NCBI RefSeq assembly: GCF_016808095.1 | Contig: NC_068975.1 | Span: 21,087,501 to 21,151,500 of the forward strand | Source of the DNA: Vigna angularis | Taxonomy: Eukaryota > Streptophyta > Magnoliopsida > Fabales > Fabaceae | Direction: 5' to 3' | DNA: 64,000 bases | Part shown: piece by piece, positions 1 through 64,000 of the stretch | Numbering within the stretch: position 1 is the first letter of the stretch | Layout of the letters: the number at the start of each line of letters is the position of its first letter | Translations under genes and position numbers: made by a program | Notes under the pieces: generated by a model | Database searches by the model: none | The model's input: only the letters and a program-made list of their open reading frames with translations | What the model was told of the DNA's origin: nothing

Positions 1-1130
1 TAGTTTCTGAAGTTATTAATTTTCTAGTAAATTAGTCCTTTGAATTTGACCAGATTTTGGTAACATTTATCATGAAGCTTAGAAGTAAGGACGAAAATAG
101 GTTAAATAATTTCAATATTTACGACCTAATTCGTATAAGATATATCGTTAGCTACACTATTTAGCAAAAAGATAATGACCCAGACTTTCAAAAACTATCT
201 TTAGAGAAGTTGGTTATCCTACGATAAGCTTATCCGTCCAAATATTTTTTTTAGAATTTATTTTAAGAACTAAAACATTTTTTTTGTTATTGTGGTTCTA
301 ATAATTTCAAGTGTTAAAGAATGTGGATCCATGTTTTAGTTTTTCCTTCACTAATCTAATGCATGCGTTTTTACCATGTTACACCCAAAATAAACTACTC
401 GAAGCTGGAAGTGGAGAAATCAGAACGAGCACGACATTGATATTTTCTTTACTTCAGTAATAAAACATGGGAATAATACTTATTGATAACTTTTGAAGTC
501 AATAGATTACATTTTTTAACGCAAGCGCCTCTCATTTTAATATTTGAATGAAAAAACATATACACATTTGTCCTACAAGCTAAGTGACCAAGGAATAGCA
601 TGTACTTCAAGTTTAGATAAAAGCACCTTTATTCTCCCCCATTTGAACAGACTCCCACTTATATTATAATATATAAGACTAATCAGATGAGGAAATCTTG
701 CTCACTTCTACAAAAGACCAAACTTACGTTTGAAGATGCTAGAAATATTACTTTTTTATTCATGAAAATTTTGATTCTGTAGAACAATGACTAGCGAAAA
801 ATTAAAACAAAGGCCAATAAATGCTGTAATAACTAAAAGCATGTTCATTAACACTTGAAATTAAAACTATGACGTCTCATGTTAACATTAACAGCCAGTT
901 GAACTACACAATAAACCAGTCAAACATAGTGTTGGTACATCAAGAGTTTGCTTCTTCTAACCTGATCATCATCCATCCAAGTTGGTTGAAGTTGGAGTTG
1001 ACTAACCACTATAAAACTGTACAAAATTAAAAATGAGCAAAGAAAGAAGGATTGATTGACCGACTTCAACAGAAATCACAAATATCAATAATCAATCACT
1101 CTTTTCGCTCCCCCATAATATCATTCACAC
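1..1130. other. AT-rich flank and probable far 3' part of the NF-YA gene
   Basis: I see no coding region here. The part nearest 1130 is probably 3'UTR of the minus-strand NF-YA gene, but I could not place its polyadenylation site. The rest is AT-rich intergenic DNA without a recognisable repeat. Confidence 0.4.
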
Positions 1131-1146
1131 CACAAACACAAGAACA

Positions 1147-1167
1147 AAGCCAAGAATGATTTGCCGT
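1147..1167 (-). promoter_or_regulatory. miR169-type target site in the NF-YA 3'UTR
   Basis: The plus strand reads AGCCAAGAATGATTTGCCG at 1148-1166, almost the sequence of plant miR169 itself, so the minus-strand mRNA carries the complementary target. Against the common miR169a form I see differences at both ends, one G:U wobble in the middle and one internal mismatch. miR169 targeting of NF-YA 3'UTRs is established for this family. The site lies about 110 nt past the stop codon, where the family usually has it. Confidence 0.85.
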
Positions 1168-1274
1168 TTGGCACATATATTGCCAAGAATGTTTACAGAT
1201 AACCAAGGTATTCACCAATATGTCTCTAGGATATAAACCAACCTCGGCCTCTAAACCCCCCCATCAATTGTGGT

Positions 1275-3988
1275 TTAGTTCTGACCTGAACGGTCCCCTT
1301 CCTCCACTCTTTCACCTGAGGATGAATGATACACCGAAGATTGCAAACCGTGATGATTATTGTAAGAGCCACTGCCATTTTGGAAACTAGGTGCTTCGAA
1401 CCTGTTCTGTACTTTTGCTGCTCTTGCATCTTGTTGCATGTTAGGAGAATTCCAGGTTTCCGCAGAGTCAGAATGCAAAGGTTCAGAACCAGATGAACTA
1501 ATTGATTGTGATGACAGGACAGAGTCAGCACCATTATCCTTTTCCTTGCCTGAGTTGTTTGAACCCTCAGCATCGGATTTCTTTGCAAATCGTCCTCCGG
1601 TACCCCTCACCCGTCTCATAGCATGCTGGTGCCGAGACTCGTGAAGATATGGCTGAGACACAGATGTTAGCACAGCCCAATAGTGCAATAGTGATCCAGA
1701 AAATATCAAACACAACAGTGGCACAAGTAGAACTAAATTCCATGTCCCATAAAAAACATTTTCAACATGGTAAGTAAAAAGAATACGCTACTTAATTCCT
1801 GTTTTGATTCTCAGTTTCAAACATATTACTGTTGGAATAAAGTTAACTGCATATGATGTTTACCACTGAAAGGCAAAATTAGAGAGGAGTCCACAGAAGT
1901 TAATATAGAAAAATCATTATAAGAGATACTAGGTTGTTACGAGAGAAATCAGAGATTGGAATGAAAACCGTGAGGAAAGTTTATATAGAGTCATTCATTA
2001 CATTGGTCATGCATGAATAGAGAATATTTTATTTCCTCTACTAAAAATTTCATGTCTACAATAAATACAGAATATATTATTCTGGTTTTCAACATAGGTT
2101 ATAACAAGGTTGTTAACGTTTATGCAGTGTTTTCCGCTGCCTGCATTGCAATGCTATTTATTTTACCACTCCTGACTTCCTTGAGACTACAATAACAGAT
2201 CCTAGCAAAAAATATATTGGAAGTTGTTCTTATTTACATTTATTTTTATTCAGCCTATTACACAATAGATGTTCATTCATAAATATTTTCACAGTTCCAA
2301 CTTCCAATTTGGAATAAAGGAGAACCAATTTGTCACATCTTTAATTCAGCATAGTCATGGACATTACTGCAATGGATATTGATGCACAAGCATCTCGACC
2401 TACACACGTTGAAATATGGTCATGCTGTACAATGGTACAACATGACAACAGGAATCTCACATTCCACTAGCTTTTTTTTTCATCTAAACATGGTCAGTGT
2501 TCAAGATTATATTACACCCTTTGGCAAACAGAATTACATTCACGAGGTAGACTTCTTTTTTACTTCCATTGCATCTTTGGTAGAAAACCTTCACACATAG
2601 ATTAGATAAAATTAATCCATGTCCCAATGATTTTCCTTTTTAGATCAGCAGAGAGTTATAAGTTTTAGTACACAAGTACAGTAAAAGAAGACATGGCTTA
2701 AAAAATATCTGACGTAAAATGTGGTTAGATATCACTTGTTCAAATAGTAGTTACAATAACAAAGACAACACATTTGTACCTTTCTAGATTTTATTAGCTT
2801 CCTTTCAAGTTCTGCTTTAGCACGGGCTTGTCTTCGCCTCAGAATTCCTTGGTACTGTTTGGCATTCACATATACAGGCTCTTGAGCCATCTCAAGGGGC
2901 AAAGGCATTCTGGCATGAGGCATTCCTATAAAAGGAGGATATCCCTAATGGTAAAAAAAAATTATTTGGTTACTTATCTACTATCCAAATATGACCAATG
3001 CTTTAAACAAGAAAATAGATCAAACAGAATGAAACAAATTTATAGTTATTACAAGAACATATCTGTTCAGGATTATATGCTAACCATATTTCTTATTACA
3101 CAAATTTGAGGAAATTGCAAATCAGTAACTGTTATACTATGACCTGTATATGCAATCATAACCTTTGATAAAGTATTTGCACAAGATTAATTACATACCA
3201 ACTGCTGGTGACCATAAGCTGCCATCATGCCCCCATAATACGGATCTTGATAAGGATTTGTAGCACATGCCTGTATCAAAAAATTTAAAGAGTCCAATCC
3301 ATTCCACAAAACATGCAGCAATAAATTCTACTACATATTTTCTATAAAATGATATGCATGAGTCAGCAAGAATTTATGCTATTAATGCACTCTATATTTG
3401 GACCATGTTTAAATGTTAAAAAAGTGATGAGACCAAAGGAAAAGACTAACAATTGAATGACCAACAAGTTCCAGCTGCGGTGTCTGAGTAAGGCATTCTT
3501 CACGCATGGATGGTGCAGATGATGCAGTATGCTGGGTCCCTTGCTGTTCTTGCCCATAATTTCCTGCAAAGTAAAAAATACAACGTATTAATAGTTGGAA
3601 GAATGAAAAAGTTACAAAATACAAAATTAAAAAGTAACAATTCATTTGATTATGTTCCCTAATTTCATTTCCATCATGTGTCTTTAAATGGTTAAATGAT
3701 ACTCTAAGCACCTGGTTCGTTAGGAGCAGTACGCTGCGATTCTTTAGTGGCATCATCATCTTCCTCATTCATCCCGCTATTGGACAAAGACTGGCCTTCT
3801 TCATTGGACTCAGAATCACCATTAGGGCACTCAAGAGATGACGAATTGGATGCATTTGCCCCAGCCATTGTTTGGGCCAAGGGATTGTAACCAATACCGC
3901 GCCACCAAGGCTCGGAATAAACACTTCCAGGTTGAAAGGAATGAGGATCTGACCTCAGTCGATTTGCAGTTTCAGACTTGGACTGCAT
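1275..3988 (-). CDS. NF-YA: Nuclear transcription factor Y subunit A (NF-YA/HAP2), five coding exons
   Basis: This is the DNA-contacting subunit of the trimeric CCAAT-box factor NF-Y, which acts in the nucleus with NF-YB and NF-YC. Coding exons inferred from GT/AG sites that keep the frame are 3988-3712, 3563-3451, 3270-3199, 2944-2780 and 1652-1275, giving 334 residues. The NF-YA core spans about residues 176-231: [17 protein letters not shown] (partner-binding helix) ends exon 4, and [15 protein letters not shown] followed by GTGGRF (DNA contact) begins at the exon 4/5 junction. The N-terminus MQSKSE and the [10 protein letters not shown] block before the core are typical of plant NF-YA proteins. 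An acidic, Ser-rich region (about 45-90) and a Ser/Asn/Gln-rich tail flank the core. The start is the first ATG after the acceptor near 4003. The gene is complete and probably controlled by miR169 (site at 1147-1167). Confidence 0.93.
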
Positions 3989-4003
3989 GTCTACAGATCC
4001 CTA

Positions 4004-4950
4004 CAAAAGCAACACAGTGATGCACAAAATCATATTCCTTACACTAAGACAAAGCCAACTGATAGTAAAACAAAACTGATAACCTTTACGAGAATAAATT
4101 CAATCTCCGGGGGGGGAGGGGGGGGGGGGGGGGGGGGGGGGGGATGATAAAAACCAACCAGCAACCCACACCGAAATTGATCATGATTCATCATAAAATC
4201 AAACAAGCCTTTTTTTTAACCAGCTAAAAGTAACAAAGCTGGAATTCATTCATTTTGTGTACAATAGACAACATCTATCAAATGATAGTTACATCTGTAG
4301 ATATAAAGCAGGGGAACAAAAACTCAAACACTATCTTAAATTTTTAAAGCCGTATTAGTCAAACAGACAACCGAACAGAAGCACAGGAAGACCATAGCAT
4401 ACATCAACAGCATATGTTATCCAACTGTCGGTCAGTGCCAGACAACCAACCGCACACTACCTACGAAGCTCAGCCTCGCCAAATTTCAACAAATTTGTCA
4501 CTTTACACCACCCCAAAACACTCAATTCTCCCCACATTCACACACAACCCTATTTCAGCTAAATTCCCCTTCCCGCCACGAAAAAAATATATATTTCGTG
4601 ATTCCATTCAAGAATTCCCACATCACAGCTCAACCAGTCAACAAATTCTCCGACCAATCTTCAAAAATTCACACAGGAAGAACGAAGCCGAAAACCCTAA
4701 TCCCCAAAAGACTCTGACAGAAACGAATCACGCAATTAAACGAAACCCCCAAATCAATCGAGAGAAGAATCGAGTGAAAAGAATACCAGAGTACTTACTT
4801 ACCAAGAGAAAGAACAGAAAACCCTAGATTTTGGGTCCTCAGATTCTGATAGAAAATTCAAAAGGCGCTATCTTGATTCCTCTCTCTCTGTCTCTCACGC
4901 GTACACTCTCAAATTAGCACCAGAAATTAATTAATAGCAGCAACACCAAT
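4004..4950 (-). other. NF-YA 5'UTR intron and non-coding first exon
   Basis: On the minus strand a strong donor (TTG followed by GTAAGTAAG) lies at 4803/4802 and an acceptor (TTTGTAG) at about 4004, giving a 5'UTR intron of about 0.8 kb just before the start codon. The leader exon upstream of 4803 is CT-rich; its 5' end is uncertain, somewhere around 4900-5000. The intron contains a near-homopolymer run of G (C on the transcribed sense). Introns in the 5'UTR are common in plant NF-YA genes. Confidence 0.65.
4109..4143 (+). repeat. Poly-G tract
   Basis: There are 35 bases that are all G except a single A at 4117. The tract lies inside the NF-YA 5'UTR intron, so it reads poly-C on the transcript. 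It could form G-quadruplexes on the plus strand, and its length may be unreliable in an assembly. Confidence 0.95.
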
Positions 4951-5151
4951 TACAATAGAGAAAGTTTAAATAAAAAAAAATTGAAACAAAAGTTCAATGA
5001 AAAAAAGATAAGAAAATTTGTAAAATAACAAACTTAACACTCTCACAAAGTCTTTGGGTCTTGGTCTTTTTAAGTCTTCAGTCCTCAAACTGCATTTTCC
5101 TTTATTTAATCAATTAATTATTTTTTTTTCTTCAACAAAGAAGGGTAATGA

Positions 5152-5441
5152 TGACGTCACCTACCTGTGGGGTCACCAAGGACACGTGGAGGAGGGGAAC
5201 CGGCAGTGCCGGTGGCAAGAGAGGGTGCGTCGTGTGAGACAGAGGTGAAGCGTGACCGGGGATAGTGGGTTGGGATTGAGGGTGAGGGCTGCGGGTGAGG
5301 TTATCAGGGCCCTTGAGAGGAACCCAACAAAAGAAAAATGTGGCCCACGTTACACGCACTTGAGCAGCACAAGTCCGCGAAACGCGTGGCCTCTGTGTGG
5401 GGACCACAACTTCCACCGCTGACAGCAACCTCAGACACGTG
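5152..5441. promoter_or_regulatory. bZIP/ABRE-type motif cluster upstream of NF-YA
   Basis: There is a perfect TGACGTCA palindrome at 5152-5159, a G-box inside ACACGTGG at 5182-5189 and a second G-box inside ACACGTGT at 5435-5442. The cluster sits in an unusually GC-rich island (about 5150-5440) a few hundred bases upstream of the NF-YA leader exon. These are binding cores of plant bZIP factors, including ABA-responsive ones. That they control NF-YA is inferred from position only. Confidence 0.5.
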
Positions 5442-5449
5442 TTTGAGAC

Positions 5450-6410
5450 GAATTCAATTAGTTTTTTACACTGATTTTAGTCAGTTTTTATGATTTGAAC
5501 GACTAACTTTATTTTTTTTCTAAATATAAAAGGAATTAATTAAAAATTGAGTAAAGTTAATTAAAATTATTGTGATTGTTTTTAGAAAAATAATTAATGA
5601 ATCCGTTGAGATGAAAATACATTTAATATTAGTAGAGAAAGTTAATTTTTTTTTCACAAAAGGAAAAATATTAATTATATTTATTTTTATTCAGTCTAAC
5701 AAATATATTAAAAATACAGTTCAGTAAAATTTATTAAACATGTTTATTCTCTATTAGTCCATGTTTACATCTATTTGAACAATTTATAACTAATTTTTAG
5801 TTATTATAATTATTGTTTATATTAAGATATTATATTATTGTCAGTAACTTATTTGTTATTATTACTCTAATTATAACATAGGTTCATTATCTCTATTGAT
5901 CCTACAAATACAATTATTATTCTTAAAAAAGTATTTAAACTTTTTTAATGACTTAAACATTGAAATGTCTATACAAGTGAATTTTCCTCTTTATATAATA
6001 AGGATTTAATTTAGGTCATAAAAAATATTTAAATCACCATTAAAATCTTATCACCTATTTGTAAATTCATGCCATCTCATAAAATTAATATTAAATCATT
6101 ATTAATCATCAATAGTAATAATAATAGAATTAAATAATATGCATTAATTCTATTTTATTAAAATTGAAAAATGTCGAAAATATTTAATTTTAGGTATTTT
6201 TACTATAAGAAAAATAATTTTAAATTAATTAACGCAATCTAATTCTGATTGAATTAGGTTCTTAAAAGAAAGAAAAAATCCATCCAGCTTAATTAAGTTT
6301 AGTTGGATTGGAAAAAGGGAAATTGACCAACTTCAACACATATCTTGTATATATATATATATATATCCTAGATACAATGAGTTCTACAAAATCATGATAA
6401 CTTTACATTA
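5450..6410. other. AT-rich intergenic DNA
   Basis: This stretch is strongly AT-rich with no coding signal. A short (TA)n run lies near 6349-6366. I see nothing else I can name. Confidence 0.6.
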
Positions 6411-6415
6411 TTATC

Positions 6416-8805
6416 TGTCAGAATCATTAAAATCCACTCAAGGACCGTCTTAGTGGATTGCATGTGTCAAGAAGGGTCCGACATGCAGATGATGGAAGGC
6501 AGGTGTGAGCAACTGAGTGGTCATTCGGTTTTGACACTGGAGGAAAAACTCTAAGTTTTCAAACTTCACGCCACTTTCTGCATGCACTCTTCTTCCCCAG
6601 AATTCTGAAAATTTCATTCTCTCCTCCTTCTCTGTAACAATCTCATTCTTCTTTCTACAAATTTTTACCTTTTCTTTCCTCCGATCATCATTCAGGCACC
6701 ATTTCCACTCTTCCGGTGTCAAGAGCTTTCGATTGAACCGATCAGTTTGTGAAGCTGAGCTGGTAAGTTCTTCTCTTCACTCAACCGTGCGGTTTTCTAG
6801 ACATGCAAACCAAGTTCTGGTTTCATGTGTTGATCACTCTTCTAAAATTAGTAGTTCTGATAGTGTTTTGGTTTTACTTGGTTTAGTTTTGGAGAATTGT
6901 TGAGCGTTGAGGGTAGAAGGATTTGTATAGGTGAATCAGTAATCCTACCTGTGAACGTTCGGTCACATTAGAGGTAAGGGAAGCTTATATAATTTGATTT
7001 TATTCTTGTTCATAAATACTGGTATGCTTGTTTGCTTTGTTGAATGAAATATGAAGTATGACTGTTACTATGTTTTGGTTTTATGAATGTATTAAGATAA
7101 ATGCTGAAGATTTTATTAATAAGAGTATGAATTCTAAAGTAAGTAATTCCATATGAAAATTTATGTTCATCACTGAATGGTCTTTGACCGTTCGGTTTCC
7201 TCGTGGACTTGGTTGGAACTGGATTCTTTCATTTGAATGGAATTCCAGTTGAGGATCGAGCGTCTTCGTTTAGTAATATTTATATATATGCGTTCAACCA
7301 AGGATATTCGTTCCTTGGTATTATGTTATAAATTTAAGTATATGAAATTGTATAATTCGTTCGTTCTTGAACATTAGTTAAATGATATCTTATATTTATC
7401 AAGCCTTATTCTATAAATTAAGTTGTGCTCGGTTTTACGTCAAGCGCTTGTTCTCCTTTCAGTAATCTATCTTGATAATAAGAGTGTTCGTCCAAACTCA
7501 ATAGTGTTCACTCTCTACCGTGCTCGGTCTTTGATTGACATTCGGTTTTTCTTGATGTTAAACTCATAAATAAGCTAAGTATTTACAGCGTTCGGTTTCT
7601 TCATATGATTCTTTTAAGTACTATCCTTTGAATGTCTTGCAGTGTCTGTCTCCATTGGTTTTGGCCTAGAGTCTTAGTACTCGGCCTAGGCTTTACGGTG
7701 TTCAGTCTAAACGCTCATGAGTCAGTTCATTAAATTGGGTCACCTTGTAAATAACGTTCGATTCTTTTAGTCTTGAGAAATATTATTGAAATCGGTCTCT
7801 TCCCAACCCCGATAGTCACTCTCTCGGTTTTGATCCGTTTTGGAACTGGAAACCTCTCGGTCTCACTTCAAGTGTTCGGTCTCGTTCGGGGTTGAAGATT
7901 GATGTTCGGTATTTTGTATCCTTAGGGATCTTCGTTTGCATTGAGGTTTAATAATGAAAGATGATGGAATATGATGTAGAAGAAATGAGTATGGTTATGA
8001 ACGAGTATTCCGGGGAGGAATATCTCATAAATATATATTGGAATTGGTAAAGTATGAATGTGGGCATGCTAAGCTGGCGGTTCATCCTGATATTCCGTGA
8101 TTACTCGTTCTTACGTAGAGAAGGGTAAGTCATGTGTGGGAATGGCAGGAGGTCCTAGTCCTTATGGTTAATTTGGACAGATAGGACTAACCTCGGGTGG
8201 CAGCTGTTGAGGGTATCCCAGTTACTACATCACCCGGGTGCACGAACGTCGTGGCTACACAAAGTTCATACAGTCCGGACAATCAAAGTCTAGTATTAGG
8301 CTTTGCATGAAAGAGTTAATGAGTTATCTTGTTTAAATTGATTGAGTGAGATATATGTTGATAATTGAATTAAATTACATAAGCTTACCCTATGTTTCCT
8401 GTCTTGTCTGTTTTGTATGTTCGGTTGTCTTTCTGTTACAATGATCATCCATGTGGATGTGAGTAGAAGGAGACGAGCTGTTGGAAGAAGCGCTGGAAGA
8501 AGAAAATTTAGTCGAGGTAGAAGTTAAGACCGAACAGTACAATCGTTCGGTCAGTATTTTAGTTTAGTTGTACGATGATCGTTCGATCATCTTTTCCTTT
8601 TTCTTTTGTAAGACCGTTCGGTATAGGTCTTTTGTAAACCGTTCGGTCAAGATTGCATCTTTGTGCAGTTTTAACTTTCTCGTTATTTTCTGTAAGGCCG
8701 TTCAGTCATAAGCGCACAACCTATTTCTTGTAAGACTGAGCTGTAATATTATTAGATGTGATTATTCTATTGTATGGTTTTACACTGTATTTTTGGGATG
8801 TTACA
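6416..8805 (+). mobile_element. Solo LTR of about 2.39 kb with 5-bp target-site duplication
   Basis: The block begins TGTCAGAATC and ends GGATGTTACA, so it has TG/CA termini. TTATC occurs immediately before it (6411-6415) and immediately after it (8806-8810), a perfect 5-bp target-site duplication. No internal retrotransposon sequence or second LTR is present, which is what unequal recombination leaves behind. A related, more diverged copy lies at 56163-58473; shared stretches include the part near 8050-8130, about GCTAAGCTGG and CCTGATATTC. It contains many TTCGGT motifs. A splice-donor-like GGTAAGT lies near 6760, as expected for an LTR leader. The lineage is not determined. Confidence 0.82.
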
Positions 8806-8810
8806 TTATC

Positions 8811-11800
8811 TTTTAACATATAAGATTGTTTTAGTAGTTTTAGGATATTTTTTATAAGTTTAATTAGTAATTTAGTTTTGATATCTTTAATTGTTTTGGA
8901 TGAGTTTTTATATAAGGAGAAAGTTGAGAACACACGTTTGAGCTCAATTTATATAAGAATTTTATACTATTTTTAATTTAAAATGGTTTATGGGTCTTTA
9001 TACCTATATATACTGAATTTGATGGTGTCGGTATGATATGAGACTAGACTCGGTATACAATTACTTAAAACTTTTATAATTTTTTTTTCATATTGTATTT
9101 ATATGAGTTGGTCACAAAAGCTAACTATTAACTTTGATGTTATTACGAGTCTCTTTATCGAGAAAAAAAATTCACTAGGGAGACATAATACTAGGGAAAC
9201 TTGAATCCAACTTAAATAGAGAATTGACATCACTTCTAAAATTTAAGATAATGAGTTTTATTGGGCTTCTCGTTGACGCGATCAAATTAATACTACTAAA
9301 TTATAGAAACTTCAATATTGCTAAGATAATACCCAACAAAATATAAGAAGGGTTAGTAAAATAATAAAGAAGATAAAAATAAAGAAAAGATTAAAGAACA
9401 CAAAAGATAAAAAAAGGAAATTTATAAAGATATTTAAAAAGATAAAAAAAATGATAAAAAAATAGGTTGATTTCTTTTATATCAAGTAAAAAGCTAATTA
9501 ACCAAAATATGATTAATTTTTGTTAATTTTTTACGACTAATCAAAGTACGTTCTCAATTATTGGCAAAAACTTATCAATCATATAAAAGTTTTTAACTTT
9601 AATCAAAGTAAATTCTCAATTAAATTAAAAACCCTTTGACTCATATGATTGATATGTTATATAGATTTGACATCGTGTTAACTTGTTATATGTAAAAATC
9701 ATTACTTTTACTTAATTAAGAAGCAAAAGACATAGATAAAAATAAATCACAACAAGAATCAAAAGAACAAATAAATTTATTCATCTAACCTCATAATCCA
9801 ATTAAGAAATTACAGCACAATCAACCCTACAGGCTTAACACTCCATGGAATGTTGAAATTACATGAAAATAGAAGAAGAGGGTGGGGAGGATATGAGAGA
9901 AGAGAGGGTGGACGAAATTTGAATCCCCAAAGGTTTCTAAGTTCCCTAATGTCTTTCCCTAAGTTTCTTTATATAGAAATTGGATTGGGTTTTGTTTTAG
10001 GCTTTTCTGTTGGTGTAATCTTCTTTATGATAATGCAATTTCCTCTAATTATCTTCTAAATAATTCAATATCTTCAAAATATATTTGATTGTTGTGGAGT
10101 TTTAAAAATATTTGAGAAGATATATGCTAGATTAAAAAAGATTTGGTAAATATTATCTTTTAATATTTATTCAAATAGTTAAATAAGGTAATTATTTACG
10201 ATATCAAATAAAATATCTTAAGACATATTTTTCCTAAATTATCTTTAAACATAAACATTTATCAATTATCAAAGCCCTTTTAGTAGAAAAATAATTGAGA
10301 AAACCGCAAGATCCAATTTTTGTTGCTTGTTCATCTTCTTAGCTTAGCTAAATTTCTTCACTTTTTCATGCTATGCTTGGATTGACATCTTATGATCTTG
10401 ATTATTTGTCATTCTTGGATTTATCTTTAAAGTATGATGAAACTTTAATCAATTTATTTTGACATCTCAATGAGCTCAACTTAGTTGCAGCTACACTAAC
10501 ACACATCAAAATATTCAAAGAACATTTATATAACTAAAAAATTATTTTTAACATGTTTTTGTATATCATGCTAAATAAATCCAATTATAAAAAATCTTAA
10601 TTAAAATATTTTATTAAAGTACAAAAACAAATTAAGAATCCAATATTAAAGGCTAAATAAGGATATAAATATGCACTCATCACCTTCATCCTTATACAGT
10701 GATTAACTTTCTTATATCTACCCAATGTGAGAGTTAAGTTCATGTTTGAACTCTTAATAGTTTTTTACTCAATTGATTTCGTATTTTCATAAAAAAAAAA
10801 ACTCAATGTTATATCTTTCATTAAATTACATTGTTTGAAAATGTCACATGTTAAACTTTAGGTCTACCACGTATCAATATCTAGATCATGTTCTACCACA
10901 TAACCCATTTGATTTTGACACATGACATCTTTCAAGTAGAAGATAACCCAAATTTTGACACGTGGTAACCCAAAGTTTGACACATAGCACTTCCAAATGA
11001 CATTAACATTAATGTAGCAAAAGAGACCACAATTAAATATTTTGAAAAAAATAAGGGATTTAATTGAATAAAAAAGATATAAAGATTAAAATAAATTAAA
11101 CACATCAATATAAAAACCAAATTAACAATTAAATATTTTTAATATAATTTTTCCTGGTTTCCATACCGTTCCTATAATCATCAAGTTCTTTGTTAATTTA
11201 TAACAAATATTAACCATACATGTCCATACTTTTATTTTATGATTAATTTGGTATATAATAATTCAAACATGCTTTTATTTTAAACTTAGGTTCTAAGTTT
11301 CTAAATTAACATCATCAATCTAGGTAGGTTTCTAAAATACAATATTACATACATAACAGTTCTTTATTCCAAAAAGAAAAAAAAAGACTTCAATTTACTT
11401 AAACACGTATTTTAATTAGGACCTAAATACAACAAACAACAATAAAGAAGGAGATGAGGATGAATGGACTTAGAAAGAGGAGGAATGTACATATACAGTC
11501 AAATTTGGATATAAAAAAATGAAAAATACTTGAATTGAAGAAAAATCTTATTTGTACAAAAAGTTATTAAGTGTAAAGGTAACTCCCTGTTAATGTCATC
11601 AACAAACATATCGAAACGCTCAATTAATATAAAATAGTAAAACAAAGTGTTGTTTCCTAAGAAACTCATGAAATACTAAATAATTGTACAATTAAAAACT
11701 CATCTAAATTAAAAAATAGAAGATTATGTGTAAATAAATAAAATTGGAAAAGAAGTAAAGGGTAGACTTTGATAGTTGAAGGCACTTAGGAGAAGGGAAA

Positions 11801-13497
11801 TGTCAAAAATGGTAAGGAACAACATTGTTAAGGGTAGATTTAACTTGCTTCACTCTCGTGCATACACAAATTCATCTCCTCTCCATCAAACACTAAAGTC
11901 AACCCAATAAAACACTCAAACCCTAATCCCTTAAGTGAAAGAGCCTAATTTTTCCTACTAAGCGTAAATTCCTTGATCACTCGATAAGTAAACTCACATT
12001 AAGATCTAGGGTTCAAGACAACTGATGGTTCAAGTTTCATTCCTAGATACAAGCTCCACTAGATCTTTTGTTCCAAGTTTATGTTTATCAAGATTCTTCC
12101 CAAAAGCTAATGAACCACAATTCAAGCTATCCACATCCCCATTTCAAGTAAGCATTAAGAGTGGAAACAAGAAACTAGCATTAAGAGGAAGATGCATATA
12201 TATAATCAAATCATTTACAAGGTACACAAAAGTTCAATGACTATACATACCCCTAACAAGATGGGTTTGACTCTCCATTGGCTCTTCATTTTCATGGAGA
12301 ACCTTAACCTTACAAATTGGAAGATGGAAGAAGAAGGAAACACAAAGAGGAAGAATATGATGATCCCACACACCTAAGCAGCTTCTATGAGCTCCAAACA
12401 GTGAAGTCATGCCTTCAAACCACTAAAGACCCAATTTTCTTCGAGAAAATAGAATATATAGGGCCTCATTTGCCTCATCAGCATAAGCATCTCCTAGTGC
12501 CAAGAATCCACCGCTCAATGCTGGCTTTCAGGATAGCTTAGGTTGCTCTTTGTAATACTGGCGCTCAAAGGTGGAAAGAGGGCGCTCAACACTGAGCCCT
12601 TAGATTGCTCTTTGTAAAGGTATCGCTCAACATAAGGAGGTGGCCCTCCCCTGGGCTTCTAAAACTCCCCTTTTGATGTTCTTCTTGCTTATTTGGATTT
12701 CCAAGCTTCTTCGATTGGGTAGAGGGTCTTCCTAACACCAAAATAGAATAAAAAATAGGCGATTAAAGATATAATTTAACAATTGTAGCCCAAGATAAAT
12801 GTATTTACAAAAGAAAGATAAAAGTGAGGATTAAAGTAAGTTATAAGATATAGAATAGATGATTTTGTCAATAAAATAAGGCTCAGATAATGATAAGAAT
12901 TAACATTATCACTCTCTCAACACAAGTTTTCGCTTGGAGGAAAATTATGAATAAGGTACCAAAAATGACAAATCTTAGGAAGAGATGAGTAAAATTAAGT
13001 TATGTATCCTATGTATTGCGTGGGTTGAAAGAAGAGACCAATAAATATTTATTTCTAACTTATAATATAAACAAAACATTTGAAATATGTGTAACAAATA
13101 GCTAAAAGTGAGAACAATGCATCATAATCAACTAAAATACTACTACCATCTTTTTGCTTTGTTGATCCTTAATAATAAAGGAAATAACTTATGGAAGGGT
13201 GTGTGGATTGCAATTATAAAGAATGTATGGGATCAAAGGATAATAATATAGTGTTTAAGCAAAGGAAAGTAGATGTAAATGAGATACTTTGACAGAACTA
13301 AAATTGGATTCTTTGCCTAAATCAATGCATTCAATTTGTCTCATATAAAAATATAACATCAACCATACATTAAGGATTGGATAGGGAACACAAATCTCAT
13401 CATTAAGCATGAAATTGAAAGTAAATTTCTTTTCTCTGTAGTCAAACTTTTAGTATGGAGTTATATTTGTCTTGTAGTAAATTCAAGATGGGCTATG
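8811..13497. other. AT-rich intergenic DNA with unclassified repeat debris
   Basis: I found no supportable gene in these 4.7 kb. The 11.8-12.7 kb part is less AT-rich and has several copies of an (A/G)CGCTCAA-like octamer near 12510, 12562, 12583 and 12622, suggesting remains of an old retroelement. Around 10860-10990, phrases close to TTTGACACGTGG repeat, also likely dispersed-repeat debris. Short open frames here show no domain that I recognise. Confidence 0.5.
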
Positions 13498-13502
13498 GCC
13501 TA
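13498..13502. repeat. Target-site duplication GCCTA (left copy)
   Basis: GCCTA directly precedes the left LTR and is repeated exactly at 35080-35084 directly after the right LTR. Five bases is the duplication size expected for Ty3/gypsy integrases. It shows that both LTRs belong to one insertion. Confidence 0.93.
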
Positions 13503-13659
13503 TGTCAACACTCAATTTCGTCCGGGTTGATTAAATAAAATTTATTTTCACCAACAAAGGAAATAAATATCAAAAATACAAAAAAAAGGGGTATATAATA
13601 ACAAAAATTAAAAAATAAAATAAAATAGCAAAAAAATAAATAATAAAAAAAAGGGGTAT

Positions 13660-14060
13660 CAAACGTTCGTCCAAATAATGAGCGTACGTCCTTCCTCACT
13701 GTTGCTGAGCGTTCGTCCTTCCCCACTGTTGTTCAACCGTTCGTCCAAACTGTTGTTCAACCGTTCGTCCTTCCTCACTGTTGCTGAGCGTTCGTCCTTC
13801 CCCACTGTTGTTCAACCGTTCGTCCAAACTGTTGTTCAACCGTTCGTCCTTCCCCACTGTTGTTCAACCGTTCGTCCAAACTGTTGTTCAACCGTTCGTC
13901 CTTCCCCACTGTTGTTCAACCGTTCGTCCAAACTGTTGTTCAACCGTTCGTCCTTCCCCACTGTTCAACCGTTCGTCCTTCACCATTGTTCAACCGTTCG
14001 TCCTTCCCCACTGTTGTTCAACCGTTCGTCCTTCCGCACTGTTGCTGTGACCGTTCGTCC
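13660..14060 (+). repeat. TTCGTCC tandem array in the left LTR
   Basis: Units alternate between CCGTTCGTCCTTCCCCACTG and CCGTTCGTCCAAACTG followed by TTGTTCAA, making a higher-order unit of 52 bp with several copies. The array here is exactly one 52-bp unit longer than its counterpart in the right LTR (about 30783-31131). It lies in U3 upstream of the candidate TATA box. Confidence 0.9.
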
Positions 14061-16752
14061 TCATCATCAAGCGTTCGGTCATGTTTGTTAACGTTCGGTT
14101 TTGATGTGTTTTGTGTTAGTGAGCGTTCAGTTTTATTGTTTAATGAGCGTTCGGTCTTCACTTGAACGCTCGGTCTCATTTGAACGTTCGGTCTCCATGT
14201 GTTTGTCTTCAGCGTTCGTTCGTTTAGCGTTCGGCCCAGCAGCAGCAAACATCATTCGTCAAAGAAAGTGGTAAGGCGTTCGTCCTAATCACTCCCATCC
14301 TCGGCCGCTCGTCCACCTCAACCCTCTGAGTTCTCGTCCTGAGTTCTTTGAGCGTTCGTTCTCTTGTTGCGAGAACGTTCGTCCTTTTTCTCTTCTACCG
14401 TTCGTCCAGAGCGCTCGTCCTGAGCGCTCGTTCACAACACCCCTTTCTCAACGCTCATTCTGAGCGCTCGTCCACCTCCAACATCTATCTCTTCCCGCGA
14501 GCTCATCGTTATCCTCAGCCTGGTACCACCTCCAGGATTCATCTTCAACCTATCCTCACGGCCTTCATCTCCAACACCTCTTTATCCTCTCAATGAGCAA
14601 TTCGTGCTATCCTCCATTGCTTCATCACCTTTCCATCCTTTTGTTCCATCCCTCAGGTACCCATTCGAAACCAATAAACCAATGTTTTTTGAACCCATCA
14701 CCGAGAACATCACCATCCAGCATACCACACGCACAGAAGGATGCCCACAGTATGAAGATGAAGACAAGATGGAGGGGCCCTTACCCTATTTCCTCACGTC
14801 CAAGGACTGTTGCTCAGCATGCAATGGAATGTGTACTCACGGATTATTTCTGAATAGGAGGAGAGGCTCACGGGTTTTGAAGTTTTTTTTTTTATAAAAT
14901 TTTGTTTCTTCTTCACTCATAAAAAAAAACTCACTCATCAACCACACCCCCCAACACCCGTGATCATCTCCAACAATGAATGCCACGACTTAACTTCAAA
15001 CTCTATCACCCACTGCCGTAGCCATCTCCAACACATTATTTCCACTCCAGCCATCACTCTGCTCCTGAAACCCATCCCATAGAACCCATCGCCATCGTCC
15101 TTTTCCTCATCATTCCGCATCAACATCCTCATCTCGGGACCAACTTCATTCCAGCTCCCAGCCCGTAACCAATCAACCTCACCTCACGGCCAACGCTTGT
15201 TACAACCATACCTCCCTACCATCACTGCACAGGCGTTTTTGTTTATCCCCTCAAACCTGCATGAAATAGGATCCAACAATCTTATCAAAAAAAGGGAACA
15301 AGAGACATCTCTCCGACAAGAGAGGAGAAGGAGAATCCAAGAGGAGAAACGTTTTAAAGCTGCGCAGGTATGTTTTTTATCTAAACTCTCAGCCTTTTCT
15401 GTGTGAACGCATGCCCTCTGTTTAGATATGAATGAATGAGGTTGAGTACGAATGAATGATGTCGTATGTATGAAATATGTTTGATCAGTACGTACTAGTT
15501 TGCTTCACCTGTGACTTCACGGTTTGATCAAGAGCACACACCAATATGTATTTTCAATATCCAGATTCACTAAGTGTAAGTAATAATAGTTGAAGCATGC
15601 GTGAACTGAAGGACAGCCATACACTCACTGAACAGAGATCTCTGGGAAAACCGATTCCTCCATCAAGCACACCACGGGAATCTACTATTCCCCAACCATC
15701 ATCTTCATTCACTCATTTTTTTCTAGCATCTGTCCACTGTAACCATAGAAACCTCAACCTTTGAATCCTCTCACCCGTAACCGCCTCAACTCAATCTTCA
15801 TCCATCACTTTCATCCCCAACGCCACCTCCATCATCTTCAACCTATACCTCACGGCCATCACCCCTCACCTCCAACGTCCATCATCCTCATTCCTCTCCA
15901 TTCTCTGTCAATACCGAAAGAACCCCAAGAAACAACTCACGGCCTAACCTCCGAACGGCCAACATCACCACCAACCACCGTAAGTATCACCAACATCCCT
16001 ATAGCACCTCCACTGTCAAACAGCCTCCATCCCAGACACCATCAACTTCTTCTCTCGTCACCACGAAACCCCATTCACCTTCATCATCAATCAACTCAAC
16101 ACCACCGTGAAAACCCAACCTTCACGCTTCCACTTCAAACTTCCACCATCTTCATATTCATCTTCACCATTTTCAGCTCCGCCATCCACTATACCTCCGG
16201 CGTCTGCCCATCGCCCCGTGAACCCGTCATCCTCCTCCACGCCATCATCGCCGTTCCCCACCTCATCATCTTCATCTCCAAATCAGTCCAAATCAGCCTT
16301 CACCTTCGTCATCACCGAACAACATCCACACACCTAGCCCATTGTACAGTCAAGAAAACAACAAGATGAAAGAGAGGAAGATTTGGAACGAGTTCTGGTG
16401 ATGTTAGGGTCAGCCGGATGGCGTGGTGCCTGTCGGGGAGCAGCGGCCGTTTGGAGAAGAGGAGGCCGGCGTGTGGTCGCGCTTGAGGGGGGAGAGACCC
16501 TAAGTCTTTTTCTTTTTTTCGAATGAGTGAGAATGGGAGGAAAGGGGCAGAACCCCTAGTGTTTCAGCTGAAAGGAAGGTCTTGGGCCTGGGTCCAGACC
16601 GTTTCTCCTCTGCCACCCCCATTTCTTCTAAGTCGAGCCTTTTTTTTTCACTTGGGTTTTGGCCCAATCTGTTATCAGAATTTAATCCGGTTGGCACCCC
16701 TTTGTTTCGTTTCCACACCCCTTCTTGCACTTGGGTTTAGGCCCAATTCGTG

Positions 16753-16758
16753 TATAAA
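16753..16758 (+). promoter_or_regulatory. Candidate TATA box of the Ogre-type LTR
   Basis: GTGTATAAAGGG lies about 1.25 kb before the LTR end, after the long C/T-rich U3. Transcription would begin around 16785, placing the hairpin repeats in R/U5. The same site is at 33824-33829 in the right LTR. This is inferred from sequence and position only. Confidence 0.45.
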
Positions 16759-16974
16759 GGGAAAAATAGCTTAGGCACCCCTTTCTCTTATTTATGCACC
16801 TCCGCACTTTTTGCTATTTACTTATCATTTTTTTATTTGTCTTTTATTTTTATTTTTCCTTTGGTTTCCATTTTAAATATTTATCTACCCTTTTTAAGTA
16901 TACTTTTATAAACAATGAAAATATTAATAATAATGAATTTGACAAAATACAAAAAAATACGTTTTAAAGGTTTA

Positions 16975-17366
16975 GGCACATGTGTGATCACACGCATCGT
17001 CCTTGTGCCAAAAACCTTTTCTCTTTCTTTTTTCAAAAACGACAAAAATACGTTTTAAAGGTTTAGGCACATGTGTGATCGCACGCATCATCCTTGTGCC
17101 AAAAACTTTTTCTCCTTTCTCAAAAAACGCCAAAAATACGTTTTAAAGGTTTAGGCACATGTGTGATCGCACGCATCGTCCTTGTGCCAAAAACCTTTTC
17201 TCTTTCTTTCTTCGAAAATCACGAAAATACGTTTTAAAAGGTTTAGGCACATGTGTGATCGCACGCATCGTCCTTGTGCCAAAAACCTTTTCTCCTTCTT
17301 CAAAATCCCAAAAATATGTTTTAAAGGTTTAGGCACACGTGTGATCGCACGCATCGTCCTTGTGCC
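16975..17366 (+). repeat. Five spaced hairpin repeats in the left LTR
   Basis: A 35-bp block starting GGCACA and ending TGTGCC, with GTGTGATCGCACGCATCGTC-type sequence between, occurs at 16975-17009, 17066-17100, 17154-17188, 17246-17280 and 17332-17366. The ends are inverted repeats, and the T-rich spacers (51-57 bp) share TACGTTTTAAAGGTTTA. The right LTR has the same five at +17071. They lie downstream of the candidate TATA box, so they would be in the element's RNA. Confidence 0.9.
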
Positions 17367-18010
17367 AAAAACCTTTTCTCTTTCCTAAAACTAAAATACC
17401 AAAAACATATATAAAATCTTCAGAAACTAAAAAACCTCTACTTCTTTTCAAAACAACAAACAATATCACCTTCCAGAACTACGTGATCCTTGATTCTCCA
17501 TCAAAAGTGGAGATACGTAGGAGCAAGGCCAGTCCTTGTCAGGTTCATTCTCCCAAAAATCCAAATTTATCCATAACAAATTCTCAAACAAATTTCCAAA
17601 CAATTTTCTCAAACAGTTTTCAAAAGAACTACGTAACCCTGATTTCTCATTCTGCATGAGAGTACGTAGGAGCAAGGTCAATCCTTGTCGGGCCCAAAAA
17701 GCTAAAAAATATTGTTTGTTTCTTTTGAGTTTTATTTTAAGGGAAAGTTAAACACTTTGAAAACCACATCCACATTCGCGCATTTAGTTAAAGGTACTGC
17801 CTTAGGGCAGGCGTTGTAGGGTGCTAATACCTTCCCTACACGTAACCGACTCCCGAACCAAGAATCTGGTTCTAATTGACCATGCCTTATCATTTTATGG
17901 TTTTTCCGTAGTTTTCCAGAATAAACTATGGTGGCGACTCCAAAATCTCTTTTCAAAATCTATTCTTTTTTATTGGATCGTCGTCCCGTCGCGATTCCGG
18001 TTGCGACAGA

Positions 18011-18028
18011 TGGCGACTCCACTGGGGA
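18011..18028 (+). promoter_or_regulatory. Primer binding site, tRNA-Arg type
   Basis: TGGCGACTCCACTGGGGA starts two bases after the left LTR. It fits the 3' end of a tRNA (complement begins TGG, for the CCA end) and matches the tRNA-Arg-type primer site described for Ogre elements. It primes minus-strand DNA synthesis. Confidence 0.85.
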
Positions 18029-18860
18029 ATGAGAGAGTCAGGCCATTTAATTAGATGTGCGAATTCAATGTGGTTTTTCTTTGTGTTCTTCTTCCCTTTT
18101 TTTTCTTTATCCTTATTTGATATTTGTCATAATTGTATGTGTGTTTGTTTTGATTATATTGAACCCTAGGGTAGAAAAACATGTTATATCTGCCTGGGAA
18201 TTTTCTGGTTGTTTTGCAGGTGAGGGTTTGGGGTGTACAATTGCATTCTCCCTTCACACACACACAATATGCATATCGTGAGTGGGGCCCTATACCCGGG
18301 TCTGAGCGCAACTTAGAAATAGAGGGGTTGTGTAGCGGTGTCATTTGGGACATACTTCCTGTTTGGCTATCGTGAGAACCCCAGCCAGAGTCTGTTCTCT
18401 TCATTTGGGTCTCCACATCTAGTTGATTACTCTGACTGTTGTGGAGAAACAGTGAAAAGAGCCATAGCTCTGGTGGCCTGATTTAAGCATTAGGGAGCTA
18501 TCCTTGTGAGTGCATATATTTGGCCTTAGAACTTCAGTCATTCAACCTTTGATAAGGCACAAAAGGGAGAAATGTGTATTCTTATAACCCTCATGTTTGC
18601 TTAATAAAAATCACGCACCTTGTACATATCGTCATATCTCTTTATCTTTTTTCTTTCTTTCTTTTGCTTTTTCCTTTTTCTTCGCTCGTTGTTTGTTTTT
18701 CTTCATAGTCTTGTCACATTTTTGTGGATTCTAGTCAAAAAGTATAAAGTTGTGATTAAGGCCCTTAAGCTAAAAATGGAAATTAACATGGAATTTGAGT
18801 CAAGGGGTATAAGAATTTGGTGAGTTTGTCAGAGGGGAAGAATTTGGGAAAATATTAAAC
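18029..18860 (+). other. Leader of the Ogre-type element
   Basis: This is untranslated sequence between the primer site and the first coding remnants. I see no extended reading frame with a recognisable domain. T-rich tracts occur near 18090-18150 and 18620-18700. Confidence 0.6.
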
Positions 18861-18869
18861 GCAAGTCTT

Positions 18870-19995
18870 GAGGCCAAAGCTCTATACAACTAAATCGGGC
18901 AATATACCCATGTCCCGTCCTGGCTGAAGTTTATGGGACCCTTAATCGTTGTTACGAACTTAAAGAGGGAAAGATGTTATGTTGTCTACCAGTGGTGTAT
19001 TTGTGGTTCATTTCCCGTGAGACTGGAGACGCCTTAAATTCCCTGTACCCCATGGACGAATTATTGTAGTATGTAATCGATTACAAGGACGTTGTAAACG
19101 ATTACCCGAGAGAAAATTGGATTTTGTACAAAAAGTCTATCACAGGTACTCAGTCAGGTGAACATGGGTCACCATTGGAAAAAGAAGTGACTTTTAGACA
19201 CTTTTGCGCTTGTCTTAGGCTGTTCCTTGTGAACCACATGTGAAAAGAGTAAATGAATGGGCGCAACTTTGTGCAAGTTTAAATGAAGAACAAGTTAAAT
19301 GGTGTGTCCCTTGGGAGCATAGATCGCAGATTACATATCATTGCGGGAGGTATCCTAATGTACCCCTCATGGGTATTAGGTGTTGTATTAATTGCAATCC
19401 TGTGTTAGCGCAAAAAATAATTTGAGTATCCTGAGAGGATCGCTAACACCTGCATCTCTCGCCACATTGCAGATCATATGAGGAATGAATCTTCGTTGAA
19501 ATGTTCCATCAAGTTAAAGACAATTGGGGGCAATGTTGTTCGCTTCAATGAAAGGCCCAAGATCATGAACTGTTAATGAAAGTTTCCCTTAGCCAATGAA
19601 TCATAGAAAGGGTTAAGACAATCAAGTTGTAATTAATTTCCCTTACCCAAATTGCGAAAAGAAATTTCGAAATGATGAGCAGTGGATAGAAGCAGCAATG
19701 ACAAAACTAGAGAAGGAATGTTTCCATTTAGCTAAGAGGGAACATAAAAGATTGATTAGTCAGATGAAGAAAGAATATGTCGTTGAACAAGGACAAGTTA
19801 AAAGAATTGGAAGAGAAGTCTCTCACAGCTAGCTTCCCTTGCCAATGGAGCCATTGAAAACGTCCTTAAGTTCTTAGTTGATGCTGAGTCTGTAATATCA
19901 ATCATCAACCCGCCTAAGGGGATTGAAACATTCCTCAATAACTGCGAGAAACTGATCAGACAAATGAAGAATGTGATGACTAAAGCCTGCGATGG
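18870..19995 (+). pseudogene. Decayed Ogre ORF1 (the extra ORF upstream of gag)
   Basis: Ogre elements carry an ORF of unknown function before gag. Pieces of it are readable here in shifting frames. About 18920-19055 reads EVYGTLNRCYELKEGK then MLCCLPVVYLWFIS, ending at a TAG. About 19240-19425 contains the well-conserved phrase VPLMGIRCCINCNPVLA (family form close to VPLMGxRGCINYNP). About 19670-19980 reads charged, helix-prone sequence such as WIEAAMTKLEKECFHLAKRE. Stops and frame changes between the pieces mean no full protein can be made. Assignment is by remembered family motifs. Confidence 0.7.
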
Positions 19996-20260
19996 TTGAC
20001 CAAGAATTCCTATGTCTCGCATTTTGGGAACTTCTGAATGATGAATCGCCTTATTGACTCTGTTTCGTGTTAATTTCCAAAATTATACCGGGGCAAATAT
20101 TTTCACAGCTTTGTAGTTTCTGACTAGAGAATTTGAACTATGTTTTCTTTTCTTTTCTTTTTTATTTTTTTTATTTTTCTTTTTTCTTAATTTGTTTCAC
20201 AAAAAAAAATACAGCTAAGCATCTAAGACACCCTAAAGGACACGAACCAGTGGCAAAATC

Positions 20261-21169
20261 ATGGAGAACCAAGTAGAAGTTCAAGAGGGAATGAAAGCCG
20301 ATATCCGACAGCTGATGGAACAAATGAGACAAGTCCTAAAGACCCTGGATGCCTTACAAAGACCTGGATGTTTATGCATGCAACGATCACAACAAGGAGT
20401 TCCAGAAGCACAAACTTTCCCTTCCTATGGTCTTCCCCCGAATTATACTCCACCCTTAGGAGTGGACTTGGGACATCTCGACACTCAAAAGGTCGAAGGT
20501 AATGCAGTTGAAGTAAAAGACGAGCCTGGGGCAACCACTTTCACAATTCCTGGGCAGACGATCCAACCAGGTATTGAGAACACGATAATGAAAAAATAAC
20601 TTGAGACGAAGTCTCTATCTTCTGTCATTACACCAGCAGATTTTAAGGATGATAAGAGCAGATTAGAAGTCCTTGAAAAGAGGTTGAGAGCCATAGAGGG
20701 TGAAGGAAGTTTTGAATTTGGAGATGCTAAAAAACTATGTTTAGTTCCTGATGTGGTGATACCTCCAAAGTTCAGGCTGCCAAAGTTCGAGAAATATCGG
20801 GGAAATACTTGCCCGAGGGGCCATATAAGCATGTACTGCAGGAAAATGGCAGCTTATGCCCTCGATGAAAAACTTTTGATTCATTTCTTCCAACAAAGTT
20901 TAACTGACGAAGCTCTAACTTGGTACATGCGCTTAGAAACTACTCACATCTACTCATGGAAAGATCTGGTTGAGGCATTCCTAAGGCAGTATGGATATGA
21001 TAAAGATTTGACACCTGACAGAGCACAACTGCACAACATGGTGAAGAAAGAATCTGAATCATTCAGAGAATATGCCCAAAGATGGAGAGAAATTTCTGCT
21101 CAAGTAGAATCGCTTCTGAGCAACAAGAAGGTCACTACTGTATTTTTAAGTACTTTACAACCACCATGA
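20261..21169 (+). pseudogene. gag: gag N-terminal and capsid region with one in-frame stop
   Basis: Gag forms the virus-like particle that packages retrotransposon RNA. The frame opens at ATG 20261 (MENQVEVQEGMKADIRQLM, coiled-coil-like, as in Ogre gag), meets a single TAA at 20597-20599 and continues in the same frame to a stop at 21167-21169. The second part holds the retrotransposon gag domain: VVIPPKFRLPKFEKYRG, then MYCRKMAAYALDEKLLIHFF, LTWYMRLE, WKDLVEAFLRQYGYD and SESFREYAQRWREISAQVE. It ends at TLQPP, where family members continue into a linker and zinc knuckle. A frameshift and a motif-array insert follow. Unless the stop is read through, no complete Gag is made. Confidence 0.85.
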
Positions 21170-21244
21170 ACAATTGATAAGCAATGAGAGATTGAAGGTG
21201 GAAGAGTCTTTGACAAGGTGTGGAGCCGAACCAAAGTGCAGAAA

Positions 21245-21790
21245 CGCTCGACGCAAGCACGCGGACAATCACCCTATGGACAACAGAGAGTACCTCATTA
21301 AGAACAGCGTGGGACGCTCGTCCAGCCAACACCATGGGACGCTCGTCCAGCGATTAGAAGGTCACGCTCGTCCTGCACTTAGAGTTGGACGCTCGTCCAA
21401 CGAGAGAGTTCAACGATCGTCCAAGAGAAGCGGCCGCTCGTCCTACATTTTCAAGAGGACGCTCGTCTAACCCAAGAGTTCGACGCTCGTCCGGCAACAC
21501 AAGTGGACGCTCGTCCACCAGAAGAGTTGGACGTTCGTTCGTGAAGCAGACGCTCGTGGATGCTTGCAGATGAGGACGTTCGCCCACCAAATTGAGTTGA
21601 ACGCTCGTCCAGGTTGACACTCGTGACGCTCGTCCAAGAGAATCGGCCGCTCGACCAACATTATCAAGAGGACGCTCGTCCAGCACCAAGAGTTGGACGC
21701 TCGTCCGGCAACACAAGTTGACGCTCGTCTAAGTGGACGCTCGTCCTAAAAAACGCTCGACATAAGTGGACGCTCGTCAAGATATCGGTT
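21245..21790 (+). repeat. GACGCTCGTCC motif array inserted within gag
   Basis: About twenty copies of GACGCTCGTCC or one- to two-base variants occur at intervals of about 23-27 bp, joined by variable purine-rich linkers such as AAGAGTTG. The array and the GC-rich sequence after it (to about 22050, with repeated CAGGCGCGA phrases near 21846 and 21872) separate the capsid part of gag from its zinc-knuckle remnant. The core resembles the TTCGTCC core of the LTR array. Short open frames across it are by-products of the repeat. Confidence 0.85.
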
Positions 21791-22059
21791 CGTCAAGATT
21801 TCAGTGAACGCTCGGGCGCGATTTTTTCCACAGAGCTTCATGCCCCAGGCGCGAATGAGAGGGTGCCAGGCGCGACTTTTACCGATATGTCTATTTAACC
21901 TTAAGAGGCGGAGGGAAGAAAACATCTTTGGTTCGTTGGAGGCGAAATTTCACTGAAAGGAGAGCTTGGAGGACTGCTTGGGTCCTTCATCTTCTTGATG
22001 GCCATGTTGCGTCCCTACGGGTCCAATTGGGCATTGACCGAAGAAATTGCAAATCATGA

Positions 22060-22370
22060 TGAGAAGGTCAACAACTTCACTCCGCTCCCCATGACCCATA
22101 CCGAGCTATTGATATATCTTCTCTGCAGTAACCTCATCGAGGATTTGTCTAAATAGGCCTACACGACCCCCATACCCAAGGAACTAGGTCATAAATGCAA
22201 GGTGTGATTATCATGGAGGAGTGCGTGGACACTCAACAGAGGCACTCAAGGCTGTAAAACATAAAGTGCAATCTTTGATTGATTCAGTGGTCTTACATTT
22301 AAGATTTTTAAAGTTTGAAGAAAGTCAATTGAGTGTCGCGGCAAGGCGTGAGTTCACCTCTACAAATGCC
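22060..22370 (+). pseudogene. gag C-terminal zinc-knuckle remnant
   Basis: About 22072-22150 reads NNFTPLPMTHTELLIYLL, which fits the Ogre gag-pro linker FTPLPMTYTELL. After a stop and a one-base frame change near 22200, the sequence reads CDYHGGVRGHSTEALKAVKH then KVQSLID, matching the family's zinc-knuckle region CxYHxGxxGHSxExCxxxKxxVQxLI but with the third cysteine missing. No protease follows. The fragment is clearly broken. Confidence 0.65.
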
Positions 22371-22379
22371 ATGGACGAG

Positions 22380-23110
22380 TGAAGAGGACTCTCGGATTAT
22401 TTGGAAAGCATAAATTATTGTAAAAGTTGGAACTGATGTTGTTTTGCTCGAGCTTTATTTTGTCTCACTATGAGGTTTATGCTCATTGATATCACGCTTT
22501 CATCCATGAATTTTAATGTGAAATTTCATTACTTGGTATCTCCAAGGTTTACTGGAAATCATGTCCTAATAGGGTGTCGCCAAACAAAAAAAAAATGATA
22601 AAAAAAAGGGAGGTTTGTCGAAATTTCAAATTTTGCAAATTTGTTTACAAGTTCATTTTTCCTCTCTTCCCATTTCTGCTTTGTCTCATATGCATAATGA
22701 TTTCAAAATTTTGTTTTTCATGCTCATGGTGTTCGCTTTGGATCTCATTTCATTCGAAGTCTTTTTCCGTATTTTCTTTGTAAATAATTTTATTTTCTTT
22801 TGAACCCAGTTTTCCATCATTTTGTTTAATTTAGAAATTTTGTTTAGACTGAAATCAAAGAAAAACCATAAAAATCTAATTTTATTTCATCATTTGGGCA
22901 AGATTCACAGTAAGGTCGGAGAGATGTTTTGAACAAAGACATCATTCTGAATATACTGAAACGATCTTAACATTTGATAAATAAAATAAAAATGCATAAG
23001 AAAAAAAAGCAAATAAAGCAGAAAATAAACAAAGGCAAATAAACAGTGTTCAGGGTTCGATCACTAGTGATCGTTAATATTACAAACCGTGAAATATAAA
23101 AATAAAATAA
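22380..23110. other. Spacer between the gag remnant and the antisense gene
   Basis: No coding frame is recognisable. The part adjoining the antisense gene probably includes its 3'UTR: a minus-strand AATAAA lies near 22880. A perfect 16-bp palindrome CGATCACTAGTGATCG is at 23058-23073. Confidence 0.45.
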
Positions 23111-23117
23111 AAGCAGT

Positions 23118-23371
23118 TCAATGGAAGAAAAACTCTCGAGCTGGTTGTGGTGGTCGAAGAGACAGCTCCGTCGAGGGAGGTCTGATGTGGAATCCGCGGA
23201 ACACAGGAGGCGCTGGTGGAGGGAGTTGTCGTTCATCTCTGTCATCCTCAATGATGATCGGAACGGGGAACAAGTCCAGCAGCCTCGGCGCCCGCATGAT
23301 CACCCAGTCGTATTCTTTCAAAAAAAAAAAAGTAAAAAAAATTTGTCAATAATAAGATGAGGAGAAATTTT

Positions 23372-23412
<41 letters not shown>

Positions 23413-23708
23413 TGGAGGTGATCAGGGTACTTACCATACATGTATAGCGGCAGTTGTGAGAACTGAGTGCCGGTAGGGTCTATCTCTGCTTGCCAGCGCC
23501 TGACCCGATTGCCGTGGTTGTTAAACCAGCAATGCACATTGTATTCAGTGGCATCTGCGAAAACCCTTAGTCGAGACGCAATTTCGACAACTTGCGCTCT
23601 GCTGGGATGTGTGACCCCGTAATTGTAAATATTGGTCATCATTCTGACTTGATCGTCAGTAGGTCTCCACCGCTGACTGGTGTACCTCTCCATCTCCATC
23701 TCGTTCAT
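23118..23708 (-). CDS. WUSCHEL-related homeobox (WOX)-like protein, antisense inside the retrotransposon
   Basis: Two exons, 23708-23435 and 23314-23118, are joined by a 120-bp intron with donor G/GTAAGT and acceptor GAAAG; the join keeps the frame and gives 156 residues. Residues 13-72 form a WOX-type homeodomain: RWRPTDDQVRMMTNIYNYGV, later LRVF, then NVHCWFNNHGNRVRR as the recognition helix. Plant WUS-clade proteins usually read NVFYWFQNHKARxRQ there, so the WF-NH-R frame is kept but Q, K and A are replaced by N, G and N. In exon 2, RLLDLFPV (102-109) resembles the WUS-box TLxLFPxx, a repressor motif, followed by acidic and Pro-rich sequence. WOX proteins are nuclear regulators of stem-cell and organ growth. 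The gene is opposite to gag and occupies the place of pol. It may be a captured host gene. Whether it is expressed is unknown. Confidence 0.82.
23315..23434 (-). other. Intron of the WOX-like gene, with long homopolymer
   Basis: On the minus strand it begins GTAAGTACC and ends in a T-rich tract plus AG. It contains a run of over 30 A on the plus strand (about 23374-23407), that is poly-T on the transcribed sense, which works as a polypyrimidine tract but may be of unreliable length. Confidence 0.75.
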
Positions 23709-23726
23709 CTTTCCTCTCTAGGTTTT

Positions 23727-24640
23727 CTAAAACAAAAAACAAATAATAAAAAGTAAAAAGAACAAAAACATAACGAAAGCATAAAACAAAAAAAAAAAAG
23801 AGGTATTTTCAGTGTTTTCTTTATTCGTTTTTGTTTCCTTTTAGTTTATTTTGTCTGGTCAGTCTTTGTTATTTCAGTGTCCGGTCTCGGATCTGTTTTA
23901 CGGTCCTCGCAAAGGTTCCTAAACGGATCTATGTCCTTTTGTCCTTGTCCATATTGTCCATGTCCGGTTCATCAAATAAATTCTCTTTTTAAGTTTTCTG
24001 ATTTTATGGGGTACGTGGCGTTGTTCTACCCGATTGTCTCTGCCATACCTTCAATCGAAGGGAGATTAACGTCTGGTTTCCAGCCTATATACCCCTTAAG
24101 TTTAAGACAGTTGTGTTTTAAGTGTTTTGAGTTTTTAAATTAATAAAAAAAAAGAAGAGAAAAGAGAAAAGAAGACTCAGAAAGAAATGCAAAGAAGAGC
24201 AAGACGGAAATAAAAGCAGACAAAGCAGAAAGCAGAAGAAAATAAAGAGCTTGCAAAAAGGAAAGTACGAAAGGAAAAACGGAAAAGGGAAGAGAGGAAG
24301 GAAAGCAGGGAAATCGAAGAAGGGAACCAGAAAGAAAAGCAAGAACAGAAAGCGTAAAAAGAAAAAAAAAAGACAACAGAGAAAGGGAAGAGGGAAAGAA
24401 AGTTAGAGAAAGCGAAAAAAAAGGAAAGGAAAAAGGAAGAACGAAAAGTTTAAGGAAAGAAAGTGAGATTAAGAGATCGGAGGACTTACCTGGAAGCGCA
24501 AGGCTCACAGAAGCTCGTCGCAGCACTGGGACACCTCCAAAAGCTCACGGGGGCAGAGGCTCCTCTCAGAACTCAGACGCTCAAGGAAGAGAGAGGAAGA
24601 GAGGGATAGAGAGAGAATAGGCAGATCAGAAAATGTCGCT
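23727..24640 (-). other. Probable 5' leader exon and leader intron of the WOX-like gene
   Basis: Reading the minus strand from about 24635, a CT-rich leader runs to a consensus donor CCAG/GTAAGTCC at 24490/24489. An acceptor TTTGTTTTAG ends at 23727, 18 bases before the start codon. This predicts a non-coding first exon of about 145 nt and a 763-bp intron, whose sense strand is strongly pyrimidine-rich (plus strand GA-rich at 24138-24470). Such an arrangement is ordinary for a plant gene. The splice sites are read by eye. Confidence 0.55.
24138..24470 (+). repeat. Purine-rich (GA/AAG) tract
   Basis: About 330 bases are almost entirely A and G on the plus strand with scattered C and T. It lies within the predicted leader intron of the antisense WOX-like gene. 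Long open frames on its complement are composition artefacts. Confidence 0.85.
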
Positions 24641-24660
24641 CGACCCCGAAGGGATAACCA

Positions 24661-24667
24661 TTTTATA
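24661..24667 (-). promoter_or_regulatory. TATA box of the antisense WOX-like unit
   Basis: The minus strand reads GGCTATAAAATGG. A start about 30 nt downstream (near 24635) would open directly into the pyrimidine-rich leader that ends in a consensus splice donor. Position, motif and leader composition agree with a plant core promoter. Confidence 0.5.
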
Positions 24668-24899
24668 GCCGGAAATTTCCACTGTGGCTACAGTTCCGGT
24701 CGCTGCAACCGTCTGGTGTCGGTCTGATTTCTTTCTGAGTTTTACAAAAAAAAAATAATAAAAATAAAAATAAAAAAATTTTGAAAATCTGAAAACGGGT
24801 AGGGTTTTGTTGGGTCGATCGGCCCAATTTAAGACTTCTTGGATGATCCGATTTCACCAAAAAGTAATAAAACAAAAAAAAAATCAAAAGTATGATAAA

Positions 24900-25860
24900 T
24901 GGAAAATTTTCAAAAATAATAATTGGAGTGATGTAAAGTTTGAAGTGTTCAAAATTGTTTTTCATTTGCATGATAAAGGACATTTTTCAGGTTCATTGGG
25001 CCTCATTACCATGTTAGCCTTCTTTGAACCCAATTCTTTCTGAAATATAAATTTGAGTGAAGAATTATTTTGGCATGTTTGTAATTTTACATCACACCAT
25101 TTTGTTTGATTTTTATTCCTTATTCTTCTACATTTTGAATAAATCTCAGAATGAAAAGGAATAGTGCTCGAGCCCATTAGGCCCAATGGCCTTCGTGGTT
25201 TTCTCTCGAGTCCACTTCTTTTGAAAATATGTCAAAAATATTTTGTTTTCACATTTTTGTTGTTGAATAATGTTTAGTACAATTATCCAAATTGTCCTGT
25301 GCGATTTTCTTTGAATTTGTAGTTAAAAGAAAAAAAATCTGAAAAAAAATATAGTAGTCCTCGAGCCCATTAGGCCCAATGACCTTTATGGTTGTCTCTC
25401 GAGTCTACTTCTTTCGAAAATGTGTCAAAAATACTTTGTTTTCACATTTTTGCTGTTGAATGATGTTTTGTACATTTGTTCAAATTGTCTTGTGTGATTT
25501 TCGTTGAATTTGTTGTTAAAGAAGAAAAATATGAGAATGAAAGATGAACAGTTTTTGAGCCCATTAGGCCCTTTTGGCATATGTGGTTTCTCTTGAACCA
25601 GTCCATCTGAATTTCTGAAAAATAAAAAAATACATGTTTGTGTGGATTTTGTGTTTTCGATTCATAATTTCCCTTTTCATTTGTGTGAATAAATATTTGT
25701 GCAAAAAAAAGGGGAATTCAGATTCTTGTCTCAAGTTTTTTTTTTCATTATTGTAAAAGGAATAGTGTTGGGCCCATTGAGTCTTGTCGTGGTTGTAACA
25801 AGAATAATGTTTGGCCCATTGAGTCTGGTGGTGTTGCAAAATTTTCTTTAGTTCAATCTT
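24900..25860 (+). repeat. Tandem units of about 193 bp with AGCCCATTAGGCCC
   Basis: The phrase AGCCCATTAGGCCC recurs at 25171, 25364 and 25558, spaced 193-194 bp, with the surrounding sequence (TGTCAAAAATA, TTTTCACATTTTTG, GTTGAAT) repeated in step. Two shortened variants with GGCCCATTGAGTCT follow near 25770 and 25813. There is no coding signal. It lies inside the Ogre-type element. Confidence 0.8.
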
Positions 25861-26139
25861 GTGAAATCCTCTCATAACAAAAAATTTAAAAAAAAAATGA
25901 ATTTCTTTTAGCTTGTTTCATAAACTTTGAAAAAATGCAAAAAAATTGTGTTCTTCGTCATCTCCTTGTGACAGGTTCACACGGCTCAGGTCATCTGATC
26001 CATTGGATCAATGTGCCTGGTAAGTCCAACTTCCCTCTATGATACTTCTCCTCGGGTCCGATCCGATCTGGATTTTCCCGTGTCAAAGAAAAACATTTTT
26101 CAAACGTTTTCCTAAACAAAATTTTCTCATATCATTTCC

Positions 26140-26680
26140 TGCATTGCTTACCAAGCCTAGTTTCTACACTGGTTCCCAAGCCTTTGTTTCCATTTTAGCA
26201 CTCAAATCTCGTTTCCCATACTGGCCTGCAAAGCTCAGCTCCTATACTGACCCGCAAGGCCTAGTTGCTACATTGGCTGAGAAATCCCAATTTCCACAAA
26301 AATCCTATTTCCCATACTGGTCTGCAAAGCTCAGTTTCCATACTGACCCGCAAGGCCCAGTTTCCACATTGGCCAAAAAATCTCAGATGCCACAAAAAAA
26401 AATCTCTCAATTTCCACATTAGCCAGAAAGCCCATTTCCGATATTGGCCTGCAAAGCTCAGTTCCCATGCTGACTCGCAAGGCTCAGAAAGCCCATTTCC
26501 CATACTGGTCTGCAAAGCTCAGTTTCCATACTGACCCGCAAGGCCCAGATTCCACATTGGCCAAAAAAAAAAAAAAAAAAATCCCAATTTCCCCAATGGC
26601 TCACAAAGCCTATTTGCCATATCGGCCCGCAAGGTCCAGTTTCCAGGCTGATCTGCAAAGCCCAATTTTCAAACAAAAAA
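26140..26680 (+). repeat. Tandem array of CTGCAAAGCTCAG / CCGCAAGGCCCAG units
   Basis: Short related units alternate: CCCATACTGGTCTGCAAAGC with TCAG, CATACTGACCCGCAAGGCCC, and CCACATTGGCCAAAAAA. They recur roughly every 30 bp in longer blocks. Reading frames across the array on both strands merely reflect the repeat. It is part of the element's interior, in the place where pol would be expected. Confidence 0.85.
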
Positions 26681-26689
26681 AAAAAGGAA

Positions 26690-29100
26690 TCTGTTTTTCA
26701 ACTAGCATCATCATTTTCATTTCATATATTTTTCTTCATGCATAAAACCAAAAAATACGCAAAAGTTTGAGTCATTTGTTTTCGATGCAAATCATCCATT
26801 TTATGAGATTTCAAAAAAATATAATAGATGTCATAATCTCCTGGAGTCAAATGATCAAATCACATATTCTTAAGGGATATCTGTGTGTACATTGCTTGAA
26901 GACATCACCCTTTAGCCTTCGCTATACCAATAGATTGGCCCAATCATGTTCTTGAGCCCAAATGATAAACACCAAGCTTTACACTGGGGCAGATTTTCTA
27001 TCCTCCACTGCTTTCATTTGGGAGATCCTGAAGCCCGGAAAAAAAAAAGAAGAAAAAATAAAAAGGAATGAAAAATGACTCTCTTGAGATCATTTAGTCT
27101 TTGTCTCTTAATTAATCTTTTGAAAATGAAACAACCAATATTTGAAATGACGTGTGGCCATTTTTCTTCATCCAAAAAAAAAAAATATATCCTTTGATAC
27201 CCAATTTGAGCCAATCAGAAATTTCTTTTCAAAATTTTACCCAAACAAGGGTTACCATCACGGTAGAAGTCAACTCAAATTGCAAGAGGAACACACTCAG
27301 TGATCAAATGAAGTGAATTCCTCAAAATTGAAGCAAAATGCAAAGAATCACAAAGTGATGGCAAGCAAAGAATGAAATTTGAGAAAGGGCAAAGTAGTCA
27401 AAACAGTTTTGACGAATAGCTGATACAAGGTGTAGATGGTAACTCTTGTTCAAAAAATATAACCCACAAAAATTTATTTGAGCCTTTATATCTTTTCTTT
27501 CAATACCCTTTAGCCCAAGCCACATTACGAGCCCAATAAAAGCCCACACAGATTGAATACTGGTTGCTTAAATTTTCATAAAGCTTAATTTTGAGACAAG
27601 ACAAAAATGACCAACAATGCAATAAGAAAAAAAAAATAAATAAAAAAAATGATGAAAAAAATGTCCTCAGATGAAGGGAACTCCCTATTGATCAGAATTA
27701 TACAAAGGAAAATCGAACCATTTGGGGCAATTTTTTCAAGCCAATCCTTTTCATATCCATCACAAATTCCTGAACACATTCAAATCCCATCCAAACTCTT
27801 CCCCCGATTCCCAAACTTGGGGCAACTTTGTAAGCTCTTCATAACCTTTTCGCCTGTTCTTCCAAACTGGGGCAACTACGTGAGTTTCATATGTTTCGGC
27901 CCGGCCCATTCAGAATACTGGTCGACTTTGTCAATCTCATATTTGTTTCATCTGTATATTCAAAGTTCATACCAAAACAGGGGCAGACGCTTTGGGGCTT
28001 TGTATGATTTTGAGTCCATCTTATCATTCGTAAACCCAAAGTGGGGGGCAACCTCTTTTGGAACCTCGCTTAATTGACTCATGCCCAAAACCAAGGCGTG
28101 ACTTTCATATGCTTCAGCCCATTCAGAGTATTGAGCAATTTTGTAAAATCTCAAATTTTTTCATCTGAACATTCAAAGTTCATACAAAGACTGGGGCATC
28201 CCTTGTTGGGCCTTGCATGATCTTGGTTCGCCCCGAACTTCAAAGTCTAAAACCACCAGAATTGGGGCAATTTGCAAATCACACATGATATTCTCACTCC
28301 CTGATTCCTGACTTATTCCCTCTCATTTCAGATACATGTGTCCATACCAATACTTCTACCATGTTCCAGAGCAGCTTCTGGGTATCTACTACCTCACATT
28401 GGCCTTTGTAGCCGTTTTAAGGAGTAAGACGCTCAAGTAGCCATCCCGGTACTCTCCAAATCCTTCCAATCATCCTCCACATATTTTTCCAACCCCTGAT
28501 ATCAAGCATGTACACACTAGTATCTCGTCAAGAAATGCGTAGCACACAAACTTCATTTTGCATAGTTGGCTTTGGAATTTGGACGTCCACTGAAAAGAAA
28601 TTGGAAGTCTAAATCGTCATAAATCGGATGATTTCAAAGGAAACAAATTGACTCTCAAAAAAATGTCATAGGTTCATAATCTTCCAATACATCATGTACA
28701 TATTTTCATCAACTTTGGATTTGCCTCCAGGTATATTCATCAAATTTTCTTCTTCAAAAAGACAAAAAAAAATGCATCAAAGTTTTCCCTTCCATGTACA
28801 TTTCATCAAATTTTCTTCTTCAAAAAGACAAAAAAAAATGCATCAAAGTTTTCCCTTCCATGTATATTACATCAATTTTCCTTCCTTCAAAGAGACAAAA
28901 AATCAACATGCATCAAAGTTTTCTTCTCCAAATTTCAAAATTTTTCATCAACCAAGTTTCTCTTGCATATCAAGATTTCAAATCCTTGTACAAAAATACA
29001 GCACCTTGTTTTTAATTTCAACCTTATGCAAAATTTTCAAAAAAATCAAAAATCAAAATCAAAAAAATTTTCAACATCTCAAAATTTCAACCAATTCCAA
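26690..29100. other. Interior 3' non-coding part of the Ogre-type element
   Basis: I see no RT, RNase H or integrase remnants. From 26980 to 28270 there are repeated CTGGGGCA/TTGGGGCAA phrases (for example near 26984, 27828, 27860, 27981, 28193 and 28265), resembling the polypurine-like phrases near the 3' end of Ogre elements. At 28735-28920 a block of about 62-67 bp around TTCATCAAATTTTCTTCTTC is repeated three times in decreasing similarity. Confidence 0.6.
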
Positions 29101-29129
29101 TTGTCAATTTCAAACCAATCAAACATTTT

Positions 29130-30075
29130 TCTCTCTGCCATTTTATCTCGGCCATCTGCAAGATAATGGTCGAACGCACTTTTCTCTTGTTTTTATCTCG
29201 GCCATCTGCTAGATAATGGTCGAACGCACTTTTCTTTTGTTTTATCTCGGCCATCTGCTAGATAATGGTCGAGCGCACTTTTCTCTTGTTTTTATCTCGG
29301 CCATCTGCTAGATAATGGTCGAACACACTTTTCTCTTATTTTATCCCGGCCATCTGCAAGATAATGGTCGGAAGCACTTTTGTTTTATTTTATCTCGGCC
29401 ATCTGTTAGATAATGGTCGAAAGCACTTTTCTCTTGTTTTATCCCGGCCAACTGCAAGATAATGGTCGAAAGCACCTTTTGTTCTGTTTTTTATCTCGGC
29501 CATCTGCAAGATAATGGTCGAAAGCACCTTTTGTTCTGTTTTTTATCTCGGCCATCTGCTAGATAATGGTCGAAAGCACCTTTTGTTTTGTTTTTTATCT
29601 CGGCCATCTGCTAGATAATGGTCGAAAGCGCCTTTTGTTTTGTTTTTATCTCGGCCATCTGCTAGATAATGGTCGAAAGCAATTTCAGTTTTATCTCGGC
29701 CATCTGCAAGATAATGGTCGAACACACTTTTCAGTTTTGTTTTATCTCGGCCATCTGCTAGATAATGGTCGAGCACACTTTTCTTTTGTTTTATCTCGGC
29801 CATCTGCAAGATAATGGTCGAGCGCACTTTTCTCTTGTTTTATTTTGGCCATCTGCAAGATAATGGTCGAAAGCACTTTTTTCAGTTCCATTTTATTTTG
29901 GCCATCTGCAAGATAATGGTCGGACGCACCTTTTGTTTTATCTCGGCCATCTGCAAGATAATGGTCGAAAGCAGTTTTCAGTTTTATTTTGTCTCGACCC
30001 TCTGCATGGCAATGGTCAGGTACAGATTTTAATTTTTTCAAACGACCCTCTGCATGGCAATGGTCGAACCCAATC
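29130..30075 (+). repeat. 19-unit hairpin array (CTCGGCCATCTGC-AGATAATGGTCG)
   Basis: Seventeen close copies and two diverged final copies of a unit of 45-54 bp. Each has a core TCGGCCATCTGCAAGATAAT followed by GGTCGA, then a variable C/T-rich spacer (such as AAGCACTTTTCTCTTGTTTT). The core can fold: TCGGCC pairs with GGTCGA (one G:U) and ATCT with AGAT around a three-base loop. The array lies about 550 bp upstream of the right LTR, so it should be in the element's RNA. Frames of 70-116 aa across it on both strands are repeat artefacts. Confidence 0.92.
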
Positions 30076-30236
30076 AATTTCAAATTTCTCATTCATTTAA
30101 TCTTGTTCATTTTATTAAAAAAAAAAAACAAAAAAAAAATACAAAAAAATTTTAATTAATTCAAAAAAAGAATGAAAAAATTCCCTCTTTGTTCCTGATT
30201 TCTTTTTCATTGAAAATTCTCTGTTTTTCCTTGTGT

Positions 30237-30385
30237 ATTTTGAAATCCGAACGAAATTAATATTTCTATCTTTACTTATCTTTTACTCTGATAATATGAA
30301 AACATTGTTTATCATATGATCTAGTAAAATCTAAGTAAAGAGGGGCAACACTCAATTTCGTCCGGGTTGATTAATAAATTTACTT
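30237..30385 (+). repeat. Duplicated polypurine-tract region with relic LTR start
   Basis: About 30237-30347 (GAACGAAATTAATATTTC through AAGTAAAGAGGGGCA) is nearly repeated at about 30526-30623, right before the true LTR. The first copy continues directly into ACACTCAATTTCGTCCGGG, the start of an LTR lacking its first few bases, and then diverges. This is a relic 3' junction left inside the element. Confidence 0.85.
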
Positions 30386-30610
30386 TTATCAAAAAAAAAA
30401 AATATTTCCTCGTTCACTGCATCTGTAGCATTGGTGGACCTTCCACGAGGTTGTCGCACTTCATTTCTCTCAGCTTTGTTTGTTTGTTTTATTCTATGTT
30501 TGTTTCTTGTTCATCTTGAAATCCAGACGAAATTGGTATTTCTATCTTTACTTATCTTTTACTCTGATAATATGAAAACTTTGTTTATCATATGATCTAG
30601 TAAAATCTAA

Positions 30611-30625
30611 GTAAAGAGGGGCAGC
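30611..30625 (+). promoter_or_regulatory. Polypurine tract
   Basis: GTAAAGAGGGGCAGC lies immediately before the right LTR. Its A/G core primes plus-strand DNA synthesis in LTR retrotransposons, so its abutting position fits the element's structure. Confidence 0.85.
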
Positions 30626-33600
30626 TGTCAACACTCAATTTCGTCCGGGTTGATTAAATAAAATTTATTTTCACCAACAAAGGAAATAAATATCAAAAAT
30701 ACAAAAAAAAGGGGTATATAATAACAAAAATTAAAAAATAAAATAAAATAGCAAAAAAATAAATAATAAAAAAAAGGGGTATCAAACGTTCGTCCAAATA
30801 ATGAGCGTACGTCCTTCCTCACTGTTGCTGAGCGTTCGTCCTTCCCCACTGTTGTTCAACCGTTCGTCCAAACTGTTGTTCAACCGTTCGTCCTTCCTCA
30901 CTGTTGCTGAGCGTTCGTCCTTCCCCACTGTTGTTCAACCGTTCGTCCAAACTGTTGTTCAACCGTTCGTCCTTCCCCACTGTTGTTCAACCGTTCGTCC
31001 AAACTGTTGTTCAACCGTTCGTCCTTCCCCACTGTTCAACCGTTCGTCCTTCACCATTGTTCAACCGTTCGTCCTTCCCCACTGTTGTTCAACCGTTCGT
31101 CCTTCCGCACTGTTGCTGTGACCGTTCGTCCTCATCATCAAGCGTTCGGTCATGTTTGTTAACGTTCGGTTTTGATGTGTTTTGTGTTAGTGAGCGTTCA
31201 GTTTTATTGTTTAATGAGCGTTCGGTCTTCACTTGAACGCTCGGTCTCATTTGAACGTTCGGTCTCCATGTGTTTGTCTTCAGCGTTCGTTCGTTTAGCG
31301 TTCGGCCCAGCAGCAGCAAACATCATTCGTCAAAGAAAGTGGTAAGGCGTTCGTCCTAATCACTCCCATCCTCGGCCGCTCGTCCACCTCAACCCTCTGA
31401 GTTCTCGTCCTGAGTTCTTTGAGCGTTCGTTCTCTTGTTGCGAGAACGTTCGTCCTTTTTCTCTTCTACCGTTCGTCCAGAGCGCTCGTCCTGAGCGCTC
31501 GTTCACAACACCCCTTTCTCAACGCTCATTCTGAGCGCTCGTCCACCTCCAACATCTATCTCTTCCCGCGAGCTCATCGTTATCCTCAGCCTGGTACCAC
31601 CTCCAGGATTCATCTTCAACCTATCCTCACGGCCTTCATCTCCAACACCTCTTTATCCTCTCAATGAGCAATTCGTGCTATCCTCCATTGCTTCATCACC
31701 TTTCCATCCTTTTGTTCCATCCCTCAGGTACCCATTCGAAACCAATAAACCAATGTTTTTTGAACCCATCACCGAGAACATCACCATCCAGCATACCACA
31801 CGCACAGAAGGATGCCCACAGTATGAAGATGAAGACAAGATGGAGGGGCCCTTACCCTATTTCCTCACGCCCAAGGACTGTTGCTCAGCATGCAATGGAA
31901 TGTGTACTCACGGATTATTTCTGAATAGGAGGAGAGGCTCACGGGTTTTGAAGTTTTTTTTTTTATAAAATTTTGTTTCTTCTTCACTCATCAAAAAAAA
32001 CTCACTCATCAACCACACCCCCCAACACCCGTGATCATCTCCAACAATGAATGCCACGACTTAACTTCAAACTCTATCACCCACTGCCGTAGCCATCTCC
32101 AACACATTATTTCCACTCCAGCCATCACTCTGCTCCTGAAACCCATCCCATAGAACCCATCGCCATCGTCCTTTTCCTCATCATTCCGCATCAACATCCT
32201 CATCTCGGGACCAACTTCATTCCAGCTCCCAGCCCGTAACCAATCAACCTCACCTCACGGCCAACGCTTGTTACAACCATACCTCCCTACCATCACTGCA
32301 CAGGCGTTTTTGTTTATCCCCTCAAACCTGCATGAAATAGGATCCAACAATCTTATCAAAAAAAGGGAACAAGAGACATCTCTCCGACAAGAGAGGAGAA
32401 GGAGAATCCAAGAGGAGAAACGTTTTAAAGCTGCGCAGGTATGTTTTTTATCTAAACTCTCAGCCTTTTCTGTGTGAACGCATGCCCTCTGTTTAGATAT
32501 GAATGAATGAGGTTGAGTACGAATGAATGATGTCGTATGTATGAAATATGTTTGATCAGTACGTACTAGTTTGCTTCACCTGTGACTTCACGGTTTGATC
32601 AAGAGCACACACCAATATGTATTTTCAATATCCAGATTCACTAAGTGTAAGTAATAATAGTTGAAGCATGCGTGAACTGAAGGACAGCCATACACTCACT
32701 GAACAGAGATCTCTGGGAAAACCGATTCCTCCATCAAGCACACCACGGGAATCTACTATTCCCCAACCATCATCTTCATTCACTCATTTTTTTCTAGCAT
32801 CTGTCCACTGTAACCATAGAAACCTCAACCTTTGAATCCTCTCACCCGTAACCGCCTCAACTCAATCTTCATCCATCACTTTCATCCCCAACGCCACCTC
32901 CATCATCTTCAACCTATACCTCACGGCCATCACCCCTCACCTCCAACGTCCATCATCCTCATTCCTCTCCATTCTCTGTCAATACCGAAAGAACCCCAAG
33001 AAACAACTCACGGCCTAACCTCCGAACGGCCAACATCACCACCAACCACCGTAAGTATCACCAACATCCCTATAGCACCTCCACTGTCAAACAGCCTCCA
33101 TCCCAGACACCATCAACTTCTTCTCTCGTCACCACGAAACCCCATTCACCTTCATCATCAATCAACTCAACACCACCGTGAAAACCCAACCTTCACGCTT
33201 CCACTTCAAACTTCCACCATCTTCATATTCATCTTCACCATTTTCAGCTCCGCCATCCACTATACCTCCGGCGTCTGCCCATCGCCCCGTGAACCCGTCA
33301 TCCTCCTCCACGCCATCATCGCCGTTCCCCACCTCATCATCTTCATCTCCAAATCAGTCCAAATCAGCCTTCACCTTCGTCATCACCGAACAACATCCAC
33401 ACACCTAGCCCATTGTACAGTCAAGAAAACAACAAGATGAAAGAGAGGAAGATTTGGAACGAGTTCTGGTGATGTTAGGGTCAGCCGGATGGCGTGGTGC
33501 CTGTCGGGGAGCAGCGGCCGTTTGGAGAAGAGGAGGCCGGCGTGTGGTCGCGCTTGAGGGGGGAGAGACCCTAAGTCTTTTTCTTTTTTTCGAATGAGTG

Positions 33601-35079
33601 AGAATGGGAGGAAAGGGGCAGAACCCCTAGTGTTTCAGCTGAAAGGAAGGTCTTGGGCCTGGGTCCAGACCGTTTCTCCTCTGCCACCCCCATTTCTTCT
33701 AAGTCGAGCCTTTTTTTTTCACTTGGGTTTTGGCCCAATCTGTTATCAGAATTTAATCCGGTTGGCACCCCTTTGTTTCGTTTCCACACCCCTTCTTGCA
33801 CTTGGGTTTAGGCCCAATTCGTGTATAAAGGGAAAAATAGCTTAGGCACCCCTTTCTCTTATTTATGCACCTCCGCACTTTTTGCTATTTACTTATCATT
33901 TTTTTATTTGTCTTTTATTTTTATTTTTCCTTTGGTTTCCATTTTAAATATTTATCTACCCTTTTTAAGTATACTTTTATAAACAATGAAAATATTAATA
34001 ATAATGAATTTGACAAAATACAAAAAAATACGTTTTAAAGGTTTAGGCACATGTGTGATCACACGCATCGTCCTTGTGCCAAAAACCTTTTCTCTTTCTT
34101 TTTTCAAAAACGACAAAAATACGTTTTAAAGGTTTAGGCACATGTGTGATCGCACGCATCATCCTTGTGCCAAAAACTTTTTCTCCTTTCTCAAAAAACG
34201 CCAAAAATACGTTTTAAAGGTTTAGGCACATGTGTGATCGCACGCATCGTCCTTGTGCCAAAAACCTTTTCTCTTTCTTTCTTCGAAAATCACGAAAATA
34301 CGTTTTAAAAGGTTTAGGCACATGTGTGATCGCACGCATCGTCCTTGTGCCAAAAACCTTTTCTCCTTCTTCAAAATCCCAAAAATATGTTTTAAAGGTT
34401 TAGGCACACGTGTGATCGCACGCATCGTCCTTGTGCCAAAAACCTTTTCTCTTTCCTAAAACTAAAATACCAAAAACATATATAAAATCTTCAGAAACTA
34501 AAAAACCTCTACTTCTTTTCAAAACAACAAACAATATCACCTTCCAGAACTACGTGATCCTTGATTCTCCATCAAAAGTGGAGATACGTAGGAGCAAGGC
34601 CAGTCCTTGTCAGGTTCATTCTCCCAAAAATCCAAATTTATCCATAACAAATTCTCAAACAAATTTCCAAACAATTTTCTCAAACAGTTTTCAAAAGAAC
34701 TACGTAACCCTGATTTCTCATTCTGCATGAGAGTACGTAGGAGCAAGGTCAATCCTTGTCGGGCCCAAAAAGCTAAAAAATATTGTTTGTTTCTTTTGAG
34801 TTTTATTTTAAGGGAAAGTTAAACACTTTGAAAACCACATCCACATTCGCGCATTTAGTTAAAGGTACTGCCTTAGGGCAGGCGTTGTAGGGTGCTAATA
34901 CCTTCCCTACACGTAACCGACTCCCGAACCAAGAATCTGGTTCTAATTGACCATGCCTTATCATTTTATGGTTTTTCCGTAGTTTTCCAGAATAAACTAT
35001 GGTGGCGACTCCAAAATCTCTTTTCAAAATCTATTCTTTTTTATTGGATCGTCGTCCCGTCGCGATTCCGGTTGCGACA
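30626..35079 (+). repeat. Right LTR of the Ogre-type element (4454 bp)
   Basis: It is identical to the left LTR apart from one missing 52-bp array unit and two substitutions that I could find (positions 31870 and 31992, matching 14799 and 14921). It contains the same TTCGTCC array (30783-31131), TATAAA at 33824, five hairpin repeats (34046-34437) and U5 end. Identity this high points to a very recent insertion. Confidence 0.95.
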
Positions 35080-35084
35080 GCCTA
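35080..35084. repeat. Target-site duplication GCCTA (right copy)
   Basis: It matches 13498-13502 exactly and closes the insertion. Confidence 0.93.
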
Positions 35085-35326
35085 GATAAATTTAACAATA
35101 TGGAATGCAATATGAATGTCCAATAATAACATATAGATAGTAAACAAGTACAATCAAGCAACAACATGATCCTTTCGAGGTACATCAGGGAAGCAACATG
35201 ATATGGAATAAAACCTAAAATACAACTAGGAAACAAAATTCTATCTCAAAAAAGATAAGCAAATGAATGCAAATCACTCTTGTTTTATTTAATCAAAGAT
35301 GTGTTACAAAAGAAATCATTATGTTG

Positions 35327-35330
<4 letters not shown>

Positions 35331-35369
<39 letters not shown>
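35331..35369. repeat. (TA)n microsatellite
   Basis: 39 bases of uninterrupted TA. Confidence 0.97.
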
Positions 35370-35373
<4 letters not shown>

Positions 35374-36499
35374 TGCTTTAATTTTTTTATTGACTTAATA
35401 CTATTTTTACTCGATCAGCTCCTCAATATTCGAATATGACAAAAACAAATATTTTCCAATCATAACATTTTTTTAAAATTAGAGAGAATATAAAGAAAAT
35501 AAAGTTCTATAAAAGTGAAGACTTTAAAATAAAATAAGGAATAAACATCTCAGTTATATTTACAATCTTGATTTCCTATTCATTTTAAAATTTATTATTA
35601 AAATAACACAAGTCTTAAATAAGATGTCTTCTTTTCTCAATGGACTCTAATACTTCATTTCAAACACTTAAATATTATTTTTAATATTTTAGAGGAGAAT
35701 ATTTAATATGATATTTCCTTTTTTAGCAAAAGTATGATCACCTAAATTCGTGGAAGAGAGAAAATCAATTTAACTTTATCCGTACTCAAACTATGAAACA
35801 TTTCTTGAACGAGTAACTCTATCACCTAAGTGATCAAGTGGACATTTGAATAGTTTTACTTTGTCATAAAAATAAATAACATCACCTGTGAATCACTTCA
35901 AGGATATTTTCATCAGAATAACATACACATAGTGTAACTATAATTTATTACACACTAAATAATATCAAGATTACTAAAAAAATATTATTCTAATAAAAAA
36001 CAACTTTATTATAATTCATTCCACCAATAAATTACAAAAAAAAAATACATACATTCCTACATATGAATTTATATAATAAAGGATATTAAAAAAAACTATT
36101 TATTTAACATCTTTTAAAAAATACTCTTTCAAAAATACTCGTATTAAATCTATACCGATATTAAGGAGTATATATCTTTTTGAATTAATACACAATTTGT
36201 ATATATTCTCATTTTAATCTTTATAATATAACTATTAATAGATTTTAAAAAATATAATTGTTAGCTGATTTTGTAGAAATAACAATTATTTTAAATATTT
36301 TGTATAAAACTATTACATATTTTTTTTAATATATATTTGTAATTTTTTTCGCTAACATTAATGTATTTCTTGCTGTTTTTATTATTTTTCTCTTGTATAT
36401 TATTTTAATCAATTTATATATATTATTAACTTATAATAAAATTCAAATATTTAAAAATGTGAACACATAAAATTTATATTAGTATATATAATATCAAAG

Positions 36500-36503
<4 letters not shown>

Positions 36504-36570
<67 letters not shown>
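36504..36570. repeat. (AT)n microsatellite
   Basis: About 67 bases of uninterrupted AT, followed by a short GATA-like run. Confidence 0.97.
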
Positions 36571-36573
<3 letters not shown>

Positions 36574-36987
36574 AGAGATAGATAGATAGACAAGATGCAG
36601 TGATGAATTAATAAAAATCATCACATCATGCAAATGAACCTATGCATGTGAAAACTCTTTATAATTTAAATTCCTAGGAAACATAATTCCAACCCTCAAC
36701 AATGATCATATTTCAATACATCTAAATCCATTTCATAAATAAATAAAATCGATAGCTTTTCGAATAAGGAAAACAACTCTCAAAATTCAGTGTCTCAAAA
36801 TAAGTTAATAAAACTTCCAAGACTTGAGCCTACATAACTTCAGGCCATCACTACACTCTTTTTTCTCAATTAAGGAAAGAAAAGTATAGAATTTCATAGT
36901 AAATTTGAGTTAGTTTGACTTTGAAATTGTTGTTAGTCATTAGTAAAATTTCATACCTTGGTAGGATTTAAGGATATTTTTTTATTT

Positions 36988-37260
36988 TATTGAACAAAGT
37001 TGGAGAAATAGGATTAATAAATAAGGATGACATCATCCTTGCTTTTGAAAAATATATTCATCTGGGTTGTTGGATAAGGACAATTTACAACATTGTAATT
37101 CAATATTTTATAATTTTTTTTAACAAAGTTGGAAATATAATGATGATATCATCCTTTAAAACTATTCAACTGAGTTGGGCAAGGACAATTTTAACAATAT
37201 TTTAATCCACACATGTAATACTTTATAATTTATTGAACAAAGTTGGAGAAATAAGGTCAT
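36988..37260 (+). repeat. Imperfect tandem triplication around AACAAAGTTGGA
   Basis: TGAACAAAGTTGGAGAAATA at 36991 recurs as TAACAAAGTTGGAAATATAA at 37121 and TGAACAAAGTTGGAGAAATA at 37233. Parallel phrases lie between them (GATGACATCATCC / GATGATATCATCC, GGACAATTT). Confidence 0.8.
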
Positions 37261-39781
37261 TAAGTTTAACTGATTTAATAATAAAATTTAAATTTGATTT
37301 ACTATTCTTTTGGATTAAGAAAATGTCAATGATTACAAATAATGATAATTTTATAATTATATTTATATACAACATATTATTTTGTTTTATTTGTGAGTAT
37401 GTCATTAAATTCTTTTCTAATAATATTTTGTATCTAATGGGTTTTTTTTTTCATTTAAAAAATATATTTCTATTTTTCCCGTAAATTTTTTAATTTCTTA
37501 TAAATTGTGTTATTATTTGTTTTTATAATAATGTTGTATTAGTCTGCAAATCTATTTTTTATTCAAATGAAGTTTAATGATAAAAAAAAAAAGAAGGAAA
37601 AGGTGGGGAGTTTTTGTATTTGTTTTTTGTTTTCAAAGAAAAAAAGGTTAAAGATTGGTTTTACTTATCTACACATATTTTATAGTAGAGATGTCTCTGT
37701 AAAAGACTGCTAAAAAATATAATTAAATATATGCAATAAAATTAAAATTCAAAAGTTAAGTTACAGTATAAATAATATATAATATATGTACATTAAAATA
37801 AAGAATATATTTTAAAATATGATAACATGTTAATGCAACACACACATATAATATCAATTTAACAATCCATGTAAATAAAATCATATCAGAATAAAGGAGA
37901 ATGTGATTTTAACACCAGAATTTTTTTTATTATCATTTGACATTATTTCTTATTATCTTTCACTTTTTTTCTCTTTAAACATACAAAAATATAATTTTTA
38001 TTAAAACCCTTTTATCTTTATAAAATTTGTCAAATGATAGTGTCAAGTAACATCTTTCCATAATCATATTATACAACTTAGATTCGAGAAGGAGTAAGTT
38101 TACAGTGATGATATACAACTTAAATTTAATTATGATTATGTTTAATTTCGTTCAATTATGACTTATGTTTGAATGACTAAAGGCTTTTGCTAAGTTATTT
38201 TTAGTATTATATTCGGAATCTTTTAACAGTGTGATTGAATACTTTTAATGTTATGTTAATGAAATTTACGAGTGAAACGGAATTTTATTTTCTTTAAAGT
38301 AAAATTTTATCCTTTTTGAAAGTAAAATAAATTTATTTGTTAAAATAATAAATCATACCTAATACAAGTTATGACAAAATTTGCATGAAGACATTACTAA
38401 TACATAACTTAACATTTGAAAATATCCACCAATAAATAGAAAAACCAGATGTTGAACTTTATAACATAAAACTTTGGTCAAATTAAATAAATATATGTAA
38501 TTTGGAATGATAACATTTAAAGATAAATATATTAAGTGATAAAAGTATATTTTCATGAAAAATTTTAGATATGGTTGGATACTCTTCTAACTTAAGAGTG
38601 TATCAGTTCTTAAATAATCTACTTTAGCCAATATAATCTGTAGGAAATATTTAAAAGATAAACACAGCAAAAAACAAATCACATCATCCAAGAATGAAAT
38701 TTTGTAATTATTTTTAAACTAGTATCTTTTATTGATTTATCAAGTTAAGTATTAAAGTAACGATAGCAAGTAGAAGAATATAAATATTCAACAAAAAGGA
38801 ATAATACCTACTCCTATATGCATATTCTACTAAATTATATAGCCTCTTTTCCCAAAGCAATGAAGATAGTCAACTCAATTTGTTTTGGGACCCCCAGTTT
38901 AGAAGATTCCTCGGAAGACATTGATAAGGACTAAATATCCAGAGCTTTAATACTGTCACCTAACATTCATAAAGATGATATCAACAAACCAGGAACATCA
39001 TGCCTATAAAATCAAACAGTTTGTTTTTTGTCTCAGACTTTGATGGGTTTGATGACCAAACATCTCCACTATCTACGTTTATGTATTAGTGTTGTCACAA
39101 TTTTGGTTTTTTGCTATAAGTGCATCAATAACTACTACTTTGCAACTATTTCAGCAACATAATAGAGCCAGGAATGTAGATTTTCCATAGAATGGTAGGG
39201 TAGTAAAGTGTAAAACAGAAATAAAAACTTTGAAAAATTGGATTTAGATTAACAATGGATATAATGAAACCGTAATAAATCTATATTTTATCCATCACAT
39301 GGGATACCATTTATCTAGAGTCATCTTCCCTATGAAGTCTTTTATCGTCAAGGTCCGCCAAAAAAATGTAACCAGAATGTGATCATAGGCTCATCAATCT
39401 AACATTGTCAGGCACAGATATACAGAGGTACATATATTTAGAACATAACAGGAACAGATAGTGAAAAGACAGAATAGCCTCACAAATTATAAAGGAATTG
39501 GAAGAAATATTAGGGAAGAATAATTGATATGTGGGTTGATTTACAAGAAATGTAAGGATGACTCTAGGACCAATTCTAACATTTACAAGGGTTTGACATT
39601 TACCAAAAGCAAACCAACTTTGGAGTGTGACCAGGTACAACGTATCATGACATGTTGGATTTTATGTGGTGACCAGTTCTGACACGTACAAGCTTAGTGG
39701 TTAAACAGAACCAAACCAACTTTTGGAGAGCCTGCTATGTATCAAGGTTTCAATCTTGAGTAGTTGTATTGATGTTGAAAA

Positions 39782-40237
39782 TCAACTGGCAAGCTTAAAG
39801 GCATCAATGAATAGTCCATAGGTGAAACCCATTTTAAAGTTGTTGAGAAGAGCAACTGGGAAAGTAACTTTTGGTCGGCTGTAATAGAATTTAGTCACAT
39901 ATTCTGTAAGAAGAACACATAACACTGCAGCAATAACATCATTCACTCCTAGAGCTCCAAAAGACAGTGAGATTGTTTGTGCAACATAGAATCCACCCAA
40001 CAAGGAGATTCCACCAAACAGAGCCCTGCGAGAAGGACTTCTGAAGTAATTTCTTGAGAACTCCGGCACACGTCTTATGATGTCCACCAGCCTTCGTGGT
40101 CCACCATTTTCTTGCACCGCCCGAATGCGAAGTCCTACTGAAGATCTGCGAACAAGACTTCCAGAAACACTGACTTTGGTTTTCAGAATTGGACCAAAAC
40201 TGAGGCCCATAGCGACCAAGCTTGATGAATGTGCCAT
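39782..40237 (-). CDS. Ycf20-like (DUF565) protein, probably chloroplast-targeted
   Basis: A single coding exon gives 151 residues. Residues 1-40 are rich in Ser, Arg and hydrophobic residues with few acidic ones (MAHSSSLVAMGLSFGPILKT), like a chloroplast transit peptide. The rest matches the Ycf20 family pattern: RALFGGISLLGGFYVAQTIS (about 71-90) as the first membrane segment, then GVNDVIAAVLCVLLTEYVT (about 97-115) as a second, and a conserved tail FKMGFTYGLFIDAFKLAS. Ycf20 is a plastid-encoded protein in algae; Arabidopsis nuclear homologues (NPQ6, NPQ7) were linked to non-photochemical quenching, with the biochemical role unclear. The start is the ATG at 40237, the only one that gives a transit-like N-terminus. 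The length fits the family. Confidence 0.88.
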   Translation of the reverse strand: MAHSSSLVAMGLSFGPILKTKVSVSGSLVRRSSVGLRIRAVQENGGPRRLVDIIRRVPEFSRNYFRSPSRRALFGGISLLGGFYVAQTISLSFGALGVNDVIAAVLCVLLTEYVTKFYYSRPKVTFPVALLNNFKMGFTYGLFIDAFKLAS

Positions 40238-40292
40238 TGGTCTTTCTTATATCAATGATCAGTAAAGTCACACTCACAGGAAAAACGCCACC

Positions 40293-42500
40293 CTAGGAAA
40301 GTTGATAAATGTAAACTATTATTTTTCAGGCTATCACAAAAATCATTATATCAAGAATTGAAAAGATACGGAAAATATATGCAGAATTATCAATTGAGTA
40401 GAATAATGTAACATGATGAATTTAATATGGATAACATTGTCATGTGATAATTTCAATGAAACTAGAAAATGGGATTTTGCCTTTTTCATTACACGTGATT
40501 TGAATTATATGAGCACTTAGGTTACAGAAATAGACATCCAACCTGCTCTGTTTCATGATCCCATCCTGTCTGTTGTTTTTTAAATAAATCATATAATTCA
40601 AATGCTACATAAAGATAGACATTGAGAAGATTATAATGTAAGAAACACAAGTAAGTCATAGTGTTGGTCTAAACATTAAGTTCTCAATGAAGTACAACCA
40701 TGGTTTTCAATTAGTTTGGGAAACGGTAAACCATGGTTTGGGCAATGGTTAGAAGAGCAAGGGTTTGCAACTTTCCAAACTACAAACGAATGACTGTCGT
40801 TTGTCTCAATCTAAAGCAATATTGGACTTGACTGGACTGTTTCTAATATCACATATGAATTGGAAATATTGAGCAATAGGAAATATCATGAACATAACAA
40901 GTAGTGAAACATAAACCAAGTGTAGGTGTAGCATCTTAAACGTATACATACGACAAAAAAAGTTGATGAAAAAGAAAAGAACTAGTAAACTTCAAATAAC
41001 AACACATGAAAAAACTCAATAGATTTTCTGAAGAAAAATTTACCATCTGGAAAACACACATCTAAAACAAATACAAAGGTTGCCATACTGGAAGCACTTT
41101 GAGTAAGTAAATTTTGTTCAAGCAGCAGTTCTATTTCTATGATCACATAATCAGATTGACGGATATATTATTCATCGAGCAAATAATCACTGATATTGTA
41201 GATACTCATTTGTCTGGTTAAACCAATAATCACTACATATCCTTGAAATGTCTTCCTTTCATACCCCTTAAAATTCCACCATTATACTGAAAGTCCAAGA
41301 TTCAATATACCCAGTTTTAGCTTCAATTCTAATAACAGCAAAGAACATATGAAAATAAATAATTAAGATATTGTCATAGAACAGCCAATAACTTTACACT
41401 CATCAAACACTAGCGCACTGCAAACACTCATTTCTTTCAAAATGCCAAAGTTGCAATTGAGCACGAAGAGCTACATGGGAATGAGTCAAAAAGACTAAAA
41501 TTTAAATTTGAAAAGAGAATTCACATACACCAAACTAAGTATCCGAACACTAATAGGTGGGTTTCAGATACAAAACTAGAAGCATTATACAGAACATAAA
41601 ATAAACTTAGTATAGACTAAGTATCAGCTATAGGAACTGCTGAATGAAGACAATGCCCAAGAGAGGAGAAACAAATGAGGTCGTACCAGGGATACTGCAT
41701 GTTTTCCATAGTTTCATTTATCAATTTCTTTTTATTCTTTTCGAAATCTATCCCACAAATTAGTACAGCTGCACGTGTTGGGCAGATACTTGATACAATC
41801 CAGTATTCAAGCGCCCGTGCTTCTTTGAGCAATACCATAACACCATTTTCAGAGGTACCAGGTATGGAGAAACAACGGTAAATATACACATATTTGGTGC
41901 AACTCTTTCAGACATTATGTCAAACAACTTGTTGGCCTCTTCAACCAAGAAGCTCTTCAGACCGCCAACAAAGTCTCCTTAGACTGATTATATATGAAGT
42001 AATAACTCATGAACATGCTATCCTAAAACCTACCATTTCATCAAAAACAAATCTCATGGGATTGTTTGTGACAGTATTTTTTTTTTCTTTTTTGTGTGTG
42101 GATTATTTAAGAGATAACTACAGCGTCCTCTTCAACTTCGTTTTCACTATGACTAACATTTACATCTTGGTTGAAGAAGCCATGCTTGTTCACAAACTCA
42201 TCCACTATCAAGCTTCATCCAAATAATTTCCAAAGGGAAATATATATATATCATTTTAGAGCTAAATATTGAATTAACCTATGTCCAAAAACAAATTCAG
42301 TGTGATATTATAAGCAGAAAAAATAACAATTAAATGCTAAAAAAATATAAAGATAAGCAATATATTTATTAAGAAAAGTTCTTTCAATCGTGTTCTCACC
42401 TAATTGCCCAGGATCCGAGAGCCTCTTGCTTGGAACGAAATAAGTGAACCACACTACAGAGAGGAAGTTGAATCGAACCAATACCAGGTTTGGGCTTTTA
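40293..42500 (-). other. Possible 5'UTR intron and first exon of the Ycf20-like gene
   Basis: A minus-strand acceptor TTTCCTAG ends at 40293, about 55 nt before the start codon. A good donor TTAG/GTGAGAAC lies at 42400/42399, below a moderately GC-rich stretch (42400-42500) that could be the leader exon. This would give a 5'UTR intron of about 2.1 kb. It is a hypothesis from splice signals alone; transcription could equally start close to 40300. Confidence 0.35.
41640..41955 (-). pseudogene. PPR-like gene fragment
   Basis: The minus strand reads LVEEANKLFDIMSERVAPNM, which fits the pentatricopeptide repeat consensus VEEAxxLFDEMxERGxxPNxxTYxxLI, followed by CIFTVV. One frame over, it continues as MVLLKEARALEYWIVS before decaying. 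PPR proteins bind organellar RNA. Only about one repeat is readable and frames change, so this is a scrap of a gene inside the putative Ycf20-like intron, on the same strand. Confidence 0.45.
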
Positions 42501-45500
42501 GTTTTCCTCTTGCTTTGTTACATAAGGGCTTTCCTATTCTCACACCCATTTTTCTAATTTCACCCCTACCTTTACAAAAGTATTATTTTTGATAAAAAAA
42601 AAAACTCTACGAATTGACTCTGCTTCTAATTCGATTAGTTCTTAATGAAATATATGTTGTTTTCCTCTTAGGGATTATCCATTTTGAAATGTCATAATTT
42701 TATTTTTTAAAAACACAAAAAATGAAAGAAAAAAAAATATTTAAAACATTTTAGACCTCAATTCCTAAAGGACGTGGAACTATTGAACTTAGTATACACA
42801 TATACGATACATTCAAGAACAAAATTTCTAGAACAAGGTTCCAAAACACATTAAATGCATTTTGAAATAAGCTTTCTGGAACGTGCTTTTTTATGCAATT
42901 CATTATTTCTCTCTTCTTCCTTTTCTACAGCAACGGTGGCACAATGACAGTGGAAGCTGTAGGAGCAACAGCGATGGTATGGTGCAAGAAGAAAAAGCCT
43001 TAATATTAATAGATCCAACAATAGCAAAATTTTGTAACTACGGCCCATAATAAACAAAGGAACAGTACACGTAAAGGAGTCAATAGAGTTTGACAAAAGG
43101 GAAAAAAAATGTTAAGCAAAAAACTGTTGTTTATCTTTATTTATTTATTTATTTATACTTTTTTTTATCAAGTTTATACATTAAGATTTTAGAAAGTTAA
43201 GTTTTTCAGTCATTGTTAGCAATTAATTTGCATTAATGTAACTAAAATACAAGAATGTGGTATAATTGGCTGATTTAGCTATGACAAAAACTGTTAAAAG
43301 GTGTGTTTTTCTTCAAATGTAGTATCATAAAATACTTATCGATTTTAGTGGATTAAATGATAATTTACGGTGAAGTTTTTCTTTCCAATTCCATTATTTC
43401 TCTTCACAAGTTCAAGATCATAATTAATTAACTATATAAAATTAAAAAACTTGGATTGAATAGGTGTTTGCTTTTTGATCTTTAGCACAGAAGAAAATAA
43501 TGCATAAACTGAAACAATGAAGCAGAATGAGAAAAGATGCAGTTCCTTCATTGGATATAAAAGCTGAATTGATATATATATCTGTGAGAGAATCTTGATG
43601 TATTGGTTTGTCTAAAGTGTTAAAGCCTTCTTTTGTAAATAAGTAGGGAATGGGAATCTACTGACCAATTTGCTTTGCTTTGCTTTAGAAATACACACAC
43701 TTAAACATGGTTTAATATTATACATTATTGAAAACAGCAACATGGTGGCACTCATTTTCATCTCTCTTTTGATGTACATGTGACTTCGTGCATGCATTTT
43801 CCTTTTATTTGCCAATCATAAAAGCAGAAAAAGATAATTGTTGTCATTTACATGTAAAACCTCTGTCCCTCATCATTGAACCATGTTTCCTCCATCAAAA
43901 GAAGTTATTGCTTGATCAGTACTAAGTTACTAACTAATTTATCCAACCACAATACCCTTGTAAAGTTTTTCGTCACTCAAGTTTTTCAATCAAGGGGATA
44001 CAATTTTCATGTTTGATAACATGCTCTATTTCATTTTATGCTTGATTAAGATTCATTTGGTATGAAAATTAAAAGGCAAATGCTTTGAAGTTGCTAAGAA
44101 AAACAGTTTTGGTGACCTTCCATATAAATTTATTAAGAACATGATGATAATTTCAATCAACTAAAGATAAAATCAAGTTAAAATAGAGATAAATATGTTT
44201 TTTTATTTTTTAATTTTTGGTGAAAATTGAAATTAGTCCTTTTTTTTTTAATTTTGGACCATTTTAGTCTTTCAAAACTCTAGAAATGTGTTGATTTATT
44301 TCTTCTAACTAAATTTTGTTAAGTTTATTTGACATTTCAATCACATTTCATGATAACATTTGAATTGTTTATACTATTTGATACATTCTTTTCTTCAATA
44401 TTAGTTGATCAACATATTTAAAACATCAAATAAAATTAAAATGAAGAATTTGAGATTTGAGAGTAAGTTTATGAAGACATTAAAACATGAGGTTATGGGG
44501 GTAGGGTTTAAGCGTGGAAGAGTGAGATTCTTGTGAGAAATTGAGAGTAAGCTGTTAGAGTCAACTAAAGGTAAGCTCAAAATTTAATGCGGCTCCAGTC
44601 TAAAGTCCTATTGTTATCAGTACTTTCTTGATAGATAAGTGGTTTTCCTATGCACACACCTTTGCCTTTATGTAACATTATACGTCAAGAAAAGTTTAGA
44701 TAAAAGTTGGCACAATCTTTCGAGTGATCCTTTAGCTTGGTCTAAAATTAACCATCTATCTACACCCATCGATTCTTCTTGTCTTCTTCCTTTTCTTTCT
44801 TTCTTATAATTCATTTTCTTTTTTTATTTCAATGCAAAGGGAAATTTATCATAGATCCTATCTTTCCCGGTATATATATATGTATTAGGTCAAGGAACCC
44901 TAAGAATATGCATGCAAATCCATGTCTCCATCCACGTGCAATCATGATCTGCTCAATATCAATCTTTGATTCTGGGAATATAATCACCATGCATTTTCTT
45001 AGTTCCTTTGCGTAATTAAGGACCATCAAATGTAGAATTGTATTTTTCATTTGGTTTTGTTATCACATATAACATCACATTATATTATCTAATTATATAT
45101 TTCACTTGATTAATATATATATATATATAGTTATATATACATATAGTTATATGATTATAATGCTTTTGCTTTATTTTTCATTTACAGCGAAGGCAATAGG
45201 TCTCTTTCTTAAACCTTGCACCATGTATCTCTTAGCTAGCCCTTTAATTAAAACGAAGATTCCATACTACGTCTTTACACCTCATAAAAAATCATCTCTC
45301 ATCACCAGAATACTTTCTGCATTACACTGTTCAATTAGAATAATATAAATAGTAAAGATACACATTAATTTGAATTGTATCATACATATATGTCAACCAT
45401 TTAGAACTATTGGATATTCTACCTCGGATAGAAATAATATTAATTTGCAATATATTTAAGACTTAAATTAATTAAAACATAATCTTATCTCAATTAATAT

Positions 45501-45580
45501 TTGTAGTCAATATGTAACATAAATTTTGATTAAAATCGTATACATTAATTTTATTGACATATTTTTTTTCAGTTCCTCCA
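42500..45580. other. Intergenic DNA without a supportable gene
   Basis: It is AT-rich, with short frames that have no domain. A repeat-like block at about 44190-44430 is listed separately. TA-rich tracts lie near 44870 and 45113-45130. Confidence 0.5.
44190..44430. mobile_element. Fragment resembling a dispersed legume repeat (possible MITE/Mutator-like end)
   Basis: AAATATGTTTTTTTATTTTT, GAAAATTGAAATTAGTCCTT, TTTTGGACCATTTTAGTC and AAATTTTGTTAAGTTTATTT are phrases I recognise from a very common legume repeat whose ends read like TTAAATATGTTTTTGGTCCC. No paired inverted end or target duplication is visible, so the class is uncertain. Confidence 0.35.
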
Positions 45581-46009
45581 TAATGCAACATATGTATTAT
45601 TAATAAATAATATGTTGAAAAATTCGTTGGTAAAATCAACGATAAATTTTTTATCCAAATCTCGCGTTCACAGAATATATAATCGGGTTTCGTTAAAGAT
45701 GAAGAAAAATATATTTCTCAACCTTCTCCCTCACAACCCATCAATGCTACCCTTTGTTGTTATTCGCTGTTGTCTTTAATCATCGATCGAGCTCACCACG
45801 TAGGATATTAGGTAGGCCATGCTCACATCGCTTCTCTTGCAACTAGGAACACCATCAACATCTTTCTTCCCCACTCTATCAAAAAGGAGGGCATTGTCGA
45901 AGGTCCTAGTCCGTCGGAAACAGTCAAAAAGTCGTCGGTAGTGGATATTATCAATGAATTAGCGACAATCTTTTTGCCGTCGATAAATCATTTGTCGCTA
46001 ATAATTATC

Positions 46010-46215
46010 GACGGCCTAAAGGGAAAAAGCCTTCGGTAATTACCGATGGCCTAAAGGGCAAAAGCCTTCGGTAATTACCAAAGGGAAGAAGACTTCGGTA
46101 ATTACCGAAGGGCAAAAGTCTTCGATAACTACCGAAGGGCAGAAGTCTTCGGTAACTACCGAAGGGCAGAAGTCTTCGGTAATTACCAAAGGGTAGAAGC
46201 CTTCGGTAAGTCCTT
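46010..46215. repeat. 27-bp tandem array, each unit a palindrome
   Basis: Units repeat with an exact 27-bp period (TTCG of successive units at 46094, 46121, 46148, 46175, 46202). The best units contain CTTCGGTAATTACCGAAG, an 18-bp perfect palindrome, followed by a GGCAGAAGT-type spacer. About seven units are visible. Confidence 0.9.
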
Positions 46216-46304
46216 CAGTAAGAACCACACAAATTTGAGAATGCGAATATAGGTTGGAGTGATGGTTCCTTGTGATTTTTATTCTCCTTCACGTTATTAG
46301 AGAT

Positions 46305-47535
46305 AACAATGGGTCGGGTCGAGCACGAATAGTGCTTACCCGCAACCTAACCCGTAACCCGACCCACAAAACGAAATTTCAACCCGCAACTTGTCCATTA
46401 CCCGTACGAGTACCCACTTAAAATATACACACGAATGTTTTAAAACCTGCGAGTACCCACAAAAATTTTAAAAACTATATTTTATACATTTTTAAAATAT
46501 AATTGAAAAAATATAAAATATAAAATAAAATTTATTTTTTTAAGTAAATTTAACATAATCCCTAATTTGCAAGAACAAAATTGCAAGTAGAGAACTCCAA
46601 AATTAAAAAGGCAGAGAAAACCCCAAAACATTGCAAGACCAAGAATCCCAAAAATTCTCAAACCAGAAAAGAAGATCATAAACTCCAAACTCACTACAAA
46701 GGCTAGGAAAAACCCCAATCGTAGGAACCCTAACCCTAAATCACAAGAAACAACAACCCTAAATTTCCAATTTCAAAACTCTCAATCCTGAAAAAGAACC
46801 CTCAATATTTTGTCACCACCTATTGAGGAAAACAAAGAAAACTCGATCTAAAAATCATGAGCCAAACGCGAGAATCAGACCCATGTGTTGTGAAGTTGTC
46901 GCGAAACATATCCTCCCTTTGCAAGACGAACTAGAAAAAGTGAAGGGAGAGGAAACATCCCTCCTTGCGCAGCGAACCAACATGAAGGGAAGGAGAATAA
47001 CAATAAGGGTCATGCGCCCTCACGAGACACCAGGAAAGATGATAACATCGTTAGAGTCGCGCCATTGCTGCAATGTTGTCTTCGCCACCACGAGACCACC
47101 TTCTTTGCGTGAGCCACAGATGATTTTTCCCAAGCTAAGTTGTTCACGCAAGAACAAAGATAGAGAAGAAGCTTGAAACTTCTGGGTTTTTTTCGCGAGA
47201 AATATAAAAGAGAATAGACTGAAGAAAAAAACTTTGAATAATGTTTTTGAGAGAAACCAACAATTGAATAATTGGGATTTTTAATTAGGATTACATAATT
47301 TTTAATTGAAAAGCTTTCTCATTTTTTTAAGAGTAATAAAAAGAAAATTTAATTTTAAAAATATAAATTAATTTTTTATTGTTATTTTTTGCGGATAAGG
47401 TGTATCCGCGTCGGATAGTATAATACCCATATCCGATCCGTTTAGAAACGAGTCACTACTTGTTACCCATGGGTTGTAACGACCCGTTGCAGATTTTATC
47501 GTGGATATTCGTCGACGTGAATTTTGTTGCCATCC
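46305..47535. mobile_element. Possible nested hAT-like or other DNA transposon remnant
   Basis: The left side starts near TAGAGATAACAATGGGTCGG and is rich in CCCGACCC/GGGTCGG phrases. The right side contains ACCCATGGGTTGTAACGACC and ends near GTTGCCATCCTTA, whose complement TAAGGATGGCAAC resembles the left end. GGGTCGGGT-rich ends like this are familiar from plant non-autonomous DNA transposons. No target duplication is clear. An open frame of 117 aa at 46823-47176 has no recognisable domain. Confidence 0.3.
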
Positions 47536-50500
47536 TTACACATGATGGTTCCTCACAACTTTCATTCACCAAAATAAGTTAACTGAATTTTTAGGACTAG
47601 TGATTGTTTATAATTTGAGATCGATCTATTAGTAACAAAACTCATGAAAATAAAAAAAAGTGAAAAGAAAGTGTTGGAAAAGAATGAATCAAATTACAAT
47701 ATTAATTGACGAATTTTATCAAAAAATATTATTATAAATTTTTTCGTCTATAATTATTTATGAAATAAAAATTTCAATCAGTAAAATTTGCCGACAAATA
47801 TTTTATTAGTTTACCTAAAAAAGTTACATAATTTTAATTTATCAACAAATTTTAATACAAGTATTATCAACAAACTTTATTAACAAGTAAAAATTATAAT
47901 TTATTGACATATATTACATCCAAATCCATTACCATAGATATTTTTATTAGTAATTAATATTTAAAGTTCATCAATATAAATTTTATTTACCAACCATTCT
48001 TTTAAAAGTCAAATTTTATCGATAATCTAACATTTTTTTATAATACATAAATCATTTGTAAAAGAAATATTTTATATTATTTATAAAATACAAAGAGAAA
48101 ATAAGTATCTAGTTTAATTTAAAAATAAAACATACTTTTGTTAAAATAATTTATAGGTAAAAATTATATTTAATTCTATCTTTTATTATAAAAAAATTCA
48201 ATTCTTTTATAAAAAATAATTTATGAAAAGCTCTGAAATACTATAAACTTCTTGCAGTGCACGTGAGTCTTTTTTCATGGGCTATGTTAATCATAACCCC
48301 TACTACCAAAAACCATATAAGACAAGGTACGAAACACTAGGACATGTGATCCATATCTCGGAATACAGAAGTTTCAAAAAGGTTTTGATTTTGGAAAATC
48401 ATGCTTTAATACTCTAAAAGAAACACTCACACTTAAGGTGCAATCCCATCATTTAAGCTCCATTCGATATTAGGATGTTAAAAAAGACTTGGATCTTGGC
48501 TCGTCAATTCAAAGTTAAACTTTTTCAATCCGACTCACTAAATTGTTGGGTTGGTTATTATATTTTCTTTTTTTTCATAAAAAAACTAATATCACATAAA
48601 AATAAATTAAAATTTATTATTTTTTATATGAAAACAACTAAAAAAGACTTATGTTAGAATATATCTGGCTATCGGATTGTCAAAAAATAATAGAAATTCT
48701 TCAATTCAATATAAATAATGAAAAAATCGAAAAAGACAGATATAGGTCACACTGGTATAAAGATAAAAGAAGAATGATGAAGATGAAGTCAAGCTAAGTT
48801 AAGTTAATGAGTTTGCCTGCTAAGTTTGTTTATTTTATAAGAAAAAATAGTTTTTAAATTGATTATTATAGTAATTTGTTCACTGCCAAAGAATTGGTTT
48901 CTAAATCTGAACAATTTAAATACTAATATTTTAGTAACCTAAACCTTAGTAATTAATGTTATGGTCAATTTGAAAGCCAATTCATTATAGTGTGCAATTT
49001 AGAAACTATTTTAATTATCAATAATTTGTATTTATAAATTAATATATTAATTGGTGACTAGCCATTAATTATTTTTATCACTAAAATTGATCATTATTTA
49101 AGAATTTTTTTAATAGTTTCACTTAGTAATTCGCTTTTAATAATATAATGATATTAATTAGTGGTTTAAGTTAAAAAATAAAAATGTTAATAGTTAAATT
49201 ATCCAATAAATATCTCTTTATTCGTATTAAAAGCTATTATATTTTTCTCTCTCAATCTTTCTTCTAAAACTTCAAAAACTACGAAAATGGTATTAAGCAA
49301 TTTCCTTTTTCGTTTTAAACGTGAGAGAATTCTCACTGAAATCTTTTACCAGATAAAAAAAATACCTACTTAAGGATGTTAAATTAGTTAAAACTTAACT
49401 AATCATTTTGATGGACAATTGGATGTTCAGTTAGTTATCTATAATACGATCGACCTAAAAAATTTAGCTCGAGTCAATAGACTAGGTCAAACTAAAAAAT
49501 TATAGCCTAAAACACAATTAAAATATATTTTCATTTGATATTATTTCATTTTTTAATTTACATAAATTTAGATAAAAATAAGGGTTAATTTGATTTCATT
49601 ATAGCAAATCATCATTAGAGCAGACAATGAAAATGCAACCCATTAAAATAAACGATACCCCTATTCTTACCAACGCTAAAACATGTATAAAGGTATTCAT
49701 TTAATAATATAATATAACAAAAAGTATGCAAGATATACTTAATAAATATTTTGGATAAATAAAAAACTAACTTATACGATCACCATAAATTTTAGAAAAT
49801 CCGAATATAAGATTTTATATAAAAATTAATTTCAACATATTAAAAAAGAAATTTATTTTATAGCATAAAAGTACATACGAATACGTTTATCTAAGTAAAA
49901 TAAAATCTGAATATACAGTTAACTAGGTCAAGTTGTCATGGATAAAGAGCACAACACAATGCAAGAGTTTTAATGTTTTCATGCTATTGAAATCAAAAAG
50001 AGCAAGAACAAATTCTTTAGAAAATGTTACTCTGAACATTATTGTTAAGTATGACCTATAATGTCTGGAAAGCAGTCTCTATGGCATGCTCTTGATGTTA
50101 CTCTGAACATTAGCTAGTGGAAACTAAAGAAAAGAAAGAGGAAAAAACACAAAGAAAAGCAGTCTCCATGGCATGCTCTTGATGTAGTGAATTGACCATT
50201 CAACATGATTTAACATACGAAAACCTTTTTTTTTTTTTTCTAACCCTTTCTTTGTGTGAGTGTGCACGAAGAAAAAAGGGTTAAGAAAATGGTAATAAGC
50301 AAACAATACTTTTTTGTCTCACTAATGAGAAACAGAAGTTGGTTATACATCGTTTCACATTATCAAATCAAGTTGAAGAACACCCACATTGGATTCTCCT
50401 TTTATTCCGTTTTCTATGCCTTCCACGGCTCAATCTCCACAAATCAATTTCCATTTGCTTTTCAAAGTATTACTTTTTTATTCGGTCAACATTTTTACGT

Positions 50501-51457
50501 TTTTAAGCTTTGGGTCAATTAACCCACGATTGCGTCCTAGTACATAGACTTATATTACTTCTATAGTCAAAAATATCTTTTTTTTAAATAAATTAAAGTA
50601 TATAAAAAAATTCTTTTTGTGTCTAGAAAAATATAATTCAATCTTGTTGGAAATTTTAAATAAGATGAATTTATAACATGTAAATGCATACAAATTTTAC
50701 ATTTCAAATTAATATTATAAGATTGAGTTAGATTTAAAATGAATTTTTTGAGAAATCTTGTATATAATTATATATGTATAAGTGAAGATATATGCATAAT
50801 AGATAAATTTTAATGTCAATTATGTTACTAAAATTGTATTTTTCGTTTGTTTAATGATGATTATTATGAAAATTGTGAATTTTAGAGGGAGATGAAATTC
50901 TCGATGAGTGGTCACTTACATTCTCCTATAATAGAATAAATAGATGAGACAAGCTGATTAATGAACAAAGTCTCACGAGGATAAATTAAATTAAAACAAT
51001 GATTGAAATCGCACAATCTTTTTTGCTCCGTGGAATTTATAAGTAACTAGGAATATCTCAAAATCGTATCATATTTAAAGATTTAAAGATGATTAGTTTA
51101 TTAAAATATGAATTTTGAAAACGACATGTCTTGTTTTTAAGATCAGAAATCGCTTTGTTGAATGAGGGAAAATCTAACAATAATAGAATAAAACATTAAA
51201 AAGAAAAAACCAAACTAGGTAAAGTCTATGGAAAGCAATTATGAACAATCAAACTAGATAAGGTTTGCTAATTAAAAGTGCATTTGTTTGTAATTATTTT
51301 TAATAAGAGAAGTTAAGAATAAATATTTTAGTGATTTTCTAATAAGCTAACCTGAAAACTTCTAAAAATTATATAAGAGTTGTCACATAAAGTATTTGCT
51401 TAAAAGGTAACATTTGATCTAAAATAAAATTAAAATTGATTCTTTTAAAAAACTAAG

Positions 51458-51461
<4 letters not shown>

Positions 51462-51508
<47 letters not shown>
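51462..51508. repeat. (TA)n microsatellite
   Basis: About 47 bases of uninterrupted TA. Confidence 0.96.
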
Positions 51509-51512
<4 letters not shown>

Positions 51513-52149
51513 CACAAAAGTAAAATATATTTTATTATATATAAAAAAAAATTAAATTTTACACCACAATACACACAATAACTAAAATAACAAAATTACA
51601 CATAATAATTACATAGTAACGTAATCTTATAAAAGGAATACATTTTAATCATAAAATTATAATAAATTATCAAAATGAAATTTATAAATTGTCTCTTTCT
51701 AGTGTTAACTATATATTATGATTTCTTTTTAACTCAATTCATCTATCCCTTATTGTAACATTTTTTAATCCCCACTAATTTGTTAGAGTGAATTAACTTC
51801 TATGATTTGTCACATTGTAGTACTATTTTTTCATTATTTTAAAGTGTTTTACTTTTATTAATTTACTCACTAAATATTTAAATTTATTTAATTAACATTA
51901 GATTATCAACGAAATTTGGTTCTAACTTCAAATCTCGTATAAGATGATAAATAAAAGTACAAGTAGTTTTTGAAAGACCCATTTGCATATTTAATTAATA
52001 GTTAATGATGACTGTCTCAAAAAAGACACATGTAAATATAAAGAAAAACGTAGGCAATGACAAAAAAAATCAACATTAGACTTAGTAAACTTATTCTATC
52101 TATTCAATAACTAACTTTTGAAAAAAAAATGTAAGACATTGTTTCAAAT

Positions 52150-52176
52150 GTATATATATATATATATATATATATA
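52150..52176. repeat. (TA)n microsatellite
   Basis: About 26 bases of TA. Confidence 0.93.
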
Positions 52177-55100
52177 CTTTTATATTTTATTAATATAATA
52201 CATTTTAATCTATTGAATCAATGCTTTCTTTACATAATTTTTAATTTATATTGAATAACATTAACATTTATTAATTATAGTAATTTGCATCTTACTGAAA
52301 ATTGACCCGTTATATAACATGAACTTTGCATATATTAGTAATAATGACAATGCAGAATGGAATCCTAGGGTTTTGATTAAAAAAGAAGAAGTTGATCTAA
52401 CTATATAGTTTAGTTTTGCATTAATTTTGAAAAACTAGTTGTGGGAATAAATTGAAAGAAAGAAAGAAAGAAACCCTTATTTGCTTCATATAATCCAAAA
52501 ACGCGTTGCCATAAATTGGAACATTACTGGGTGACATGACAAAATGTTGATTATGACAATAACATTGAAAGATGGTAAAGTAATTTGGTAATTAAGCAAT
52601 CTAAATTTTTGGTTTTGGACTCAAAAGATGTGATTAAACAAACAAACTAGTTAATAAAAATTTTGTTTGGTAAAAAGTTACATTGAGCAACCTCCGTTGT
52701 AAAAGTGCTTGTCATTTAATGAATAAAATACTATATAATAGTTGCATATCATTGTACAAAATCTTCATTCACTCCACTTTAAACCTAAATCAAAGTGCAA
52801 GTGGCCAATTTTTTATTCTTAGATATAAAAGTATGAACAATCAAAGCCTTCACTTAGTTTTTTTTTTATAATCTTTTCCCTCATTCCAAGGTGTCTGTCT
52901 GTGACACATTATTATACACACGGCACTACTATTATGATAATCACAAACTACAGTATACAGTATATATATAACAAAAATAATGGATATACACCAAATGTCA
53001 AATGATCATGTTAGATATTAATAAATAAATGATAATAATAATAATAATGGACTATGATTAAAATTTGAAAAACAGTATTACATTTTGAACCGATTTAAAA
53101 ACAGCTTACCTTTTATTTTTATTTTTCGAAAATGACGATAAATTTTTACATCTATATATTTTAAAAAATGGAATGTACATTATATTCCAATTCTTAAAAA
53201 TGAAAAACTGATTTATGATGATAATCCATTATTTGTGTGATGGAACAATATTGAAAAAGTAACCAAACCTTTTGTTAAGAGTTTTACATGATTATAATAA
53301 ACGTATAACTAAATAACATTTATATCAAAATGTACGAAATAAAAAAAAGATTGATATTTGAATACAATTTTTAGCATATCTCTTAGGTGTGAAGGTTGAT
53401 TAGAGTTAAATACCATTTTTAAATTTTGTTTAGTCTTGGAACTTGTGAGTTGATGGTTTGTATAGGGTTGGCTTAAAATGTTTTAGAAAAAGAAAATCTG
53501 GAATGATATGCTTTGTGTTGTTGTGTGCGAGGGTTTATGTTGGTTTTTGAGTGATATTTACGGTTTAAGCAATATTTTAATATTGTAGTTATTTATGTCC
53601 AGATATAGGAAACTTATATAAGTATTGAAATTATAGTTTTATCAATAATATTATGCTCTTAAATATTTAAAGCACTCATCACATTTAATAATTATTAATT
53701 ACTTCAATCAAAATAGTATAGGTTGCAAAAATGGTGGACATAACAACCTCTGTTTTAATTTGTCTTGTCGTTGGTCAACATAACCTGTTTTAATTTGTTT
53801 GTCGTTGGTCAGAAATGAGGTCCACTGGATAGAATCCTGATCCACTCTCTAGTTTTTGCAAATAATAGGAAATTATACAAAAATTGAAAATTGAATTGTG
53901 TTTTTAAAATTGTGGTTTTTCATTTGTATTGTTCATATGTATATATCAAATGATAAGTAGATGAGTATAAGATGATAAATAAAATATTTTTACAAATTTA
54001 GTTTTAATTTTTTTTTCCTTTTGTTTAATAGATTAACAATTATACGTATGTAATATAAAAAATTAAAGAAATTTTTTTAATAGTTTTATACTATCATTCA
54101 ATTGTTGACCAATTATTAAATTTTACTAAATAGACTAACACGGTTTAAGTATAATCAAACATTTTTATGCTTTTAGTTATTTTCGGCTGATTTCATTTAA
54201 GTATTTTTTAACTTAACTATTTTTTCACAAGTCAATTTTAGTTTAATCAAGTATTTTTTTAACAAGTCATTCCTGATTCAAGACAAATACAATATTTAAG
54301 TATTCAAAAGATTATAGTTTTTGCTCACTAAAGATTGTAGTGTCTTTCGACATATATTCAATAGTTATACTTTTTTATTAGTTTGCTAAGATGACATAAA
54401 CATTGTTCTTACAAAAAATTTTAAGGTAAGGAGAAATTTCAGTAGAGTTTTGGCACTTGCAAAATGATATCCCTTTTCTCATTGTTTACTTCATCAAAAA
54501 GTGTCTTTATATAGGCTCATGAAGAAGTCATATTTGCAAACCTTTTCTTTCTGTTGATTAACTTTTAACTCACTTGAATGTCTTCTTCTTTCTATTATCA
54601 TTTGTCCAGTTTTTAAGTTGAGAAGCATTAAATGCAGGCGTCATGTAGCATTAATTTCTCATTCCTTCTTTACACAACTTTGATACATTAGATTTTTATC
54701 TTCATATGCATAACCTTTTACTTCTAAGAGTCATAAAGGTGCACACCGTACTAGGCTTATAGTTGAACTAGAGTTTACATATATTGTGTCATATAACATT
54801 GACATATATATCAACTTTAACTTGAATATCAAGAGATATTTAATGAAGCTTGGACATTGCATGATTATCTTAACAAGAGAAACTTAAGCTTTAGGAATAT
54901 TCCTTTACCTACCAAATCTATTGGAATTTGACATGGTGTTTTATCATCACTCAAGCACAAACACATTCATGATATAATTCACACATATCAGATGTAGCTT
55001 ATTCATGTTTTATGCTTTATTGTGTTTAAACACACAATTAAAACAACATGATGTTCAAATTCCACTCTAACAATTTTTTTTGAATATTAATTTTTAATTT

Positions 55101-55871
55101 TTAAATATATATTGATAAGTGTCTACATTCCTTACTTTGATATATGTTTTTGCACTTAATGGATGATTTTTTTTTTTGCATTTTTTAGTAAATTAGATCC
55201 CTTAAGCTTAGAAACAGAAAAATATGGTCATGAGAATTAATTACTTGTGAATTTAATGAATTTTTTTTTATGAAAATGGAGTACTTTTTTAAAGATAGAA
55301 GGACTACCGTAGCTGAGTGCCAAAATTAGTGTTAAGTGCTAAAAGGTGGTTAACAAGATTCAAACTTTTTCCCTTCATATAAGAGTAGTGATTTGTGCGC
55401 TAAGTCATACAGTAAACCTTTATGAACACTAAGATCACCAAGATGAGGAGCTAAGTAAAGAAAACCTTTCTAGAAAAGAAAACTCTTAAGAAAACCTCTA
55501 CAGTTGAGCGTTGTAGGCCGATGTTGAGCACTAATTTTATTCTTTATAAACAAAGAACTAGTCTGATTCAGAAAATTACTTTTTGGAAAAGAATGTAAAA
55601 GGAATGTCAAGGAGGTGAAGAAGGACATTTGGATCAAATAGAAAGATGATTCAAGTTCGTTCTTTTGCTCTCAAACTCCATTGAGTTGTAAAAAGATAAT
55701 TTATCATTACAATGAGTAGCTAATTTTTCTTGTATCGAGATTGAATGAAACATTTCCTATTCTCTATATTGTTTTTGATTTACATATATACATAAGCTTT
55801 TATTTAGTTCTAATGATTTAATTCTGTGGTTGAATATTTAGATGTACTGATCACCCATCTTCTTTAATTTA

Positions 55872-55998
55872 TTTAGATTAAGATTGGAAAATAAATATTA
55901 AATCTAAGATTGAATTAAGTCATCTAATATATTTATTTAGATTAAGATTGGAAAATTAATCTTAAATTTAAGATTGAATTAAGTCATCTAATATGTTT
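55872..55998 (+). repeat. Tandem duplication of about 62 bp
   Basis: TTTAGATTAAGATTGGAAAA to AAGATTGAATTAAGTCATCT occurs twice in direct succession, with a few differences in the middle. Confidence 0.85.
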
Positions 55999-56162
55999 GA
56001 ATGCAAAAGTATATTTGAATATGTTAGTTGAATAATATTTTAACTATGGATTTTATTATAATGATATGATTAATCAAACACTATGAAAAAAGAGATATGA
56101 AGTTCATTCAAATAAATATTATTGAATATTATTTTAAACAAACCTTTATAGTAAATCATTAT

Positions 56163-58473
56163 TGTAAGGATCGAGAAAATTCAGAGAAATGGAAACCAAG
56201 TGTATGCAGCTAGTTGGACCGCACGGTCTCGGTGGTAGTATATAAGCGAATATTTTGAAATCTCGTTCATTCTCTGCATGCAGTTCTTCTTTCCAAATTT
56301 CTGAATTCTCTTTTCTCCTCTTTCTCTCTAGAAAGTCTCACTTTTTCTTCATCTGATCATCAATCAGGTCGTGCCTGATCCTTCCTTGTGCCAAGAGCTT
56401 CTCTTTTCACCAATCAAGTTGTTGTTTTGGAGTTGGTAAGTGCACTTCCCTCGTCCTTTGAGGTTCCTGCATTTTCTGTTACATGCAAGCACTGTTCAAC
56501 TTGCATGTGTTCATCAACTACTCCTCTGAATATGTTTTCTGTCTTTGATTCTCTAGTTGGTTACTTTTCACCGATAAAAAATTTGTAGGCTGCTTTAGAA
56601 GTTACGTGCGGGTTAGGCAAGATTGTGGAAGTGCAGAATTTGTCTGGTTTATTTGAAGTAAGGGAAGCTAGTAAATTAATTATGTTTTTCTGTGTTTGGA
56701 ATTTCTGTTTGGACGTTTGCATGTATGAATAATTTGAATGTTTGATTGAAATTGTGAATGTTGGAACCTGTGAATAGTTTGGAGTTCTCTGCATCAGTGT
56801 TCGATTTGTTATGGTTTAGAGGACGTGAGTATGTGAAAATGAGAATTTCGGGTTAGGACTGAATTTAGTCAGTGAGAAGAGTCGAAGCATGTATAATTGA
56901 ACTTGTTAGAACCCCTGAGTCTCTATAAAATCTGTAAAAGGTAGAAAAATGGAGTTTTGGTCATTGAGTTGTTGATTATGCAGAATTTGGAGTGAAATCT
57001 GGTATGGGACTCTTTGGAAGGATGTTAGGAAGATTTCGGTACCCTTGGATAGGTGTAAATTGGTATATGATTCATGTAAAAAGATTAGAAGTTGGGAAAA
57101 ATGTTTAGTTTTGGTAAAGTCTAGCGTGTTCATCATTCTACAGAATTTCTGCAGAATTATGCAGAAAGCTGAGCACGCGCTGTTGATCGCTCGGCCATGC
57201 GTTGATTGGCCGTTCGGCCATGTTCAGGTACTCGGTCATTAACTGGGTTTGGTCTGTTTAGAGTCTTACCCGTTCATGACCGTTCGGTCTTAGGTGAGTG
57301 GGTGGTTTCTTAGTAGTGCTCCGTCTTGTACTAGCGCTCGTTCTGGGTAGTGCTCGGTCTTGTACTAGCAGTTATGCTTGTGTTAGCGCTCGGTCTTATA
57401 CTAGCAGTTATGTTGGTGTTAGCACTCGGTCTTATACTAACAGTTATGTTAGTGTTAGCGCTCGGTCTTATACTAGCAGTTATGCTAGTGTTAGCGTTCG
57501 ATCTCTTCTAGTGGTCAATCTTTAATAGTGTTCGATTACTTCTTCTGTTCTATTAATTATGGATCGTTCGGTCCTATCCTTTAGGTAGTGAGAAATTGTT
57601 CAGTCTCCAACGTTCACAGAGTCCTCAGTTTTATGAATGATGATATGATTGTGAAAGACATTATATGTTAAATGATGAGGATTATGTTTTACGTACTGTG
57701 GGAGAGAATTCCAGAGTGAAATGTCTCGTGGATAGTTATGGAATTGTAAAGTATGTGGATATCGTGCTAAGCTGGTGTTTATCCTGATATTCTATGATTA
57801 CTCATTCTCAAGTAGAGAGGAGTAACTCATGTGTGAGAATGGTAGGATGTCCTTTAACCTCAACGTATTGAGGTAATTTTCACTGGACTTACCTTGTGGG
57901 GTAGCTTGATGGGTGTCTTGTTGTTTCACCACCACAAGTGCAGAAAAATCTGTAGCTACACATTCATACAATCCGGATGGTCAAGTTAGGTGTTCGGTTT
58001 AGACATGAGTATAGCGTTCGGTCATAACTACTTGTGTATTCGGTTTAGTTATGTTGTAGTGTTCGGTTTTGCATTATTTAGACTTGAGTGAAATGTATGT
58101 ATGTGTATATAATTAAATTACATTAGATTACCCTTATTTCCTATTTTGTCCATGTTCCTGTTCGGTTTTTCTCTTGCAATGATCACCTTTGGGTGTGAGC
58201 AGAGGTAGAGGAGTGCTCGGTGGAGCAAGCTTTGGAGGAAGAAGAAAAGACAAGCCGCTTAGTAGTAGTTTACTGTTAAATGTTGTTAATAGTGAAGTAT
58301 AAACTGGTCGGTTAAGTACATAGTTTTTGGAATAGTATAAGACTCTCATAAAGTTTTAAATTTTATGGTTACTTTATATTAACTATAAGGTTAATTTTAT
58401 TTTCAATAACTATTTTATTATATTATTGAATGATAACTTTATATAATTTTATGCTATATTTTTGGATGTTACT
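56163..58473 (+). mobile_element. Diverged LTR copy related to the 6.4-kb solo LTR
   Basis: It starts TGTAAGGATCGAG and runs about 2.3 kb to TTTTTGGATGTTAC, with the same order of conserved phrases as 6416-8805: a CTGCATGCA leader, CCAAGAGCTT, a splice-donor-like GGTAAGT (56435), GCTAAGCTGG, CCTGATATTC, TACAATCCGGA, TTACCCT, AATGATCA. TATATAAG at 56239-56246 is a plausible LTR TATA box. The 3' terminus seems mutated and I found no clear target duplication. There is no internal region, so it is probably a second solo LTR, older than the first. Confidence 0.65.
57350..57495 (+). repeat. 36-bp tandem array within the second LTR
   Basis: About four copies of a unit built from TACTAGCAGTTATGCTAGTG and TTAGCGCTCGGTCT. 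Because 36 is a multiple of three, an open frame runs through it as a 12-residue repeat (SARSYTSSYVSV type), which is an artefact of the array. Confidence 0.88.
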
Positions 58474-58474
58474 T

Positions 58475-60740
58475 ATAAGTTGTAACAAATATAAATTTTA
58501 CACGCACGCACTTGTTATATTATTTCATTATAATTGGTAATTTAAACTTAATTTATAAAATTTAATAATTTAAGTTATAGTATCATAACATCTTTTAAAT
58601 AATACAATATAAAATGTTAATATTTTGAATAATTTTTTCATTTTAACTTTTAACTTGTAAAAAAAGAGACTAACGGTCCAGCCTATCTGGTTTTGTCTGT
58701 AAGGAGTCCAACCAAAATGGGTTCACAAATTGAAAATGTCAATCCACACTTTTAAATTATTTTTAAATTATTTGTGTCCCAACTTATTAGTTCAATCAGA
58801 TTTATCATCCAAAATAGTTATTTCAACTGTAATATGCAATTTTAGTACATGTTAATTCAATAACACTATTTTTCTCAAATATATACATGTTACATATATA
58901 GAAACTTTTCTTTAATCCAACCGATATGCATTTCGTAAATTTAATTCAATTATCAAAGTGAATAAATACAACTTACCGTCACAAGTTAAAAAGCAACTTG
59001 AAAATTCCAAAAATTCACTATAAGATTTTTCACAACTATATATGGAAATAAATACATGGGTAAAACTAAATTTATTAATGGATTTTATAATTTGAATTAT
59101 CAATGGAAATATCAGTCGATTATGAATATGGCGATTAAATTCGTTAATAAATTTAAATTTATATTAAAAATAAATATTTTATTTGATAATATATTAGACG
59201 AAATTTTTTTCCGTAAACTCTATTGATAATTTATACTTTTTATTAGTAAAATAAGTGAAAAAAAATTCATCAAATTTTATGAATTTTTTTTATAAATTAA
59301 GAGAAATGGGTGAAAAAAATGAAGAAAATGAAAAAAAAAAGAGAGTAGGAGAAATGAAAGTCAATGACATTAAAAAATGTGTGACGACGAAGTTGGAAGA
59401 GAGAAGTTACGAAAAACAAAATAAAATATTTTACATATGCCTATATAAAATTCACACATTTTATAACGACTAAAGTAAAGTATTTCAAATTTTATAAAGA
59501 GAAAAAAAAATAAAAGTAAAAATAAAAACTCAGTAGCTTTACAGGAACTAAAATTCCCATTATAAAAAATACAATGAAAAAACAATCTTATATATGAAGA
59601 CAATTAACTTTCTCTTCTCCAAAAAAACAAAATACAATCTCATACAAATTAAGAACTATAGTCTAAATAAAAATTCATAGAAGTTACATAATAAAATAAA
59701 TGACATGCATGCATGGAGTTTTATGATTGTACATTTTGCATGGGGATGATGCATGCATGCCCAACAAAAAAGGGTCCACAGCAGTGTGAAGAAAAGAAAG
59801 TGGTAGCCACAAAGAAAAGTGGAAGAACACCAATATCTACAATGACTGCAAAATTTGCTTCAGATATCTACAATGACTGTAGATGCTTTAGCCGCTGAGT
59901 CTGATATCTCACCATCATCATCATCTATGTATAGTGTATCAGTTGTGTGATACCTTCTTGCACCCTCTATCAGACACATGGGTCACCTTTAGAACTGCTC
60001 CACTCACTTTATCATCAAAAGCCTTTCTTTGGCACTGCCCCTTCCTACTTAGTTAACTTCATTTCATCATCTTTTATTGCACCAAGGATATACTATTTTA
60101 CTCATTTTCATCTACGATTTGCAAATCATGACTTATCAACACTCAAACTTTTATTAATAGTGGATAATTTACTCATACATTTAGGAAAATCTATTCATAA
60201 TTACAAACACTTAAATACATGTTAGTAAATATTTATTGGTAATTGTCAACAATTTATTTTTTTGATAAAATTTATATAAATATCATATTTGAATTTTTCT
60301 TTTTCTTCTTTTTTTTCTTTCTCTCTTCTCTTTTTCTTTTTCTTCCACATCTTCCTCTATGTTTATCACAATTATCACTGTCACTGTTTATCACATTTGG
60401 TTTCTCTTCTCCTTCTCTTTCTTTTTTCCTCCTCTTCCTTGTTCTCCTCATTCCTCCTCCCCTATCATTATTGTTGTTGATATTGTCGTTATTGCTACCG
60501 CTATTGTTACCACAGTTTTGGTCTTTAAAATCATCTTATATGCTTTGATTTTAGAGTAAACAAATCATATAAAATATCGTGCCAATTTTAAGAATTTTAC
60601 AAACTTATAAGTTTTGATTCATGAAAAACCAAAGTCTATAAACTTTTATGCACTATAATATCTATTTTTGCAGATAATACTTCTATACCATGTAAATAAC
60701 ATGTACAATTTACCTTACAACATACATGTATATTAAACTA
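58475..60740. other. Intergenic DNA without a supportable gene
   Basis: AT-rich. A C/T-rich stretch near 60290-60480 gives long open frames of low complexity. The 59040-59290 part has transposon-like phrases (AAATTCGTTAATAAATTT, GACGAAATTTTTTTCCGT), similar in style to the CACTA-like region at 47.7-48.2 kb. Confidence 0.5.
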
Positions 60741-60745
60741 GCTAA

Positions 60746-61594
60746 CACTAGTGCAGGTAAAGCTTTCGCATGAATTATTTTGGAGATTATGTTTCGGTTC
60801 TATAACCGAAGCATATTCAGACGAGGTAAAAAATATCTAATTTTAGGCTTCAGTTTATAACCAAAACCTATTATTTACTTTATGTTTCGGTTCTTTTTTG
60901 AACCGAAGCTTATTACTATATTTTTTTTAAAACAATATTCATTTTTTTTCTACGTATTTTTCACAGTAAAACTATCGTGCTCCTCATCAACAAACAGAGT
61001 CACCACTACCTTTCTTACTTCCATATTGAACAAAAGAGATTAAAACAATATTTTCATTAGGAAAAAAAGAATTATGAAATAGAAAAAAAATGCAAAATGA
61101 AAAAACGAACCTATAATTACTTTCGAAATGGGAAGAAAATGGATGCTCATAGTAACAACGTAACGACACACTTTGTATTGGTTACAAGAAATGAAAGGAA
61201 GGAGCGTGGATGAGTAACAATGAAAGTGGTAGTGTGGTTCACTTTTGATAACGAGGAAGGAAGTAAAGTGACTCTTATAGTGGAGAACTGAAATGAAAAA
61301 ACTTTAGTGAAAATGTAATTTTAACCTAGAAGACAAATATACATCAACTCTTTAAAGATCCGAAAAATATATAGTTTAATAAATATTTACAAAAATGGTT
61401 ACCAATGATATTTTTTAAATTATTTGAAAAATTATAGGCATTGATTTTCTTAAAACTAAAAGATATACTAGTATAGACTTCCATTACGTTAAAATGAAAA
61501 TCAAATTTTAAAAATGTGACCGTATTTTAAAAAATATCGTTATTTTTAAACCAAAGTATATTAAACAATTTTCAAAAGCTTTTTTACACTGTAG
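60746..61594. mobile_element. Possible small CACTA-like non-autonomous element
   Basis: CACTAGTGCAGGTAAAGC at 60746 has the look of a CACTA terminus. Near 61578-61594 GCTTTTTTACACTGTAG is a degraded match to its reverse complement. Just inside the left end are palindromic phrases TTTCGGTTCTATAACCGAAG (60791-60810) and TTTCGGTTC with GAACCGAAGC (about 60884-60909), as in subterminal repeats. No 3-bp target duplication and no transposase are visible. Confidence 0.35.
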
Positions 61595-62249
61595 ATTCAT
61601 TGGAACAAAGTAGTGTGATGAGAAAACAATAAATGTAAGTTGACACTCACTTACTTTAAAAGAAGCTATTGAATTCCACAATCCCATTTTCTTTCTTTTT
61701 CAGCCTTAACTTTAGTTTCTAATTAAAACTTAAAATATCATTGCGTTGATTTTCGAGATTTATTGTTAGTACATAGATATAGATAAAAGATTTATTGTAA
61801 CTGCTTTTAATGCTAAAATAAAAAACATGCTATTTAATTAGCATAGAACAATTCTAAAGGTTCCTGAGTTTCCTTTCACCATACCAAGATGTTTTAATAC
61901 TTTTTTACTTTTATTTCATATATAATTATATTTTTATTCATCTATCTCTATATTTATATACAAAGAGATTTTCTTTTTAATGTTTACATTTATTTTTCAA
62001 AATTACTATTTAATTAATTATTTTTAAAATAAAATAATTATTTTATCAATTTTATAAATTCTTAAATTTAATAATTTTTTTCAATTTAACCATTTTTATA
62101 AATAAATCATTCTTTTTATTATAAAACTGCCTATAAAATATGTAAAAAATATTTACAATAAATTTATAAAATATATTTATATATAATTTTATAATAAGAA
62201 TAATAATAATAATTTTATTATATTTTATTATCATGAATATACATTCGCG

Positions 62250-62298
<49 letters not shown>

Positions 62299-64000
62299 AT
62301 AATTATTAAATAGTGATAATATTATCTATATGTCTAGAGATATTACACCTTTTGATCCTAACAAAGAGATTAGAAGAAAAAACTATTTAAAGTTGTGTAA
62401 TTGTTGCATACCCTGTAAATTTCTATTTCCAAAAATTTGAATACTCCAGCAGCAAGATTCTATTTGAATTTTGGAATATGACATTGAATATTTATGTGAG
62501 AGGTGAATGATGAAGATCATTGAAAGTGAGATTCAACTTTGTTATTGGTGTAGTTTTTATTCTTTGAATTAAAAGGAACCGAGAAAAACAAAATATTCAA
62601 ACTTTTAAATAGGAATTTATTCTCCTACCACTTTTTCTTCTTTTTAACATAATGGAATTCCTAGATTCAAATGTAATATTCAATTTCGGCTTGTCTTTCG
62701 GGATAAAGACAAAAGCGCGTATTTTTATACGTAACACCGGCTACGAATAATGGAAATACAAATGTGACGACAAATGCATACCATCACCAAAAAATATTCT
62801 TATTCTTCTGTAATTCTAATTTTTTTGTTATAATTTTACAAAATAAGTTGTAATTAATTTTCAAATTAAACCATTGAATAACGTGAAGAGTTTATATTTT
62901 TTATTTTACATTTCAAATATAAATTGTTTTAAGTATAACTAATAAAACCATTTCTTAAAGTTCATAAATATATTCATATATTAATTTTTTAGCTAAAATA
63001 AACACCATTCAAAATTAGTTAAGGTTTTTCTGATATTTTTTCTTTTTTATTATACACAGACATTAGTATAATTTGTTACATCACTTACTAGATAGGTCCT
63101 AATTTTAAGGATTTAGTTTTAGAAAGGTCAGACTTTAAATAAAAAAGTTAGAGTAAGTTGTCTCAAAATAGACTATTTTAATCCCATGACAAGAATTTCA
63201 TGATAAAATTACAATATATACAATATTAAACAGTAATATATAGGTAAGAAATGAGTTCATTTGTCTAAAAGAAAAAATTAAGTAAAAATTGCTAAAATTA
63301 GATAAAATTTAAATATTTTAATGTTTAAGTTTAAAAACTTATAAATAAAAAAAAAAACTAACTATTAAAGTTTTATTTTATAAAAATTATCATTTATCTA
63401 ATATATAGTTTTCTTGGTTTACTTGCATTAAGGATAGTTTGCATATATAGGATATGTGCTTTCATGTATATAGTATGAACAAAGAAAAATCTTTACTAAT
63501 CTAATATCATAATGGTATCTTTAGTTTACTAATCATACTATTTGAGATTTTTATGTGATTAAAAAATTGTTGGAATTTTATTGGAATAACTAGATTTTTA
63601 TATGTTGAAGATTATCCTCAACTTAAAATAAGACAAATTTAAAATATCTAATTTAACTTTAGAAGTTAATTTTATAATATTAAATCATATTTAAATTTTC
63701 TTCTTGAAAAAAATAGTATTAGATTTATTAAAAGTTTATTTTAATAAAAGTTTATTTTAATAATATTTATTGTTTGTTAGACATGTTATTTTGATGATGT
63801 ACCTTCTAGCCGTAACTCAAATTGAAAAAAAAAGTTTTTAAATCATTTATATAAGATGAAACAAGGTTTTTTCAAACTTTGACTCAACAAAACTTAAAGA
63901 CATTGTTATCATATTTATTATCTGATTATTATCACATCTCAAAATAAATGAGGGCTAACTGTTTAATTGTGCATGTACAAGAAGGAATGATTATGATGAT
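61595..64000. other. AT-rich intergenic DNA to the window end
   Basis: No supportable gene. It contains a TA microsatellite at 62252-62295 and otherwise AT-rich sequence. Short open frames have no domains. Confidence 0.6.
62252..62295. repeat. (TA)n microsatellite
   Basis: About 44 bases of uninterrupted TA. Confidence 0.96.

Follow-up and report, generated by a model that had tools for sequence, protein, structure and literature searches.

In the genus Vigna, WOX genes lying between identical LTRs with target-site duplications, and amplified in V. marina and V. riukiuensis, were described by K. Naito in a 2023 meeting report (PMC10714607). Because that report already records WOX amplification by LTR elements, capture of a WOX gene followed by a burst of copies is not new. 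However, the accessible text of the report mentions neither orientation, element type, selection test, promoter, leader block nor sharing between element types, and it does not name V. angularis. Tat-lineage elements are known to carry antisense ORFs, to which no function had been assigned as far as the accessible parts of the papers go (PMC7264820, PMC11963269). Located between pol and the 3' LTR, these ORFs code for TRP28 or for proteins that lack clear relatives, and for Grande a promoter has been described upstream of gene23 (PMC11963269, accessible text); the words homeobox, homeodomain, WOX and WUS are absent from that text. Large Ogre-like Gypsy elements of Phalaenopsis have acquired a host-type functional domain, AlkB, which is an RNA demethylase rather than a transcription factor, and neither homeobox nor homeodomain occurs in the accessible text on them (PMC9289625). 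In rotifers, according to the accessible part of PMC5408684, ORF3 types are common to different retroelement classes, but these are animal elements carrying enzymes, without an antisense WOX cassette.

In this study, we found that V. angularis LTR elements carry an intron-bearing WOX homeodomain gene. Like the WOX genes of V. marina and V. riukiuensis, it is present in many copies between near-identical LTRs with target-site duplications; like the Tat-lineage antisense ORFs, it is antisense in Tat-like elements and lies between pol and the 3' LTR. The open-access literature searched gave nothing on its orientation, selection on it, its promoter and transcription unit, its conserved leader or its presence in two element types. 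Of six pattern matches among viral contigs, none was a relative.

The gene was recognized in a 64,000-nucleotide stretch of V. angularis DNA, referred to here as the window, where the minus strand of 23118-23708 encodes a two-exon, 156-aa protein of WUS/WOX type (Table 1). It is enclosed in one young LTR retrotransposon (13503-35079) and is antisense to gag, which agrees with the initial annotation of an antisense gene in a young Ogre-like element. Between the two LTRs, 4455 aligned sites show 2 differences, a transition and a transversion (K2P 0.00045), and there is also one 52-bp gap. The primer-site-like motif TGGCGACTCCACTGGGGA is presumably of tRNA-Arg type. A tRNA-Arg primer is used by Ogre, according to the accessible text of PMC9289625. 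Ogre/Tat traits of the window element are its 4.5-kb LTRs and an extra ORF before gag, whose DUF7745 remnants sit in separate stop-free pieces; gag is interrupted by a stop between the open pieces 20237-20596 and 20600-21166. Thus, ORF1 and gag are indeed broken in an element whose WOX frame is open, as had been noticed at first sight. Among the 30 stop-free pieces scanned, a subset of those in the window element, none showed a pol domain. Short tandem repeats occur around CGTTCGTCC in the LTR (13683-14061) and around GGACGCTCGTCC beside gag (21303-21778), and the latter array falls in a stretch absent from two other pol-less copies, L033 and L040.

Table 1. Features of the window element and of the WOX transcription unit (window coordinates; leader and promoter features are predictions)
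Feature	Position	Strand	Evidence
Target-site duplication GCCTA, 5 bp	13498..13502; second copy 35080-35084	.	sequence
5' LTR	13503..18008	+	LTR-to-LTR comparison
Primer-binding-site-like TGGCGACTCCACTGGGGA	18011..18028	+	sequence
Broken ORF1, DUF7745 pieces	18872..19422	+	PF24924, E 3.3e-10 and 6e-18
Broken gag	20600..21166	+	PF03732, E 6.7e-15; stop precedes
WOX coding exon 2 (WUS-box-like LLDLFPV, EAR-like TELSLRP)	23118..23314	-	AtWOX5 alignment
Coding-sequence intron, 120 bp, GT-AG	23315..23434	-	GT and AG in 40/40 aligned copies
WOX coding exon 1 (start codon and homeodomain)	23435..23708	-	PF00046, 28.8 bits; open in 37/40 copies
Putative leader intron	23727..24489	-	donor GTAAGT 24489-24484, acceptor AG 23728-23727
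Leader block, most conserved stretch around the WOX gene	23985..24130	-	divergence, genome matches
Putative non-coding leader exon	24490..24635	-	sequence only; start guessed from distance to TATA-like element
TATA-like element CTATAAAA, putative antisense promoter	24661..24668	-	CTATAA in aligned stretch, 40/40 copies
Polypurine-tract-like AAAGAGGGG	30613..30621	+	sequence
3' LTR	30626..35079	+	LTR-to-LTR comparison

The 156-aa product matches the Pfam homeodomain PF00046 with 28.8 bits (E 1.1e-6; curated cut-off 22.9), and its best sequence matches among solved structures are the homeodomains of STENOFOLIA (E 2.4e-10) and WUSCHEL (E 1.3e-9). The proposed union of a WUS-type homeodomain with a WUS-box-like LLDLFPV across a GT-AG intron thus holds. 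For a close relative of the window protein, P0002, the AlphaFold2 model has helices at 18-29, 37-47 and 55-75; its mean pLDDT is only 57.4, with 10-residue means of 72-86 over residues 11-60. Foldseek with this model also ranked the STENOFOLIA and WUSCHEL homeodomains first, with E below 0.001 for one match only. A chance homeodomain match was ruled out by the Pfam and solved-structure matches, the fold and the relatives. In exon 2, LLDLFPV aligns with the AtWOX5 WUS-box and TELSLRP with LDLRLSFL at the AtWOX5 C terminus; the WUS-box pattern TLxLFPxx is followed by LLDLFPV, except at the first residue, and by TLDLFPI in lineage C (see below). With the plant WUS-clade proteins WUS, STF and WOX5 the window protein has in common the homeodomain fold, the WUS-box and an LxLRL-like C-terminal motif at the WOX5 position, but its homeodomain is ~36-39% identical to theirs and its gene is borne by an element. 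Its recognition helix reads FNNHGNR in place of the FQNHKAR of the host WOX proteins compared, which bears out the exchanges Q to N and K-A to G-N that the initial annotation had pointed to. Homeodomain positions 50, 53 and 54 are changed, and the Asn after position 50 is kept in all 27 full-length members compared.

Searching proteins yielded 59 clusters that together hold 258 sequences, all of them from V. angularis and drawn from several assemblies. In six gene models the neighbouring sequence is fused on, and these correspond to the minus strand of the window element at 18.1-18.3, 21.3-21.7, 24.5-24.7 and 26.1-26.7 kb. A DNA search of the own genome gave 505 candidates, the best 40 of which were scored and all used in the frame and dN/dS counts; apart from the window itself, they are 82-91% identical to it (the 41st listed DNA match is a short piece beside L003). 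Among 150 matches listed, 120 are A-like homeodomains (111 without a stop), 25 are B-like (18 without a stop) and five are exon-2 matches. Twenty long loci were fetched with ~4.7-kb flanks and twenty shorter ones with 1.5-kb flanks only, so that the presence of pol was judged in the long loci. All 20 of these have the WOX gene antisense in a common backbone, and in five (L027 and L036-L039) it is preceded by an open sense-strand pol ORF of 1153-1213 codons, which ends 0.82-0.87 kb before the WOX gene. Four pol ORFs scanned, all from other copies than the window copy, which has no pol, contain a reverse transcriptase, two RNase H domains (RT_RNaseH and RVT_3) and an integrase, and a second RNase H in pol marks the Ogre/Tat type. 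The WOX gene is therefore accessory and sits where the antisense ORFs called aORF-3R do, after pol and before the 3' LTR (antisense in 20/20 long loci, after pol in 5/20), and it is retained in pol-less copies. The window copy lost its pol: the initial annotation was right that pol is missing there, but the WOX gene is not a substitute for pol. With the LTRs enclosing the gene and other copies having the same backbone, a nested or neighbouring host gene was ruled out.

Homology of the window to the pol-bearing copies begins at 22582-22600, and a junction test sorted the 40 copies into 21 pol-less ones, in which homology crosses the junction, five pol-bearing ones and 14 undecided ones. In a tree of the WOX frame the pol-bearing and pol-less copies are interleaved, with four label changes among 26 labelled rows, which likely reflects recombination or repeated loss. 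Within each of the pairs L018/L021, L019/L022 and L038/L039, 16-22 kb apart, the WOX frames are identical; these pairs are perhaps tandem elements with a common LTR, or segmental copies.

The WOX frame is open over its full length in 37 of the 40 copies scored, the best of 505 candidates, where open means to residue 152 or 156 (requiring the end to fall on the last base of the aligned exon leaves 11 of 40). ATG, GT and AG are kept in all 40. The broken frames are those of L031, L034 and L036, the last, with a stop, being one of the five pol-bearing copies. Pooled NG86 dN/dS over 780 pairs of the 40 copies is 0.198 (codon bootstrap 0.12-0.30), a method that ignores recombination, which is likely among these copies; neither the pairs nor the 40/40 counts are independent, since the copies are related (36 different coding rows among 40). 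The 13 pairs with dS below 0.02 have a ratio of 0.81, and in bins of dS greater than 0.2 it falls to 0.16-0.20, as expected if replicating lineages are constrained and inserted copies then drift. Nine noncoding pseudo-frames gave 0.54-0.96, shifted frames 2.13 and 0.98, and opposite-strand frames 1.80, 0.285 and 1.84. Constraint on another frame was ruled out on the ratios of the shifted and opposite-strand frames, all 0.98-2.13 except one; the opposite-strand frame at 0.285 was not taken as a gene because the two exons that it links are separate on that strand. The WOX reading frame is thus under purifying selection, at which the initial annotation had hinted from the open frame. In the same nine non-identical pairs of pol-bearing copies dN/dS is 0.12-0.19 for pol and 0.14-0.31 for WOX, and among the 21 pol-less copies it is 0.18 for WOX.

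Constraint is unevenly distributed along the protein. In 27 full-length members (the window protein and 26 of the 59 proteins; the other 33, being truncated, fused, shifted or distant, were left out), changes are scarce in helix 3 (4 versus 18.0 expected) and in the WUS-box (5 versus 13.6), and in excess in the acidic/proline stretch (32 versus 22.4) and in the tail (21 versus 9.1). In the EAR-like stretch eight changes were counted against 11.1 expected, a deficit that is not significant. Synonymous differences are also few in helix 3 (window 23496-23546, codons 55-71; pS 0.015 versus 0.144 for the whole frame), a value that rests on few sites and could be due to chance.

Judged from its signals, the WOX gene apparently is a transcription unit with a promoter of its own and two introns, one in the leader and one in the coding sequence. 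The donor GGTAAGT of the putative leader intron is present in 40/40 copies and its acceptor just before the start codon in 38/40, and a second AG at 23719-23718 may serve as an alternative leader acceptor. In 50-bp windows from -1000 to -450 upstream of the WOX gene divergence is 0.11-0.40, whereas in 20-bp windows of the leader block, from 24128 to 23989, it is 0.01-0.06; all 40 scored places of this block in the own genome, out of 471 candidates, are 98-100% identical. The block includes TTAAT and TTGAA, which contain TAAT and TGAA, motifs named in titles of WUS-DNA structures. As motifs this short are common by chance, they are a lead only.

The leader block is also found in a second type of element, together with WOX genes of another lineage. 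Lineage B has the recognition helix FQNHGNR, and the homeodomain of its member P0061 is 58% identical to that of the window protein. One lineage B gene, L041, lies between 2.2-kb LTRs that show four differences in 2195 aligned sites and are flanked by the duplication TAGGA. Beside the LTR stands TGGTATCAGAGC, which we take to be a tRNA-iMet-type primer site; like the polypurine tract, it is on the strand opposite the WOX gene. This element therefore runs opposite to its WOX gene, which is antisense again. No sense-strand open stretch of 100 codons was seen in this smaller element, and its LTRs gave no match to those of the window element. Nevertheless, L041 3695-3807 matches the leader block with 95.6% identity over 113 bp, at nearly the same distance from the start codon, despite the lack of any BLASTN match between the WOX exons of L041 and the window. 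L043 has a similar LTR pair, no exact match to the L041 primer motif, and the leader block at 87.7% over 81 bp. L042 has the block at 97.9% over 97 bp, and the 6 kb read there contain no repeat pair. None of these three B copies has the GGTAAG donor found in the A copies, and CTATAAAA near -938 occurs in L041 only. Either one element type would have received the cassette from the other, or the two acquired it from a common source. In L042 526-1005, a lineage B WOX copy is close to a plus-strand open frame that by eye resembles an EF-hand host protein, and three near copies of this place are on C2 among the matches listed.

By annotation, V. radiata, V. umbellata and V. mungo also have lineage B, and V. 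umbellata has lineage C, which is annotated as WOX5-like. In our tree, lineages A, B and C group together (100/99), separate from WUS, STF and the WOX5/7 proteins of legumes, Arabidopsis and grape; these are all the WOX clades in the tree.

Taken together, we read the locus as a WUS-clade-derived antisense accessory gene of an Ogre/Tat-like V. angularis family, which is kept by selection and whose product is proposed to be a repressor that aids transmission; we give this reading as a whole a probability of about 70%. The antisense transcript would be made and spliced, yielding a small nuclear DNA-binding protein of altered specificity that may repress transcription through its WUS-box and EAR-like motif. 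Meristem or germline-precursor cells would be the most likely site of action, where the protein may tune the element's own transcription or host genes such that the element is transmitted. An intron-bearing gene could survive retrotransposition in this way because it is antisense: the sense RNA of the element carries its splice sites in reverse, so that introns would be kept and the promoter would pass intact through the RNA intermediate. Selection keeps the gene in pol-less copies as well, which suggests a benefit to the copy making the protein, via its own transcription or the cell lineage in which it acts.

That pol-less copies retain the gene would also fit selection at the level of the host, with amplified copies serving the plant as extra WOX genes, and WOX bursts have been reported in two coastal Vigna species (PMC10714607, accessible text). 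However, the copies are young, numerous, dispersed and tied to one element backbone, and a contribution to coastal adaptation is called unknown in the same 2023 text, so we consider this reading unlikely. Slightly less probable still is selection chiefly on the antisense RNA or the leader block, as a cis element or RNA signal with the protein secondary. The leader block exceeds the coding exons in conservation and recurs in another element, and folding is better than in shuffled sequences for its sense strand (z -2.87) but not for its antisense strand (z -1.01), so that a signal in the element's own RNA is possible; against this, RNA alone does not explain the frame-specific codon constraint or the conservation of helix 3 and the WUS-box, and the single match in an Rfam scan of 23600-24750 is far below the gathering score (25.3 versus 100 bits). 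A neutral passenger, i.e. a host gene fragment captured once and copied along unused, would account for the high ratio in the closest pairs and for three broken copies, as expected after insertion, but is very improbable, and neutral decay was ruled out, given 37/40 open frames and a dN/dS of 0.20 versus 0.54-0.96 in the noncoding controls. Nor did either of the outcomes that the initial annotation had named as speaking against its proposal appear, these being the lack of a homeodomain match and random breakage with dN/dS near 1.

Going beyond the accessory-gene reading, we tentatively propose, with the odds rather against it, that a self-contained antisense cassette of promoter, near-invariant leader block, introns and homeodomain repressor passed between two Vigna LTR element types. 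It may serve these elements as a transcription factor that binds the leader block, or that reprograms meristem or germline-precursor cells for transmission, and by analogy would be a counterpart of retroviral antisense regulators such as HBZ.

Our results suggest that V. angularis elements, as genome parasites, use a developmental regulator of their own. Here a Tat-type antisense ORF is a recognisable transcription factor with a dN/dS near the value for pol in these elements, and since it is found in a crop with many young copies, its function is directly testable. They also suggest a route by which retroelements may carry intron-bearing genes with their own promoters, and serve as a warning that annotated Vigna WOX genes include element genes. 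Elsewhere in the window, the minus strand of 39782-40237 holds a 151-aa open frame that presumably resembles a host plastid protein, Ycf20-like.
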